Shown piece after piece: positions 1 to 64,000 of a stretch of 64,000 bases of DNA. The notes under the pieces are model-generated. The model did not search any database. It saw only the letters and a program-made list of their open reading frames with translations, and was not told the DNA's origin. The position numbers and the translations under genes were made by a program. Origin of the DNA: Bacteroidaceae bacterium (GTDB taxonomy: Bacteria; Bacteroidota; Bacteroidia; Bacteroidales; Barnesiellaceae_A); contig JAFXJY010000019.1 of NCBI GenBank assembly GCA_017531985.1, forward strand, positions 65,009-129,008, written 5' to 3'. The first letter of the stretch is position 1. Every line of letters begins with the position of its first letter.

Positions 1-1
1 G

Positions 2-610
2 GTACATGAAGCTGTAAATGGCTCTTTGTGGACCATGAAGGTTGAAGTGTTGCTATACCTTACACTACCACTTGCGGCATGGTTGATGTCGCGTTGCAAC
101 AAGTCGTGGATAGCACTCCTCTTTATCTATATTTCCTCCTACATCTACAAGTTGTGGATGGGACATCTCTACGACACAACCGGCGAGATGATATATCGCA
201 TCATGCAACGTCAAGTTGGCGGACAGCTGTTGTTTTTCTACTCGGGAGTGACTCTTCTACTGTACTTCGACTATTTCCAACGCCATGTGCGAGTATTGTT
301 TCCCATAGCTCTCGCCGTATGCTTTGCATCGAAAGCAGTCAATTGGTTTGATGCCATCGAGCCACTGTGCATAGCTATTGTTATCATAGGTTTTGCCTAC
401 AACTGTCGATGGTTTGAATGGATGCGTAAGTACGACAACATCGCCTACGACATCTACTTGTTCCATTACCCTGTCATACAATTGGTTGTACACTGGGGAC
501 TGCCCGATGTAAATATCTATCTTTCCTTTGCAGTGGTTATGACCATGACCATCTTACTGTCACTCGCATCGTGGTACATTATCGAACGCCCCATCATGCG
601 ACGAAGATAA
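2..610 (+). CDS. Acyltransferase 3 family membrane protein (5' end missing)
   Basis: Integral membrane O-acyltransferase of the acyltransferase-3 (OafA/YrhL-like) family, which moves acyl groups onto surface or envelope sugars. The reading frame is open to the left edge, so the N-terminal half with the catalytic His lies outside the window. The visible 202 residues begin with NGSLWTMKVE, which matches the family's conserved block (commonly NGSLWSLxVE), followed by about six hydrophobic spans and the usual basic end (ERPIMRRR). A TTG at position 26 is only an internal codon. The substrate cannot be told from this fragment. The next gene is on the other strand, so this gene ends its transcription unit here. 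Confidence 0.85.
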   Translation, partial: VHEAVNGSLWTMKVEVLLYLTLPLAAWLMSRCNKSWIALLFIYISSYIYKLWMGHLYDTTGEMIYRIMQRQVGGQLLFFYSGVTLLLYFDYFQRHVRVLFPIALAVCFASKAVNWFDAIEPLCIAIVIIGFAYNCRWFEWMRKYDNIAYDIYLFHYPVIQLVVHWGLPDVNIYLSFAVVMTMTILLSLASWYIIERPIMRRR

Positions 611-644
611 TCTTTCGGTATCTTTTCAACCATGCTGATAACGG

Positions 645-715
645 CAAACAAAAAGAATGTTTCCCATTCGCGAATGAATGATTAATCAGTGGGTTTTATA
701 GAAGCTCCCAATAAT
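645..715. repeat. Degenerate repeat unit, copy 1
   Basis: About 65 bp here resemble 8528-8596 base for base with a moderate number of mismatches. Shared blocks are ACAAAAAGAAT, TCCCAT, a GAATG/TTAATC core and TTATAGAAG followed by a C/T-rich end. No coding capacity. It lies between the acyltransferase end and the nfnB terminator. Confidence 0.45.
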
Positions 716-740
716 ATAAAAAGTACTGATATAAACCTCA

Positions 741-784
741 CGAGGGTGTGACAGGAGAGCCAAGCCTCGTGTCACACCCTCGCG
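741..784 (-). terminator. Hairpin downstream of nfnB
   Basis: A 13-bp inverted repeat (CGAGGGTGTGACA and its complement) separated by about 16 bases, just past the nfnB stop. The T-run on the minus side is weak, so it may act as a 3'-end stabilising stem rather than a classic terminator. It could serve both strands. Confidence 0.6.
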
Positions 785-804
785 TAGGAGTGTAAAGGAA
801 TGTA

Positions 805-2271
805 TTATTTACTCAACTGCTCGTGCATGGCTGCTGCTGCACGACGTCCATCGCCCATAGCGAGGATGACAGTAGCACCACCACGAACGATGTCGCCTCC
901 GGCATAGAGATCGGGCAGGCATGACTGCATGGTTTCTTCGTTGACAACGATAGTACCACGACGGCTTATTTCGAGACCTTCAATAGCATTGGGGATAAGG
1001 GGGTTGGGCGAAACACCTACGCTGACGATAACGGTATCGACAGGTATGTTTTCGATAGCACCTTCAACGGCAACCGGCGAGCGACGACCGCTTTCATCGG
1101 GTTCGCCTAACTCCATGCGTTGCAATCGCATAGTGGTAACGTGTCCGTTTTCGTCTCCGAGATACTCGATAGGATTGTGCAGTGTGAGGAATTCAACACC
1201 TTCGGCCTTGGCATGTTCAACCTCTTCCTTACGAGCCGGCATCTCATCTTCACTGCGGCGATAGATAATCATGGCACGCTCGGCACCGAGGCGACGAGCT
1301 GTACGCACCGAGTCCATAGCAGTGTTACCACCACCAATGACAGCTACATTCTTACCACTGAGTACGGGTGTATCCCAGTCGGCACGGGCAGCACCCATGA
1401 GGTTGACGCGAGTGAGATATTCGTTGCACGACATGATACCTATGAGGTTTTCGCCGGGTATGTTCATGAAACGAGGCAGACCGGCACCACTGGCTACGAA
1501 TATACCCTTGAAATTCATTTCGTGGAGGTCATCGTACGACAATGTTTTACCTACGATGCAGTCGGTAACGAACGTTACACCCATGCGACGCAGAGTCTCT
1601 ATCTCAACATCGACAAACTTATTGGGGAGACGGAACTCGGGAATACCGTATTTGAGAACGCCACCTATCTCGTGAAGTGCCTCGAACACAGTTACATCAT
1701 AACCGAGCTTAACCATGTCGCCGGCAAATGACAATCCGGCAGGACCTGAACCTACGACTGCAACTTTAATACCATTGGCTGCTGCACAAGCCGGCAGTTC
1801 GCCTGTTCCATGCTCACGAGAATAGTCGGCAGCAAAACGCTCCAAGTAGCCGATGGCAACGGGTTGTTTTTTGAGTTTTTTCAAGTAGAAGCATTGCGAC
1901 TCGCATTGTTTTTCTTGCGGACACACGCGTCCACACACTGCGGGTAAGGCACTTGTCTCTTTGAGTGTAGCAGCAGCTTGCAGGAACTCGCCCTTCTCAA
2001 TGTGCTTGATAAATGTGGGGATGTTGATACCTACGGGACATCCTGTCATACACATAGGCTCGGGACAGTCAAGGCAACGGCGAGCCTCGATGAGTGCTTG
2101 TTGCTCGGTGAGGCCTTGATTGACCTCTTCACTGCAAGTGATGCGATAGGCTGCATCCAACTCGGGCATAACGACACGAGGTATGTCGGTACGCTCTTTG
2201 GCTTTCATACTCTTGCGTAGCTCTTCACGCCAAGGCTGGTTGCGACGAGCTGTTATATCTTCCATATTCAT
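805..2271 (-). CDS. nfnB: NfnB-type large subunit (NADPH-dependent, GltD-like flavoprotein)
   Basis: 488 residues. Large subunit of the NADH-dependent ferredoxin:NADP+ oxidoreductase (Nfn), an electron-bifurcating cytoplasmic flavoenzyme that exchanges electrons among NADH, NADPH and ferredoxin; the family is often labelled glutamate synthase small subunit. The N-terminus holds two Cys clusters for [4Fe-4S] centres (CLDCPEPMCMTGCP near 67-79 and CGRVCPQEKQCESQC near 113-127). Then come an FAD-binding GSGPAG near 174 and an NADPH-binding GGGNTAMD near 315. Length is normal. It starts 16 bp after nfnA, and this pairing, rather than a neighbouring GltB, is why I prefer Nfn to glutamate synthase. 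Stand-alone GltD function is the alternative. Confidence 0.85.
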   Translation of the reverse strand: MNMEDITARRNQPWREELRKSMKAKERTDIPRVVMPELDAAYRITCSEEVNQGLTEQQALIEARRCLDCPEPMCMTGCPVGINIPTFIKHIEKGEFLQAAATLKETSALPAVCGRVCPQEKQCESQCFYLKKLKKQPVAIGYLERFAADYSREHGTGELPACAAANGIKVAVVGSGPAGLSFAGDMVKLGYDVTVFEALHEIGGVLKYGIPEFRLPNKFVDVEIETLRRMGVTFVTDCIVGKTLSYDDLHEMNFKGIFVASGAGLPRFMNIPGENLIGIMSCNEYLTRVNLMGAARADWDTPVLSGKNVAVIGGGNTAMDSVRTARRLGAERAMIIYRRSEDEMPARKEEVEHAKAEGVEFLTLHNPIEYLGDENGHVTTMRLQRMELGEPDESGRRSPVAVEGAIENIPVDTVIVSVGVSPNPLIPNAIEGLEISRRGTIVVNEETMQSCLPDLYAGGDIVRGGATVILAMGDGRRAAAAMHEQLSK

Positions 2272-2287
2272 TGTGTATCCTCCTTTA

Positions 2288-3079
2288 TTATTCTACTTCC
2301 TTATAAGAACGAAGTCGCATCATTAATTCGTCGAAATCGACTTGGTGAGCATCGAACTCAGGACCGTCAATGCAAACGAAACGCAACTTGCCACCGACTG
2401 TGACACGACATGCACCGCACATACCAGTTCCGTCGACCATGATGGCGTTGAGCGACACAACAGTGGGTATGTTGTATTGGGCTGTAAGTTTCGACACGAA
2501 TTTCATCATCACCGCAGGTCCTATGGCAACGCACTGGTCGACCTGTTCACGTTTTATAATCTGCTCAACACCTTCGGTTACAAGACCTTTTGTTCCGTAT
2601 GAGCCGTCATCGGTCATGATAATAACTTCATCGCTCGAAGCTCTTATTTCGTCTTCAAGTATGATAAGATCCTTGCTACGAGCAGCCAATACGCTGATTA
2701 CACGGTTACCGGCAGCCTTCATGGCTTGTACGATGGGCAACAGAGGGGCAACTCCTACTCCACCACCGCAGCACACAACTGTACCCACCTTGGCGATGTG
2801 AGTGGCTTGTCCGAGAGGTCCTACCACGTCGGCTATATAATCGCCGGGATTGAGGGCACAGAGTTTTACAGTAGAGCGACCTACTGTCTGTACTACAAGT
2901 GTAATAGTACCTTTCTCAATATCGGCACCTGCAATGGTCAAAGGAACACGTTCGCCATGCTCATCGACACGCACAATCACAAAGTGACCGGCTTTGCGAG
3001 CCTTGGCTATGAGTGGTGCTTCGATAACGAGCTTTACCACTCGGTCGGAGAAATACTCCTTGCTAATGATTTTGTTCAT
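2288..3079 (-). CDS. nfnA: NfnA-type small subunit (FAD / 2Fe-2S ferredoxin-NADP reductase)
   Basis: 263 residues. Small subunit of Nfn: an FAD- and NAD-binding ferredoxin-reductase fold related to the electron-transfer subunit of dihydroorotate dehydrogenase. The first 100 residues form the FAD beta-barrel, with VPLTIAG as the flavin-binding strand. CGGGVGVAPLLP near 103-114 is the pyridine-nucleotide motif. The C-terminus has the Cys set GMCGACR followed by a Cys 11 residues on (FVCIDGPEFDAHQVD), which binds the [2Fe-2S] cluster. It is the first gene of the nfnA-nfnB unit and has its own promoter at 3190-3219. Confidence 0.86.
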   Translation of the reverse strand: MNKIISKEYFSDRVVKLVIEAPLIAKARKAGHFVIVRVDEHGERVPLTIAGADIEKGTITLVVQTVGRSTVKLCALNPGDYIADVVGPLGQATHIAKVGTVVCCGGGVGVAPLLPIVQAMKAAGNRVISVLAARSKDLIILEDEIRASSDEVIIMTDDGSYGTKGLVTEGVEQIIKREQVDQCVAIGPAVMMKFVSKLTAQYNIPTVVSLNAIMVDGTGMCGACRVTVGGKLRFVCIDGPEFDAHQVDFDELMMRLRSYKEVE

Positions 3080-3189
3080 ATCAGTATTATATGATTGTAT
3101 TAAGGTTTTTTTCTTCTTTCTTGTTACTTTGTCTTTTATTATTCTATCATTATGTCAAAATAGAATAGATTATCGCACAAATTTCAGTA

Positions 3190-3219
3190 CAAAATTAAGA
3201 CTTTTTCACGAGACAACAA
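3190..3219 (-). promoter_or_regulatory. Bacteroidota promoter for nfnAB
   Basis: On the minus strand, TAATTTTG (a TAnnTTTG -7 box) lies at 3190-3197 and TTG at 3217-3219, 19 bp apart. Start of transcription is expected near 3184, giving a leader of about 105 nt. The -33 box almost touches the stop of the upstream large NTPase gene. Confidence 0.6.
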
Positions 3220-3223
3220 GCAA

Positions 3224-6200
3224 TTAGAGAATATTTAGTTTATCACAAAGTTCATAACATTTTCTTCCAAACCAATTATTCCTATTTCGGGCTTCGTAGC
3301 GGATACCATCCAACTCCTTGTAATAAATACACTTACCATTATTATCGGTGAGCAGTTGTACCACTAAGTGCAGGTCACTCAATCTATATAGTTGGTGTTG
3401 GATATAATTTTTCACGCAGTCGGAAAGACAACTCTTCTTACCTTCGTAGAGGAAGTTGCCATTAAATCGATGAACGACACACTCTACAATATTTATGGGG
3501 CAGATGTGTGCAAAATAGATATATGATAGTTGGTTGGCATGTATCTCCCATGAGGGGGCATCGGGGGGCATCTGCAACAGTACATTCATGTCGATGTTGC
3601 CGGTAGCATTCAGGTGCAGCCAGCAGTCGGCCAGTAGTTGCTCATAGAGGGGATTGACACATGGCTGATTGCGTTGTGTGGTAATGAAATATAAAGCACT
3701 CAGATAGCTGTTGACAATAGCGATGTTGATGAGATGGGGATGCGACACGATGCATTCGCATATCTCTTGCAGTGCCAAATCGGCATTATTGAGCCTATTG
3801 ACAAAGAAATAGCGTCGACTCCACACAGCGATAAATTCGGGTGTGTTGCGGAACTCGTCGGGAAAGAGTGTTATCACTTCATCGAGCTGCTGAATGGTTT
3901 TGGAGACTTTCAGCATATTGACAAACATCTGTATGCTCATTGAGAGGAACGTATTACCGGTGCAGTGTGCAACGAGCAAGGTTTTCATCAGGGCATACTT
4001 GTCGTAAATGCTACGATCGGTTGATATAACCTTAAATGCATGATTGAGATAAGTAGAGGTAATGGGGGCATTGATGCTACGTCTATAATCATCCATCATT
4101 TGGTACGATATGTGCTTAGTCTCGGCAATGAATATAAGCATTTTGATGGGTGAATAGTTGTAGACAATGTCACGGTCGATGGTAATGACGTCGTTGTCGA
4201 TATTGATAAGTCGATTAAGTACCACATCCGATAGTCGCATATTTTCGTTGCTTGACTTTTTCTCCATGTCGATACCGCGGTGGTTTTTCTTAGCAATAGC
4301 CTTGATTTTGTCATATATATAGTCATCGACACGACTATTCATTGTACAGAGTGCCATAAAGACAAAGTTGCCTTCGGCATAGGCAGTCTCGTTATTATAT
4401 ATGAAGTCGAGATACTCAGCAAAGGTCTTTTCAAGCAGTCGATCTTCATAAGCATAGGGCATGACTTGGTCATAATTGTACACATCATCGCCAACCAACT
4501 GTATGCGATAGCTATACAGATTGGACATCTGTTCTATTACTTCGCTACTGGTATATTCATTGACGAAGTATTTATACGCATCGATAAGTACCGCATTGAC
4601 TCGATCGATGCCCTTGCGACGGAGTGTATCATCGACACTTCGACGATGGCGACCGATGGTTTCATAAACAATCTTGCGTAAGTAAGACTTGAAAATATAG
4701 GCCGTCAGACGCAGAGGGGTGTCACCGTCACGCAAGGTGTCGATAAAGCGGCGTGTTTCATCATAGGTCTTGAATATGTTCTTAATATACTCCGACAGAA
4801 TATATGTCTTGTGGCTATCATCGAAAATCAAGTCGCGTGTTGTCGAGAAGCACACCCTTTTTCCTTTGCGACTACTCTCTACAAGATCTTCAATACCATT
4901 ACTCATCAACTTGTCGAAGGCATGCTGCATAAGAGCCAACTCATTGCGGCGATTGAGTTGCTGGAAAAATTGGTTCCAACAATGCGGATTTTGTCGTAGA
5001 ATGTTTATCTCTTTGGGATACAAACCCCACCGGTCATACAGTTCATCGGCTGAGCATAGAGAGTCATTCTCATTGGGTACACCGAATAAGAATGCCATCT
5101 CTACGGTTGTTATTTTAATATCCTTGGAAAACTTGCTGATGAGTGTACCAAGTGTACGATCTTTGAGCAATTTATCGGCATATAACTTACGCCACCTCTT
5201 CAATATATCGATAGCTTCGTTGCAGGAAACATCATTAATAGCCAGATATGCCCCCAAAGCATATTCATCTTTGAGGCGAGCCGGATCATCATTACGCACA
5301 TGCATGACCGAATGCAGACACATGTAAGCATCGGATAGGGTCTTAGCCTTATCGAGCAACTTATTGTTTGTCAGATAATTTCCTCGTCCATATTTCATAA
5401 CAGCATCGAGTAGATGCTCAAACATAAGGAACTCGTTGTTCATATACATCGATAGCGTATAGTCATCGATGTTGCCACTTGTTACCATCTTCTCATAGGC
5501 CTTGATTACCGACGACTCATCGAGCAACGACAACATGTCGTTAAGAGCCCTTATGCGATGGAAACGATGAATATTGGAGTCAATTTTGCCATTTACTACA
5601 CTGAGGATGCTATGATCATCGGGCAGATGTATCAAATATAGGAACAACTCGAGGCGATCCTCATAGGTGTACCGCTGCGACAATCGCTTGATGTTCTTGT
5701 AGAATGAGAGTGTGAAGTAAGGTAGTGATACTGCCTCTTGGATATATTGTTCGGTGGTACTTCGCAATAGTTCTATCACCATCATCAACTCATCGAAGGT
5801 TGAGGTCTTCAACATCGCCTCTATCAATAGGCTGCCCAACTGCGGAATGAATATGTTATCAATACCCTCTTGATCAACTTCCTCCTCGTCGCCCCACTCA
5901 TCGTCTTCCTTTAATTGCACATAAAAAGTAGCACTATGACTTGCAGCCTCCTCGGCCATATCGACTATCTCAATGGGCGATTTGGTAAGAAAGCGAGTGA
6001 TACGTCGCAGGTTGAATACATCTTTTAAATCATCGGGAGAGAAAGGTGCTTGCATATTTTCAACACGGCAATCGGTTGTCGTAAAAATACGGGACAGCAG
6101 CTCTCGCTCCTGTGCCATCGTCAATGGCTTTGTCTCATAACTCGACTGATAGCGAGATACTTGATGCCGCTTCTCGGAGAGCATGCGAAATGTGGTTTTT

Positions 6201-8092
6201 ATATATAAGTCGGTTAACACATTTCTTATCGACTCTCCACGTTTCGGATTGTTGATTTCGGCTAATATTTCATTTAAAATATTTACACTCTCGTTGTAAC
6301 TAAGGCTTGATATAGCATTCTGACAGAATACATTGGCATACTGGTCTTCCCTTATCTTCGCAGGAAGTGATGATTGGTAACTGCTGCATATTTTGTAAAG
6401 ATTGCGTACATTGGAAACTTGCTTACCGCCAAACTTTGCTATTAGATACTTAATTTCATCGGGCAACAGACACATACGATCGCACAGGACATAGCCCATT
6501 CGTTCGGGTATTTTCACATCACAATCCTTGCCACTGGCAGCATAACCGATGAGTATATCCAAGTAATCGGGCATTAATGTAATAGCTTCTATTACATAAT
6601 TATCGATGTTGATGCGTGCGATGTTGCCGCCATCATAGTCCAATACTATCCATCGTTGGCTACACAATGCCTCCAAGGCTTTTCGCAATGGCTCATCGTC
6701 TTGTTTATCCTTTATGTGACACCATAGGTTTTTAATATCGATGTAGAGTCCCTTACGCACACTCTTACAATACATCTGCTGCATTTTAATAATCTGCAAG
6801 ACTTCATAATAGTCACTATGTGCCGATTGATAACTCGATAGGTCATTGCGTATCTCTTCATAATCGATGAAGAGTGAACCTATGGTATAATTGCCGGGAC
6901 GAACTTTGTCGGCACTGATAATACCGCATCGCACCATCTCGGCTACCATCTTGTTGAAAGAAGTTCTATTGTATATATCGAAACGGACTATTACCTCATG
7001 TAGCGTATTGCCATAGCAGCGACTATATATGTCGCGTCCGAATATTTTTTCATAATATTTATGGCGTTCTTGGCGAGTAAGTTCACCGGGCATGGTAATG
7101 ATAATGGTTACCTTCTCCCACTTGGGCAGTTTATCGGGCCTAATGCTACGCATCAGTTGCCAGAATCGAGCATCGGATTGTATGTCGCCCTTATCAAGTA
7201 CCTTACTGAAATCGTCGAAAAAAAAGACTGCATGCCTCTGCTCTTTGTTGCGATACATCGACAAACTGTTGATAACATCAAGCGAATGTGTGTTATAACC
7301 GGCATTATAGATATAGAAGTCAGCGTCACGCCATTGAGGATTGTTCTTCATCAACTCATATACGGCACGAGTCTTGCCACTATACGAATTACCCTCAATG
7401 ATGAGCAAAGAGGAAATATTGGCAATATCGGCCATCTTAGTATCCAGTTCTTCGCGTACAAAATATTGCGAAGTGGAGATGCGAAGATTTTGCTCGGAGT
7501 TGCGGATGTGATGTGCATAAGAAAGCTCTTCCTGACGATAGTAGTAATACGAATCCTTCACCGTGGTCAGCAAGTCGCGTTGGAGTGTAGCAAGGAAAGT
7601 ATTTTTATCGACATCCCACTCGGCGGTGTTATCGTCGGAGGTAAATCGGACATATTTTTTACCACCGAAATCGGTCGTTATGCGTTCTTCGATACTGTCA
7701 CCTTCTACCTCTACGCCATCAACTATCTCTTTATAGGGTATTTTCACTGATTTTTTTTCGCCACTGTATAAGATGTAAGGCAATATAAAGGGAGTGTGAC
7801 CCGACGTTGCACGCGAGGCCTCCAATGCACACCTATATTCCCCCATAGTATAACAACCCACCGGTGTACCACACTCGATGAGAAAGAGAAATATATCGCA
7901 AGTTGCAGCCAACTCATTAAGACTCTGCTGAGTATCTTCATTACGAGCAGGAAATGCCGTATTCTCAAACATGACGAGTTCGTAGTGGAATGTTCGGCTC
8001 TGTTCATTGACACGATCAACCACCCGAGGCAACTCCTCTCGGAAAGGGTTGAGCATCGACGATGCGACAAATATTTTCTTCTTGGTTTCCAT
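3224..8092 (-). CDS. Large DUF4062/TIR-like P-loop NTPase with helical repeat C-terminus (STAND-like)
   Basis: 1622 residues from the ATG at 8092. A longer open frame reaches 8305, but a promoter at 8187-8218 would start transcription near 8181, excluding the upstream start; the fold's first strand (KKIFVASS) also follows the 8092 Met directly. ATGs at 8158 and 8143 remain possible. Residues 1-110 resemble DUF4062/TIR-like Rossmann domains: VASS, then CDIFLFLIECG, then GEYRCALE with a candidate acidic residue. A P-loop GNSYSGKT is at 234-241 and Walker B AVFFFDD near 288-294, followed by a winged-helix-like part. About 1100 residues of alpha-helical repeats end the protein. DUF4062 at the head of P-loop regulatory ATPases is a known arrangement (NWD1, TEP1), and effector-NTPase-sensor is the design of bacterial STAND defence proteins. 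Defence is inference; no partner gene is adjacent. Confidence 0.75.
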   Translation of the reverse strand: METKKKIFVASSMLNPFREELPRVVDRVNEQSRTFHYELVMFENTAFPARNEDTQQSLNELAATCDIFLFLIECGTPVGCYTMGEYRCALEASRATSGHTPFILPYILYSGEKKSVKIPYKEIVDGVEVEGDSIEERITTDFGGKKYVRFTSDDNTAEWDVDKNTFLATLQRDLLTTVKDSYYYYRQEELSYAHHIRNSEQNLRISTSQYFVREELDTKMADIANISSLLIIEGNSYSGKTRAVYELMKNNPQWRDADFYIYNAGYNTHSLDVINSLSMYRNKEQRHAVFFFDDFSKVLDKGDIQSDARFWQLMRSIRPDKLPKWEKVTIIITMPGELTRQERHKYYEKIFGRDIYSRCYGNTLHEVIVRFDIYNRTSFNKMVAEMVRCGIISADKVRPGNYTIGSLFIDYEEIRNDLSSYQSAHSDYYEVLQIIKMQQMYCKSVRKGLYIDIKNLWCHIKDKQDDEPLRKALEALCSQRWIVLDYDGGNIARINIDNYVIEAITLMPDYLDILIGYAASGKDCDVKIPERMGYVLCDRMCLLPDEIKYLIAKFGGKQVSNVRNLYKICSSYQSSLPAKIREDQYANVFCQNAISSLSYNESVNILNEILAEINNPKRGESIRNVLTDLYIKTTFRMLSEKRHQVSRYQSSYETKPLTMAQERELLSRIFTTTDCRVENMQAPFSPDDLKDVFNLRRITRFLTKSPIEIVDMAEEAASHSATFYVQLKEDDEWGDEEEVDQEGIDNIFIPQLGSLLIEAMLKTSTFDELMMVIELLRSTTEQYIQEAVSLPYFTLSFYKNIKRLSQRYTYEDRLELFLYLIHLPDDHSILSVVNGKIDSNIHRFHRIRALNDMLSLLDESSVIKAYEKMVTSGNIDDYTLSMYMNNEFLMFEHLLDAVMKYGRGNYLTNNKLLDKAKTLSDAYMCLHSVMHVRNDDPARLKDEYALGAYLAINDVSCNEAIDILKRWRKLYADKLLKDRTLGTLISKFSKDIKITTVEMAFLFGVPNENDSLCSADELYDRWGLYPKEINILRQNPHCWNQFFQQLNRRNELALMQHAFDKLMSNGIEDLVESSRKGKRVCFSTTRDLIFDDSHKTYILSEYIKNIFKTYDETRRFIDTLRDGDTPLRLTAYIFKSYLRKIVYETIGRHRRSVDDTLRRKGIDRVNAVLIDAYKYFVNEYTSSEVIEQMSNLYSYRIQLVGDDVYNYDQVMPYAYEDRLLEKTFAEYLDFIYNNETAYAEGNFVFMALCTMNSRVDDYIYDKIKAIAKKNHRGIDMEKKSSNENMRLSDVVLNRLINIDNDVITIDRDIVYNYSPIKMLIFIAETKHISYQMMDDYRRSINAPITSTYLNHAFKVISTDRSIYDKYALMKTLLVAHCTGNTFLSMSIQMFVNMLKVSKTIQQLDEVITLFPDEFRNTPEFIAVWSRRYFFVNRLNNADLALQEICECIVSHPHLINIAIVNSYLSALYFITTQRNQPCVNPLYEQLLADCWLHLNATGNIDMNVLLQMPPDAPSWEIHANQLSYIYFAHICPINIVECVVHRFNGNFLYEGKKSCLSDCVKNYIQHQLYRLSDLHLVVQLLTDNNGKCIYYKELDGIRYEARNRNNWFGRKCYELCDKLNIL

Positions 8093-8186
8093 GAAGGTAC
8101 TTACTGATGTGATGATAATCTGGTGGCTGGATACTTCTACCATTATTCCATCAGTCATATCAAGGCAAGTGATAGAAGTTCCTTTG

Positions 8187-8218
8187 CAAATATAGTACAA
8201 GGCGAGAGGAGTACAAAA
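8187..8218 (-). promoter_or_regulatory. Promoter for the large NTPase gene
   Basis: Minus-strand TATATTTG (8187-8194) with TTTTG at 8214-8218, spacing 19 bp, a textbook Bacteroidota -7/-33 pair. It lies inside the longer open frame and so decides against the start at 8305. Confidence 0.7.
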
Positions 8219-8308
8219 TTTATGGGTCTGTTTTTTACTCTTGCCACATGAATGAAGGCAAGTTCTATAAAATTCCACCAACCCATCATTCATTATCGAG
8301 AACATTCA

Positions 8309-8343
8309 TTTTGCTTGCTTCACGCATTTTCCGGGTATCTTTG
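8309..8343 (+). promoter_or_regulatory. Divergent promoter pointing into repeat-rich intergenic region
   Basis: TTTTG at 8309-8313 and TATCTTTG at 8336-8343 on the plus strand, 22 bp apart. It points away from the NTPase gene into about 390 bp with no convincing coding frame, so any product would be a noncoding RNA starting near 8349. A 65-codon frame at 8506-8703 looks random. Confidence 0.5.
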
Positions 8344-8352
8344 TGCCTTGAC

Positions 8353-8618
8353 CCCGCTATGCTCTTTCGGTTGAAATCCAAACGACTACTTTAAGGGAGC
8401 TTCTATAAATTACTTTGTTATGATTGATGATTTTTTCTTAGAGTATATTTTAGACTTTGACCGAATGAGCATAGTGGGCTATGTGATTGAAATCAAGACT
8501 GAAAGATGCCAAGAAAAAACATCAAGCAAACAAAAAGAATCTCTCCCATAACAAACGAATGTTTAATCTGTGGAATTTATAGAAGTTTCCTTAATAAAAA
8601 TTCATCAATCATAACAAA
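8353..8618. repeat. Three interleaved inverted repeats
   Basis: Three pairs of inverted blocks cross each other. Pair a: 8353-8371 with 8460-8478 (17 of 19). Pair b: 8395-8410 with 8575-8590 (14 of 16). Pair c: 8414-8430 with 8602-8618 (17 of 17). The order is a-b-c-a'-b'-c', so the stems cannot form one simple nested hairpin. The right part (8528-8596) is related to 645-715. Confidence 0.6.
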
Positions 8619-8660
8619 ACAATATATCGAGGCTTGCACATCAGAGAGAGAAAGAGAGAG

Positions 8661-8696
8661 AAAAAAACGAGCCACCTCGTCACCGGGGCGGCTCGT
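8661..8696 (-). terminator. Terminator of rubrerythrin unit
   Basis: GC-rich stem with ACGAGCC at 8667-8673 pairing with GGCTCGT at 8690-8696, followed on the minus strand by seven T. Classic intrinsic terminator below the rubrerythrin gene. Confidence 0.8.
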
Positions 8697-8739
8697 CACT
8701 TGAAGAAAAAACTATTCTACGATTTATGGTAACTAACTA

Positions 8740-9285
8740 TCACTTTTTGAAATATCGGTTGTACAGACCTTCGAACGCTTTACCATGACGGGCTTCGTCC
8801 TTGGCCATCTCGTGAACGGTATCGTGGATAGCATCGTAACCCAATTGCTTAGCACGGGTAGCTATACGCAACTTGTCGGCACATGCACCACACTCGGCAT
8901 TCATGCGTGCATCGAGGTTTTTCTTGGTATCCCATACTACCTCACCGAGCAACTCGGCAAACTTGGCAGCATGCTCGGCTTCTTCCCAAGCAAAACGCTT
9001 GTAAGCCTCGGCAATCTCGGGATAACCTTCGCGGTCGGCTTGACGGCTCATGGCAAGGTACATACCCACTTCGGTACATTCGCCCATGAAGTGGGCACGC
9101 AGACCTTCCATAACCTCTTCATCTTCTACTATACCATCACCTATATGATGCTCCGAAACAAATTGGAGTGCTGCATCTTCTTTAAGCACTTCGAATTTCG
9201 AAGCGGGAACTTTACATTGAGGACATCTTTCGGGAGCGGCATCGCCTTCGTGGATATAACCACATACTGTACAGATAAATTTCAT
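8740..9285 (-). CDS. rbr: Reverse rubrerythrin (rubredoxin then diiron ferritin-like domain)
   Basis: 181 residues. Cytoplasmic peroxide-scavenging diiron protein that reduces H2O2 with electrons passed through a rubredoxin iron. The rubredoxin-like iron site is at the N-terminus ([20 protein letters not shown], two CxxC pairs), ahead of the ferritin-like four-helix domain. That is the 'reverse' order compared with classical rubrerythrin. Diiron ligands are seen in ECTE, EEAEH and the closing DEARH. It sits 40 bp downstream of a PerR-like regulator on the same strand, which suggests a peroxide-response unit of an anaerobe. Confidence 0.9.
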
Positions 9286-9325
9286 AATTTTAGGTTTTAA
9301 ATGATTGTGTTATTATTTGTTTTTT

Positions 9326-9760
9326 TTAATTATTTACAAGGTTGTTACACTTGGCACAATGGCCTATGCAATAAGTTTCGCTCATGTCCACCGTGACACC
9401 ATCGGGCATGGTCGGTATCCAGTGGGCCTCAACATTGACATCGAGAATAGCTCCACAGGAGCGACACCTGAAATGCACATGAGGATCCATGCATGCATCG
9501 AAACGGGCACTCTTCTCCTCGATGGTAATCAGCCTCACTACACCTCGCTCTACAAGCAGATTGAGCGTATTGTAGACTGTTGCTTTCGACAGTGTTGGAA
9601 TATCGGGATACAAGTCATTGAATATCATGTCGGCTGTGGGATGTGTCCGATGCGTCATCAGGTACTCCATCACCGCCATGCGTTGCAAGGATGGCTTAAT
9701 GCCGTGTAGTTGCAAACGTTCTTTGACTATATTTTTAATCACATCCATTTTTAGAATCAT
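9326..9760 (-). CDS. Fur family regulator, PerR-like
   Basis: 144 residues. DNA-binding metal-dependent repressor of the Fur superfamily. The N-terminal winged helix has the recognition helix in SKATVYNTLNLL; the middle has the metal-binding His-rich DPHVHFRC; the C-terminus has the structural zinc pairs CRSC and CAKC. Placement directly above reverse rubrerythrin points to peroxide sensing (PerR) rather than iron (Fur) or zinc (Zur), though the sequence alone does not settle it. The ATG at 9748 is an equally possible start. Confidence 0.85.
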   Translation of the reverse strand: MILKMDVIKNIVKERLQLHGIKPSLQRMAVMEYLMTHRTHPTADMIFNDLYPDIPTLSKATVYNTLNLLVERGVVRLITIEEKSARFDACMDPHVHFRCRSCGAILDVNVEAHWIPTMPDGVTVDMSETYCIGHCAKCNNLVNN

Positions 9761-9779
9761 TCCAATTCTGTTTTCGATG

Positions 9780-9810
9780 CAAATATATAATACATTTTAA
9801 TGCTTGTCAA
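9780..9810 (-). promoter_or_regulatory. Promoter and possible PerR-type operator
   Basis: Minus-strand TATATTTG at 9780-9787 and TTG at 9808-9810, spacing 20 bp. The spacer reads TTAAAAT, GT, ATTATAT, which is close to the two halves of a PerR box (TTATAAT/ATTATAA) with one extra spacer base, suggesting autoregulation. The operator call is tentative. Confidence 0.5.
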
Positions 9811-9932
9811 GAGTATTTACATTTTTTAACCAATATTTTTTAATGAAAATACAATTATACCACTATTCATCAATCATTTAGCCCTTTATAGCTAAACAAT
9901 AATTAAGAATAACGGAGGTGGATGAGAAAGAA

Positions 9933-11180
9933 CTACTCAAACTTGATGGACTGTGCCGGACGAATGAGGGCAACTATGTAAGAAGGACCAACGAGCATAA
10001 GCATTGACACAATCAGCGTTGCTGCATTGAGCAGTAATACATGCCACAGATTGAGTTCAATGGGTACATAGGGGATATAATAAGCATCGGGATTGAGACG
10101 AAGTAGGTGGAAATGCTTTTGCAACAGACACAACGACACACCAATGGCATTGCCCCACAACAGTCCTTTGCCTACGAGATAGAAAGCGACATGCAGGAAT
10201 GTGCTACGGATTGACCCATTGCTTGCACCCATTGCTTTCAAAGTACCTATCATTGAAGTATTTTCGAGGATGATTATCAGCAGACCCGATATCATGGTAA
10301 AGCCGGCTACTACCGACATGAGAATGAGAATAATCCACACGTTCATATCGAGCAGATCAAGCCAACCGAAAAAGACCGGATTGAGCGTTCGCACCGACTG
10401 TGTATAATAATGTGTGCCATAATCATCGGGAAAGAGCATGAGCTGGCGATAGAGTCGATAGCTGACCTCATCCACACGATCGAAGTCGTGCAGACGGAGT
10501 TCTATACCGCTATACCTATCGGCTTCCCACGCATTTAGCTGCTGCACCTGACGCACATCACCTATGACAAAGATATTGTCATACTCGGTAAGATCGGTAC
10601 GATAAATGCCATCGATTGTAAACTTGCGGGCTCGCACTTTTCCTTCATCAACAAAGTAGGCCAGCACACCATCGCCCACCGCCAATTGCAATTTCGATGC
10701 AATTATTTGCGACACAAGTATATGTGCCGAGGTGGTGGTATCGGAGAGTTGAGGCATATCGCCATCGACAAGATGCCGACGGTAGAAATCCCAATCATAA
10801 TCGGAGGCAACTCCCTTATAGACTACTCCCATGTAATGATTGTCAGTCTTGAAAATACCGGGCTTTGTGGCAAAGGGTTCGACACGTTCAATATCGGGAT
10901 CGTTGTGCAGAACGACACTCAATGAGTCGGAATACTGAATAGGAGGAGTCTCATAAGAGGTATTGCTCGAATAGGCCGAAATGCGAACATGCGAGCCGAA
11001 ACCAATCACCTTATTGCGTATCTCACTCTTGAAACCAACAACAATAGCAACAGCCAGTATCATCACAGCCAGTCCCATAGCTACACCCATAATGGCAAGC
11101 CTCACTGCCGGAGGAGATACCTCGTGCTGACTATCCTTGTCGAAATAGATGCGACGTGCTATAAACGATTCCCAACTCAT
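9933..11180 (-). CDS. LolC/LolE-type ABC permease (FtsX family)
   Basis: 415 residues from the ATG at 11180; an upstream ATG at 11219 adds 13 residues that lie outside the family's usual start (SWESFIARRI). Inner-membrane permease of the lipoprotein-releasing ABC transporter group, moving lipoproteins from the inner membrane towards the outer membrane. One N-terminal membrane span (about 30-50) is followed by a large periplasmic domain and three C-terminal spans, the typical FtsX/MacB-like layout. No ATPase gene is next to it, so the LolD partner must be elsewhere. Bacteroidota commonly have such solitary LolE-like permeases. Confidence 0.82.
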   Translation of the reverse strand: MSWESFIARRIYFDKDSQHEVSPPAVRLAIMGVAMGLAVMILAVAIVVGFKSEIRNKVIGFGSHVRISAYSSNTSYETPPIQYSDSLSVVLHNDPDIERVEPFATKPGIFKTDNHYMGVVYKGVASDYDWDFYRRHLVDGDMPQLSDTTTSAHILVSQIIASKLQLAVGDGVLAYFVDEGKVRARKFTIDGIYRTDLTEYDNIFVIGDVRQVQQLNAWEADRYSGIELRLHDFDRVDEVSYRLYRQLMLFPDDYGTHYYTQSVRTLNPVFFGWLDLLDMNVWIILILMSVVAGFTMISGLLIIILENTSMIGTLKAMGASNGSIRSTFLHVAFYLVGKGLLWGNAIGVSLCLLQKHFHLLRLNPDAYYIPYVPIELNLWHVLLLNAATLIVSMLMLVGPSYIVALIRPAQSIKFE

Positions 11181-11240
11181 AACAAGAGGCAAAGTTAAAG
11201 AAAAGTTTTCAGTTGACAATCCTTATTACACAAAATATAG

Positions 11241-11248
11241 TACCTTTG
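11241..11248 (+). promoter_or_regulatory. -7 promoter element for RNA methylase
   Basis: TACCTTTG fits the TAnnTTTG box, 23 bp before the ATG at 11272. The nearest TTG (11213-11215) is 25 bp upstream, longer than ideal. Confidence 0.5.
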
Positions 11249-11271
11249 CCACTACATAACACATAGCAATC

Positions 11272-12072
11272 ATGGCCATCATAGAGATAACATCGCTCAC
11301 ACATCCCGGAGTTGAACTATTTGCCACACTCACCGAGGCTCAACTACGCAACCGCATTGAACCCGACAAGGGCGTTTTCATTGCCGAGAGTCCCAAAGTT
11401 ATTCGCGTAGCTCTCGATGCCGGATACAAGCCCTTAGCTCTCATGTGCGAACAACGCCACATCACAGGCGATGCCGCCGATATAATAGCTCAATGCAATG
11501 AAATACCCGTCTACACAGGCAATCGCCAACTGCTGGCACAACTCACAGGCTACACGCTCACACGCGGAGTACTATGTGCCATGCACCGCCCTACCCCTCG
11601 CAGTGTAGCCGAAGTGTGTGCCAACGCTCATCGCATAGTAGTAATAGACGGTGTGGTAGACACCACCAACATTGGAGCCATATTCCGCTCGGCAGCAGCT
11701 TTGGGTATCGATGCAGTACTGCTCACCCCCACCTCATGCGACCCGCTCAATCGACGAGCCGTACGCGTATCGATGGGATCGGTATTTCTTGTTCCTTGGA
11801 CATGGATAGACTCCCCTCTGACATCGCTCCATTCATTAGGATTTAGCACCGCAGCTATGGCTCTGAGCGATAACTCCATCTCCATAGACCACCCTGCATT
11901 ACAACAAGAAGACAAACTTGCCATTATCATGGGAACAGAAGGCGATGGCCTCTCACACGAGGTCATCACAGAAGCCGACTACACGGTACGAATACCCATG
12001 TCACATCATGTCGACTCGCTCAATGTCGCTGCCGCAGCTGCTGTCGCCTTCTGGGAACTGAGAAGGAGATAA
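11272..12072 (+). CDS. TrmH/SpoU family RNA 2'-O-methyltransferase
   Basis: 266 residues. SPOUT-class enzyme that methylates a ribose 2'-OH in tRNA or rRNA using S-adenosylmethionine. The N-terminal 100 residues form the substrate-binding region. The C-terminal trefoil-knot domain carries the three SpoU motifs: TTNIGAIFRSAAALG near 128-142, IIMGTEGDGLS near 219-229 and IPMSHHVDSLNVAAAAAV near 242-259. Which RNA position is modified cannot be read from sequence. Its stop abuts a gene remnant on the opposite strand. Confidence 0.88.
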   Translation: MAIIEITSLTHPGVELFATLTEAQLRNRIEPDKGVFIAESPKVIRVALDAGYKPLALMCEQRHITGDAADIIAQCNEIPVYTGNRQLLAQLTGYTLTRGVLCAMHRPTPRSVAEVCANAHRIVVIDGVVDTTNIGAIFRSAAALGIDAVLLTPTSCDPLNRRAVRVSMGSVFLVPWTWIDSPLTSLHSLGFSTAAMALSDNSISIDHPALQQEDKLAIIMGTEGDGLSHEVITEADYTVRIPMSHHVDSLNVAAAAAVAFWELRRR

Positions 12073-12074
12073 AC

Positions 12075-12618
12075 CCCTAATGACGAGGCAGCCTGAGCTC
12101 TCGACTTTGCTTGGTTCTGTGTGATCCAAGGGCTGTATTGGCTGTCGGGGTTGGTGCCGGGGATGTCGGAGATGAGGTTGGCGAGGTGTTGTTGAAGTTG
12201 CTGGGGTGTCATAGTCGTTGTATGCTTCTCGCTCGGCAGCGATTTGGGCGTTACGACGATTTTGGTATTGGTTGATGTCGGCTATTTGCTTGTCGAGAGC
12301 GTCGATGGTAGCACGGGCTTCGTCATGTTGTTGAGAGATTTGTTGGTTGTACAGGGCTTCGGCACGTTTCATCTCGGGGTATGAGTTGTATCGCGAAGGG
12401 TCGAATGGCTTGTGCTTGGCGTTGAGTTTTCTCTGTGCGGCATCGCGTTGCTTGTTGAGTACTGCTTTACGCCAGTGAGCGTATTGGTCGGCATCTTCTA
12501 CACCGCGACGTTGTGAGATGGCCTCGATGGCCTCGGTGGGTGTGAGGGTGTCGATGTGTGTGTCGAAGTCGTCGTCGGAGAGTGTGTTGAGGTCGATGGC
12601 TTGGTTGGGGAAAAACAA
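12075..12618 (-). pseudogene. Remnant of an unrecognised gene next to tRNA-Asp
   Basis: About 180 codons of protein-like sequence on the minus strand. It is hydrophilic and Gln/Ala/Asp-rich, with helix-forming stretches such as ADQYAHWRKAVL and IDALDKQIADINQYQ. There is no ATG at its head: the frame runs straight out of the tRNA terminator through a TTG. Near 12212 the plausible continuation (QQLQQHLANLISDIPG) moves to another frame, while the first frame turns low-complexity and runs into the antisense of the RNA methylase. Truncated at both ends and frameshifted, it looks like the leftover of an element once inserted at the tRNA 3' side. Function unknown. Confidence 0.55.
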
Positions 12619-12648
12619 AAAAACTCCGAGAAAAATTTCTCAGAGTTT
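12611..12648 (-). terminator. tRNA-Asp terminator
   Basis: 13-bp near-perfect stem (12621-12633 with 12636-12648, AAACTC..GAGAAA) followed on the minus strand by a T-rich tract, directly below the tRNA. Confidence 0.8.
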
Positions 12649-12652
12649 CTTG

Positions 12653-12726
12653 CGGTGCGTACGGGACTCGAACCCGTGACCCCATGCGTGACAGGCATGT
12701 ATTCTAACCAACTGAACTAACGCACC
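12653..12726 (-). tRNA. tRNA-Asp (anticodon GTC)
   Basis: Complete cloverleaf: acceptor GGTGCGT pairs with ACGCACC; D arm contains AGTTCAGTTGGTTAGA; anticodon stem CATGC/GCATG encloses the loop CTGTCAC with anticodon GTC; T arm is ACGGG TTCGAGT CCCGT. Discriminator base is G, as expected for Asp. CCA is not encoded. Confidence 0.97.
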
Positions 12727-13048
12727 ATTTCAAAAAATTGTTGTACAAAGCTCTTTTGCTTTTGCGAGTGCAAAGGTAATATATATTTTTATTCTACGCA
12801 ATATTTTGTCGATATTTTTTTAAACTTTTTTCTTCATTTCAATATAATCAACTAATTACAAGCTATTTAGAAAATCACAAAATATATTGAAGTACAATCC
12901 TCAACAATGTAAAATGTAGAATTATAAGAAAAATGGAGTGTATTAACACTCTTTTTTGTATCTTCGCAACGTAATTATGTATCGTTAATAAGCCAACGAC
13001 TATGGGTTACATAAATAATAAAAGGGAAATAATAACCTAATAAATATT
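12727..13048. other. AT-rich intergenic region
   Basis: No coding frame or stable hairpin seen. It holds the upstream regions of the tRNA (minus) and the C10 protease (plus). TATCTTCG at 12959-12966 is a one-mismatch -7 box for the protease, which would have a leader of about 75 nt. Confidence 0.5.
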
Positions 13049-15475
13049 ATGAAGAAGATTTTTACAACATGTATTCTTGCCGGAATGGTCGCATTGAGCG
13101 GTTCGGCTCGAGAAATCAGCGAAAACGAGGCTATGAGCATAGCACGAGAGTTTATGGGCTGTAATGTGGAACAACAAAGGGTTTCGAGCCGCACAGGTCA
13201 GCAGTTGTCTACGGCTTACACTGCACGCTGTGCAGAGAATGAGAATGTGCTGTATGTGTTCAATCGTGGCGAGAATGAGGGCTTTATTATCGTTTCGGGC
13301 GATGATGCAGTGGATCAACCAGTGTTGGGCTACTGCGATAGCGGAAACTTCGACTACGACAATATGCCTGCCGGCTTGCAATGGTGGATAGGTGAGTATG
13401 CCAACGAGATAGCTCAATCACGACGCCACGCTACAAGCGATGTAAGTGAGATACGTCAATCGCTTTTTAACAAGAATATGGGTCCGTTGGTAGAGGCACG
13501 ATGGAGCCAAGATGCTCCATATAATAATATGTGTCCTGAATATAGTGGTGCGACACGCAGTTCAACAGGCTGTGTGGCTACGGCTATGGCTCAGATTATG
13601 TATCACCACAAGTATCCTATTAATGGTGTGGGCAGCAAGGATGTACAGAATGGTGCATCGATAGAGACCATCGACTTTGCCAATACTACTTATGAGTGGG
13701 ACGTAATGACACCGCTGTATAGCTCGCTAAGTACCGAGGCCGAATGTAATGCAGTTGCCACACTGATGTACCATGTAGGACGTTCGGTCGACATGATGTA
13801 TGGTGCAGCAAGTGGTGCAGTATCGGCCGAGGCTGCACCGGCTTTGGCTCGTTATTTCAACTATGACAAGAGTATCGTGCATCGTGATCGCAATTATTAC
13901 ACCATAGATGAATGGGAAAGATTTATCATCGAAGATATTGATAATGGTCGTCCCATCTTGTACCACGGACAATCGAACGATGGCGGACATGCCTTTGTAC
14001 TGGATGGATATAACAGCGATGGATATGTACACATCAACTGGGGATGGAACGGCATGAGCAACGGCTACTTCCTGCTGCACGCTCTCACCCCCGAGAAACA
14101 AGGTATAGGAGGCTTCTCGGGCGGCTACAACAACGGTCAAGGTGCTATCTTCGGTATACAACCCAATCGAGGTGGCACTGCCACTAACGAAATTACAGCC
14201 GAGAGCATCTACATCGAGAAGGGAACTTATAACCTCGGCGACAAAATATCGACAGTGGTTACTTCATTGGCCAACGCCTACTGGAATAATGTACAATGCA
14301 AGATAGGTTACATGCTGCATGATGAGAATGGCGAGGTTACAGTTATAGAAAGCAACGATTACAGTTTCAGCGGTAGCAGCTCAAAGGGTACTATCAATGT
14401 ACCACTCACCCTGCCCACGACACTTGCCGATGGAGAGTACAAGTTATACCTTTCCAACACTACAAGCGGTGGTGCATGGAAGCATGTGGCAATGAACGTA
14501 AATGCCAACCCCTACTACATTGTCACTGTCAATCAAGGTGCCGCCACCATCAGTAGCAACGAGGATGGCGAGATATGGGCAACATCGGTAGTGTGCAACG
14601 AAGATGCCATATACTCGGGATGCTTCTCTACATTTACCATCACCGTAAGCAATACGATGAATCACGAGTACTTCGGTTCGCTATATGTATCGATATATGA
14701 AAGCAAAGGAAAATTTGAACAACGCAAGAGTGATGCCATTGCCCTATCGGTTCCTGCCGGCAAGGAAGTGAAGATAGAGATTCCCATCAAAATAGAAGTA
14801 AGCAAGGGCAACTACTGTATCTTCATCACCGATGGCAAGAAGAACAAATACAGTGACTCATATCCCATTACCGTTGAACCCGAACCGGCAAAGGTCGATT
14901 TTGCCGTATCAAACTTCCGCATGGTGAAGGATGCCAAAGATTGGTTGCAAGTAGAATACACCATAACCAACAACGGAGAAGATTATACAGGTTATATGCG
15001 TCCTTGGGTTTTGTACAAGAACCAAGGCTCCACCTCATCCTACATTAATAGTGAAGAAATAACCATCAAGAGTGGCGAGTCGATGGACTTTGTACAAGAA
15101 TGGCAATTTAACGACGGAGTGGTAGGAGAAGACTACATCTGCTCATTGTGGTATTACAATGCTCGCATTGGCGGAGTGTCACAACTTGTTAACGAAATCC
15201 TTCACTTCACACTCAGCGAAGAGACTGCACTCGACCGTATAGAGACTGTACAAGCAAGCCTCTACCCCAACCCTACTGATGAATTTATCAACATTACCAC
15301 TACACACGACATCAACAACGTCACCATATACAGCCTGCAAGGATGTGTCATAAGCAACATCAGAGGATGCGGAACATCTATGACCATCGATGTAAAAGAC
15401 TTATCACAAGGCACTTACATCGTCATAGTAGAAACAAAGGAAAACAACATAACAAAGAAAATAACCATTAAATAA
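13049..15475 (+). CDS. C10 family (streptopain-like) cysteine protease with T9SS sorting domain
   Basis: 808 residues. Secreted papain-fold protease, likely made as a zymogen. Signal peptide at 1-20; an inhibitory Spi-type prodomain at about 22-145; the catalytic domain with nucleophile Cys175 in SSTGCVATAMAQIM, His313 in GGHAFVLDGY and the supporting NWGWNG. About 370 residues of beta-sandwich repeats follow. The C-terminus (about 735-808) is a type A T9SS sorting domain (YPNPT, then VTIYSLQG, then GTYIVIVE and a basic end), so the protein is exported through the type IX system and probably attached to or released from the surface. An unknown lipoprotein follows 7 bp later. Confidence 0.92.
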   Translation: MKKIFTTCILAGMVALSGSAREISENEAMSIAREFMGCNVEQQRVSSRTGQQLSTAYTARCAENENVLYVFNRGENEGFIIVSGDDAVDQPVLGYCDSGNFDYDNMPAGLQWWIGEYANEIAQSRRHATSDVSEIRQSLFNKNMGPLVEARWSQDAPYNNMCPEYSGATRSSTGCVATAMAQIMYHHKYPINGVGSKDVQNGASIETIDFANTTYEWDVMTPLYSSLSTEAECNAVATLMYHVGRSVDMMYGAASGAVSAEAAPALARYFNYDKSIVHRDRNYYTIDEWERFIIEDIDNGRPILYHGQSNDGGHAFVLDGYNSDGYVHINWGWNGMSNGYFLLHALTPEKQGIGGFSGGYNNGQGAIFGIQPNRGGTATNEITAESIYIEKGTYNLGDKISTVVTSLANAYWNNVQCKIGYMLHDENGEVTVIESNDYSFSGSSSKGTINVPLTLPTTLADGEYKLYLSNTTSGGAWKHVAMNVNANPYYIVTVNQGAATISSNEDGEIWATSVVCNEDAIYSGCFSTFTITVSNTMNHEYFGSLYVSIYESKGKFEQRKSDAIALSVPAGKEVKIEIPIKIEVSKGNYCIFITDGKKNKYSDSYPITVEPEPAKVDFAVSNFRMVKDAKDWLQVEYTITNNGEDYTGYMRPWVLYKNQGSTSSYINSEEITIKSGESMDFVQEWQFNDGVVGEDYICSLWYYNARIGGVSQLVNEILHFTLSEETALDRIETVQASLYPNPTDEFINITTTHDINNVTIYSLQGCVISNIRGCGTSMTIDVKDLSQGTYIVIVETKENNITKKITIK

Positions 15476-15482
15476 CAACGTC

Positions 15483-16022
15483 ATGAAACATTCAATCCTA
15501 ATCATTGCAGCCATGACAGCAATAATGACCATGAACAGTTGTCAATCGAGCAAAGATAATGCTGCGACACAAACAAGCAACGAAGAGAAAGCCATAGAAC
15601 GCACCGTCGACAATAGTCAACGAGCCATGCCTCGTGTGATAGTGTATAAGACCAAAGCCGATTATAGCAATCATGTTCCCGTCAACATGAATGACAACAA
15701 AAGCGAGATAGCCAGTTACCCCGATCCCGTCGATGTAAAACCGGTCAAGCATCCTACACAACTACAAGATGGTTATCTGTTGGACAACTTCGGGATAGGT
15801 CGCAATGTAGCCTACCTCGACTACACCTACGAAGAGTATGCAGCCCTACCCCAAGTCCCCGATATGGCAACACTTATGCAACACATCATCGAGCTTAATC
15901 CGCTCACCGAGTACTACATCAGTGGCGACAATCACCCTCGCGGTAGTGAAGGCCGATCTGTCGAGGCACTCAACCAAGCCATTGCCAACGGCATGGATGG
16001 CTTTAACAAGATAGAGTTGTAG
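15483..16022 (+). CDS. Lipoprotein of unknown function
   Basis: 179 residues with an N-terminal lipoprotein signal (hydrophobic stretch then MNSC, Cys at about 20), so it should be lipid-anchored in the envelope. The mature part has no motif I can assign; the C-terminal half (YTYEEYAAL, LNPLTEYYI) is acidic and aromatic. It follows the C10 protease by 7 bp and shares its terminator, so the two are very likely co-transcribed. In other Bacteroidota, C10 protease genes can sit next to small inhibitor lipoproteins, so an inhibitor or chaperone role is a fair guess, but the sequence does not prove it. Confidence 0.75.
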   Translation: MKHSILIIAAMTAIMTMNSCQSSKDNAATQTSNEEKAIERTVDNSQRAMPRVIVYKTKADYSNHVPVNMNDNKSEIASYPDPVDVKPVKHPTQLQDGYLLDNFGIGRNVAYLDYTYEEYAALPQVPDMATLMQHIIELNPLTEYYISGDNHPRGSEGRSVEALNQAIANGMDGFNKIEL

Positions 16023-16084
16023 AGAGGATAAAAGAAACACCTAAGGTGGCTTCTATACATAGGACTCACCTATAACACTTAAAA

Positions 16085-16136
16085 GTGGGTCGTATCAAGC
16101 TCTGTATTGAGTATGATACGACCCACCTTATTTTTT
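16085..16136 (+). terminator. Terminator of protease-lipoprotein operon
   Basis: Perfect 13-bp stem (16085-16097 with 16114-16126, GTGGGTCGTATCA) followed by TTATTTTTT. Strong intrinsic terminator. Confidence 0.9.
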
Positions 16137-16400
16137 CTTCCGTGATTCACAAGTTTCAAATTATAAATTCACATTTCCCGAAATGGAGTCTTGCCACACT
16201 CACTTCTACAAGTAGATGCGAAAACCTGAAATATAATCCCTGTATTCGACCTTGACCTAAACACAATAAGAGCGAATGTTAAATTATACAAAATTCATAT
16301 TTTCTATTACAATTCTAAAAAATTTTTATTAAAATTGCAGAAAGTTTAGAAACACACAAAAAACACAACAATCCCATAACAAAAGGAAGGAATACACATT

Positions 16401-18278
16401 ATGGAAACAGACTACGAAGCTCTGATTTATGTCACGGTACATGAATTATTCACCAATCTCGAAAAACGTTTTGATCACGAGAGCATGGAACGTATCCGTG
16501 CCGGATTTGCCTTTGCAAAGGAAGCACACAAAACACAAAAACGCAACAGTGGCGAACCCTACATTTTTCACCCCATTGCAGTTGCACGCATCATCGGTGA
16601 GGAACTCATGTTGGGAGCCGATACCATTATTGCAGCATTCTTACATGACGTAGTAGAAGACACCGATTACACCGCTGAGCATATTGAAGCCAGCTTCGGA
16701 CCCGATGTCAAAACACTTGTCATGGCTGTCACCAAAGACAAGACCAATAATGGAAACAACGACACCGTACAGGTGGGCAACTACAAACGCATCCTCGACT
16801 CTATTAATGACGACATACGAGCGTTGTTGATAAAATTGGCCGACCGCCTGCACAACATGCGTACCCTCAACAGCATGAAGCCGGTGAAACAGATGAAGAT
16901 AGCAGGTGAAACCGACTACTTCTACGCACCGATAGCCAATCGTCTGGGATTATATCACATCAAGACCGAGCTGGAAAATCTATCGTTCCAGTATCGCTGC
17001 CCTCGCGAATACGAGTTGATGGTAAAGATGATCAACGAAGAAAGCGAGCGTATCCGCACATCGCTCGAAAAGTTTGTTGACAAGGTAAACTCCACACTCC
17101 TATCATCCGGCATAGAGGCTCGCTGCGAAATCATACATCGCAAACCTTACAGCATATGGCGAAAGATGCAATCGAAGTGCTGCGACTTCTATCATGTCAA
17201 TGGCAAACACTACATCCGCATTATCTACCCCGATAGTCATGTAGGCAGCGACAAGGACGAAGCCTTGCGTATCTACTCATCGCTCACCGATGTCTTCAAC
17301 GAACAACCCGGCAGTGTAGCCAACTACATCAGCTCGCCCAAAGAGAACGGATACCGTAGTTTTCATGTAAACCTATTAAATGACGAAGGTCGCTGGGAAG
17401 AGGTACACATCTCATCGGAGCAGATGGTGAAGAACTCTCATCGTGGCTGTACAGCCGACCGCAGCGACAGCAATATAGAGGCTTGGATCGAGAAGTTCCG
17501 CTCTGTACTGAACGAAATCAAGGCTCACACCCATGAGATAGAGTACATGGATGGTGTCACCACATCGTTCTACAACGACGATATCAAGGTGTACATGCCG
17601 GGCGGTGGCAACGTAATATTGCCCAAGAATGCAACAGCACTCGATCTGGCCTTTCACTTGGGTCACAACGAAGGCTTACACGCACACTATGCACGCATCA
17701 ACGGTCGTCTCACATCGATAAAGACAGTACTACGTCGCGGTGATATTGTCTCAATAGGCACCAACAGCAAGGTTAAACCACAAAAGGACTGGTTGAATCA
17801 TGTATTGACATTCAATGCCAAGATTATGCTGACCGACTATTTCAAAAACGAAAAGAAGCCTCAGTTCAATCGTTGTCCCCTCTGCCATCCCATCCCCGGT
17901 GATGAGGTAATAGGCTACAAAGAGAATGATGGCACAAAAACAGTCCACAAACGCAATTGTCCCATAGCCATCCGCTTGTCGGCTCACTACGGCGACAACA
18001 TTTGCGAAGAGACCTACGAAGCCGATAAAGACTTTTTGTACCCGGTACGCATCAGAATGAGAGGAATAGATCGCTACCACTTGCTCAGCGACCTTATCAA
18101 GTGCATCACCGACGACTTGCAATTGTCGATGCGTGAACTTGCCACCGAAACCATCGACCATATTGCATCGTGTACCATCGACTTCGACATCCACTCCATG
18201 TCGGAACTGGATCGTGCCATGGAAAGCATTCGCTCCATAGAGGGAGTAGATGAAGTTTCGCGTATCGATATTGAGTAA
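16401..18278 (+). CDS. RelA/SpoT homologue with intact hydrolase but degenerate synthetase domain
   Basis: 625 residues. Long-RSH protein of (p)ppGpp metabolism. The HD hydrolase domain keeps its metal and catalytic set: His57 in FHPIAVA, His82-Asp83 in LHDVVEDTDY, Asp148 in ADRLHNMRTL. The synthetase region is recognisable (KPYSIWRKM, SPKENGYRSFH) but damaged. The Asp of the DLxAxRI motif is Gly268, EVQIR has become EVHIS (336 His, 338 Ser), and the AAHWxYK block is gone. TGS (about 390-450), Cys-rich CPLCHPIPGDEV and C-terminal ACT domains are kept. I infer a hydrolase-only enzyme that works beside the canonical Rel at 46925. The next gene starts 31 bp downstream. Confidence 0.85.
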   Translation: METDYEALIYVTVHELFTNLEKRFDHESMERIRAGFAFAKEAHKTQKRNSGEPYIFHPIAVARIIGEELMLGADTIIAAFLHDVVEDTDYTAEHIEASFGPDVKTLVMAVTKDKTNNGNNDTVQVGNYKRILDSINDDIRALLIKLADRLHNMRTLNSMKPVKQMKIAGETDYFYAPIANRLGLYHIKTELENLSFQYRCPREYELMVKMINEESERIRTSLEKFVDKVNSTLLSSGIEARCEIIHRKPYSIWRKMQSKCCDFYHVNGKHYIRIIYPDSHVGSDKDEALRIYSSLTDVFNEQPGSVANYISSPKENGYRSFHVNLLNDEGRWEEVHISSEQMVKNSHRGCTADRSDSNIEAWIEKFRSVLNEIKAHTHEIEYMDGVTTSFYNDDIKVYMPGGGNVILPKNATALDLAFHLGHNEGLHAHYARINGRLTSIKTVLRRGDIVSIGTNSKVKPQKDWLNHVLTFNAKIMLTDYFKNEKKPQFNRCPLCHPIPGDEVIGYKENDGTKTVHKRNCPIAIRLSAHYGDNICEETYEADKDFLYPVRIRMRGIDRYHLLSDLIKCITDDLQLSMRELATETIDHIASCTIDFDIHSMSELDRAMESIRSIEGVDEVSRIDIE

Positions 18279-18309
18279 TTTGCAATCACAAACGTAAAAG
18301 ACTAAAACA

Positions 18310-18705
18310 ATGATTATTCACACCCTCGAAGAGATTCATACACTATTCGAATCGACTAAATATGCAGACAATAGTTTAGTACGCGTTGACCAAACCGATT
18401 TTGACACGTGTATGGGTAGTGGCAGTAAGCAGTGTGCCGTAAGCATCACCGGCAACCACAACCATGAAGCCTTTGTTAAAGAAACCCAACAAGAAATAAA
18501 CGAGTGTGCCAAACTCTCGCTTAAAAGTTGTATCATAATTTTTATAGCACACAATCCTGAGGCTGCATCCAATTTCATGACCATAGAACTTGTCAACGAA
18601 GTGACAGCCAATCTCCACAACTGTGACACGATCATGGGTATTACAAGCGATGCAACCTTGCAACAGGATGAATGCAGGATATTGTTTTTTGGGGCATACG
18701 ACTGA
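18310..18705 (+). CDS. Free-standing FtsZ C-terminal-domain-like protein
   Basis: 131 residues, no signal or membrane span. By eye the whole protein aligns with the second half of FtsZ. VDQTDF (26-31) sits where FtsZ has its T7 loop VDFADV, keeping the D-x-x-D spacing that completes the GTPase site of the neighbouring subunit. SCIIIFIA (73-80) matches the GVLVNI strand, NFMTIELVNEVTANL (88-102) the next helix, and IMGITSDATLQQDECRILFFGA the closing I-x-G-xxxD-xx-L-xxExRVTVIATG. The GTP-binding N-terminal domain is missing. It could bind or cap FtsZ, or supply a T7 loop in trans. It is 31 bp behind the RSH gene and before a strong terminator, so the two are probably one operon. The fold call is inference from pattern. 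Confidence 0.6.
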   Translation: MIIHTLEEIHTLFESTKYADNSLVRVDQTDFDTCMGSGSKQCAVSITGNHNHEAFVKETQQEINECAKLSLKSCIIIFIAHNPEAASNFMTIELVNEVTANLHNCDTIMGITSDATLQQDECRILFFGAYD

Positions 18706-18727
18706 TTGTCAACCAATAATAACAACC

Positions 18728-18765
18728 ACAATGAAGAGTGAGCAATCACTCTTCATTGTTTTTTA
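18728..18765 (+). terminator. Terminator after FtsZ-tail-like gene
   Basis: 14-bp perfect stem (18728-18741 with 18746-18759), GCAA tetraloop, then a T-run. It closes the RSH / FtsZ-like unit. Confidence 0.9.
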
Positions 18766-18870
18766 ATACGAATGAAATCATAAATTAAACCGAATAGTTA
18801 TATTGTTGTAATACAAATGTAACATAAACGTTGTTATTTTGCATCGTGAAATTACAACAAAAATAACGTA

Positions 18871-21108
18871 ATGGAAAGTTTTTATTTACTCTGTGTAGGC
18901 ATCTTGTTTATCATTGCCACTTTTGATGTAATGGTAGGCGTAAGCAACGATGCCGTCAATTTTCTTCAATCGGCAATAGGCTCCAAAGCCGCCAAGTTTC
19001 GCACACTGCTCATCATAGCAGCCATCGGTATATTCATCGGAGCCTCCATGTCCAATGGAATGATGGACATCGCCCGACACGGCATCTATCAGCCACAGTA
19101 TTTCTATTTCAACGAAATAATGGTCATCCTACTGGCTGTCATGCTCACCGATGTAATACTACTCGATGTATTTAATTCACTGGGACTACCCACGTCAACT
19201 ACGGTCTCAATGGTGTTTGAGTTGTTGGGCGGTACATTTGCATTGGCAATGATTAAGGTATTAGGCTCGGATGGAGGTTATACGATGGGCGAACTGATAA
19301 ACACCGACAAAGCATTATCGGTCATAGTAGCCATCTTTGTGTCAGTAGCCTTAGCCTTCGTTTGCGGTGCAATAGTGCAGTACTTGGCTCGCATGCTATT
19401 TAAGTATAACTATGAGAAACAATTGAAACGTTGGGGAGCCTTGTTTGGCGGATTTGCCCTTACGACTATCGTTTATTTCATCCTGTTTAAGGGTCTGAAA
19501 GACTCATCGTTAATGACAGCCGAGAACAAGCGATTAATACAAGACAACACCTTACTTATACTGGGATGTTGCATGGGAGGTTTTACAGTTGTGATGTTTG
19601 TCTTACAGTTGCTCAAAGTCAATGTGTTGAAAATTGTGGTGATGGCAGGAACCTTTGCACTGGCTTTGGCATTTGCCGGAAATGACTTGGTAAACTTCAT
19701 CGGAGTACCTTTGGCAGGACTTTCATCGTATGTCGATTACACCAACAATGCCAACGGAGCAGCACCCGATGCCTTCTTAATGACATCATTAACCGAGTCG
19801 GCAAGCACCAATCCACTCTTCCTTATCGGAGCCGGACTTGTAATGGTGATTGTACTATTTACTTCAAAGAAAGCCCATCGCGTAGTACAGACCTCCATAG
19901 CCCTATCGCGACAAAGTGCCGGAGAAGAGGGATTCGGCACATCACCCGTAGCTCGCCAATTGGTACGCATCTCACTCAATATAAACAACGGAGTATCCAA
20001 GATTACACCACAACCTGTAAAGGAGTGGATAGAGAAAAGATTTGACAGCAGCGATGCCATCCTTCCCGACGGAGCAGCCTACGACCTTGTAAGAGCATCT
20101 ATTAATCTTGTTGTGGCCAGTCTGCTCATCGCATTGGGTACATCACTGAAACTACCATTATCGACCACCTATGTAACCTTTATGGTGGCGATGGGTACAT
20201 CGTTGGCCGACCGTGCATGGGGTAGAGAGAGTGCTGTATTCCGCATCACAGGTGTCATATCGGTTATAGGCGGATGGTTTATTACTGCCGGAGTTGCATT
20301 CATAGCCAGCTTTATCGTAGCACTTATCCTTCACTACGGTGGTATGATAGCTACCATCCTACTCACTATTGCTGTGATCGTAATTATTATACGCAGTCAG
20401 TTGTCATTCAGCAAGAAGCAAAAAGAAGACAGCCAATCGACCGAGCAACTGTTGCTTACCAATAAAGACCCCGAGCAGACACTGCCTCTTCTGCAACAAC
20501 ACACTCGCGAGCAGTATAGCGAGTTTGTAGGATGGTGTGCCCATGTGTACGAAAGAGCTGCGGAAGGATTCCTCAACGACAGTGCAAGCATCATGCGTAA
20601 GGCTAACAACAAAGTCAAAAACGAACGCCAAAAATTACGTATTACCCACCGGGTCAGCACTGTTGCACTTTCGCAACTGAAAGAACAAGACTGGATAGAA
20701 CGAGGCTTGTATCTGCAACAAGGCAATGAGATAGTTATGGATATATTCCACTCGATGAAACGCATGGTAGAACCTGCCTTCGAGCATATCGATAACAACT
20801 TTGAGCCTATTGACGAAAAGCAACTTACCGAATACAATGGCACCGGAACAGATATTATCAGATACCTCCATCGTTGTCAAGAGGCTATTGCCAATAAAAC
20901 AATCGATACCGGTGAATTATCGAAAGAGAGTAACGATCTGATACGTCGCATATCGCAGATAAAGCGTAATGAGATGCAACACATCCGTGCCACCTCGGCA
21001 TCGAAGAAGGTCGACCTTGTATATCTTACATTCTTACAAGAATCTCAAAACATTGTGGCTTACACCATTAACCTTATAAAGATAAACAATAAGTTCCAGA
21101 CGGAATAA
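18871..21108 (+). CDS. PiT family inorganic phosphate transporter with PhoU-like tail
   Basis: 745 residues. Inner-membrane cation-coupled phosphate permease. The duplicated PiT signature appears as VGVSNDAVNFLQSA (about 22-35) and FAGNDLVNFIG (about 269-279), with a third related segment SLKLPLSTTYVTFMVAMG near 426. Around ten membrane spans end near 515. The remaining ~230 residues are charged and helical, and resemble a PhoU-type domain fused to the transporter. This fused form is longer than the ~500-residue E. coli PitA. Monocistronic, with a terminator of its own. Confidence 0.9.
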   Translation: MESFYLLCVGILFIIATFDVMVGVSNDAVNFLQSAIGSKAAKFRTLLIIAAIGIFIGASMSNGMMDIARHGIYQPQYFYFNEIMVILLAVMLTDVILLDVFNSLGLPTSTTVSMVFELLGGTFALAMIKVLGSDGGYTMGELINTDKALSVIVAIFVSVALAFVCGAIVQYLARMLFKYNYEKQLKRWGALFGGFALTTIVYFILFKGLKDSSLMTAENKRLIQDNTLLILGCCMGGFTVVMFVLQLLKVNVLKIVVMAGTFALALAFAGNDLVNFIGVPLAGLSSYVDYTNNANGAAPDAFLMTSLTESASTNPLFLIGAGLVMVIVLFTSKKAHRVVQTSIALSRQSAGEEGFGTSPVARQLVRISLNINNGVSKITPQPVKEWIEKRFDSSDAILPDGAAYDLVRASINLVVASLLIALGTSLKLPLSTTYVTFMVAMGTSLADRAWGRESAVFRITGVISVIGGWFITAGVAFIASFIVALILHYGGMIATILLTIAVIVIIIRSQLSFSKKQKEDSQSTEQLLLTNKDPEQTLPLLQQHTREQYSEFVGWCAHVYERAAEGFLNDSASIMRKANNKVKNERQKLRITHRVSTVALSQLKEQDWIERGLYLQQGNEIVMDIFHSMKRMVEPAFEHIDNNFEPIDEKQLTEYNGTGTDIIRYLHRCQEAIANKTIDTGELSKESNDLIRRISQIKRNEMQHIRATSASKKVDLVYLTFLQESQNIVAYTINLIKINNKFQTE

Positions 21109-21131
21109 CAAGTCGAAATAATCATTGAAAC

Positions 21132-21180
21132 AAAGAACCTGAAAATAGACAAAAAAAATGCTTTTTTCAGGTTCTTTTTA
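21132..21180 (+). terminator. Terminator of phosphate transporter gene
   Basis: 14-bp stem (21132-21145 with 21164-21177, AAAGAACCTGAAAA) followed by TTTTTA. Confidence 0.85.
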
Positions 21181-21229
21181 TTGTTTATCTTGACAAATAT
21201 GTGTAAGTTTGTAAAGTAAAAACTTACAC
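21181..21229 (+). promoter_or_regulatory. Promoter with operator-like palindrome for the peptidoglycan salvage operon
   Basis: TTG at 21181-21183 and TAAGTTTG at 21204-21211, spacing 20 bp; start expected near 21217, only about 20 nt before the ATG. A perfect 10-bp inverted repeat (GTGTAAGTTT at 21201-21210, complement at 21220-21229) covers the -7 box and the start site, where a repressor would block transcription. Confidence 0.65.
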
Positions 21230-21236
21230 ATCGACC

Positions 21237-23933
21237 ATGCAAGAAAAATCATGTATAAAAAAGCACAAAGCTTGCTCCATTATACTCACACTCATACAAT
21301 TGCTATTGCCCTGCTCCGTCATTGCACAAAACACGTCGGCAGCACAATCAATTGTCAATGACCTATCAGACCCGCACACTACCGACAACGGATTACAGGG
21401 GAAACATATAGCTTTGTGGGGCGGGCATGGATATTATTACGACCAGAAAGATGGCAAATGGGAATGGCAACGTCCGCGATTGATGGGGACAGTCGAAGAC
21501 CTAAACACAGCCGACTTCACAATCAACTATCTGCTACCAATGCTCGAAAATGCAGGAGCAACAGTCTTTATGCCTCGCGAACGCGACATAAACAGCCACG
21601 AGTATATCGTAGACAATGATACACCGCTATCGACATACGAGGAATGGGGCAAGTGGCAAGATGGCTCACAAAAGGGATTTGCTCACAAACACACAACGTA
21701 CAGCGACTGCGTCAACCCCTTTGAAGAGGGAACATACAGATGGACTAAGAGTACATCAGGAAAAGCTACGGCTGGGATAACATGGAACATTCCCATCGAG
21801 GAGAATGGTCGATATGCAGTCTATGTTTCTTACAAGATGGTCAACAAGGGTGCGACGGATGCACGCTACATCGTACATCATGCAGGCGGGACAAGCGAAT
21901 ACTCGGTGAACCAGACTATGGGAGGTGGCACATGGGTGTATATAGGTAGTTTCGACATGGAGCGAGGTGGCGACAATCGAGTAGTTCTGAACAACACATC
22001 GAGCATAGCCGGAGAATATATTACCGCCGATGCCATCAAAGTGGGTGGCGGCATGGGAAATGTGGCACGCAAGCCATGCCACAAACCACGCAAGGCCACA
22101 AGATATGCTACAAAAGCCAAGCTATCGAGAGAGAAAAAACCTCGTATCAAAGAGTCGAGAGTAAGCGGTATGCCCCGATATGCCGAAGCAGCACGTTACT
22201 GGTTGCAGTGGGCAGGCATCCCCGATGACATCTATTCCGATACGGGTGGTAACGATGATTACCGAGAGGACTTGCGAGTGCGACCTTATTGGGTCGACTA
22301 CTTGTGCGGTGGCTCGAAAGTTCTCCCCAAAGAAGAGGGATTGAATATCCCCGTTGACATGGCTCTGGCCATACACAGTAATGCCGGTCGCAACATGGAA
22401 GGCTCGTTGGGTATTGTTTACACCGGTAACAATAAATACAACAAACTTAATTACTACAACAGTCGTAAACGGAAAAGTGTAACCAAGTTGCACAATCAAG
22501 TTATTAACAGCATTGAGAACGATATCAAAAACAATCTTGTCGAGGAGTGGAAAATTCACGAGATGAAAAACGGCAAATATGCCGAGACAAAATTCTTGGA
22601 AGTGCCAACCTTACTGCTCGAATTCATGTCGCATCAAGATTTCAACGATATGCGTTGGGGGCTTGACCCACGTTTCCGATTACTGATGAGCCGGGCTATC
22701 TATAAGGGAGTTCTCCGCTATTTAACGGGCAATAATTGTATTGTACAACCTCTACCCGTCGACCACATGGCTCTACAATGGAAAGGTACCAATGAAGTAT
22801 TACTATCATGGAAGGCTGTGACCGATTCTCTTGAAAAGAGTGCCACACCCACCGGCTACAAGGTGTATGTGCGTAAAGGAGAATATGGCTGGGACAACGG
22901 AACAATAGTGCATGATACACAACATTCAATAAGTATTGAGGACGATGTCATATATTCGTTCTACGTTACCGGCATCAATGCAGGAGGTGAAAGTCTGCCA
23001 TCGGAGATACTCACAGCCCACCGTTCAAGTATCATACGTCGGAGTGTAATGATAGTCAATGCCTTCGACCGTATCAGTGCACCCGAGATTATCGACGATC
23101 CATCGAGCAATAAGAAGGGATTTCGCTACGATCTTGACTTCGGAGTACCCTATCGGTACACGCTTGCCTACACAGGCGAACAATATAACCTCGACTACAT
23201 ATCCATAGCCGATGATGACCCTGATGAACCCCAATTCGGGGCGAGTCACAGCGACTACGAAGGCACAGTCGTGGCAGGTAACACGTTCGATTATCCATAT
23301 CAGCATGGCGAATGCCTGGCACGATTAGGTTATTCGTTTCTTTCAATCTCGGATGAAGCACTCTCGTCAACGACAATCCATCCCAATGATTTTCCCTATG
23401 TCGATGTGATAATGGGCAAAGAACGACAAGTATTCTTTGGCAACGATTCATCACGCAACGATTACGAGCCACTCACCGAGGAGTTGACATCGACACTGAC
23501 AGCCTATTGTCGAGCAGGTGGCAACATGCTTATCAGTGGAGCCTACATTGGCTATGACAGCTACGACGGCAGGTCGGTATCGACTCATGCACAAGACTTT
23601 ATAACCGACATACTACATTGTGAGTGGTCGTCGGCTCGCAATGCTCATGGCAATGCCATGGTGCGAAGTATCGCCGACGAATATGACACAACGCTGATGA
23701 AATGGAACAGTCGCCCCAATCCGCATTGTTATTCGGTGGAGCAGAGTGATATATTTCTACCCATCGATGATAATGCTGTAACGTTCCTACAATACAACGA
23801 TGGCAGCAGTGCCGCAGTTGCATGCGATGTTGGGTTATATCGTTGTTGTACATTAGGATTTCCCATTGAAGCGATTACCAACAAAGATCATCGATTGAAA
23901 CTAATGAGACTTGTATTTGATTTTCTACAATAA
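21237..23933 (+). CDS. Secreted N-acetylmuramoyl-L-alanine amidase-like protein with golvesin-type domain
   Basis: 898 residues, N-terminal signal peptide ending near VIAQ. This group is often labelled 'xanthan lyase', but the catalytic part looks like a zinc amidase (Amidase_3) that cuts the bond between muramic acid and the peptide. Zinc-type residues are seen in WGGHGYYYD, in the Glu-containing RERD region, in ALAIHSNAG and in LLEFMSHQ. A golvesin C-terminal-like beta-sandwich (about 175-275) is inserted in the amidase fold. A fibronectin-III-like module follows (about 500-600), then a 300-residue C-terminal domain of unknown role. It heads a run of genes for murein salvage, which supports peptidoglycan as substrate. 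Confidence 0.8.
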
Positions 23934-23956
23934 TTTACCCTAATATCTCAATATTA

Positions 23957-25423
23957 ATGAAACACGATATAACATGCTATATTGCCTACAATGGAACGGA
24001 TGAATATGCCGAACGTACCATTAAATCGCTGGAACAAGCCGGTGCCACACGCATTGTACTTCTATCCACATCGGGGATGGTAAACAACTTACCCTACGAC
24101 TGTTATACGTTCCCCAATTTACAGTGTATCGAACTGGTCAATTTTATTGACTGCGATTGCACAACCCCCTATCTGCTCATTTACAACAAATATACCCCCC
24201 TCGACATCAACAATCATGCACTCGAACGCATGGTGCAAGTGGCGGAGGATAGCCAAGCCGGCATGGTCTATGCCGACCGTTATGAGTTGCGTAACGGACA
24301 ACGCATCGCACATCCTGTTATAGACTATCAGAAAGGTAGCGTACGAGACGATTTTGACTTCGGTAGCGTTATATTGTATAACACCCAAATGTATAACGAA
24401 GCAATTTCGGAATTTTCACATCGCAACTTCCAATACGCAGCCATGTATGCAGTGAGGCTTAACATAAGTTGCATATCACCCATCGCTCACATCAGCGAAT
24501 ACCTCTATACCGAAGTAGAAGAGGATACGCGAGCCGGCGGTGTAAAACAATTTGACTATGTCGACCCTCGCAACCGAGGAGTACAGATAGAGATGGAACA
24601 AGTATGCACGTTCCACCTACGCAAGATAAAGGCACAAGTCAACGAATGCGACATCAAAGATGTAAGCATCAAGGAGCATTTTCCCTGCGAAGCCTCTATC
24701 ATTATCCCCGTATACAACCGCGTTCGCACCATAGGCGACGCTCTACAATCGGCACTGAATCAACACACCGATTTTGAATATAACGTTATCGTCATAGATA
24801 ATCACTCGACCGACGGGACAAGCGAAGTGATAAGCAGTTATAGTAGTGACAAGCGACTGATACATCTTATCCCCGACCGCAACGACTTGGGTATAGGAGG
24901 ATGTTGGCAACAAGCCATCGACGACAATCGTTGTGGCAGATATGCCGTACAATTGGATAGTGATGACTTGTACAATAGCGACACAACACTGCAACAGATT
25001 ATCGATTGTTTCCGACAGGGTAATTATGGCATGGTGATAGGCAGTTATGACCTTACCGACTTCGACCTCAACCCTCTGCCACCGGGCATTATCGACCACA
25101 AGGAGTGGACCGATGAAAATGGACGCAACAATGCACTACGCATCAACGGACTGGGAGCACCTCGAGCCTTTGAGACAAGCATTTTACGCCACATAGGCAT
25201 ACCCAACGTAAGCTACGGAGAAGATTATGCATTAGGATTACGCATCTCACGAGAGTATCGCATAGGTCGCATCTTTACATCGCTCTATCATTGTCGTCGC
25301 TGGGAAGGCAATTCCGATGCAGCACTACCCATCGAGCGAATCAATCGCAACAACTACTATAAAGACCAACTGCGTACATGGGAAATAGAAGCTCGCATAG
25401 CACGCAACACAAACAAGAGATAA
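23957..25423 (+). CDS. Glycosyltransferase family 2 protein, tandem domains
   Basis: 488 residues, no membrane span, likely cytoplasmic or membrane-associated through partners. The second half is a classic GT-A fold: [18 protein letters not shown] near 240, [12 protein letters not shown] near 280 and the metal-binding LDSDD near 335. The first half resembles a decayed GT2 domain, with a LLIYNKY segment where the DxD should be, so it may be regulatory. Donor and acceptor are unknown. It lies 23 bp after the amidase gene and overlaps the next gene by one base, so it belongs to the salvage operon. A sugar-adding enzyme is unexpected there. Confidence 0.85.
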
Positions 25424-26361
25424 TGGTTACGGTAAACGATATAGAAATGATGTACGACAGGCAGCTACCATCGTGGCAACTGGTCGGTGACAACTATGCA
25501 GCTCTCGAAAAGATGATGGTGAGAGAAATGGTTGTCAATGGCTGCAATATGGTCATACAATACAATCCATGTCGGTCAACATCGGTAACGGCCAATATCA
25601 ACAAGAGTCATGAACGTCCTTGCTTCTTGTGCGACCACAACCTCCCTACCGAACAGTTGCGTATATCATTATGGGATAAATACCAAGTTCTGGTCAACCC
25701 CTACCCCTTGTTCAAGCATCATTACACCATAGCATCCACTATTCACACACCACAACGCATAGCCGGACGTGTGAACGATATGTTACAAATGTCAAAATGC
25801 TTTGCACCCTACACACTCTTTTATAACGGTCCATATAGTGGAGCTTCGGCTCCTATGCACATGCACTTTCAAGCATCGGAGGAGGGTTATATGCCCATTG
25901 AGAAACAATGGAAAACTAATCCACGCCGCGAAGTAATGAGATGCAACAACACTCATCTGAGTTACATAGAGGGGTTGCTACGTCCCATTTTCGTCATCGA
26001 AGGAGCAGATATTGAGGAAATAGAGAGACTATTCAACACACTCTATAAAGTCCTGTTTCAGTTACCGCACAACAAAGATTGTGAGGAGCCAATGATGAAC
26101 CTCATGCTCCGATGGGAGGAGAATCATTACATCATGCTGATATTTCCTCGATCCAAGCATCGCCCCGACTGCTACTACGCCAACGATGCAACCCGACTCC
26201 TCATCAGTCCCGGCAGCGTGGAAATGGGTGGAATATTTGTCACCATCGATAATCACGACTTCGCAACACTGACTCCCGAGAATGTTATTCAGATATATCG
26301 CGAAGTTACACCCTCGCAAGAAGATATATATCACATAATAAACACACTTTCAGCACTATAA
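25423..26361 (+). CDS. DUF4922 protein, GalT/HIT-like nucleotidyltransferase or phosphorylase
   Basis: 312 residues from the ATG at 25423, which overlaps the preceding stop (TAATG); a longer frame from 25378 would run inside the glycosyltransferase. It carries PMHMHFQAS near 144-152, an HxHxQ active-site motif like that of GalT/Apa and GDP-hexose phosphorylases of the HIT superfamily. A CFLC metal-type pair lies near 67-70. These enzymes form a covalent nucleotidyl-His and move nucleotides between sugar phosphates. The true substrate is not known. Position between a glycosyltransferase and SpoIID/AmpG suggests nucleotide-sugar chemistry tied to murein fragments. Confidence 0.75.
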   Translation: MVTVNDIEMMYDRQLPSWQLVGDNYAALEKMMVREMVVNGCNMVIQYNPCRSTSVTANINKSHERPCFLCDHNLPTEQLRISLWDKYQVLVNPYPLFKHHYTIASTIHTPQRIAGRVNDMLQMSKCFAPYTLFYNGPYSGASAPMHMHFQASEEGYMPIEKQWKTNPRREVMRCNNTHLSYIEGLLRPIFVIEGADIEEIERLFNTLYKVLFQLPHNKDCEEPMMNLMLRWEENHYIMLIFPRSKHRPDCYYANDATRLLISPGSVEMGGIFVTIDNHDFATLTPENVIQIYREVTPSQEDIYHIINTLSAL

Positions 26362-26372
26362 ATTACCGATAT

Positions 26373-27695
26373 ATGAAACAACCACACATACATGTAGGAA
26401 TTATGGCCGACACACGCATCATCATTTTTTTTGATGGCGTATACACATGCAACGGCTATCCCGTCGAAGGTGAGCAACTTTTTGCCCGGACAGCCAATGG
26501 CATCGCTTGGCAAGGCTCAACCTACGAATCGCTTACATTTGTACCAGAGCATGAAGAACATGCCTCCTTTATGTTGCAAGACGTTACAATAGGCATAGGA
26601 TTTCACTGGCAACGACATGAGAATCAGCGATTTCGTGGATGCGTCGAATTAATAACCGAAGACAAGAAAATAAGAGTCATCAATCATGTAATGGTAGAAG
26701 AATACCTGCGTAGCGTCATATCATCGGAAATGAATGCCACCTCGTCGATAGAGTTACTGAAAGCACACGCTGTAATATCTCGCAGCTGGCTGATGGCTCA
26801 AATAGCCAAACGCAATGCCATAGAGGCAACCAACACACCTTATCAGAGTGAGAACATTAATGATGAAGAACATATCAAATGGTATGACCGAGAGGAACAT
26901 GAACTATATGACGTGTGTGCCGACGATCATTGCCAACGTTATCAAGGCATAACCCGAGCTTCGACAGCGGCAGTCAATGAGGCTGTCAATGCCACATATG
27001 GCGAGGTGCTGTATTACGGCAACAATATAGCCGATGCACGTTTCTCGAAATGCTGTGGTGGCGTGACCGAATTGTTTGAGAATTGTTGGGAGACCACGCC
27101 CCATCCCTATTTGACGGCACATTCTGACTACAATAGAGACAACATGCCCGACCTAACCCAAGGAGATAATGCCCAAGCATGGATTATGTCCCGCCCCGAG
27201 GCATTCTGCAACACCAACAACAAGCAAGTACTGTCGCAAGTACTCAATGGTTACGACCAAGAGACTTCGCAATTTTTCAGATGGAGTATCGAGTACGAAC
27301 AGGACGAAATGTCGGCATTAATCAAACGTCGATCAGGTATCGACTTTGGTACCATTGAGGAGTTACAACCCATAGAACGAGGTACATCGGGACGCATCAC
27401 ACGCCTACGCATAGTAGGCAGTAAGCGAACCCTGATAGTAGGTAAAGAGTTGGAGATACGCCGTTGGCTATCGGAGAGTCATCTATATAGTTCGGCATTC
27501 GTTGTAGAGAAACAACCCTATTATAACAAGTCGAAGTTCATCCTGCATGGTGCCGGTTGGGGACATGGAGTGGGATTGTGTCAGATAGGTGCTGCTGTAA
27601 TGGGTGCTAACGGATATAAGTATGAGGAAATATTATCACATTATTTCAGAGGCACTGAATTGCGACAGCTTTATAGCAGAAAGGAAGAAGCATGA
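26373..27695 (+). CDS. SpoIID/LytB domain protein
   Basis: 440 residues. SpoIID is a lytic transglycosylase acting on peptide-free glycan strands; the family also occurs widely in non-sporulating bacteria. Diagnostic segments are VEEYLRSVISSEMNATSS (about 109-126, with the catalytic-type Glu), LKAHAVISRSW, FSKCCGGVTE and the closing HGAGWGHGVGLCQIGAA near 391-407. No clear signal peptide is visible at the N-terminus, which is odd for a wall enzyme; it may act on imported muropeptides. Overlaps ampG by 4 bp. Confidence 0.85.
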   Translation: MKQPHIHVGIMADTRIIIFFDGVYTCNGYPVEGEQLFARTANGIAWQGSTYESLTFVPEHEEHASFMLQDVTIGIGFHWQRHENQRFRGCVELITEDKKIRVINHVMVEEYLRSVISSEMNATSSIELLKAHAVISRSWLMAQIAKRNAIEATNTPYQSENINDEEHIKWYDREEHELYDVCADDHCQRYQGITRASTAAVNEAVNATYGEVLYYGNNIADARFSKCCGGVTELFENCWETTPHPYLTAHSDYNRDNMPDLTQGDNAQAWIMSRPEAFCNTNNKQVLSQVLNGYDQETSQFFRWSIEYEQDEMSALIKRRSGIDFGTIEELQPIERGTSGRITRLRIVGSKRTLIVGKELEIRRWLSESHLYSSAFVVEKQPYYNKSKFILHGAGWGHGVGLCQIGAAVMGANGYKYEEILSHYFRGTELRQLYSRKEEA

Positions 27696-28966
27696 AAACA
27701 GTAGAAAAGAGACGATCGCCTTGGAGCTGGGTTCCCACTTTATATTTTGCCGAGGGACTACCCTACGTTGTAGTGATGACCGTATCGGTAATCATGTACA
27801 AGAACTTCAATCTGAGCAACACCGATATAGCTTTCTACACCGGCTGGCTCTACTTACCGTGGGTCATCAAGCCGTTGTGGAGTCCGTTTGTCGACTTGTT
27901 CAAGACCAAGCGTTGGTGGATAACCATCATGCAGCTGTTGGTGGGGGTCGGATTTGCAGCAATCGCCTTTACATTGCACATGCCCTACATGGTAGAAATG
28001 TCGCTTGCCTTTCTGTGGCTGATGGCATTTGCATCGGCTACACACGATATTGCAGCCGACGGGTTCTATCTGTTAGCCGTACCCGATAAAGAGGAACAAG
28101 CCTTGTTTGTGGGTATTCGTAGTACATTCTATCGCATATCCACGATTGCCGGGCAAGGTATATTGGTAGCCATTGCCGGACTTATGATAGAGAATAACAT
28201 GGAGGTGGCACAGGCTTGGAGTATTACCTTTACAATCATGGCAGTATTGTTCATCGCTATGTTTATTTATCACTCATTCATACTGCCACGACCTACAAGC
28301 GACCATTCAACCATCGAGGACAATTCGGCACGCTCCATTGTGTGGGGATTTGTCAATACATTTATCACCTTTTTCCGCAAGCCCTATGCTGTAAGTGCAA
28401 TTCTCTTCATGCTACTATACCGTCTGCCCGAGGCTCTGCTTGCCAAGATGACAGGTCCCTTTCTGTTAGATAGTCCCGAAGCCGGGGGCATGGGATTGAC
28501 CACGCTTCAAGTAGGAGTTGCCACCGGTACAGTGGGCATTATAGGACTCACCTTGGGAGGCATATTGGGCGGTGTGTGTGCCTCGGATGGCGGACTGAAA
28601 CGTTGGCTATGGGTAATGGTGGCAGCCATCAGCCTTCCCAATGTTGTTTATGTTATCATGGCCATTACACATCCCTCATTGATGGTTATCAATGCACTTA
28701 TATTCATTGAGCAGTTTGGCTACGGATTTGGATTTACGGCTTATATGCTATTTCTCATCCACTACGCCGAAGGAGAAAGCACCACTGCACATTATGCCCT
28801 GTGTACAGCCTTCATGGCGATGGGTATGATGATACCGGGTATGGCAGCCGGCTGGCTGCAAGAGATACTGGGTTATCGCAATTTCTTTATTATAATATGT
28901 GTATTATGCCTTGTTACTGTTACTGTATCGGGCATGATAAAACTTGATAAAGCCGAGAAAAAATGA
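27692..28966 (+). CDS. ampG: AmpG family muropeptide permease
   Basis: 424 residues with about twelve membrane spans, major facilitator superfamily. AmpG imports GlcNAc-anhydroMurNAc peptides released during wall turnover. Family features are YFAEGLPYVVV at the first span, YLPWVIKPLWSPFVD and ATHDIAADGFYLLAV. Start and stop overlap the neighbours by 4 bp each (ATGA), which indicates translational coupling. Together with NamZ and a sugar kinase it makes the operon a salvage pathway. Confidence 0.9.
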   Translation: MKTVEKRRSPWSWVPTLYFAEGLPYVVVMTVSVIMYKNFNLSNTDIAFYTGWLYLPWVIKPLWSPFVDLFKTKRWWITIMQLLVGVGFAAIAFTLHMPYMVEMSLAFLWLMAFASATHDIAADGFYLLAVPDKEEQALFVGIRSTFYRISTIAGQGILVAIAGLMIENNMEVAQAWSITFTIMAVLFIAMFIYHSFILPRPTSDHSTIEDNSARSIVWGFVNTFITFFRKPYAVSAILFMLLYRLPEALLAKMTGPFLLDSPEAGGMGLTTLQVGVATGTVGIIGLTLGGILGGVCASDGGLKRWLWVMVAAISLPNVVYVIMAITHPSLMVINALIFIEQFGYGFGFTAYMLFLIHYAEGESTTAHYALCTAFMAMGMMIPGMAAGWLQEILGYRNFFIIICVLCLVTVTVSGMIKLDKAEKK

Positions 28967-30204
28967 AAAGAGTGAAAATATTAGAAGTATTATTGTTGTG
29001 CCTGTGCTGCGTGATTCCGACAATGGCCAAGACAAAAGTCAAAACCGGTATAGATGTTCTTATAGAGAGCAACTTTGCCGTTCTTGATGGTAAACGCGTG
29101 GGATTGATAACCAACCCCACCGGAGTGGACTGTCGGTTACGCTCAACCATCGACATATTGCATGAAGCCAAGAATGTTCATCTGGTATCCCTATATGCCC
29201 CGGAGCATGGCGTGAGAGGAGATGTATATGCCGGCAATAAAGTCAATAACACAATAGATAGCAAGACCGGCATACAGGTACACTCACTATACGGAACGAG
29301 CCGAAAGCCCTCATCGGCAATGCTGCAAGGTATAGAGGTTCTCGTGTACGACATACAAGACATTGGTTGTCGATCATTCACGTTTATCAGTACCATGGGA
29401 CTTGCCATGCAAGCAGCTGCTGAGGCCGGCATAGAGTTTGTCGTATTAGATCGCCCCAACCCCTTAGGTGGTTATCGTGTTGAAGGTTGCCCTGTTGAGG
29501 AGGGCTATACCTCGTTTGTAAGTCAATATCCCATACCCTATATATACGGTCTAACCTGTGGCGAACTGGCAACGTTGCTCAACGAAGAGGGATGGATAGG
29601 CAACCGCAAATGCAATCTGAAAGTTATAAAGATGGAAGGGTGGAGTCGCGACATGGACTATGAAGCAACCGGTCTTCCTTGGGTACTTCCCTCACCTCAC
29701 ATTCCACACCCTGTCAGTGCCTATTATTACCCTATGTCGGGCATTGTAGGCGAGTTAGGCAACATCTCGATAGGTGTAGGATACACCATGCCCTTTCAAC
29801 TCTTTGCAGCTCCTTGGGTCGATGCTCAACAATTAACAACCCGACTCAATGCCTTAGAACTACCGGGGGTAATGTTCCGTCCCATTCACTACAAGCCTTT
29901 CTACGGCACATTTAAAGACCAGTTTGTACATGGCGTGGAGGTACATATTACCAATAGAGCCAAGGCTCCACTAACCGAAATCCAGTTTTACGTTCTACAA
30001 GAACTGGCAGTTCTTCACCCCGACCACAAGGCTTTTACCGGCATCGCACAGTCGCGACTGAACATGATAGATAAGGTGTGTGGCACATCGCAAATACGCC
30101 ATCTTTTCACTCGCAATTACCGATGGGACGAAGCACGCGACTACTGGAACAAAGGTGTGGGTGCTTTCAAACAAAAATCAAGACAATACTACCTATATCC
30201 ATGA
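28963..30204 (+). CDS. namZ: NamZ-type exo-beta-N-acetylmuramidase (DUF1343)
   Basis: 413 residues with a signal peptide (about 1-23). DUF1343 proteins such as NamZ remove MurNAc from the non-reducing end of peptidoglycan fragments. Recognisable blocks: GKRVGLITNPTGVD near 42-55, LYAPEHGVRGD near 76-86, DIQDIGCRSFTFISTM near 131-146, LDRPNPLGG and PSPHIP. Likely periplasmic or exported. Starts inside the ampG stop and overlaps the kinase gene by 4 bp. Confidence 0.9.
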   Translation: MKRVKILEVLLLCLCCVIPTMAKTKVKTGIDVLIESNFAVLDGKRVGLITNPTGVDCRLRSTIDILHEAKNVHLVSLYAPEHGVRGDVYAGNKVNNTIDSKTGIQVHSLYGTSRKPSSAMLQGIEVLVYDIQDIGCRSFTFISTMGLAMQAAAEAGIEFVVLDRPNPLGGYRVEGCPVEEGYTSFVSQYPIPYIYGLTCGELATLLNEEGWIGNRKCNLKVIKMEGWSRDMDYEATGLPWVLPSPHIPHPVSAYYYPMSGIVGELGNISIGVGYTMPFQLFAAPWVDAQQLTTRLNALELPGVMFRPIHYKPFYGTFKDQFVHGVEVHITNRAKAPLTEIQFYVLQELAVLHPDHKAFTGIAQSRLNMIDKVCGTSQIRHLFTRNYRWDEARDYWNKGVGAFKQKSRQYYLYP

Positions 30205-31043
30205 TACAACTTATAGCTGATAGCGGTTCGACAACCACCGACTGGGCAATAGTCACAAAGGAGACGACACACTATATAAAGAGTGCCGGTATCAATCCTT
30301 TTCACCAAGACGATGCCACCATCGCTCACACTCTGTCGCATGAACTATGTAGCCAACTGACCGACACCATACCTACACACATCTATTTCTACGGGGCAGG
30401 ATGCGTGGGCGGCAGTGTCAACGAGCGACTGAAAGCAGCCTTGCAACACTGCTTTGCCGATGCACACATTGAGATAGCAAGCGACTTGTTAGGTGCGGCT
30501 CGCAGCCTTTGTGGTACACAAGAAGGAATAGCCGGCATACTGGGTACAGGAGCCAACTCTTGCCACTACGATGGCAAGCGTATCACTCATAACGTTCCAC
30601 CCTTGGGCTACATACTGGGAGACGAAGGAAGCGGCTCTTCAATAGGAAAAGCATTCCTGCGAAGACTGCTGCGAGGAGAATTGGGCAAGGAGCTATTGGA
30701 AGAATTCTATAATCAATTTCACACCGACTACACAAGCGTGATAGGTCGCATCTATCGCGAACCTGCCGCCAATAGGTTCCTCGCATCGCTGTCACCATTC
30801 ATAGCCTCACATATAGATAACCCCACCGTACAAAACATTGTACAAGAATCGATGAATGAGTATCTGACACGTCACATTATGCAGTACAACTACCATGAAT
30901 TGCCTCTACACCTCACCGGCTCGGTAGCCTACTATTACCGTGATATTATAAGCAAGGTTGCCTACTCTCATGGCATCGAAATAGGTCAAATAACCCCAAC
31001 ACCCATAGAGGGACTGATAACTTACCATACAACACAACAATAA
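30201..31043 (+). CDS. BadF/BadG-type N-acetyl amino-sugar kinase
   Basis: 280 residues from the ATG at 30201, which overlaps the namZ stop; the longer frame from 30078 would run inside namZ. ASKHA-fold kinase similar to GlcNAc kinase and the MurNAc kinase MurK. It has the phosphate-1 motif ADSGSTTTDWAI near 5-16, GTGANSCHYDG near 115-125 and LGDEGSGSSIGK near 135-146. In this operon it should phosphorylate the sugar freed by NamZ (MurNAc or GlcNAc); which one is not decided by sequence. Confidence 0.85.
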   Translation: MIQLIADSGSTTTDWAIVTKETTHYIKSAGINPFHQDDATIAHTLSHELCSQLTDTIPTHIYFYGAGCVGGSVNERLKAALQHCFADAHIEIASDLLGAARSLCGTQEGIAGILGTGANSCHYDGKRITHNVPPLGYILGDEGSGSSIGKAFLRRLLRGELGKELLEEFYNQFHTDYTSVIGRIYREPAANRFLASLSPFIASHIDNPTVQNIVQESMNEYLTRHIMQYNYHELPLHLTGSVAYYYRDIISKVAYSHGIEIGQITPTPIEGLITYHTTQQ

Positions 31044-31049
31044 AAAACT

Positions 31050-31754
31050 ATGCAAGCTGCACTTTACCTCATACCGGTCACATTGGGCGAAACAGCCATT
31101 GACCGCGTACTACCCGAATACAACCGCCAAGTCATTGCCGGCATCCGCCATTATGTAGTCGAAAATATTCGCTCAGCACGTCGTTTCCTTCGCCACTCCA
31201 ACCCCGATATTATCATCGATGAGTTGACGTTTACAGTCCTCGATGAACATACTCGCATAGAAGAGATAGCATCGATGCTTGCCCCATTACGAGCAGGAGA
31301 GCCTGTGGGAGTAATCTCAGAAGCAGGATGCCCTGCCATAGCCGATCCGGGAGCCGACCTTGTGGCCATAGCACAACGCGAAGGACTCCCCGTTATTCCA
31401 CTGGTAGGTCCTTCATCGATACTCATGTCGCTAATGGCAAGCGGTTTCAACGGACAGAGTTTCGCCTTCAACGGCTATCTGCCGGTCGAACCATCTGAAC
31501 GAGTACGCAAGATACGTCAACTGGAACAGCGAGCTTACCAAGAAGACCAGACACAGATTTTCATAGAGACCCCATATCGCAACCACAAAATAATAGAAGA
31601 GTTGGTACGCACATGTCGCCCTACCACCCGACTGTGTGTAGCCTGTGATATAAGTTGTGAAAACGAAGAGATACACACACGCACCATGGCACAATGGAAG
31701 AATGCCCAATACGACTTCCACAAACGACCGGCAATCTTCCTTATATATAAGTAA
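31050..31754 (+). CDS. RsmI-like tetrapyrrole-methylase family methyltransferase
   Basis: 234 residues. S-adenosylmethionine-dependent methylase of the RsmI group (16S rRNA C1402 2'-O-methylation) in a shortened form typical of Bacteroidota. Motifs: ALYLIPVTLGE at the start, GEPVGVISEAGCPAIADPGADLV near 87-109, LVGPSSILMSLMASGFNGQ, and IFIETPYRN near 170. It begins 6 bp after the kinase gene and is probably carried in the same transcript without a functional tie to murein. Confidence 0.85.
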   Translation: MQAALYLIPVTLGETAIDRVLPEYNRQVIAGIRHYVVENIRSARRFLRHSNPDIIIDELTFTVLDEHTRIEEIASMLAPLRAGEPVGVISEAGCPAIADPGADLVAIAQREGLPVIPLVGPSSILMSLMASGFNGQSFAFNGYLPVEPSERVRKIRQLEQRAYQEDQTQIFIETPYRNHKIIEELVRTCRPTTRLCVACDISCENEEIHTRTMAQWKNAQYDFHKRPAIFLIYK

Positions 31755-31843
31755 TTACACATCATTCAGCCACCATTAACAACACTTTGCAATAAGTGAT
31801 AAGGCTGGAACAGTAGTCCAAGTTTACTAATAATCGTTAAAAT

Positions 31844-31887
31844 ATACATCCGATATTTGTTTATTTCAAATGTCGGATGTATATTTG
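31844..31887 (+). promoter_or_regulatory. Promoter with embedded 15-bp palindrome before the AAA ATPase gene
   Basis: TTTG at 31856-31859 and TATATTTG at 31880-31887, 20 bp apart. An inverted repeat (31844-31858 with 31868-31882, ATACATCCGATATTT, one mismatch, 9-base loop) spans both boxes. It could be an operator, or also the terminator stem of the upstream operon. Confidence 0.6.
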
Positions 31888-31892
31888 TAGCA

Positions 31893-32308
31893 CATACGCA
31901 CCATAATCAACCATAGGTTTTAAGAGCAATAACAAGACCTCAAAAAACCATGAATTGGTAACAAACCTTTCGAGAAAAGGGAACCTAACGGGGAGTGGTG
32001 AAAGGGAGGAATTTTTAGGAGAATATCCGAACGAAACTTATAAAAAACACAAACGAAAAAGTCTGCTAAGATACAAGCAAATCACTACTAAACATTCCTC
32101 ATTCAATACATAATATTAATCCTTAGTTTGTTACGGAGACAAAAAGTACTGATTGTCGCCGGGGCTGATTAGGGCAGTTATCGGAGGCCAAAAACCGGTA
32201 TTGGCCAATGGCAAACGCAGGGTAAAAAATAAGAGGGGAAATACCGGCGGTTACCCTATAACAAGTCGGCATTTCATCAAACAAGTCACATTAAAAAAGG
32301 AGGTAAAA
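31893..32308 (+). promoter_or_regulatory. Long structured 5' leader of the AAA ATPase gene
   Basis: About 415 nt from the predicted start to the ATG. Three stems compete: GGCCAA/TTGGCC (32186-32191, 32201-32206), CCGGTATT/AATACCGG (32195-32202, 32240-32247) and AGGGTAA/TTACCCT (32219-32225, 32251-32257). The first two share bases 32201-32202 and the last two cross. This is an arrangement that can switch or form a pseudoknot. I do not recognise a known riboswitch class. Confidence 0.45.
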
Positions 32309-33961
32309 ATGGAAAAAAAGCAAAAGAAGTCACAAAAGATGAATCTACTCACAGCCATGGAACAAATCATCATATTGTCAGAAGAGTCACAACTATCTTC
32401 CTCATTTTTCGATGCGGCTGCCAAAGAAATCAAATATGTGAGCAAAAAGCTTGGATTGACACCAATGCAAAGCGTACTCATGTCGTTGTTTGTCGACAAT
32501 TACAACGACAATCGCATTGGCTATCGCGACCTTTGCTCACACTTGAAGTGTCGCTCCATAACCATTATGCGTCATGAAGCCGACTTCTTAGAACTTGAAA
32601 AGCGTGAACTTATACGCTGCCGTCGCGATGGCAGTTGCATAACATTCCGCGTACCACCGGAAGTCATCACCGACTTCAAGAACAACAAGCCACACGTTCC
32701 ACATGAATATAGCGGACTCACATTCAAAGAGTTCTTCAAGGAATTGAACGACATATTCTATATGCTCGACAACGAAGAACTAATGTACGATTTTGCCGTA
32801 GAAAAGGTACAAAACCTGCTATCGAAAAACGCACATCTCAACTTTGTACATGAAACCCAGAAACTCAGTTGCAACGAACAAGAGATGATGATATTCCTCG
32901 CATTCGCTCACAACTTAATCAATAAGAACAACGACAGCGTCATGTTCAACAATCTGAGCATGGTATTCGAGGAGGAATATATATCCGAAACGGTAGAACA
33001 TGAATTTTCCGAGAAAATCCACACATTGTTCAGACTCAACCTCATAGAACTCAAATGCCACAATCCTCTGATTGACTATGAGTACTATCACATGACCAAT
33101 GCTGCCAAGGCCAAGTTCTTCCCGGAATTGAAATTCAACTTTGAACCTATCGAGCTCGATAACGACGGCCTTCTCAAACCCGAGGAAATTACCAAGAAGA
33201 CACTTTACTACGATATAAAAACCAAAGAACAAGTCGACACTCTTGCACAACTGCTCAGCGAAGAAAATTACAGCAACATACGCACACGTTTGAAAGAAGC
33301 AGGTATGCGTAGCGGATTTACCTGTCTCTTCTACGGGTCGCCCGGTACAGGCAAAACCGAGAGCGTATTGCAGCTGGCACGCAAAACAGGACGCAGCATT
33401 ATGCAAGTAGACATATCGGCTCTGAAAGGGTCTTTTGTAGGAGAGAGCGAAAAGAATGTCAAGACTGTCTTTAACCGCTATCGTGATGTAGTATCGGAAT
33501 GTAAACTCACCCCCATATTGCTGTTCAACGAGGCTGACGGTATCTTCGGCAACCGTATGGAAAACATCAAAAGCTCGGTTGACAAAATGGAGAATACCAT
33601 ACAGAATATCATTCTCGAAGAGATGGAAAACTTTGAAGGCATACTCATAGCTACAACCAATCTCACACAGAACTTGGACAAAGCCTTCGAACGTCGTTTC
33701 TTGTATAAAGTAGAATTTGGCAAGCCCTCCATCGAAGCACGCAAAAGCATCTGGAAGGAGAAAATACCATCGCTCGACGATGCATGCATCGAGCATCTTG
33801 CCTACAAGTACGATTTCAGCGGAGGACAAATAGAGAACATCGCACGACATTACACTATCGACATCGTGCTATACGGTCACGACAAAAGTCTGGAACGTTT
33901 GATACAACATTGCGACAATGAGAAAGGTTATAATACAGGAGGTAAAAAAGTAGGATTTTAG
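32309..33961 (+). CDS. AAA family ATPase with N-terminal winged-helix-like region
   Basis: 550 residues from the ATG at 32309, which has AAAGGAGG 6 bp upstream, an unusually strong ribosome site for this phylum; this rules out the start at 32153. The first 300 residues are helical and include a DNA-binding-like segment (DLCSHLKCRSITIMRHEADFL split over 72-92). The C-terminal AAA module has Walker A GSPGTGKT near 344-351, Walker B ILLFNEAD near 404-411 with Asn where Asp is usual, sensor ATTNLTQNLDKAFERRF near 447-463 and a helical lid. The role is unknown; the layout fits a remodeller or regulator. It has its own promoter and terminator. Confidence 0.8.
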   Translation: MEKKQKKSQKMNLLTAMEQIIILSEESQLSSSFFDAAAKEIKYVSKKLGLTPMQSVLMSLFVDNYNDNRIGYRDLCSHLKCRSITIMRHEADFLELEKRELIRCRRDGSCITFRVPPEVITDFKNNKPHVPHEYSGLTFKEFFKELNDIFYMLDNEELMYDFAVEKVQNLLSKNAHLNFVHETQKLSCNEQEMMIFLAFAHNLINKNNDSVMFNNLSMVFEEEYISETVEHEFSEKIHTLFRLNLIELKCHNPLIDYEYYHMTNAAKAKFFPELKFNFEPIELDNDGLLKPEEITKKTLYYDIKTKEQVDTLAQLLSEENYSNIRTRLKEAGMRSGFTCLFYGSPGTGKTESVLQLARKTGRSIMQVDISALKGSFVGESEKNVKTVFNRYRDVVSECKLTPILLFNEADGIFGNRMENIKSSVDKMENTIQNIILEEMENFEGILIATTNLTQNLDKAFERRFLYKVEFGKPSIEARKSIWKEKIPSLDDACIEHLAYKYDFSGGQIENIARHYTIDIVLYGHDKSLERLIQHCDNEKGYNTGGKKVGF

Positions 33962-33975
33962 TTTGGTTGGTGATG

Positions 33976-34022
33976 GAGAGGAGTCGACCGGGGAAATAAC
34001 CCGGAAGGGCTCCTCTCTTTTT
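33976..34022 (+). terminator. Terminator of AAA ATPase gene
   Basis: Stem GAGAGGAG/CTCCTCTC (33976-33983, 34010-34017) with an inner CCGGG/CCCGG stem, then TTTTT. Confidence 0.9.
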
Positions 34023-34153
34023 AGAATCTGTTTTAACTTTATTAAGGCATATTCTTAGATTGACAGCACACAAGACAGGACATTCAGCACAACAGACGAC
34101 AATACACAACACCATACACAAGCAGCCATCGCCGAAAAAACATCGTCCGGCAG

Positions 34154-34183
34154 TTGTATATATCACAACATTTACTACCTTTG
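34154..34183 (+). promoter_or_regulatory. Promoter for the RyR channel-like operon
   Basis: TTG at 34154-34156 and TACCTTTG at 34176-34183, spacing 19 bp, 33 bp before the ATG. It separates this operon's expression from that of the AAA gene. Confidence 0.65.
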
Positions 34184-34215
34184 TAGTTAACAATATACAA
34201 TAACACACAAATGCT

Positions 34216-36489
34216 ATGAATATAGATTTAAACCCTCTTGTACAGATTACCGGTTTTGTTGGAGTCTTCTTATGGATTTTCGTAATAATCTCTTTTCTGG
34301 GCAGAGCCGTATATCGCGACCAACATCTGAGCCGAGCATCCTTTGTCGTGATTATCCTTGCACTGGTATTATTGACACCAAGTACCATCACTTGCAGCAT
34401 AGCCTTTGCTAAGAGTATAACAAAAGATGACATTGCCAAGCAAGAACTCATATCGAGCAAAGACGAGGGGCAAGAACAACTCATTAAGGAAGAGACACCG
34501 GGATGGTACTGGGCTGTATATTATCACTTTGTCGACCCGGGCAATCAGAAAGATGCCACCACCAATCGCGGTCGTATCGTGGTGGGACTTATCTCGATAT
34601 TAGGCGTACTACTGCTCAACGGATTGTTGATAACAACACTTATCAACTGGTTTCAACAACGACAAGAGCAGTGGCGAAATGGCGAAATAAGATACACCGG
34701 TGGCATACTCAACGGCGATTGCCAACTCAAAGATTATCCCATATTGATAGGAGGCAACAAGATGGTGGCTGGCATCATCAGTCAGATAGCAGCAACGACA
34801 CAATACATCATCATCCTCAGCCAACGCAATTCCGACGAGTTCCGCCGAGAACTCTACTCTATATTGCCACAAGAGTATCACGACAAACTCATCATTTATC
34901 ATGGCGATTGTACATCGGAAGAGGAAATCAGAAACTTGCAAGTCGAATATGCCAAAGAGGTGTATATACTGGGCGAACCTACCGATGAAAGCAACAACAA
35001 CTCATATCACGACACAGTGAATATGAAGTGCTTGCAGATTATTGCCCATGAATGCGAAAAACGAAAAAGAGAAAAACTATTGTGCCGCGTTATGTTTGAG
35101 CATCAGACCACCTTCTCGGCATTCCAGTTTACCGACTTAGACAAAACAATGGAGAAATACATCGATTTCCGACCCTTCAATTACTATGAAACATGGGCTC
35201 AACAAGTCTTAGTCAATCACAATTTAGAACCCTCCCATAATGACAAATACCTGCCATTGGAAGGGTATAGCGGTATTAAAAAAGACGATGACGATTTCGT
35301 TCACCTCATCATTGTAGGTATGAGCCGCATGGGATATGCCTTGGCAATCGAAGCTGCACACTTGGCACACTACCCCAACTTTATCGAAAAGAAGAAACGC
35401 ACACGCATCACTTTCATTGACCCCAACGCACGCGAAGAGATGTCATTCTTCACCAATCGTTTCAAAGATTTATTTGCCGTTTCGCGTAGCCGATATGTCG
35501 AGACTCACCAGCAAGATATGCTGTTTAAAGGAGCGGTAAATAAGTTATATTCCGACACCGAAGGATGGTTCGATCCACTGACCGACCCCGACTCCACATC
35601 GCCCTACAAAACCGGTTATCTCGGGACAGATTTTATCGATATTGAGTGGGAATTTGTGCAAGGAGCAATACAATGGAACGAGGTACAACAATACATTGAA
35701 GATGCAGTCAACGCACCCAACAGTCGTGTAACAATAGCAGCCTGCCAACCCAATAACAACGAAGCCGTTGCAACAGCTATCTATCTGAATTCGGTAGTAC
35801 TCGAAAAAGCACAACAAATATTGGTATATCAACGATACGGGACATCGGTTATTGATTGTCTTTCTAACAAAAATTCACCCTACGAGAACCTCAAAGCATT
35901 CGGTATGGAGAATCAATGTTTTGATGTAAACCACACAAGTATACAAGAATTTATAGCGAAAAAAGTTGGAGATACGTATTACAATAAGTTAAAGAGTGAT
36001 TTCTTTATTCTATCACCGGAGGACAAAAAAGAATTGCCCCCAGAGCTTGGTAAATCAAGTTCAGCTAAATACTGGTCTAATATATACAATGCTAACACCA
36101 TGTGGAGTAAATTACGCTCCATTAATTATGTTCATGGCAACTGTATTAATGAGAAATTGTATATGGAAGATCTCAAACAAGTAGAACATAACCGATGGAA
36201 TGTTGAACAACTACTTTTAGATTTTAAGCCTGTTACAGAACAAGAACAAAAATATATTACTAACAATTATACCCATATAAAAGGGAAAGATTTTCTCCTA
36301 CGCAAGGAGGTAAAAAAACGCAGAATGAAGCATCTGAATATATGCTCATGGGAGAAATTGAATGAGATTGATGCTGATGCACGTGATTATGATAGAATTC
36401 TCACAGAGATATTACCACAATGTTATGGTGAAATACAAGAATATAAAAACAAAAAAGATGAAAAAGAATTATCAACCCAATCCCATTGA
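34216..36489 (+). CDS. Membrane protein with TrkA/RCK-like Rossmann domains and RyR-like tail
   Basis: 757 residues. Spans near 10-30, 40-62 and 120-140 anchor it in the membrane; a Glu/Lys-rich loop lies between. Two nucleotide-binding-type domains follow: PILIGGNKMVAGIISQI near 175-191 and HLIIVGMSRMGYALAIEAAH near 361-380, the second a clear Rossmann glycine motif. The order resembles CASTOR/POLLUX or TrkA-linked ion channels, but no K+ selectivity filter (GYG) is visible. Near the end, VEHNRWNVEQLLLDF matches segments found beside RyR domains. The last ~630 bp are much more AT-rich than the rest, as if replaced. Ligand-gated transport or sensing is inference. Confidence 0.7.
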   Translation: MNIDLNPLVQITGFVGVFLWIFVIISFLGRAVYRDQHLSRASFVVIILALVLLTPSTITCSIAFAKSITKDDIAKQELISSKDEGQEQLIKEETPGWYWAVYYHFVDPGNQKDATTNRGRIVVGLISILGVLLLNGLLITTLINWFQQRQEQWRNGEIRYTGGILNGDCQLKDYPILIGGNKMVAGIISQIAATTQYIIILSQRNSDEFRRELYSILPQEYHDKLIIYHGDCTSEEEIRNLQVEYAKEVYILGEPTDESNNNSYHDTVNMKCLQIIAHECEKRKREKLLCRVMFEHQTTFSAFQFTDLDKTMEKYIDFRPFNYYETWAQQVLVNHNLEPSHNDKYLPLEGYSGIKKDDDDFVHLIIVGMSRMGYALAIEAAHLAHYPNFIEKKKRTRITFIDPNAREEMSFFTNRFKDLFAVSRSRYVETHQQDMLFKGAVNKLYSDTEGWFDPLTDPDSTSPYKTGYLGTDFIDIEWEFVQGAIQWNEVQQYIEDAVNAPNSRVTIAACQPNNNEAVATAIYLNSVVLEKAQQILVYQRYGTSVIDCLSNKNSPYENLKAFGMENQCFDVNHTSIQEFIAKKVGDTYYNKLKSDFFILSPEDKKELPPELGKSSSAKYWSNIYNANTMWSKLRSINYVHGNCINEKLYMEDLKQVEHNRWNVEQLLLDFKPVTEQEQKYITNNYTHIKGKDFLLRKEVKKRRMKHLNICSWEKLNEIDADARDYDRILTEILPQCYGEIQEYKNKKDEKELSTQSH

Positions 36490-36745
36490 CACACAAGGAG
36501 TGGAACTACCCGAGGAGTTACTACCTCTGGTAGAGAAGATGGCAGAGAATGTGCATGAAGTGTGGGCAAAGACTCGCATAGAACAAGGATGGACTTACGG
36601 AGAAGAACGCAATGATGTACTGAAACACCATCCTTGCCTCATCCCCTACGATGAACTACCCGAGGAGGAGCGAGTCTACGATCGAAACACCTCGATACAG
36701 ACGTTGAAACTAATCTTAAAGTTAGGATTTAAGATAACAAAGTAA
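36458..36745 (+). CDS. Small RyR-domain protein
   Basis: 95 residues from the ATG at 36458, overlapping the previous gene by 32 bp in another frame. Almost all of it is one ryanodine-receptor (RyR) repeat: LVEKMAENVHEVWAKTRIEQ, GWTYGEERNDVLKHHPCLIPYDEL in two pieces, then YDRNTSIQTLKLILKLGF. RyR domains in bacteria are thought to bind ligands in signalling or transport proteins, but the ligand is unknown. Overlap with the membrane protein argues that the two products work together in a fixed ratio. Confidence 0.85.
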   Translation: MKKNYQPNPIDTQGVELPEELLPLVEKMAENVHEVWAKTRIEQGWTYGEERNDVLKHHPCLIPYDELPEEERVYDRNTSIQTLKLILKLGFKITK

Positions 36746-36757
36746 TCCCCTATTACA

Positions 36758-36801
36758 CACGTAGGTGAGCCGAATCCACAAGGTTCACTTGCGTGATTTT
36801 T
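36758..36801 (+). terminator. Terminator of RyR operon
   Basis: Imperfect stem 36758-36771 with 36782-36795 (CACG..GGTGA paired with TCACT..CGTG), then ATTTTTT. It overlaps the last codons of the convergent small membrane protein gene. Confidence 0.75.
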
Positions 36802-37075
36802 TCACCTCAATGGCTCGCAACAACGAAAAGACAAAGAAATAGAGTGATGCCCACAAGAAAATGAGCAACAAGGCTGCAAGTGCATAAGCCAACCAAGGTG
36901 CAGCACCCATGCCCAAGTGCAAATATTTCATGACCGTTGTGAACGTGAGCCAGGGACTTACAAAAGTAGTAGACAAAACCACCTTCCCTATCAGAGCTGT
37001 GGTATTAAACAGATAGCAGATAGTCCACCACAAAAGGAATGATAAGATGAGAGAAATGATATAATTACGCTTCAT
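36785..37075 (-). CDS. Small membrane protein of unknown function
   Basis: 96 residues with about three hydrophobic spans (near 8-28, 34-50 and 60-90) and a basic tail (KKSRK). No recognised family. A TACTTTTG -7 box on the minus strand at 37097-37104 lies 22 bp upstream of the ATG and supports expression, although no good -33 box was seen. It is convergent with the RyR gene and divergent from nadE. It could be a small envelope protein; nothing more can be said. Confidence 0.55.
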   Translation of the reverse strand: MKRNYIISLILSFLLWWTICYLFNTTALIGKVVLSTTFVSPWLTFTTVMKYLHLGMGAAPWLAYALAALLLIFLWASLYFFVFSLLRAIEVKKSRK

Positions 37076-37143
37076 TTTTACAAAAATTTAGTAATGCAAA
37101 AGTAATATTTATAAATGATATATGATATATGTATCATTTTTTT

Positions 37144-37151
37144 TATCTTTG
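37144..37151 (+). promoter_or_regulatory. -7 promoter element of nadE
   Basis: TATCTTTG, 31 bp before the ATG at 37182. Since transcription would start near 37156, a start codon at 37122 is excluded. Confidence 0.6.
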
Positions 37152-37181
37152 CGAAACTATGTATTAACACACTTTATCACT

Positions 37182-39113
37182 ATGAGATACGGATTTATCA
37201 AAGTAGCAGCTGCCATCCCCCCCGTAACCGTTGCCGATTGCCGACGCAACGCCGAGGGCATGATAGAGCTTGCACATAAAGCTGCCCACGAGGGCGTGGA
37301 GTGGCTTGTTTTTCCCGAATTATGTATAACAGCCTATACATGTGGCGACTTGTTCAGTCAACGTTTGCTGCTCGACGAGGCAGAGAAAGCACTTGCACAC
37401 TTTATTAACGAGACCAAAGACCTCGACATGGTGTGTGTAGCCGGTGCTCCGGTGCGATGTGATAACCAACTATTCAATTGTGCCATTGTATCGTCTCACG
37501 GCAAGATTCATGGCGTAGTACCCAAGAGCTATCTTCCCGGATATAAGGAGTTTAACGAAGAACGTTGGTTTGCCACAGCTGCCGATGCTTACAGCGATAC
37601 AGTAACCTTATGTGGCCAGACAGCACCCTTGGATGCCCGACAACTCTTCTCGATAGGCGAAGCCAAGTTTGCCATAGAGATATGTGAAGATGTGTGGACT
37701 CCTATTCCACCCAGTTGCCATCATGCACAGAACGGAGCCAACATACTTGTCAACCTCTCGGCCAGCAATGAGCAGATAGGCAAGAACAAATATCTGCGTT
37801 CGCTTATCTCGCAACAGAGTGCAAGGTGCATGAGTGGCTACATCTATGCCTCATCGGGCTTTGGAGAGTCGACAGCCGATCTCGTCTTTGCCGGCAATGC
37901 CTTGGTATATGAGAGTGGAACACTACTTGCTACTGCCGAACGTTTTTGCATCACACCTCAATTGGCTATCAGCGAGATAGATGTCAACCGACTGAATAAC
38001 GAGCGACAAGCCACTACCAGCTTTATGGGAGGTGCAGCAGCATTACGCCGCATACAACCCTATCGCGAGACAATCATCCCCAACATAGGCAAGCATGGTA
38101 TCGAACTCACTCGGCACATCGGTACCTCCCCCTTTGTCCCTACCGATGCCACTGCATTTAACGATGCCTGCGAAGAGGCATTCAACATACAAGTCTCGGC
38201 ACTAATCAAGCGAATATTACACACAGGTACACAATCGCTCGTACTGGGCGTATCGGGAGGACTTGATTCGACATTGGCACTACTGGTATGCGTAGAGGCA
38301 CTGCGTCGTATCGATCGCCCCATGACCGATATTGTGGGGGTAACAATGCCCGGTTTTGGCACATCGGGTCGTACTTACGATAATGCCATCGCCCTAATGA
38401 AAGAATTAGGCATATCGATGCGTGAAATATCAATTGTGCCGGCTGTAAAACAGCACCTTGCCGACCTCGGACACGACATAAACGTACATGACGTGACATA
38501 CGAGAACTCACAAGCACGCGAACGTACACAGATATTGATGGATATTGCCAATCAAACCAATGGAATGGTAATAGGTACAGGAGACCTCTCGGAACTGGCC
38601 TTAGGCTGGGCTACCTACAATGGCGACCACATGTCGATGTATGGTGTTTCGGCAGGTGTACCCAAGACATTAGTAAAAGCACTTGTCGAGTGGGCAGCCC
38701 ACCAGACCGACAACCAAGCCATAAGCAATACGCTGCTCGATGTAGTGGGTACACCCATCAGCCCCGAGCTGACCCCCGCCGATGACAAAGGCAACATCAA
38801 GCAAAAGACCGAAGATCTCGTAGGTCCCTATGAGCTACACGACTTTTTCTTGTACTACACGTTGCAGCACGGATTTAGTCCCACCAAGGTATATTACCTG
38901 GCCTGTCATGCTTTCAAGGATATTCATGACAACGACACAATCAAGAAATGGTTGAGAATATTCTACCGCCGATTCTTCAACAACCAGTTCAAACGCAGTT
39001 GCATGCCCGATGGACCCAAAGTATGCTCAGTAAGCCTGTCGCCTCGCGGCAGCTGGCGTATGCCCAGCGATGCATCATCGGCCATATGGCTTGCCGAATG
39101 TGACACACTGTAA
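37182..39113 (+). CDS. nadE: Glutamine-dependent NAD+ synthetase
   Basis: 643 residues from the ATG at 37182. Last step of NAD biosynthesis: deamido-NAD + glutamine + ATP to NAD. The N-terminal nitrilase-type glutaminase domain shows its Glu-Lys-Cys triad in FPELCITAY, VPKSYLPGYKEF and AIEICEDVW. Ammonia passes to the C-terminal synthetase with the PP-loop GVSGGLDSTLALL near 350 and the YNGDHMSMYGV segment near 485. Full length for the two-domain type. Own promoter and terminator. Confidence 0.95.
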   Translation: MRYGFIKVAAAIPPVTVADCRRNAEGMIELAHKAAHEGVEWLVFPELCITAYTCGDLFSQRLLLDEAEKALAHFINETKDLDMVCVAGAPVRCDNQLFNCAIVSSHGKIHGVVPKSYLPGYKEFNEERWFATAADAYSDTVTLCGQTAPLDARQLFSIGEAKFAIEICEDVWTPIPPSCHHAQNGANILVNLSASNEQIGKNKYLRSLISQQSARCMSGYIYASSGFGESTADLVFAGNALVYESGTLLATAERFCITPQLAISEIDVNRLNNERQATTSFMGGAAALRRIQPYRETIIPNIGKHGIELTRHIGTSPFVPTDATAFNDACEEAFNIQVSALIKRILHTGTQSLVLGVSGGLDSTLALLVCVEALRRIDRPMTDIVGVTMPGFGTSGRTYDNAIALMKELGISMREISIVPAVKQHLADLGHDINVHDVTYENSQARERTQILMDIANQTNGMVIGTGDLSELALGWATYNGDHMSMYGVSAGVPKTLVKALVEWAAHQTDNQAISNTLLDVVGTPISPELTPADDKGNIKQKTEDLVGPYELHDFFLYYTLQHGFSPTKVYYLACHAFKDIHDNDTIKKWLRIFYRRFFNNQFKRSCMPDGPKVCSVSLSPRGSWRMPSDASSAIWLAECDTL

Positions 39114-39161
39114 GAGTCACACTCTCGGCAACGACATAAGATACAACATTAAAAATATATA

Positions 39162-39218
39162 AAGCAAGGGGAAAATTATCGTTTTTCGATAAATAAATAT
39201 TGTTTCCCTTGCTTTTTT
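39162..39218 (+). terminator. Terminator of nadE
   Basis: AAGCAAGGG..AAA pairs with TTT..CCCTTGCTT around an inner loop, then six T. Confidence 0.85.
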
Positions 39219-39266
39219 GATAAATTTGTATTTCCTTTGCAATGACTAAATAAAAAGAGTAAAGAG

Positions 39267-39896
39267 ATGTCAATACAACGCTCGCAATTGAAAATACAGA
39301 TATTAGCCGGAATAACAGCCCTACTACTCATTGTACCCATGTGCAGTGATATAGTATATGGCTTTATCAAAGGATTCAACTCATCGGATATAGTCAGTTA
39401 CGACACCTACCCGATGGGAGTTCCCATTATACCTACCGATTGTGAGAATATAAGCACCATCAATAGTAATATGGGAGAATTGCAAGCCTCCGACATGAAA
39501 CGAGAGACGATGCTTTTCATCCCCGCCCAAGTTACATCACCCGCCATCACAGTATCGAGCAGTATTATCTCATTGATAGCCATAATAATGGCCATCTATT
39601 ACATTGTATCGGTCATCAAGATGGCAACAGTAATCATGCGACAGGGTATCATGAACTCCACCGCATTGAAACAACTTCGCAAGGTATCATACAGCCTGCT
39701 GACAGCTTATATACTCTTTACACTGAGTGCCTACATTCCATTGTGGCATGTAAGCCGGCATCTCACCCTCGAAGGCTACACACTCGCCTTCCCCGACATC
39801 AACGAGAATTTTGTAATCGCTATAACCTTGATATTACTTACCGAAATACTCAATATAGCATTGCAACTAAAAGAAGAACAAGACTTAACCATCTAA
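39267..39896 (+). CDS. DUF2975 membrane protein
   Basis: 209 residues with four hydrophobic spans (about 13-35, 90-115, 140-162 and 180-200), fitting the DUF2975 family of small membrane proteins of unknown function. These are regularly encoded just ahead of a short Xre-type regulator, as here (14 bp gap), so a sensor-regulator or transport-regulator pair is likely. The signal sensed is unknown. Confidence 0.7.
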   Translation: MSIQRSQLKIQILAGITALLLIVPMCSDIVYGFIKGFNSSDIVSYDTYPMGVPIIPTDCENISTINSNMGELQASDMKRETMLFIPAQVTSPAITVSSSIISLIAIIMAIYYIVSVIKMATVIMRQGIMNSTALKQLRKVSYSLLTAYILFTLSAYIPLWHVSRHLTLEGYTLAFPDINENFVIAITLILLTEILNIALQLKEEQDLTI

Positions 39897-39910
39897 CCCA
39901 ATACGAAGAT

Positions 39911-40120
39911 ATGGCTATAATAGTTAACCTCGACGTGATGATGGCTAAGCGTAAGATTTCACTCAACGAGCTATCGGAACGGATAGACATCACACAAGCC
40001 AACTTGTCGATACTGAAAACCGGCAAGGCAAAGGCAATAAGATTTTCGACCCTCGAAGCCATTTGTCGAGAGCTTGAATGTCAGCCGGGCGATCTGCTTG
40101 AATATAGAAAAGAGGAATAG
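39911..40120 (+). CDS. Xre/Cro-type HTH regulator, YozG-like
   Basis: 69 residues from the ATG at 39911. Single helix-turn-helix domain with the recognition segment ISLNELSERIDITQANLSIL and a closing ECQPGDLLEY, typical of the short HTH proteins paired with DUF2975. It probably regulates its own operon. Upstream frame to 39743 overlaps the membrane protein and is not used. Confidence 0.85.
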   Translation: MAIIVNLDVMMAKRKISLNELSERIDITQANLSILKTGKAKAIRFSTLEAICRELECQPGDLLEYRKEE

Positions 40121-40166
40121 AGTAACAAATAATTAACTTAAATACAACACTTAAAAAAGAAGAAAG

Positions 40167-42989
40167 ATGAACGTAAAAGCAATGAAGAGTTTTCTTGTAG
40201 CCGCTATCGTAACACTGGCTATGCCGGTGCTGGCACAAGAACAAAATCCGATGGCACAACCGTTGCCCATCGATGCACAAGTACGTTATGGTGTTCTTGA
40301 CAACGGACTCACTTACTACATCCGTCACAATGAAACACCTAAAAATCGTGCTGAGTTTCACATCGCACAACGAGTAGGTTCGGTACTCGAAGAGGAGAAC
40401 CAACGCGGTCTTGCCCACTTCCTCGAACACATGGCATTCAACGGAACAGGCAACTTCCCCGGCAAGAACATGCTCAACTATCTGGAAGAGAACGGTATCA
40501 AATTTGGTGTCGACATCAATGCCTACACAGGTCTCGATGAAACAGTGTACCGCGTATCGAACGTTCCCACCACTAATCCCGGTCTTGTAGACTCATGTCT
40601 GCTCGTACTGCACGACTGGTCGTGCGACATCTTGTTGCATGATGCCGAAATTGACAACGAACGTGGTGTAATCCACGAAGAGTGGCGTACTCGCAATGAT
40701 GCCAACTGGCGTATCATGGAGAAAGTAATACCCGTGATGTTCCAAGGCAGTCAGTATGCCAACCGTCTGCCCATCGGCACCATGGAAGTTGTTATGAACT
40801 TCCCCTATCAAGACCTTCGCGACTACTACCACAAGTGGTATCGTCCCGACAACCAAGCCATCATCGTGATAGGTGACTTCGATGTAGACAAGATGGAAGC
40901 TCGTGTAAAGGAACTGTTTGGAGGTATCAAGATGCCCGAAAATCCTGCTGAGCGTATCTACCACGAAGTACCCGACAACGATGAACCCATCTATGTAGTA
41001 GGTAGTGATGTAGAAGCAACAACCACCGGTGTGGAAATCTACTTCAAACACGATCCTCTGCCTCGCGAATATCGCGGTACAATGATAGGTGTAGTACAAG
41101 ATTATATCGAAGGTGTTGCCAGCATCATGCTCGGCAATCGTTTCAGCGAAATAACCAACAAGCCCAACGCACCCTTCATCTACGCTTACGGTTACGACAG
41201 CAAGTTCTTTGGTCTTGCATCGACCAAGGATTCCTACACACTGAGTGCCGGTGTTGAAGAAGGTAAAATATTGGAAGGTATGCAAGGTCTCGTACGCGAA
41301 GCCGAACGTGCCGGTCGATATGGATTCACCGCTACTGAGTATGATCGTGCCAAGGCCGACTTGATAGCCAACTACGAAAACCAATACAACGAGCGTAACA
41401 CTCGTCGCAACATCCAATATGCCAACGAATATATCCGCCACTACATCGATGGTGGTTACATTCCCGGTATCGAACTCGAATATCAATTGTTGCAAAGTCT
41501 TGCTCCTCAGATTCCCGTTGAGGCAGTCAACCAATACATCGCCGAAGCCATTACCGACAACAATATCGTTATCTGTGTAACAGGTCCTGAAAAAGAGGGT
41601 GTAAGCTATCCTACTGCCGAAGAAGCCATTGCAGCCATCAAGGCAGTACAAGCCGAGGAGATTGCAGCCTATGTTGATGAAGTAAACAACGAGCCTCTTA
41701 TCTCGAAGGAACTCACTCCCGGTCGTGTAGTAGCTGAGTTGAATGGTGTGCTGGATGGCACTACCGAGTGGATACTCTCGAATGGTGTGAAAGTCGTATT
41801 GAAACAAACCGACTTCAAGGATGACGAAATTATCATGTATGCCGTAAGTGAAGGTGGTAACTCACTCTACTCGGCCGAAGATGCTGCTACACTCAAAGCA
41901 TTCCCCTACCTCTACGAAGCAGGTGGTCTAGGTAACTTCTCACCCACAGCCTTGACCAAGGCTCTCGCAGGAAAGAAAGCCAGCACCGGTCTCGGAGTGA
42001 ACGTTTACGGAGAAGTAGTAAATGGTCAATGTGCCGTTAAGGACCTTGAAACCATGCTCCAACTCGTTCACCTCACCTTTACCGACATACGCAAAGACCA
42101 AGAAATATATGACGTAACGAAGGGTCAATATCAAAGCATCTACGCCAACAATGCATCAAATCCCAAGTTTATATACAGCGATGCATTGCGTAGCACCATG
42201 TACACCAATCCTATATTGGGTATGTTGAAAGCCGAAGATTTCACCGCAGCCGACTATGACCGCATGTTGGCCATTGCCAAGGAGCGTACTGCCAATGCAG
42301 GTGACTTCGTATTCAACTTTGTAGGTTCGTTTGATCCCGAGGTATTGCGTCCTCTTGTTGAAAAATACATTGCCACACTTCCTGCCACACCTGCACGCGA
42401 GACAGTTACCCCCCAAGCACTTGTTGCCAAGGGTGAGGTAATCAACCACTTCTCATTGCCTATGGAAAATCCCGCAGCCAGCGTATATGTTATCTACTCC
42501 GGTATCATGGATTACACTCTGCGTAATGAGATTATGATGGATATGTTCAGCCAAATCATGGACATCGTCTACACCGAGACTATCCGCGAACAAGAAGGTG
42601 GAACATACGGTGTGGGTACACAAGGTTCGTTCAACGACATCAACAACGAGTGGATGTTCCTCTTCGGTTTCGATACCAACGTAGAGAAACAAGCATACCT
42701 CACCGAGCGTGCCAAGGAAGAGTTGATGAAGGTTGTAAACAATGGCGTGCGTGAAGCTGACTTCAACAAGGTGAAAGAGTACATGCTCAAAGAGTATGAC
42801 AACAACCAACGTGAAAACAGCTATTGGATACAAGTACTTGCCAACCACGCTTTGGGCAACAACATCGACACTTACTACAAGTCGACTCTCGAAACAATCA
42901 ATATCAACAGCATCAACTTGTTCTTGAAGAAACTCTTCTTGAACAACGACAACATGATAGAGGTTGTAATGAGTGGCGAAGCCAAGTAA
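40167..42989 (+). CDS. M16 family zinc peptidase (insulinase/pitrilysin type)
   Basis: 940 residues with a signal peptide (about 1-24, ending VLAQ). Exported protease of the two-half pitrilysin architecture. The active half has the inverted zinc motif HFLEHMAFNGTGNFPG near 76-91, with the distal Glu expected about 75 residues on (NERGVIHEEW). The second, inactive half begins near 530. Codon use is highly biased (few rare codons), which suggests high expression. Preceded by a purine-rich AAAAAAGAAGAAAG stretch rather than a Shine-Dalgarno. Substrate peptides unknown. Confidence 0.92.
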   Translation: MNVKAMKSFLVAAIVTLAMPVLAQEQNPMAQPLPIDAQVRYGVLDNGLTYYIRHNETPKNRAEFHIAQRVGSVLEEENQRGLAHFLEHMAFNGTGNFPGKNMLNYLEENGIKFGVDINAYTGLDETVYRVSNVPTTNPGLVDSCLLVLHDWSCDILLHDAEIDNERGVIHEEWRTRNDANWRIMEKVIPVMFQGSQYANRLPIGTMEVVMNFPYQDLRDYYHKWYRPDNQAIIVIGDFDVDKMEARVKELFGGIKMPENPAERIYHEVPDNDEPIYVVGSDVEATTTGVEIYFKHDPLPREYRGTMIGVVQDYIEGVASIMLGNRFSEITNKPNAPFIYAYGYDSKFFGLASTKDSYTLSAGVEEGKILEGMQGLVREAERAGRYGFTATEYDRAKADLIANYENQYNERNTRRNIQYANEYIRHYIDGGYIPGIELEYQLLQSLAPQIPVEAVNQYIAEAITDNNIVICVTGPEKEGVSYPTAEEAIAAIKAVQAEEIAAYVDEVNNEPLISKELTPGRVVAELNGVLDGTTEWILSNGVKVVLKQTDFKDDEIIMYAVSEGGNSLYSAEDAATLKAFPYLYEAGGLGNFSPTALTKALAGKKASTGLGVNVYGEVVNGQCAVKDLETMLQLVHLTFTDIRKDQEIYDVTKGQYQSIYANNASNPKFIYSDALRSTMYTNPILGMLKAEDFTAADYDRMLAIAKERTANAGDFVFNFVGSFDPEVLRPLVEKYIATLPATPARETVTPQALVAKGEVINHFSLPMENPAASVYVIYSGIMDYTLRNEIMMDMFSQIMDIVYTETIREQEGGTYGVGTQGSFNDINNEWMFLFGFDTNVEKQAYLTERAKEELMKVVNNGVREADFNKVKEYMLKEYDNNQRENSYWIQVLANHALGNNIDTYYKSTLETININSINLFLKKLFLNNDNMIEVVMSGEAK

Positions 42990-43013
42990 TAATCGTATAA
43001 ATAATCTTATAGT

Positions 43014-43044
43014 CATGGGAGTGTGTTGTCAACATACTCCCATG
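43014..43044 (+). terminator. Hairpin after M16 peptidase gene
   Basis: Near-perfect 14-15 bp stem (43014-43028 with 43030-43044, CATGGGAGTGTGTTG). No T-run follows, so it may be an mRNA 3' stabiliser with partial read-through into the GH53 gene. Confidence 0.6.
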
Positions 43045-43071
43045 ATGTTATAAAAACACAACAAGCAAAAT

Positions 43072-44202
43072 ATGAAAAATATATTCAATACACTTCTATT
43101 CGCAACATTAGTGTGTCTGTTAAGTGCATGTCAAGAGAAAAAGACTGCCACCGAGCCGGAATTTTGGTTGGGTGCCGACATCAGTTGGATCACAGAGATG
43201 GAAGCCAACGGACACAAATGGTATAACAAAGCGGGTGAAGAACGTGAATGCACAGCACTAATGAAAGAGATGGGACTCAACGCAGTGCGTCTGCGTGTAT
43301 GGGTCGACCCTTCGGCTCATGGCAACTGGTGCAATAAAGAGGACTTGCTGGTAAAGTGTCAACGTGCCAAGGCGTTGGGAATGGCTATCATGGTCGACTT
43401 CCATTATAGCGACTGGTGGGCTGACCCCAACAAGCAAAACATCCCGGCCTCATGGAGCGGACACAGCTACGAGCAGATGAAACAAGACCTCGCCCATCAC
43501 ACCATCGAGGTGTTGCAATATCTCAAAGATAACGGCATAGAGCCTAAGTGGATACAAGTGGGCAACGAGACACGCTTCGGATTTCTGTGGAGTGTAAAGT
43601 CGAACGAATATGGCTGGCCGGAGGTCGATGAGAACGGCAATACCACCATTACCGAGTCAATGGGTCATGCCATACACAACCCCGAGCAATATGCCGGATT
43701 TTTTGCCACAGGCTACGAGGCATGCAAACAAGTATTCCCCGAGGCGATTGTTATAGCACACCTTGACAACGGATTTGACCAAGAATTGTACGACTGGAAC
43801 TTGGGAGTACTCATCGACAATGGTGCTAAATTTGACATGATAGGTATGTCGCTTTATCCTTATTGGGCTATGGAAGGAGGCTACCGCGACGATGCCGCAA
43901 CAACCATAACCGACTGCATCGCCAACATTCGCCATGTGAGTGAGAAGTTTGGCTGCGATGTTATGATCGTAGAGACCGGGTTCTATGTCGACGAAGAACA
44001 ACCCGAAGTATTGGAAGCCGGACGCCAACAACTGGCACGAGTTATCCGTGAAAGCATCAACGAAACCAACGGGCGTTGCAAGGGAGTATTTTATTGGGAA
44101 CCCGAGTGCAAGCCATCACAATACCGCTTAGGGGCATTCACCGAGGACGGACATCCCACCGTTATCATGGATGCTTTTACCGATCAGAGTTTTGAAGAAT
44201 AA
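43072..44202 (+). CDS. GH53 endo-beta-1,4-galactanase, lipoprotein
   Basis: 376 residues with a lipoprotein signal (LLSAC, Cys near 20), so probably held on the envelope. Glycoside hydrolase family 53 cuts beta-1,4-galactan side chains of pectin. The acid/base Glu lies in WIQVGNETRFG near 161-171 and the nucleophile Glu in VMIVETGFY near 300-308; GADISWI and VDFHYSDWWADP are further family marks. No SusC/SusD genes are nearby, so it is not part of a visible polysaccharide-utilisation locus. Followed 6 bp later by an unrelated enzyme gene. Confidence 0.93.
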   Translation: MKNIFNTLLFATLVCLLSACQEKKTATEPEFWLGADISWITEMEANGHKWYNKAGEERECTALMKEMGLNAVRLRVWVDPSAHGNWCNKEDLLVKCQRAKALGMAIMVDFHYSDWWADPNKQNIPASWSGHSYEQMKQDLAHHTIEVLQYLKDNGIEPKWIQVGNETRFGFLWSVKSNEYGWPEVDENGNTTITESMGHAIHNPEQYAGFFATGYEACKQVFPEAIVIAHLDNGFDQELYDWNLGVLIDNGAKFDMIGMSLYPYWAMEGGYRDDAATTITDCIANIRHVSEKFGCDVMIVETGFYVDEEQPEVLEAGRQQLARVIRESINETNGRCKGVFYWEPECKPSQYRLGAFTEDGHPTVIMDAFTDQSFEE

Positions 44203-44208
44203 AACATT

Positions 44209-44679
44209 ATGTCGGAAGAGTTAATCATCGCACAAGGCGATAAGGAGGCAAAGTACAACCTACTCTACACACAAATAGAGTCGCTCACACACAACGAAAA
44301 CGACACGATAGCCAAGATGGCCAACATAGCAGCCATGATACATGCCACGTTCGGTTTTTGGTGGACAGGGTTCTATCGCGTTGTGGGCGAAGAGCTGGTA
44401 TTAGGACCATTCCAAGGACCTCTCGCATGTACACGCATTGCCTACGGCAAAGGTGTGTGCGGTACTGCTTGGAAAGAGAATAGGACACAAGTCGTGTACG
44501 ATGTCGACCTATTTCCGGGTCATATAGCTTGCAGCAGTGCATCAAGAAGCGAAATTGTTATTCCCATACATGACAATACCGGAGAGATAACAGCCCTACT
44601 TGATATTGACAGTGAGCATCTTGGCACATTTGACGAATGCGACCGTATGTGGCTCGAAAAGATAGTAGAATTGTTGTAA
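44209..44679 (+). CDS. msrC: Free methionine-(R)-sulfoxide reductase (GAF domain)
   Basis: 156 residues. Cytosolic GAF-fold enzyme that reduces free methionine-R-sulfoxide with thioredoxin-type electrons. The redox Cys positions are in PLACTRIAYGKGVCGTAW near 74-91 and HIACSSASRSEIVIP near 105-119, and the family's closing ALLDIDSEH is present near 128. Full length for fRMsr. It probably shares the GH53 transcript and has a terminator behind it. Confidence 0.9.
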   Translation: MSEELIIAQGDKEAKYNLLYTQIESLTHNENDTIAKMANIAAMIHATFGFWWTGFYRVVGEELVLGPFQGPLACTRIAYGKGVCGTAWKENRTQVVYDVDLFPGHIACSSASRSEIVIPIHDNTGEITALLDIDSEHLGTFDECDRMWLEKIVELL

Positions 44680-44732
44680 AGATAGAGAATAGTCATTACA
44701 TCGAGCTTATCACATAGCACAAAAATAGAGAG

Positions 44733-44769
44733 GGGCTGTACCAAAATTTTCATTTTGTCACAGCCCTTT
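44733..44769 (+). terminator. Terminator after msrC
   Basis: GGGCTGT at 44733-44739 pairs with ACAGCCC at 44760-44766, with a further AT-rich stem inside, then TTTA. Confidence 0.75.
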
Positions 44770-44787
44770 ATGTATGATTATTTTGCT

Positions 44788-44795
44788 TATCTTTG
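44788..44795 (+). promoter_or_regulatory. -7 promoter element of ygiQ
   Basis: TATCTTTG, 27 bp before the ATG at 44823. It overlaps an alternative TTG start at 44793, which is therefore not used. Confidence 0.6.
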
Positions 44796-44822
44796 TCGGC
44801 AGAATATAGAGTAAATTCGAAT

Positions 44823-46760
44823 ATGCAAGAATATCAACTACAAGACTGGTTGCCTACCTCGCGAAAAGAGATGGAGATGCGAGGATGGGATGATGTAGAT
44901 GTTATATTTTTCTCGGGCGATGCCTATGTCGACCACCCATCCTTTGGAGCAGCCGTCATAGGTCGAATACTGGAATGGGAAGGTTACCGAGTAGCAATCG
45001 TTCCGCAACCCAACTGGCGAGACGATTTGCGAGATTTCCGCAAGTTAGGTCGTCCGCGATTATTTTTTGCCTTGTCGGCGGGAGCCATGGATTCGATGGT
45101 CAATCATTACACAGCCAACAAACGTCGCCGCAGCGATGATGCATATACACCGGGCGGACGACATGGCATGCGTCCCGACTATCCTACAATTGTGTACACC
45201 AAGATACTCAAAGAATTATATCCCGATGTACCTGTCATCATAGGTGGTATCGAAGCATCGTTGCGACGAGTGGCACATTACGATTATTGGCAAGACAAGT
45301 TACGCCCATCGATACTCAATGATTGTCATGCCGATATGCTGGTATATGGCATGGGGGAGCGTCCCATTGTCGAGATAGCTCGTCGCCTTGACCAAGGTGC
45401 AACCATTGCCGAGCTTCATAACGTTCCGCAGACGGCTTATATTACCCGAGACAATGATGTGCCTCGTCAGGACAACGACCATGTAATATTGGCTTCCTAT
45501 GAAGAATGCAAGAAGGACAAACGCAAGCAAGCCGAGAACTTCAAAATTGTTGAAGAGGAATCGAATGCCTTCCGAGCTCGACACTTGTGGCAACAATGTG
45601 GCGAAGAGTGGATTCACATCAATCCCCCCTACCCCCCGATGACTACCGAGGAGGTCGACCACACCTTCGACCTGCCATTTACAAGACTGCCACATCCCCG
45701 ATACAAAGGGAAAGTTATCCCCGCTTACGAAATGATACGGCACTCAGTGTGTCTGCATCGCGGATGTTTCGGAGGATGTGCATTCTGCACCATCTCGGCA
45801 CATCAAGGCAAATTTATCTCCTCGCGTTCCACCGACTCTATTATGCGAGAAGTGAAAGCCGTCACCCGAATGCCCGATTTTAAGGGATACATCAGCGACC
45901 TTGGAGGTCCATCGGCCAACATGTACATGATGCAAGGCGAGAAACAAGAGGCATGCCACAAGTGTCGTCGTCCCTCTTGTCTGTTTCCCTCAGTGTGTCC
46001 CAATCTTGTTACCGACCATCGCCCTCTGATGGAGCTGTATCGACAAGTTGATGCTCTGCCCCAAGTAAAGAAGTCGCACATAGGCAGCGGTATCCGTTAC
46101 GACCTTGTTCTTCACCGACATCGCCAGCCCGATGTAGCCGACAGCGGACGACTATATGCCGAGGAACTTATAACCCGGCATGTGTCGGGTCGGCTGAAAG
46201 TTGCACCCGAACACACATCGGACAACGTATTGCAATACATGCGTAAACCATCTTTCAAACTATTTCATGACTTCAAGTCACTCTTTGACAAGGTGAACAA
46301 GCGTGAAGGGCTGCGACAACAACTCATCCCCTATTTCATATCGAGCCACCCGGGCTGCACCGAAGAAAATATGGCGGAACTGGCAGTGACAACCAAGTAT
46401 CTTAATTTTCATCTCGAACAAGTACAAGACTTCACCCCCACCCCCATGACACTTGCCACCGAGATGTACTATACAGGTATCAATCCATACACAGGCGAGA
46501 AAGTATTTACTGCACGCAACGCCGAACAGAAGTTGGGACAACGTCGTTACTTTTTCTGGTATAAGCATGAATGTGAAGAGGAGATACGCAACTCGTTACT
46601 GCGTATGCATCGAGCCGACCTCATCCGACAACTCTATGGAGATCGTCCCTTTAAGCCCCTGCCCAAGCAAGTACCCAATGAAAAAGGGAACAACCCTTAC
46701 GGGGCTGATACTAAAAAGAATAAATACAACAACCGACCAAAGAATAAAAATAAAAAATAG
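44823..46760 (+). CDS. YgiQ family radical SAM protein
   Basis: 645 residues from the ATG at 44823. Large radical-SAM enzyme of the YgiQ/UPF0313 family; its reaction is not established. It opens with a B12-binding-like Rossmann part (VDVIFFSGDAYVDHPSFG near 25-42) and carries the radical-SAM cluster motif CFGGCAFC near 312-319. The C-terminal segment is family-typical (YTGINPYTGEKVF) and ends in a Lys/Asn-rich tail. Full length. Confidence 0.9.
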   Translation: MQEYQLQDWLPTSRKEMEMRGWDDVDVIFFSGDAYVDHPSFGAAVIGRILEWEGYRVAIVPQPNWRDDLRDFRKLGRPRLFFALSAGAMDSMVNHYTANKRRRSDDAYTPGGRHGMRPDYPTIVYTKILKELYPDVPVIIGGIEASLRRVAHYDYWQDKLRPSILNDCHADMLVYGMGERPIVEIARRLDQGATIAELHNVPQTAYITRDNDVPRQDNDHVILASYEECKKDKRKQAENFKIVEEESNAFRARHLWQQCGEEWIHINPPYPPMTTEEVDHTFDLPFTRLPHPRYKGKVIPAYEMIRHSVCLHRGCFGGCAFCTISAHQGKFISSRSTDSIMREVKAVTRMPDFKGYISDLGGPSANMYMMQGEKQEACHKCRRPSCLFPSVCPNLVTDHRPLMELYRQVDALPQVKKSHIGSGIRYDLVLHRHRQPDVADSGRLYAEELITRHVSGRLKVAPEHTSDNVLQYMRKPSFKLFHDFKSLFDKVNKREGLRQQLIPYFISSHPGCTEENMAELAVTTKYLNFHLEQVQDFTPTPMTLATEMYYTGINPYTGEKVFTARNAEQKLGQRRYFFWYKHECEEEIRNSLLRMHRADLIRQLYGDRPFKPLPKQVPNEKGNNPYGADTKKNKYNNRPKNKNKK

Positions 46761-46790
46761 TACCCCTCCAAAAGATTTTTCATCCGAGAA

Positions 46791-46820
46791 TTGTTTGACA
46801 AGATTTTATTAGTATATTTG
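46791..46820 (+). promoter_or_regulatory. Promoter of rel operon
   Basis: TTG at 46791-46793 and TATATTTG at 46813-46820, spacing 19 bp; expected leader about 100 nt. Confidence 0.65.
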
Positions 46821-46924
46821 TGAATGATAGGCAAATGTAGGTGAAATAAAATACAAGTTTAATAAATGTAATACATCACCTATATTACTTATCGATATAA
46901 AAGGTTTAAAAGATTATTGTAAAT

Positions 46925-49165
46925 ATGAAAGACGCAGAAGCACAAAAAGTACAAGATGAAATGTTGATAGAAGATGCTTTTCAAAATCTTCTGGAGGGGT
47001 ATTTGCGTTCCAACCATCGCAAAAAAATAGATATAATAAAACGAGCATACACATTCGCTCGCGAGGCACACAAAGGCGTGCGACGTCGCTCGGGCGAACC
47101 TTATATATTACACCCCATTGCAGTAGCTCGCATTGTGAGTCAAGAGATAGGTTTAGGCTCAACATCGATATGTGCTGCACTGCTACATGACGTTGTTGAA
47201 GATACCGACTACACTGTCGAGGACCTCAAAAATCTCTTCGGCGATAAGATTGCATCGATTGTTGAAGGATTGACCAAAATATCGGGCGGAGTGGTAGCCG
47301 ACCACATCTCGTTACAGACCGAGAACTTCCGCAAATTACTGCTTACCATGTCGGAGGACATTCGCGTTATCATTATAAAGATAGCCGACCGACTGCACAA
47401 CATGCGTACACTCGACTCAATGAGCCAAGTGAAACAATTCAAAATTGCCGGCGAAACCTCCTATATCTATGCACCACTGGCTCATCGTCTGGGACTATAC
47501 GCCATCAAAACCGAACTTGAAGATCTGAGTTTCAAGTTTGAACATCCCGATGCCTACGAAAAAATAAAACGTAAGATAGCCGACAGCAGTGAAGATCGCA
47601 ATGCTATATACAGTCACTTTGCACAGCCCATTGAGACACGACTTCATGAGAGAGGATTTGACTATACCATGAAAGCTCGCGTCAAGTCGGTATTCTCGAT
47701 ATGGCGAAAAATGCAAAAGAAAAACATCCCCTTTGAGGAAGTATATGACCTCTACGCTGTTCGCATCGTCTTTCAATGTCCCGAAGGCCAAGACGAGTCG
47801 GACATGTGTTGGGCAATATACAACATCATTACCAAGACATACCATCCTCACCCCGACCGCACCCGCAACTGGCTATCGACACCCAAGCCTAATGGCTACA
47901 AAGCCCTGCACGTTACCGTCATGGGTCCCGACGGAAAGTGGATAGAAGTGCAGATACGTTCACAGAAAATGGAGGATATAGCCGAACGCGGATTGGCGGC
48001 ACACTGGAAGTATAAGAGTGGTGATGTGAGCGAAGAGGGAGAACTCAACAACTGGATAGAGAATATCAAGAATGCACTCGACAATCCATCGCCCGATGCC
48101 ATGGACATGCTGTCGAACATAAAAATGAACTTGTACAGCAATGAAATATTTGTCTTTACGCCCAAGGGCGAGATGAAAACATTGCCTAAACATGCAACGG
48201 TACTTGATCTGGCCTTTCTACTACATAGCGACCTTGGATATCACTGCATAGCAGCCAAGGTCAATCACAAGCTCGTCCCGCTGTCGCAAGAGTTACATAG
48301 TGGCGATCAAGTAGAGATACTGACCTCCAAGACACAGTCGCCCAAGGCCGAATGGACTGACTATGTGACAACATCGGTAGCCAAGTCGCGACTGGCAGCA
48401 TCATTGCGTCGCGATCGTCGACAGATCATGACCCTTGGCGAAAAACAATTTCAGGAATTCCTCTCGGAGCATGGCAAGGAAATGAGCAGTGAGATTGTCA
48501 ACAGAGCCTTGGCACGTCTGGGATTTAAGACCCCCGACGAACTATTCTACAAGATAGGTAGCAAAGGTATGACTCTCGACGAGAACATCTTCAAGAAAAT
48601 GTTTGAGAGTCGCAACAAACTAATGCAATATCTCACATTGGGTCTTGGCAAGCAACGCGACGATAGCCATTCACAGTTGACCGACGACCCCAAAGAGAGT
48701 ATTAACCGCAAACAGACATATATCTTACGCAACAACGAAGGTAAGCCCAATTATATCATAGCCCCGTGCTGCCATCCCATCCCCGGAGATGATGTGCTGG
48801 GCATTGTAGAACCTAACGAACAGATGGTTGTTGTACACAAACAAGAATGCCCCGAGGCGATGAAACTGAAATCGACATTCGGCTCACGCATCGTATCGAC
48901 CATGTGGCAGACCGACAACAATCAGTCATTCCTTGTTAGCATAGAGATACGCGGCATCGACCGCAAAGGCATGCTTAATGATATAACGCGTACAATCACT
49001 ACCGACATGGACATAAACATGCGTTCACTCAATATCGAAGCCGACCGCGGTGTATTCACCGGTAGTTTGAATATTTATGTTCACGACACATTGGTAGTCA
49101 AACGCTTATGTAATGCACTGAGTCATATAAAAGGCATTGAAAAAGCGGTGCGAGTGAACAAATAA
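46925..49165 (+). CDS. rel: Bifunctional (p)ppGpp synthetase/hydrolase
   Basis: 746 residues. Canonical long RSH enzyme of the stringent response. Hydrolase HD domain: LHPIAVARI, LLHDVVEDTDY, ADRLHNMRTLDS. Synthetase: VYDLYAVRIVF with the catalytic Asp, TPKPNGYKALH and WIEVQIRSQKMEDIAERGLAAHWKYK read in two parts, all intact. Then TGS (about 400-460), a Cys-containing CCHPIPGDDV region near 618-627 and the C-terminal ACT domain. All catalytic positions lost in the paralogue at 16401 are present here, so this is the cell's likely (p)ppGpp synthase. First gene of a run with the 7TM-HD gene and dnaG. Confidence 0.95.
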   Translation: MKDAEAQKVQDEMLIEDAFQNLLEGYLRSNHRKKIDIIKRAYTFAREAHKGVRRRSGEPYILHPIAVARIVSQEIGLGSTSICAALLHDVVEDTDYTVEDLKNLFGDKIASIVEGLTKISGGVVADHISLQTENFRKLLLTMSEDIRVIIIKIADRLHNMRTLDSMSQVKQFKIAGETSYIYAPLAHRLGLYAIKTELEDLSFKFEHPDAYEKIKRKIADSSEDRNAIYSHFAQPIETRLHERGFDYTMKARVKSVFSIWRKMQKKNIPFEEVYDLYAVRIVFQCPEGQDESDMCWAIYNIITKTYHPHPDRTRNWLSTPKPNGYKALHVTVMGPDGKWIEVQIRSQKMEDIAERGLAAHWKYKSGDVSEEGELNNWIENIKNALDNPSPDAMDMLSNIKMNLYSNEIFVFTPKGEMKTLPKHATVLDLAFLLHSDLGYHCIAAKVNHKLVPLSQELHSGDQVEILTSKTQSPKAEWTDYVTTSVAKSRLAASLRRDRRQIMTLGEKQFQEFLSEHGKEMSSEIVNRALARLGFKTPDELFYKIGSKGMTLDENIFKKMFESRNKLMQYLTLGLGKQRDDSHSQLTDDPKESINRKQTYILRNNEGKPNYIIAPCCHPIPGDDVLGIVEPNEQMVVVHKQECPEAMKLKSTFGSRIVSTMWQTDNNQSFLVSIEIRGIDRKGMLNDITRTITTDMDINMRSLNIEADRGVFTGSLNIYVHDTLVVKRLCNALSHIKGIEKAVRVNK

Positions 49166-49195
49166 AATTACCCATCCCTCCAAATGCAATGAATT

Positions 49196-51283
49196 ATGAA
49201 AAAGACGACCGAAAATAATCACAAAATCACTCTGTGGCTGATACGCATCTTGATATTTGTATCGGCAGTATTCATACTTGCCTATTTCTTTCCTCGTCAG
49301 GGAAAAACATTCATGGCATTTGAGGAAGGTCGTCCATGGGCTCACAGCCTGCTGACAGCTCCCTTTGACTTTCCTGTATACAAAGACGATGCTGTGCTAC
49401 AACAAGAGCGTGACAGCATACTGAACACATTCGAGCCGGTGTATATTGTCAATAAAGAGATAAGCTCTCAGATGACCGACGAGTTTGAGAAAAAACTGAA
49501 CGAATATACCGGTATAAACTTATCGCAAACTCAGAAGGAGCAATATCTGCAATCACTTCGCGAAATATACAGCAAAGGCATTATTTCGTCAGAGAACCAG
49601 AGTCAACTGAAAGCCGATAAGAAGTCGGGCATACTATTGCTCGAAAACAACGTAACACAGAACAAGTCCATTGAAGAGATACATACTCCCAAGAGTGCTT
49701 ACGAAAGTATCATGTCGCAATATGGTGACAACTTCTCACGTCACATATTACAGAGTAGCAACATCAACGAATATCTTACAGCCAACCTCTTGTATGACAG
49801 CATAACAAGCAACAAGATACGCGAAGAGCTACTCCAACAGATTGTTCCATCGGAAGGAATGATACAGGCCGGAGAACGTATCATCGATCGCGGAGAGATA
49901 GTAACACCCGAGTTGTATCGCATACTCACATCGTATGAAACGGCTCTTTCGAAACGCAACGACATCAATCCTCACCAAGAGAAATATATCATTGCCGGTA
50001 AAGTTATTGTCTTCGGTGCCATCATGTTGCTGATGTACATATTTCTTGCATTCTTCCGTCCTCGATTGTGGCGTAACACTCGTGCCATAAGTCTGATAAT
50101 ATTATTGATAGTAGTAGCCTCAACGGCAGCATTTATCGTATCGAGCAGAGGACTGTACAGTATATATTATGTACCGCTGACGATTGTACCTATTATAGTT
50201 GTGACGTTCTTCGACTCACGCACAGCCATGTATGCCCACCTTATAACTACTATCATAAGTTCATTTGCGGCACCACTGCCCATACAATACTTTTTCATGC
50301 AACTGGCAGCGGGCATGGCTACTATTGACAGTCTTAACAATCTGTCGAAACGCTCACAACTATTCCGTTGCTCGGTGATAGTATTTGCCGTATATGCATT
50401 GACTTACGTCGGTTATATACTCTTCAACGAAGGAAATATCAACGAGATATCTACCCATATGCTCATCATATTACTCATCAATAGTTCGTTGGTATTGTTC
50501 TCATATCTGCTCATATACATCTTCGAACGCCTGTTTGGTTTTATGTCGTCGGTAACATTGGTAGAATTATCGGATATCAACTCACCTCTGTTACAACAAC
50601 TATCGGAGGAGGCTCCGGGAACATTCCAACATGCCATGCAAGTATCGAACCTTGCAGCAGCGGCAGCCCATCATGTGGGAGCTAACGCACAATTGGTGCG
50701 TACCGGAGCATTGTATCATGACATAGGCAAGCTGATGAATCCATCATTCTTTACCGAGAACCAATCGGGAGCCGATAGTCCGCACAAAAATTTAGACCTC
50801 GTAGAGAGTGCCCGCATCATTATATCGCATGTCAATGATGGACTAAAAATGGCTGAGAAGCAAGGACTGCCCATGCAGATTCAAGAATTTATAGCTACAC
50901 ATCATGGTCATGGCAAAGCTAAATATTTCTACACGACCTATTGCAACCAGCACCCTGACGAGGAGGTAGATGAGTCAAAATTCACCTATCCGGGTCACAA
51001 CCCACAGTCGAAGGAGACCGGTATCATGATGATGGCTGATGCCGTAGAGGCGGCATCGCGAAGCCTTAAAGAGTATAACCATGAGGCAATATCGCAACTT
51101 GTGTCACGTATCATTGATGCACAAATATCCGAAGGTCTGCTCAAAGATACTCCTTTAAGTTTTCGAGATGTGGAAACCATCAAGGAGACTTTTACCGACA
51201 AATTGATGACTATTTACCACACTCGCATAGCCTATCCTACCCTCAATGCGAAAAAGGATGTAAAAGCCGAGGAGAAGAAGTAG
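49196..51283 (+). CDS. 7TM-HD phosphodiesterase (PgpH-like)
   Basis: 695 residues. N-terminal span (about 14-34), a periplasmic 7TMR-HDED-like region to about 265, then a cluster of membrane spans (about 265-455), then a cytoplasmic HD domain: HAMQVSNLAAAAAHHVGANA and GALYHDIGKL near 480-512, HVNDG and ATHHGHG near 540-570. In Listeria, PgpH of this type hydrolyses c-di-AMP. Same activity here is inference. Begins 30 bp after rel and 24 bp before dnaG. Confidence 0.9.
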   Translation: MKKTTENNHKITLWLIRILIFVSAVFILAYFFPRQGKTFMAFEEGRPWAHSLLTAPFDFPVYKDDAVLQQERDSILNTFEPVYIVNKEISSQMTDEFEKKLNEYTGINLSQTQKEQYLQSLREIYSKGIISSENQSQLKADKKSGILLLENNVTQNKSIEEIHTPKSAYESIMSQYGDNFSRHILQSSNINEYLTANLLYDSITSNKIREELLQQIVPSEGMIQAGERIIDRGEIVTPELYRILTSYETALSKRNDINPHQEKYIIAGKVIVFGAIMLLMYIFLAFFRPRLWRNTRAISLIILLIVVASTAAFIVSSRGLYSIYYVPLTIVPIIVVTFFDSRTAMYAHLITTIISSFAAPLPIQYFFMQLAAGMATIDSLNNLSKRSQLFRCSVIVFAVYALTYVGYILFNEGNINEISTHMLIILLINSSLVLFSYLLIYIFERLFGFMSSVTLVELSDINSPLLQQLSEEAPGTFQHAMQVSNLAAAAAHHVGANAQLVRTGALYHDIGKLMNPSFFTENQSGADSPHKNLDLVESARIIISHVNDGLKMAEKQGLPMQIQEFIATHHGHGKAKYFYTTYCNQHPDEEVDESKFTYPGHNPQSKETGIMMMADAVEAASRSLKEYNHEAISQLVSRIIDAQISEGLLKDTPLSFRDVETIKETFTDKLMTIYHTRIAYPTLNAKKDVKAEEKK

Positions 51284-51307
51284 TACCTACACACAGAGAA
51301 TAAGAGC

Positions 51308-53635
51308 ATGATTGACCAACACACAGTCGACCGTATCATCGAGGCAGCCAATATCGTAGAGGTTGTGTCAGACTTTGTCACACTGCGTCGCCGAGGAGCA
51401 AACTATGTGGGATTGTGTCCGTTTCACGATGAAAAGACGCCCTCATTTTCAGTTTCTCCGGCACGAGGCATATGCAAGTGTTTCAGCTGTGGCAAGGGTG
51501 GTAATGCGGTACACTTTGTGATGGAACATGAGCAGATTACCTTCTATGAGGCTCTGAAATATTTGGCTCGCAAGTACAACATAGAGATACAAGAAAAACA
51601 GCTCACAGAGGAGGAGAAGCAACGAAAGACCGACCGCGAAAGTATGCTCATTGTGAATGAGTATGCACAGAAATTTTTTGCCACTAACCTGCTCGAAAAT
51701 GCCGAAGGTCGTTCCATAGGATTGAGCTATTTCCGAGAACGAGGTTTCGGTGAAGATATTATCAACAAATTCGGATTGGGCTACTCACCCGAGCAACGCG
51801 ATGCCCTTGCCCAAGATGCCATCAAGCGAGGATACAAGAAAGAATACCTCGTCAAGACAGGACTCTGTCTTGAATCGCAACAAGGAACACTCTACGACCG
51901 ATATAAGGGTCGTGTGATATTTCCCATCCACAGCCTGTCGGGCAAAGTAATTGCATTCGGCGGACGTATTCTCCGCAAAGATGAAAAGTCGGCCAAATAT
52001 GTCAACTCGCCCGAGTCGGAGGTGTACCGCAAGAGCGATGTCCTATATGGCATCTATCATGCCAAGCAGTCGATTGTAAAGAACGACTTCTGTTATCTGG
52101 TAGAGGGATACACCGATGTATTATCGATGCACCAAGCCGGCATTGAAAACGTTGTAGCTTCGTCGGGAACTTCGCTTACTCCGGGACAGATACGACTCAT
52201 ACACCGCTTTACCAACAACATTACCGTACTCTATGACGGTGACGCTGCCGGTATAAAGGCATCGTTGCGTGGTATAGACCTCATTCTGCAAGAAGGTATG
52301 AACATCAAGGTCGTGCTACTGCCCGACGGTGATGACCCTGACTCATTTTCCAAGAAACAGAGTGCATCCGATTTTACCGCCTACATACATGCTCACGAGA
52401 CCGACTTCATACGCTTTAAGACCAATCTTCTACTGCAAGGTGCCGGAAACGATCCCATCAAACGTGCTACGCTCATAGGCGACATAGTGCGTTCGATAGC
52501 TATCATCCCCGATAACATACTACGCTCGGTCTATGTGCAAGATTGTGCAAGATTACTCAATGTCGATGAACAGATGTTACTGCGAGAGGTCAACTCGATA
52601 CGCCGAGACAAGCGAGAGAAAGAACTTGCCGACAAAGAGAAAACAAATCGTATAGAGAAAGAGAAACAGACCTATCCCGAGGTCAGTTTACCCACCTTAA
52701 TAGGAGGCTCGTCCGACAAAGAGCTACAAGGTAGCTCTCCATCGACTGAGAGCATCCCCTCCACCATCGCACCGGCAGCCGACAACATGCCCGACGAGAC
52801 ACTACTGCCTCCGCTCGAACAATACAACGAACCTCCCACACCGACCGATATAGATGTCACGCCAAAGATTAATCTGCCCACAACCTCCAAAGAGAATAAA
52901 ATTATCATCGAGTGTGAGCGTACTCTTGCACAATATATATTGCGGTATGGATTTGCCAAGATAGTACATTACGACGAGAACCAAGAGGAGCATCCCTGTC
53001 GAGTATTGGACTATATTCTACAAGAATTGGCGGCTGATAATGTAACGATAACTCATCCCATCTACCATCGACTCATTGAGGGAGCATGTAGCATAGAGCA
53101 TGAAGCCGCACTTCAATATGCCGATATGAAACTCGAACATCAGTTGCCTACGCTTCGTGAAGCATTGCAAGCCGAGTTGAATAAAATATACAGTCAAGAG
53201 GAACCCGACGAGAAATTAATAAAACTTGCCGAGGATAGGTTTCAAGCAGCCTGCCAGAAGGTAAGATATGAAGCAGAGATTTCATATATAGGTCACACCT
53301 ACATCAATAGTGCCGACATGCAACTAAGCACAACAGCCATCGACTTGATGAACGACCGCCATCAACTAAGCAAGATTCACACCAAGTATCAGGTAGTTGA
53401 ACGCGATGTTGACCGGCTCAACACACTTATTCCGCGTGCCGTTTTTGAGCTAAAAGATGCCATCCTCATGCAACGCATCGCTTCACTTCGCAACGAACTG
53501 CGTGAACAGCAAGCCGCTCTCACGACCGACAAGGTTGAGGAAATCATGCAACAAATAGCCCTATACATGGAAGTACGCAAGAGTATTGCCCTCTACTTGG
53601 GTGAACGAATCGTCCCCGGAAAGATGAGCAAATAA
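51308..53635 (+). CDS. dnaG: DNA primase
   Basis: 775 residues. Makes RNA primers for replication. The N-terminal CHC2 zinc finger is in CPFHDEKTPSF and CKCFSCGKGG (about 38-66). The core has the TOPRIM catalytic acids in VEGYTDVLSMHQAG near 262 and LYDGDAAGIKAS near 308-319, followed by DGDDPDSF. The 430-560 stretch is long, Lys/Glu then Pro/Thr/Ser-rich and looks disordered; this linker plus a longer C-terminal helicase-binding part explains the extra length over E. coli DnaG (581). Last gene of the rel-7TM-HD-dnaG run. Confidence 0.95.
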   Translation: MIDQHTVDRIIEAANIVEVVSDFVTLRRRGANYVGLCPFHDEKTPSFSVSPARGICKCFSCGKGGNAVHFVMEHEQITFYEALKYLARKYNIEIQEKQLTEEEKQRKTDRESMLIVNEYAQKFFATNLLENAEGRSIGLSYFRERGFGEDIINKFGLGYSPEQRDALAQDAIKRGYKKEYLVKTGLCLESQQGTLYDRYKGRVIFPIHSLSGKVIAFGGRILRKDEKSAKYVNSPESEVYRKSDVLYGIYHAKQSIVKNDFCYLVEGYTDVLSMHQAGIENVVASSGTSLTPGQIRLIHRFTNNITVLYDGDAAGIKASLRGIDLILQEGMNIKVVLLPDGDDPDSFSKKQSASDFTAYIHAHETDFIRFKTNLLLQGAGNDPIKRATLIGDIVRSIAIIPDNILRSVYVQDCARLLNVDEQMLLREVNSIRRDKREKELADKEKTNRIEKEKQTYPEVSLPTLIGGSSDKELQGSSPSTESIPSTIAPAADNMPDETLLPPLEQYNEPPTPTDIDVTPKINLPTTSKENKIIIECERTLAQYILRYGFAKIVHYDENQEEHPCRVLDYILQELAADNVTITHPIYHRLIEGACSIEHEAALQYADMKLEHQLPTLREALQAELNKIYSQEEPDEKLIKLAEDRFQAACQKVRYEAEISYIGHTYINSADMQLSTTAIDLMNDRHQLSKIHTKYQVVERDVDRLNTLIPRAVFELKDAILMQRIASLRNELREQQAALTTDKVEEIMQQIALYMEVRKSIALYLGERIVPGKMSK

Positions 53636-53694
53636 TGGGTGGTACTTACCAATAACAATCTATCTCTCTTTGCAAGCATAGTATAAAATAGTCA

Positions 53695-53729
53695 AGGACG
53701 TGTCACTTCTTTTCTGAATGACACGTCCT
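53695..53729 (+). terminator. Hairpin after dnaG
   Basis: Perfect 11-bp stem (53695-53705 with 53719-53729, AGGACGTGTCA) 60 bp past the dnaG stop. Following bases are only weakly T-rich. Confidence 0.65.
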
Positions 53730-53807
53730 CGTTAAACTAAACAGTCTACTATAATTAGGCGTGCAGATAATACACTTATTATAGACGTTCTCTTATCTCA
53801 TATAGGC

Positions 53808-54737
53808 TCAAAGGGCAAGGCGAAATCCGAAGCTGCTGGTAGTCTTATCGGGTAGGCTATAACTGCGAAGCGTTACACGACAACCCCATTCTACACCGTC
53901 CCAACCACCTCCACGGTTAACGCGTGAGCCTCCTGTGAGTGGTCCTTGCGGATCGATCAGGTCTTTTTCATCATATGCTCCATACCAGTCGTTACACCAC
54001 TCCCACACATTACCGGTCATGTCATAGAGACCCAGTTCGTTGGGTTGCTTTGTTCCTACAATGTGTGTTCCATAATTGTCGGTGGTATCATAGGCGTTGT
54101 CATAGTACCATGCTACATCGTCGACATTGTCACTACCGCTAAACTTATAACCCTGACTTTGGTTTCCACCGCGAGCTGCATATTCCCATTCGGCTTCGGT
54201 GAGAAGTCGGAAGTTTTTACCGGTAATCTGGTTCAACCGCGGCAGGAAATAATCAACAATGTCATAGTATGTTACATAATATGCCGGGAAATAGTCACCA
54301 TCGCCGTAAGAGGCATTGGGATCTTTACCCAACCAAGGGTCGTCTCCTACCGATGTCATGGTTGTGCCATCGGCTGCCTGACCTTCGTATGTCATAACGT
54401 ATTCCCATAACTTCTGGGTTACTTCATACTTGCCAATATAAAAGGACGAGAGTGTAACAGTATGAGGAGTCTCATCGACATCGGCATCACTGTCATTAGT
54501 ACCCATAGTGAATGTTCCACCCTCAACATATACCATCTCATCGAAAGATATGTTTTCGAAAATGTCAAACTCCGACTCGGGTGCTGCCCATTCTACTTTA
54601 AGACTATCTATCTGTTCAACATTGAAACTCTGTATTACTTCTCCTCCACTATATAAGTTGATAACGCGTTGTTGTGATGTTGCCGTCATAGATAACAGGC
54701 ATGCCGTTGCAGCTATTAGGTAATGATTTGCTTTCAT
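53808..54737 (-). CDS. Exported SUMF1/FGE-fold protein, probably non-catalytic
   Basis: 309 residues with a signal peptide (about 1-21). Residues 25-60 form a short beta module ending in IDSLKVEW, common at the head of Bacteroidota surface proteins. Residues 66-309 are a formylglycine-generating-enzyme fold: MVYVEGGTFTMGTN, YIGKYEVTQKLWEYV, LLTEAEWEYAARGG, MTGNVWEWCNDW, RGGGWDG and a closing SFGFRLAL. The Cys pair of a true sulfatase-maturing enzyme is not present near the end (only GCR remains), so I expect a binding or structural role rather than sulfatase activation. It lies 27 bp behind a small T9SS cargo gene on the same strand and has no sorting domain itself. Confidence 0.85.
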   Translation of the reverse strand: MKANHYLIAATACLLSMTATSQQRVINLYSGGEVIQSFNVEQIDSLKVEWAAPESEFDIFENISFDEMVYVEGGTFTMGTNDSDADVDETPHTVTLSSFYIGKYEVTQKLWEYVMTYEGQAADGTTMTSVGDDPWLGKDPNASYGDGDYFPAYYVTYYDIVDYFLPRLNQITGKNFRLLTEAEWEYAARGGNQSQGYKFSGSDNVDDVAWYYDNAYDTTDNYGTHIVGTKQPNELGLYDMTGNVWEWCNDWYGAYDEKDLIDPQGPLTGGSRVNRGGGWDGVEWGCRVTLRSYSLPDKTTSSFGFRLAL

Positions 54738-54764
54738 AATGGTATATTTTTTTTAGAAAGATTG

Positions 54765-55289
54765 TTAACGGATGATTTTCTTAGTCTGTACTTGTGTACC
54801 ACTGGTGGCACGCACAATATATATGCCCGATGCATAGTTGCTAATATCGACGAATGCTTGTGCCTGACGAGGTGTTGACACATGCAACAATTGCCCCTGT
54901 GTATTGAACAGTTGCACGCAATCAATAGATGTGTTACTCAAAATGTTGACTGTATGAGTTGCCGACATATAACGAATGGTAAAGTCACTGCTTTGAGTAT
55001 CTTCAATACCTGTGAATGCCTGTTCGCCAAATGTTATTTTCAACAATTCGGTATATGGAACGGTCTGCTGCCGATTCGATGAAGTCAGATGCACTGTAAG
55101 AGACTCATCCGAGAATGTCACTTTGTTCACCTCCTCAACCTGATAGGACATCTCATAGACCGAAGATGCACCATAAATGTTCAAGTAGCAACTCTCTTCG
55201 GCATGAATATCAACGACGGTCGCTACTGCTATAATAGCTGCCGCAATGACTCGCCAAGGTAGCATGCGGGGTTTCTTCTGCTGTTTCAT
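54765..55289 (-). CDS. Very small T9SS cargo protein
   Basis: 174 residues. An N-terminal signal anchor follows a basic start (KQQKKPR). Residues 35-90 hold a short beta module (VEEVNKVTFSDESLTVHL, then LLKITF), like the module at the head of the SUMF1-fold neighbour. The last 75 residues are a type A T9SS sorting domain: YMSATHTVNIL, VQLFNTQGQLL, YASGIYIVRATSG and a KKIIR end. With so little besides signal and sorting tail, it may serve as an adaptor or anchor for a partner, most simply the next gene. That is inference. First gene of the pair. Confidence 0.8.
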   Translation of the reverse strand: MKQQKKPRMLPWRVIAAAIIAVATVVDIHAEESCYLNIYGASSVYEMSYQVEEVNKVTFSDESLTVHLTSSNRQQTVPYTELLKITFGEQAFTGIEDTQSSDFTIRYMSATHTVNILSNTSIDCVQLFNTQGQLLHVSTPRQAQAFVDISNYASGIYIVRATSGTQVQTKKIIR

Positions 55290-55660
55290 GTTTTCATACT
55301 TTTTTATTGGTTAACGTATGCAAGGATAATTTTTCAAAATTATCTGAATTTACACTCTATTTACTACTTTTTCGAAAGAAAACGCAAATATTTTCTTATA
55401 CTTCGACCACAAATATAATTATTTTCTTAATAATTTTATACAAATCATCATATTTATATAAAATTCAATTCAAATTTCATATCTTTTAACAATCTCAAAG
55501 AATTATAGAAAGGCCGTAGGGCAAACAATAGAGGGTAGAAGTTGCAAAATGGTGAAGATTGCCACCGATATATAACAATTATTATGGTCATAAATCTTGT
55601 TTAAGAATAAAAATTTATTTTTCTTTGCATGAGTAAAATTTAACTACAAAGTATAACAGC
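55290..55660. other. AT-rich intergenic region
   Basis: 371 bp between divergent units. No convincing frame, hairpin or tRNA. On the minus side TATCCTTG at 55321-55328 is a one-mismatch -7 box for the T9SS cargo gene. On the plus side TTTCTTTGC near 55620-55628 is a weak candidate for the ABC operon. Confidence 0.4.
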
Positions 55661-56599
55661 ATGTATTATCTCGAAGCGAAAAATATTGTCAAGCAATATG
55701 CCTCACACAGAGCCTTGGACAATGTTACCGTACAAGTACCCGAAAATCACATATACGGATTGTTAGGACCCAATGGTGCAGGAAAAACAACTCTTATAAG
55801 AATTATCAACCATATTACCGGTCCTGATAGTGGTGAGGTATATATCAACGGTAGGCTGTCGATACCATCGGATGTGGAGCATATAGGCTACCTGCCCGAG
55901 GAACGAGGTCTGTACAAGAAGATGAAAGTGGGTGAACAATTGATGTATCTGGCTCGTCTGAAAGGACTGACTCGCAACGATGCCAAGAATCAGATAAAGC
56001 ATTGGTTGAACAAGTTTGACATTGCCGACTGGGAGAAGAAGAAAGTAGAAGAACTGTCGAAAGGTATGCAACAGAAAATACAGTTTATCGCCACTGTAAT
56101 ACACCGTCCCAAGCTACTAATATTTGACGAACCGTTCAGTGGTTTTGACCCTGTCAATGCCAACTTGTTGAAAAACGAAATTCTCGAACTGAGGAAAGAG
56201 GGTGCAACAATTATCTTCTCGACTCACAACATGGGATCGGTAGAGGAAATATGCGATGAAATAACCCTTATCAATCGTTCGCGTGTTGTACTGCAAGGTG
56301 AAATTAATGCTATTCGCCAAGCTCACAAAAAGCACCTATTCAAGGTTACATATAAAGCAGATGAGACAATACCTGCACAGACGTTACACAGCAATGACAT
56401 CTATCATGTAATGGAGTATGGTCAATCGAGTGGTTACAATACAGCTATCGTCCGCAAAAGCGACAAGGCAACCACCAATAATGAGTTGATTACAGCCATG
56501 ATGCGTGAATGCCAACTTGCAACTTTCGAAGAGATATTACCCTCAATGAACGAGATATTCATTGATACTGTTGGAGAACCAGTTAATCCCGAAGCTTAA
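55661..56599 (+). CDS. ABC transporter ATP-binding protein (NatA-like)
   Basis: 312 residues. Cytoplasmic ATPase of an export-type ABC system. Walker A GPNGAGKTT near 37-45, signature LSKGMQQKIQF near 133-143, Walker B LLIFDEPFSGFDP near 153-165 and a switch His in STHNMGSVEE near 190. A C-terminal 80-residue extension matches the DrrA/NatA group. The permease gene begins 21 bp later. Confidence 0.93.
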   Translation: MYYLEAKNIVKQYASHRALDNVTVQVPENHIYGLLGPNGAGKTTLIRIINHITGPDSGEVYINGRLSIPSDVEHIGYLPEERGLYKKMKVGEQLMYLARLKGLTRNDAKNQIKHWLNKFDIADWEKKKVEELSKGMQQKIQFIATVIHRPKLLIFDEPFSGFDPVNANLLKNEILELRKEGATIIFSTHNMGSVEEICDEITLINRSRVVLQGEINAIRQAHKKHLFKVTYKADETIPAQTLHSNDIYHVMEYGQSSGYNTAIVRKSDKATTNNELITAMMRECQLATFEEILPSMNEIFIDTVGEPVNPEA

Positions 56600-56620
56600 T
56601 CAGAAAAAATTATAATCATT

Positions 56621-57943
56621 ATGAGCAAAATTCCATTAATTATAGAGAGTGAATACATGTCACGAGTGAGAAAGAAATCATTTCTCATCATGACTATCCT
56701 CACCCCGGTGCTGATGGTTCTATTGTGTAGTGTTCCTGCGATGCTTACCCTATTCGACAACAGCGAGATGCGACAAGTGACCATTGTTGACCAGACGGGG
56801 TTGTACGAAGATGTATATGCCAGTGATGATGAATATACCTACACCTACCTCAACTCAGAGACAACAACCGAGCAGATGCGTAGCGATGAAGAACCCTATG
56901 CTTACATAGTTATTACCGACAACTTGTTGCTCAAACCCAATGCCATGACCATATACTCACACAAGCAGACAACTGCGAGCTTTGAGATAGAAGTAGAAAG
57001 CAAGATGGAAGAGTATCTGCATGATGTTAAATTGGCATCGTACGACATTCCCAATCTGCAACAGATTATCGAAGAGAGCAATGTGCGATTGGATGTAAGT
57101 TCTATAAGATTTGACGAAGAGGGTGATACACAGACCTCGGCCGGTCTTGCCACTGCTGTGGGCATGATTTCGACATTTCTTATTTACATTTTCCTCTTTG
57201 CATACGGTGGTATGGTCATGAACAGTGTCATGCAAGAAAAGACCAACCGCATAGTAGAGGTAATGGTATCATCGGTCAAACCATTCGACCTGATGATAGG
57301 TAAGATAATCAGTGTAGGACTTGTAGGTCTCACACAGATAGGTATATGGGTGATTCTTATCATAGGATTGGGTATAGGAGTAAGTCTTGCATTCGGGTTG
57401 CCACTACTGAGTGGAGAGGGAGCCGACATAATGGCACAAACTCAGACAATGGGTGGTACTGACACCACAACAGCTATTGACCCGGATATGCTGGATATGA
57501 TGCAGACCTTTGCCGGCATCGATTTCACAATGATAATCATATGCCTCATACTCTACTTCATAGGTGGTTATGTGCTGTATGCTTCACTTTTTGCAGCCAT
57601 AGGTTCGGCTGTTGACAATGAAGCCGACACCAACCAATTTATGATACCCATAACATTCATCATTCTTTTTGCTTTCTATGTGGGTATATTCAGTGCCGAA
57701 AATCCAGAAGGCGGATTGGCTTGGTGGTGTTCAATGATACCCTTTACCTCACCCATTGTCATGATGGTACGCATCCCCTTCGGCGTAGCTGTGTGGGAGA
57801 TTATACTATCGCTTGTTATTCTTTTTGCCTCATCATTGGGCATGACTTGGGTGGCAGGTCGCATCTATCGTGTGGGTATCTTGCTTTACGGCAAGAAGCC
57901 TTCGTATAAAGAATTATTTAAATGGATAAAATATAAAGCCTGA
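56621..57943 (+). CDS. ABC-2 type permease (NatB-like)
   Basis: 440 residues. One span near 20-42, a large extracytoplasmic domain to about 180, then five to six spans, with the ABC-2 permease helix pair around AYGGMVMNSVMQEKTNRIVEVMVSSVKPFDLMIGK read in parts (195-230). Partner of the preceding ATPase. NatAB exports sodium in Bacillus, while other members export drugs or peptides; substrate is not evident. A Met/Thr/Gly-rich loop near 265-290 is a local oddity. Confidence 0.9.
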   Translation: MSKIPLIIESEYMSRVRKKSFLIMTILTPVLMVLLCSVPAMLTLFDNSEMRQVTIVDQTGLYEDVYASDDEYTYTYLNSETTTEQMRSDEEPYAYIVITDNLLLKPNAMTIYSHKQTTASFEIEVESKMEEYLHDVKLASYDIPNLQQIIEESNVRLDVSSIRFDEEGDTQTSAGLATAVGMISTFLIYIFLFAYGGMVMNSVMQEKTNRIVEVMVSSVKPFDLMIGKIISVGLVGLTQIGIWVILIIGLGIGVSLAFGLPLLSGEGADIMAQTQTMGGTDTTTAIDPDMLDMMQTFAGIDFTMIIICLILYFIGGYVLYASLFAAIGSAVDNEADTNQFMIPITFIILFAFYVGIFSAENPEGGLAWWCSMIPFTSPIVMMVRIPFGVAVWEIILSLVILFASSLGMTWVAGRIYRVGILLYGKKPSYKELFKWIKYKA

Positions 57944-57947
57944 TACC

Positions 57948-58358
57948 ATGAAACGAATCATACTGATAACATCAACTCTGCTTCTGTGTCTTGCCATCCT
58001 TTCGGGGTGCAAGAGTAAGCAACAAGTGGCCAGTTCATTACTACCATCATGGCTCGAAGAGAAAACAGCGACACTCAACGAGCGTCACAGCGAGATAACC
58101 TTGTGGGAGTTTCAAGGAAAAAACTATTATAGTGTATTTGTAAAAGGTCCCGAACGTTCTTACGACATGAATCGCACAACCATATACGATGCCGATGGCA
58201 ATGTACATATGTCATTGGGCGGTCCTCGCAAACGCAGTGAAAAGGAAATGGAATTTTTCCATCAAGCGATCAACAAGGGCATCGTGTGGCAATCGGATGT
58301 TGTGGAGAGAAATGAAAAGAGCGTTATAAAGAAAAGTATAGAGATGAAGAGTGAGTAA
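57948..58358 (+). CDS. Small lipoprotein of unknown function
   Basis: 136 residues. Lipoprotein signal with LSGC at about 18-21. The mature part is a compact alpha/beta sequence (SEITLWEFQGKNYYSVFV, TTIYDADGNVHMSLGG) like other small Bacteroidota lipoproteins, without a named function I can support. Starts 4 bp after the permease stop, so it belongs to the ABC operon and could be an accessory envelope component. Confidence 0.75.
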   Translation: MKRIILITSTLLLCLAILSGCKSKQQVASSLLPSWLEEKTATLNERHSEITLWEFQGKNYYSVFVKGPERSYDMNRTTIYDADGNVHMSLGGPRKRSEKEMEFFHQAINKGIVWQSDVVERNEKSVIKKSIEMKSE

Positions 58359-58390
58359 TTATTGTCAGCTTTACTCATTACTATCATAGA

Positions 58391-58430
58391 ATAGAGGATG
58401 TCTCCACAAGGGAGTCATCCTCTATTTATT
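58391..58430 (+). terminator. Terminator of ABC operon
   Basis: 10-bp stem ATAGAGGATG/CATCCTCTAT (58391-58400, 58416-58425) with an inner CTCC/GGAG, then TTATTT. Confidence 0.85.
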
Positions 58431-58526
58431 TCTGTACGATACATGTCGGCAATATTCATGCCGAGCAGGTCGTATTTCCCTCATTATTCTTAATAACAGT
58501 TGTTACAGTGTAAAACAATAATCGAG

Positions 58527-58568
58527 GAAAAAAGAGACTGTGGCAAAGTATTCTTTGCCACAGTCTCT
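58527..58568 (-). terminator. Terminator of Zn-ribbon gene unit
   Basis: Perfect 16-bp stem (58533-58548 with 58553-58568, AGAGACTGTGGCAAAG), TATT loop, T-run on the minus strand. Confidence 0.92.
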
Positions 58569-58590
58569 CATCCATTATTATGAAACGCTA

Positions 58591-59358
58591 TTATTTGTTT
58601 ACAGTTTCAACGCCTGCGAGTTCAGGGTCAACCATGATACGACCACAGTATTCGCAAACGATAATTTTTTTATGCATTTTGATGTCGAGTTGTCGTTGAG
58701 GGGGTATACGATTGAAGCAACCACCACAAGCATCGCGTTGCACATACACAACAGCCAATCCATTGCGGGCATTCTTGCGAATACGTTTGTAAGCTTGCAA
58801 TAGGCGAGGCTCTATAATAGCCTCAACAGCTTTAACTTTCTCACGTACTTTTTCCTCATCTTGTTTTGTCTCGGCAATGATGTCATCGAGTTCGGCTTTT
58901 TTCTCTTCCAACATAGCAGAACGCTCTTCGAGCAACTCACGACATTGAGTCATCTCGTCGTTGCGACGGGCTATGATGTTGTTGGCCTCACGAATTTTCT
59001 TTTCGTTGGCTTGTATCGAGAGTTCTTGGTACTCAATCTCGCTATTCAACTTGTCAAACTCGTGATTGTTACGCACCTCATCAAGTTGTACCTTGTAACG
59101 CTCAATCTTGTTACGCGATACATGTATCTCATCCTCAAATGCAACTATATCCTTACGATAGTTGACAATAGCAGCTTGGAAGTTTTCGATACGAGTTTCG
59201 AGACCTTTGATTTCGTCATCGAGGTCTTTCACTTCAAGGGGCAATTCGCCACGAAGTGTTTTGATGCGGTCGATTTCCGAATGTAATGTTTGCAATTCGT
59301 AGAGTGATTTCAATTTTTCCTCTACGGTGTACTCTTTTTCTTTTGTTTTTTCGGCCAT
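58591..59358 (-). CDS. Coiled-coil protein with C4-type zinc ribbon
   Basis: 255 residues. About 190 residues of heptad-rich coiled coil are followed by a zinc ribbon with two Cys pairs (CGGCFNRIPP near 211-220 and CEYCGRIMVDPELAG near 235-249). This is the CT398/HP0958-like family, members of which have been linked to RNA handling, secretion or flagellar roles in other phyla; its job in Bacteroidota is not settled. Starts 3 bp after nif3, so translation is probably coupled. A TACCTTTG box at 59409-59416 on the minus strand may add an internal promoter. Confidence 0.88.
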   Translation of the reverse strand: MAEKTKEKEYTVEEKLKSLYELQTLHSEIDRIKTLRGELPLEVKDLDDEIKGLETRIENFQAAIVNYRKDIVAFEDEIHVSRNKIERYKVQLDEVRNNHEFDKLNSEIEYQELSIQANEKKIREANNIIARRNDEMTQCRELLEERSAMLEEKKAELDDIIAETKQDEEKVREKVKAVEAIIEPRLLQAYKRIRKNARNGLAVVYVQRDACGGCFNRIPPQRQLDIKMHKKIIVCEYCGRIMVDPELAGVETVNK

Positions 59359-59361
59359 TGC

Positions 59362-60453
59362 TTACAGATATTTTATCGGATTTGTGTCTACATTTGTGTA
59401 GTAGGTTGCAAAGGTAGGAAATTTTTTTGTAATTACATCACAAAATATTGTTTTTGTGTGTTGTTCGCTTTCGTAGTGTCCTATCTCAGCCAAGATAATC
59501 TCTTGTTCATGCCCGAAGAAAGGGTGATATCCAATCTCTCCGGTTATGAAAATGTCGGCTCGAGCTGCGACTGCACTATTGATAAGTGAGCTGCCTGCAC
59601 CACCACACAAGGCTACACGTCGTACAGTGCGATGGGTGGCATCGGTGTGCCTTATGCATCCGCAGTTCATCATTTGCTTGACCTGCTGCATGAAGGATAA
59701 GGCATCCGTTTCCTGTGGCAGATTACCTACAACGCCTATTCCTACCGATGAGTAGTCATTGGCAATGGGCAGAAGGTCGTAAGCAGGTTCTTCATAGGGA
59801 TGTGTTTCCAACAGAGCCTTTATCACTCGCGACTTGATGTAACGTGGCAATATTACTTCGAGACGACACTCGGGTTCATGATGCAACTCGCCATGCTTTC
59901 CGCAATAGGGATGTGTACCCTCTCCGGCACGGAAAGTTCCCACACCTTCTTCTGCATAACTGCAACAATCATATCGACCTATTGCACCGGCACCGGCTGC
60001 AAAAAGAGCCGAACGAACTTCGTCAAGATGTGTCGTGGGAAGATAGGTTACGAGTTTGAATAGCATGTCGGTAGCGGGCTGTAAGACAGCAACATCGGTA
60101 AGTCCCAACATTTCAGCCCAGCGATGATTGACAGCCACTGCATCAAGATTGGTGTGTGCTGCATATATGGCAATACCATGTCGCAAAGCTTTCATAACCA
60201 CTCGTTCTATATAGTTGGCACCCACTATGCGACGCAAGGGGCGAAACAATAGAGGATGGTGTGCCACAATAAGATTGACACCGAGTGCAACAGCCTCATC
60301 AACAACAGCTTCGGTCACATCGACACACAACAGAGCTCCGGTGGCTTGCACCGAGGCATCGCCCACTTGAAGTCCTGCATTGTCATAACTTTCTTGCAGA
60401 GCCAAAGGGGCAAACTCCTCGATAGCCGATATGATTTGTCGTATGGTTGGCAT
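59362..60453 (-). CDS. Nif3-like dinuclear metal-centre protein
   Basis: 363 residues. Nif3/YqfO family with two metal ions bound by His, Asp and Glu: VAHHPLLFRP near 64-73, YAAHTNLDAV near 97-106 and GEIGYHPFFGHEQ near 307-319. The ~110-residue middle insert (about 130-235, with HPYEEPAYDLLP) is the CutA/PII-like module of the YqfO type. Activity is uncertain; GTP cyclohydrolase-like and regulatory roles have been proposed. Lies 15 bp behind aspS. Confidence 0.92.
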   Translation of the reverse strand: MPTIRQIISAIEEFAPLALQESYDNAGLQVGDASVQATGALLCVDVTEAVVDEAVALGVNLIVAHHPLLFRPLRRIVGANYIERVVMKALRHGIAIYAAHTNLDAVAVNHRWAEMLGLTDVAVLQPATDMLFKLVTYLPTTHLDEVRSALFAAGAGAIGRYDCCSYAEEGVGTFRAGEGTHPYCGKHGELHHEPECRLEVILPRYIKSRVIKALLETHPYEEPAYDLLPIANDYSSVGIGVVGNLPQETDALSFMQQVKQMMNCGCIRHTDATHRTVRRVALCGGAGSSLINSAVAARADIFITGEIGYHPFFGHEQEIILAEIGHYESEQHTKTIFCDVITKKFPTFATYYTNVDTNPIKYL

Positions 60454-60468
60454 ACTACTTATTCAATA

Positions 60469-62229
60469 TTATTTTTCGTCTTTTAGTGCTACTTCGATAC
60501 ACAACTCATCGAGTTGCTCCTGAGCGATGGTTGAGGGAGCATCCATCATGACATCGCGACCCGAATTGTTCTTGGGGAAGGCAATACAGTCACGAATGGA
60601 GTCAAGTCCGGCGAAGATTGAGACAAATCGGTCGAGACCGAATGCCAATCCGCCATGAGGGGGAGCACCATACTTAAATGCGTTCATCAAGAAACCAAAT
60701 TGAGCTTGTGCTTGCTCGGGGGTAAAGCCTAAGAGCTTGAACATTGTATCCTGCAACTGGCTGTCATGTATACGAATAGAACCACCGCCAAGTTCTACGC
60801 CATTTACTACCATGTCGTAGGCATTGGCACGCACAGCTCCGGGATTACTTTCGAGCAGATGTATATCCTCGGGTTTGGGTGACGTAAAGGGGTGGTGCAT
60901 AGCATAGAAACGTTGTGTCTCGTCGTCCCACTCAAACAAGGGGAAATCGATAACCCACAAGGGTGAATAGACGTTCTTGTCGCGGAGTCCCAATCGGCTA
61001 CCCATTTCCAGACGCAGTTCACACAATGCCTTACGAGTCTTCATGGTGTCACCGGCAAGGATGAGCATGAGATCGCCGGGAGCGGCTTCAAAACGCTCAG
61101 CCCAAGCACGCAAATCGTCGGCAGTGTAGAACTTGTCGACCGATGACTTGAAATTGCCGCTTTCATCATAACGCACCCACACAAGTCCCTTAGCTCCTAT
61201 CTGTGGACGTTTCACAAATTCGGTCAGTTCATCAATCTGCTTGCGAGTATATCCTGCACAGCCTTTACAACAGATACCACCTACATAAGGTACGCTGTCG
61301 AACACCACAAAGTTGCGACCTTCGGTAAGGTCTTTCAACTCTACAAACTTCATTTCAAATCGAGTATCGGGCTTGTCGCTACCATAATACTTCATGGCAT
61401 CGGCCCACGACATGCGAGGGAAGGGCTCGGTAAAATCGATATTCTTGATATACTTGAAGAGGTGCTTGGCCATACCCTCAAAGACATTCAACACATCCTC
61501 TTGCTCGACAAACGACATTTCACAGTCAATCTGTGTAAACTCGGGCTGACGGTCGGCACGCAGGTCTTCATCGCGGAAACATTTCACAATCTGGAAATAG
61601 CGATCGAAACCCGACACCATGAGTAACTGTTTGAGTGTCTGGGGCGACTGGGGTAAAGCATAAAACTCACCCGGATTCATGCGTGAAGGCACTACAAAGT
61701 CGCGAGCACCTTCGGGGGTCGACTTGATGAGAACAGGAGTCTCCACTTCCAAGAAATTCTGAGCATCGAGATAACGACGCACTTCAAAGGCCATCTTATG
61801 ACGCAATTCAAGATTGCGTCGTACGGCGTTACGACGGAGGTCGAGGTATCGATATTGCATACGCAGATCATCCCCTCCATCGGTATCATCTTCAATAGTG
61901 AAAGGGGGTACGATAGAGGCATTGAGGATAGTGAGACGATTAACAATAATTTCAATCTCTCCTGTCTCTATACGGTTATTTTTATTACTACGCTCGGCCA
62001 CGTCGCCGGTCACTTGTATGACATACTCACGTCCAAGTTTATTGGCCTGCTCACACAATTCGGCATCTACTTCTTGGTTAAAAACCAACTGCGTGAGGCC
62101 ATATCGGTCACGCAGGTCGACAAAAGTCATACCACCCATCTTGCGAGTGCGTTGTACCCAACCACACAAGGTTACGGTACTTCCGGCATCGCTCAGGCGT
62201 AATTCTCCACAAGTTTTTGTCCTGTACAT
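60469..62229 (-). CDS. aspS: Aspartyl-tRNA synthetase
   Basis: 586 residues, bacterial-type length. Class II synthetase charging tRNA-Asp, whose gene lies at 12653. N-terminal OB-fold anticodon-binding domain ([24 protein letters not shown] read in parts, 18-42); motif 2 near [18 protein letters not shown] (217-234); a ~130-residue GAD insertion; motif 3 [10 protein letters not shown] near 537-546. Head of an aspS-nif3-Zn-ribbon operon with its own promoter. Confidence 0.97.
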
Positions 62230-62295
62230 TGTATTTATATTTTGAGTTTTTGAATTATCTTATCGCTTAGCTTCAATAATGCAACTATAACCTTG

Positions 62296-62329
62296 CAAAA
62301 TTACAAAAAAAATAGCAGCTAATCGCAAA
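62296..62329 (-). promoter_or_regulatory. Promoter of aspS operon
   Basis: Minus-strand TAATTTTG at 62296-62303 and TTTTG beginning at 62329, about 21 bp apart; leader about 60 nt. Confidence 0.6.
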
Positions 62330-62528
62330 AGGCGGATTTTTTTTAAGAGAACTTCATAATATTACCCCCCAATATAGTCTCCAATAATCACCGCCGACCT
62401 GTTCGATATATTTTTGTCTCGTATCGCTCAACATAACACATTGAAACGGAAATGGCATCTATCCAGCCAGAGGCATAGGGTGGTAACCTCACACATTGTT
62501 ATTACTACCAGTAAAATGGTAGACTGCA
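62330..62528. other. Intergenic region between aspS promoter and rpsP terminator
   Basis: About 200 bp without a convincing coding frame. Small local inverted bits (TACTACCAG / ATGGTAG around 62503-62521) but nothing I can name. Confidence 0.4.
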
Positions 62529-62562
62529 CAAAAAAAGAGTGTATCACATGGATACACTCTTT
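62529..62562 (-). terminator. Terminator of rpsP
   Basis: Perfect 12-bp stem (62534-62545 with 62551-62562, AAAGAGTGTATC) and a T-run on the minus strand. Confidence 0.9.
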
Positions 62563-62593
62563 ACTATGCTGTCACAACGACATCAGTCGCAAT

Positions 62594-63148
62594 TTATTCA
62601 GCACTTTCGGCAGGAGCTTCGGCAGCTTCTTCTGCGGGAGCAGCTTCAGCGGCAGCAGCAGCGGCGGCCTCAGCAGCAGCACGAGCCAACTCGGCTTTCT
62701 TGTTAGCTACACGCTCAGCGATAGTTTTGTTAACCTCTTTCTCAGCTTCAAGACGGGCAGCAGCCTCAGCCTTGGCAGCCTCGCGGTTTTTGTTTTTCAA
62801 AGCTGACGCAGCGTTAGCTTTGCTATCCTTCCATGCTTGGAAACATTGCTCAGCAACTTCCTCGGTGAAAGCACCTTTCTTAACACCGCCCATGAGGTGT
62901 TTTTTCAACAATACACCTTCGTGTGAGAGAATGCTACGAACTGTGTCGGTGGGTTGAGCACCTACATTGAGCCAATACAAAGCACGCTCGAAATTCAAAT
63001 TTATTGTAGCAGGATTAGTGTTCGGATTATAAGAACCTACCCTTTCAATAAATTTGCCATCACGTGGCGCCCTGCTATCAGCGACTACGATTTGATAGAA
63101 CGCATAATCTTTGTGACCATGACGTTGTAATCTGATTTTTGTTGCCAT
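62594..63148 (-). CDS. rpsP: 30S ribosomal protein S16 with Ala/Glu-rich extension
   Basis: 184 residues. The first ~80 are S16 proper: [24 protein letters not shown] in two parts, [33 protein letters not shown]. The remaining ~100 form a charged helix followed by Ala/Glu/Pro repeats ([17 protein letters not shown]). E. coli S16 is 82 residues, and such tails are known in Bacteroidota. The tail is low-complexity and its role is unknown. Monocistronic, with strong promoter and terminator. Confidence 0.96.
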
Positions 63149-63188
63149 TTGAAATTTGTTTTTAAGTTGTTTTTTGCATTAGCGGTTG

Positions 63189-63220
63189 CAAAGGTAGTTA
63201 TTTCCATCTATTCTCACAAA
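63189..63220 (-). promoter_or_regulatory. Promoter of rpsP
   Basis: Minus-strand TACCTTTG at 63189-63196 and TTTG at 63217-63220, spacing 20 bp; leader about 35 nt. Confidence 0.7.
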
Positions 63221-63399
63221 TTTTTCAGGCGTTTTATTTTCTTGCGACTTAAATTTTTCTTCAACAATGTCTTATATTAAGCCTATACTTCGCTACAACA
63301 TGTAACGGTACACCATTTCACTACCGGAAATTGTGCTATACACAAAACAAAACGCACCCGACTATGCAGCCTGTGCGTTCTGTTGTTGTGTAAAATATC

Positions 63400-63835
63400 T
63401 CATCATCCACTTTTAATATCCACCTTTCACATTTCGCCTCTCGGCTATCCCTCCCTAATCGATCACTCGCCTCTCATAACAATCCTCCCTACCATGTTAT
63501 CACTCTACTATTTACACTCCCTATTTATGCTCCCCTCTCTACTATTGTCCTCTGTTTACCCATCCTCTCTCCACCTCCCGTATAGTCCCTCCCTCATTCT
63601 CCTTCTGTGCGGCTCTCGTCAACGTTCTTGAAACATTCCCCTGTATCACTCGTATATCTAAAAAAATCCACCTCCCTAATGAATCACTCATCCCCTCCCC
63701 CTATTGATGGGTTCCACTCTATTCTTTTTTTGTATATCGATATTCATGAGATATTCCTGTTTCACTCGATATTTTTCCTTTACATCTAATAAGGACAGAT
63801 GCTTCGCTCAAAAACTAACACCGCAACCGCCATAT
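63400..63835. repeat. G-poor polypyrimidine intergenic stretch with degenerate repeats
   Basis: The plus strand here is mostly C and T with A; for example 63481-63600 has about 6 G in 120 bases. Loose repeats are visible: CCTCCCTAATCGATCACTC near 63450 against CCTCCCTAATGAATCACTC near 63671, and CCTGTATCACTCGTATATC near 63640 against CCTGTTTCACTCGATATTT near 63757. Open frames in it look random. Confidence 0.5.
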
Positions 63836-63844
63836 TAACAAGTT

Positions 63845-64000
63845 TTAACCACTTATACATCCATCCACCAGAGCATCCGCTATCTTTATGGCGAGACTAT
63901 GCATCTCAACGTCACATTTAAGATATTCCGGAATAGCATTATAGCCCATAGCCGCACCCAGTATATTTCCCGCAATGGCAGCTGTCGAGTCACTATCACC
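63845..64000 (-). CDS. ADP-ribosylglycohydrolase family protein (N-terminal part outside window)
   Basis: The last 51 codons of a minus-strand gene that enters from the right edge; stop TAA at 63845-63847. The fragment opens with GDSDSTAAIAGNILGAAMG, matching the C-terminal metal-binding segment of the DraG/ARH family (usually GDTDTxxAIAGxLxGA), in which the acidic residues bind the catalytic Mg or Mn ions. These enzymes remove ADP-ribose from proteins or small molecules. The target cannot be inferred without the rest. Confidence 0.8.
   Translation of the reverse strand, partial: GDSDSTAAIAGNILGAAMGYNAIPEYLKCDVEMHSLAIKIADALVDGCISG

Follow-up and report, generated by a model that had tools for sequence, protein, structure and literature searches.

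A probable lineage-specific orphan gene behind an RSH gene in a Bacteroidales genome, and its slight resemblance to the second half of FtsZ

The 64,000-nucleotide stretch of Bacteroidales DNA analysed here (the window) contains a gene for a RelA/SpoT homologue (RSH) followed, on the same strand, by a short open reading frame, a strong intrinsic terminator and a phosphate transporter gene. The features on which the analysis turns are these:

16401..18278, plus strand: gene for the RSH enzyme (HD_4, RelA_SpoT, TGS and ACT_4 domains, with Pfam matches well above cut-off), upstream of the orphan
18310..18705, plus strand: orphan open reading frame of 131 amino acids, with an ATG start and coding-like codons; no homologue found
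18385..18402, plus strand: VDQTDF, a T7-loop-like segment (residues 26–31, with D27 and D30) aligning with NCDFNDV of the FtsZ from the same genome
18622..18690, plus strand: CDTIMGITSDATLQQDECRILFF (residues 105–127), the part best matching PDTITGVYIDESL-NDEVRVTIL of that FtsZ
18728..18759, plus strand: intrinsic terminator with a 14-bp stem and a T tract (−20.7 kcal/mol, z −8.8)
18871..21108, plus strand: gene for a PHO4/Pit-type phosphate transporter, the next gene after the orphan

The 131-residue frame lies at 18310–18705 just as a sequence-only reading of this DNA had placed it, and its product contains both segments to which that reading drew attention, VDQTDF and IMG..SD..L..DECRI, with IMGITSDATLQQDECRI near the C-terminal end. 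Its ATG follows the RSH stop codon after 31 bp, and the terminator stem begins 22 bp past its own stop, so that RSH and the orphan probably form one co-transcribed operon, with the terminator closing the RSH–orphan transcription unit. The sense codon score of the frame stands at the 17th percentile among long genes of its own genome, a level attained by 0.1% of non-coding frames. The sense frame outscores its mirror frame by 25.7 bits, a small margin for a gene (the 1st percentile of own-genome genes by this measure), and the antisense mirror frame itself scores fairly high. The encoded protein has about three times the usual content of cysteine, twice the usual content of histidine and few arginines. 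With some reserve, 18310–18705 is probably a real protein gene.

The arrangement differs from that of related genomes. In congeners G003 and G008 the RSH gene directly adjoins the PHO4/Pit gene, with 106–108 bp and no ORF between them, while the remaining congeners examined carry different genes behind RSH. In the window the RSH–Pit interval measures 592 bp, of which only the last ~80 bp, the region upstream of Pit, are conserved. The orphan occurs nowhere else in the genome of any congener, and no diverged copy was found behind the RSH orthologues of the congeners or of three more distant genomes. The RSH–Pit insert therefore appears specific to the source species, as far as the compared genomes show, those of the genus being ruminant-gut MAGs. 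Contamination is unlikely for the window contig and for the separate contig carrying FtsZ, as both show the usual level of identity to congeners elsewhere along their length. Downstream of the phosphate transporter, positions 21237–23933 encode an 898-residue protein with a Golvesin_C domain, 57–58% identical to its counterparts in G008 and G003. The RSH of the genus retains the hydrolase motif HDVVEDT; in place of IYDLxAxR, which we take to be the canonical synthetase motif, all congeners carry xHVxGKxYIR, with the conserved aspartate apparently lost, and to judge by these motifs the enzyme may be hydrolase-only throughout the genus.

Searches for relatives of the orphan protein were uniformly negative. 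It matched no Pfam or PADLOC family even at E 10, gave chance-level matches only against NCBIfam and PHROG (E 0.12–0.2) and against PDB sequences (E 1), and no relative was found among GTDB contigs, IMG/VR, phages or plasmids, nor in 99 relative, 395 phylum and 393 order genomes (partly overlapping sets). Weak matches at E 0.005–0.02 per genome over ~850 Bacteroidota genomes are consistent with chance. The gene thus has the marks of a lineage-restricted orphan: it is free of homologues outside the species, missing from the corresponding site in congeners, and carries a coding signal. Structure prediction by AF2, run without an alignment, reached a pLDDT of 52.6 and 53.3 in two runs, a quality too low to decide for or against FtsZ, and searches with these pLDDT-53 models (Foldseek/VIA) gave low-scoring, mixed matches with no FtsZ among the matches listed, a result that excludes nothing. 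The predicted elements comprise a helix (6–15), strand (24–26), helix (28–35) and strand (41–46) in the N-terminal part; a helix (52–68), strand (73–80) and two helices (83–89 and 92–99) in the middle; and two strands (105–109 and 122–128) at the C-terminal end. A shorter run on residues 18–131 kept the later elements and lost the two early strands. The product would be a small soluble alpha/beta protein by predicted fold class, the fold itself not being fixable from one sequence.

According to the sequence-only reading, this product is a protein like the second domain of FtsZ, standing on its own. In the form in which this alternative deserves weighing, the protein would be a stand-alone homologue of that domain which arose from an FtsZ long ago and whose T7-like loop (D27, D30) would bind the nucleotide face of FtsZ and so cap filaments or alter GTP hydrolysis, the lineage's own FtsZ, FtsA and FtsW having changed alongside. 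We consider it possible but doubtful. That the GTP-binding domain is missing is plain enough, since the frame starts at residue 1 without it and the gene upstream is RSH. The profile search that the same reading had proposed as a check did not confirm it, for Pfam FtsZ_C (PF12327, gathering cut-off 27 bits) did not match the protein at E 10, while a whole-genome Pfam scan finds the true FtsZ of the source genome at 58.7 bits. Of the T7-loop acids said to be kept, both aspartates are present, but the conserved asparagine of NxDxxD is replaced by arginine (RVDQTD), and the GE.R and PLL motifs of FtsZ are missing as well.

The claimed full-length alignment holds up in part. FtsZ of the same genome, which is encoded on another contig and thus lay outside the sequence behind that claim, aligns collinearly with orphan residues 24–129 (106 of 131) at 28–30% identity, yet the likeness is weak and goes unseen by Pfam. 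The Smith–Waterman score of this pair is 50 (z 5.2). Shuffling the orphan yields at least this score in 2 of 2000 cases, and shuffling the FtsZ domain does so in 3 of 2000; no other protein fragment from the source and related genomes, out of 1569, attains it against the orphan, own-genome FtsZ being the best of 1570. Among 20000 random native pairs, 38 reach the score and 4 reach score and span together. Under the same alignment the AF2 order H-E-H-E-H-E-HH-E-E falls in register with the structural elements of the FtsZ C-terminal domain (at pLDDT 53), the known elements of FtsZ having been used for the comparison. When a genus profile built from nine FtsZs is run against the orphan together with 3000 shuffles and 1608 native fragments, the orphan comes first on its best domain and second on the full score, where one shuffle exceeds it. 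The hhalign alignment extends over 93–98 columns, a length that none of 250 native controls attains, but its score is exceeded by 3 of 250 controls with the genus profile and by 11 of 250 with own-genome FtsZ.

Outside the genus the resemblance fades. A broad FtsZ profile (order plus genus) gives the orphan 5.0 bits, a score that 24 of 3000 shuffles attain, as does one native fragment out of 1608, and general FtsZ profiles yield p ~0.01 only. Pairwise scores against the FtsZs of other species, E. coli and B. subtilis among them, are at or near chance; the above-background score comes only from own-genome FtsZ and the genus-specific profile. The p values, from ~0.0002 to 0.01, overstate the case for FtsZ, because the orphan was chosen for its FtsZ likeness and several comparisons, including several profile variants, were tried. 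Nor can a derivation be traced at the codon level: orphan and own-genome ftsZ share 11 codons where 11.4 are expected, and without an excess of shared codons a recent copy of own ftsZ was rejected as the source of the orphan. On these comparisons the orphan appears to resemble the second half of own-genome FtsZ slightly above chance, which is too little to call it an FtsZ relative.

The remaining argument for a relationship with FtsZ comes from the division proteins themselves, which have diverged unusually in the source lineage only. FtsZ of this lineage is 60–67% identical to that of its congeners, which are 79–93% identical to one another, although it still falls inside the genus clade. The branch leading to the source species takes up 44% of the gene tree for FtsZ, 31% for FtsA, 26% for FtsW and 23% for FtsI, compared with 10–20% for MurC, MurG, MraY, MurE and Pit, several of which are interleaved with the fts genes; the fts and mur names are presumed from the order of the genes, FtsZ alone being identified by Pfam. 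Two further high shares in the region, 38% (contig 14:28159) and 27% (14:27032), come from six-row trees without G007. The divergent fts genes lie on contig 14:11775–25576 of the source genome (G000), outside the window. Transfer of a single block is an unlikely origin for them, as mur genes of normal divergence are interspersed among them. Within FtsZ the substitutions are densest in the C-terminal domain: of the congener-invariant columns, 28 of 55 are altered in residues 251–325 and 4 of 54 in residues 76–150. The source-species branch accounts for 48% of the RSH gene tree and for 10% of the tree of the adjacent transporter. Of the ~17 genes examined the two most diverged are RSH, the neighbour of the orphan, and FtsZ, its look-alike. 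With ~17 genes covered and no causal link shown, this is a suggestive coincidence.

A fuller proposition strikes us as unlikely: in one Bacteroidales lineage, FtsZ would be regulated by a stand-alone homologue of its C-terminal domain that offers the T7 acids in trans and is transcribed together with a (p)ppGpp enzyme, an arrangement that would link the stringent response to division and would have driven the coordinated divergence of FtsZ, FtsA, FtsW and RSH. Least probable of all, and in our estimate quite improbable, is that 18310–18705 is no functional protein gene but a frame left open by chance within a non-coding RSH/transporter insert, for although homologues were found nowhere searched, so that selection cannot be tested, and the mirror frame scores fairly high and the codon score is low for a gene, the frame stays open for 131 codons from an ATG placed immediately behind RSH, is followed at once by a terminator, and has a sense codon score rare among non-coding frames and clearly above that of its mirror.

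The explanation that we favour, by a modest degree of belief, is an orphan that is confined to this lineage and belongs to the RSH transcription unit, its fold not fixed, most likely acting with RSH. The gene would have been gained between the RSH and phosphate transporter genes in one lineage, where it would form the last gene of the RSH transcription unit before the strong terminator. Its product may modulate or partner the adjacent RSH enzyme, a role that we infer solely from the probable co-transcription of the two genes and from how unusually far RSH has diverged. The likeness to FtsZ would then reflect chance together with a common order of beta-alpha-beta elements, and it is against this account that the similarity to own-genome FtsZ exceeds what is expected of an unrelated protein. 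A functional link to RSH is suggested only by adjacency in the DNA; conserved-neighbourhood support for it is absent because the RSH–orphan pair occurs in no other genome.

Comparison with known systems delimits what a relationship to FtsZ would entail. The orphan shares with the C-terminal (GTPase-activating) domain of FtsZ, PF12327, the order of predicted elements and the D-x-x-D of the T7 loop, a comparable distance between the T7 loop and the C-terminus (106 residues), and, in common with own-genome FtsZ, a D-T-I-x-G...D..L..DE.R segment. It departs from FtsZ in the features already named (GTPase domain, Pfam score, arginine for the asparagine of NxDxxD, GE.R and PLL), and from PF12327 also in lacking ~9 residues where the second helix leads into the next strand and in being rich in cysteine and histidine. 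If a free-standing FtsZ C-terminal domain were real it would, to our knowledge, be the first natural protein of its kind, a limited literature search having found no described stand-alone example, and would represent half a subunit supplied to control a cytoskeletal polymer; if the gene is only an orphan, it is ordinary. Because the division proteins and the neighbouring RSH have diverged in this lineage specifically, the FtsZ idea can be tested within one genus.

The two domains of FtsZ fold independently (PMC7327170), and small proteins that block or cap its assembly are known. MciZ caps the minus (T7-loop) end of the filament and CbtA binds the plus end; the binding sites on FtsZ lie close to the T7-loop region for SulA and MciZ and at the H6/H7 loop for the 124-residue CbtA (PMC5624674). 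Their likeness to the orphan is one of functional analogy only, for these small FtsZ binders are not copies of an FtsZ domain, unlike the protein proposed here, and a T7-loop mimic would be expected on the opposite, nucleotide-bearing face of FtsZ from that bound by SulA and MciZ. The reverse of the proposed case is found within the FtsZ–tubulin superfamily, where FtsZl1 (Tubulin_2, PF13809) retains the domain that binds the nucleotide but lacks a recognisable C-terminal domain of the FtsZ type (PMC2875224). One such Tubulin_2 (FtsZl1-like) member is present in the source genome (G000, contig 10:about 55150–57000), immediately after a gene whose product looks, by eye, like a von Willebrand-type (vWA) protein. 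In Bacteroidales genomes G023, G029, G038, G076, G079, G092, G113, G142 and G151, which belong to several families, two or three FtsZ genes sit near one another on a single contig.
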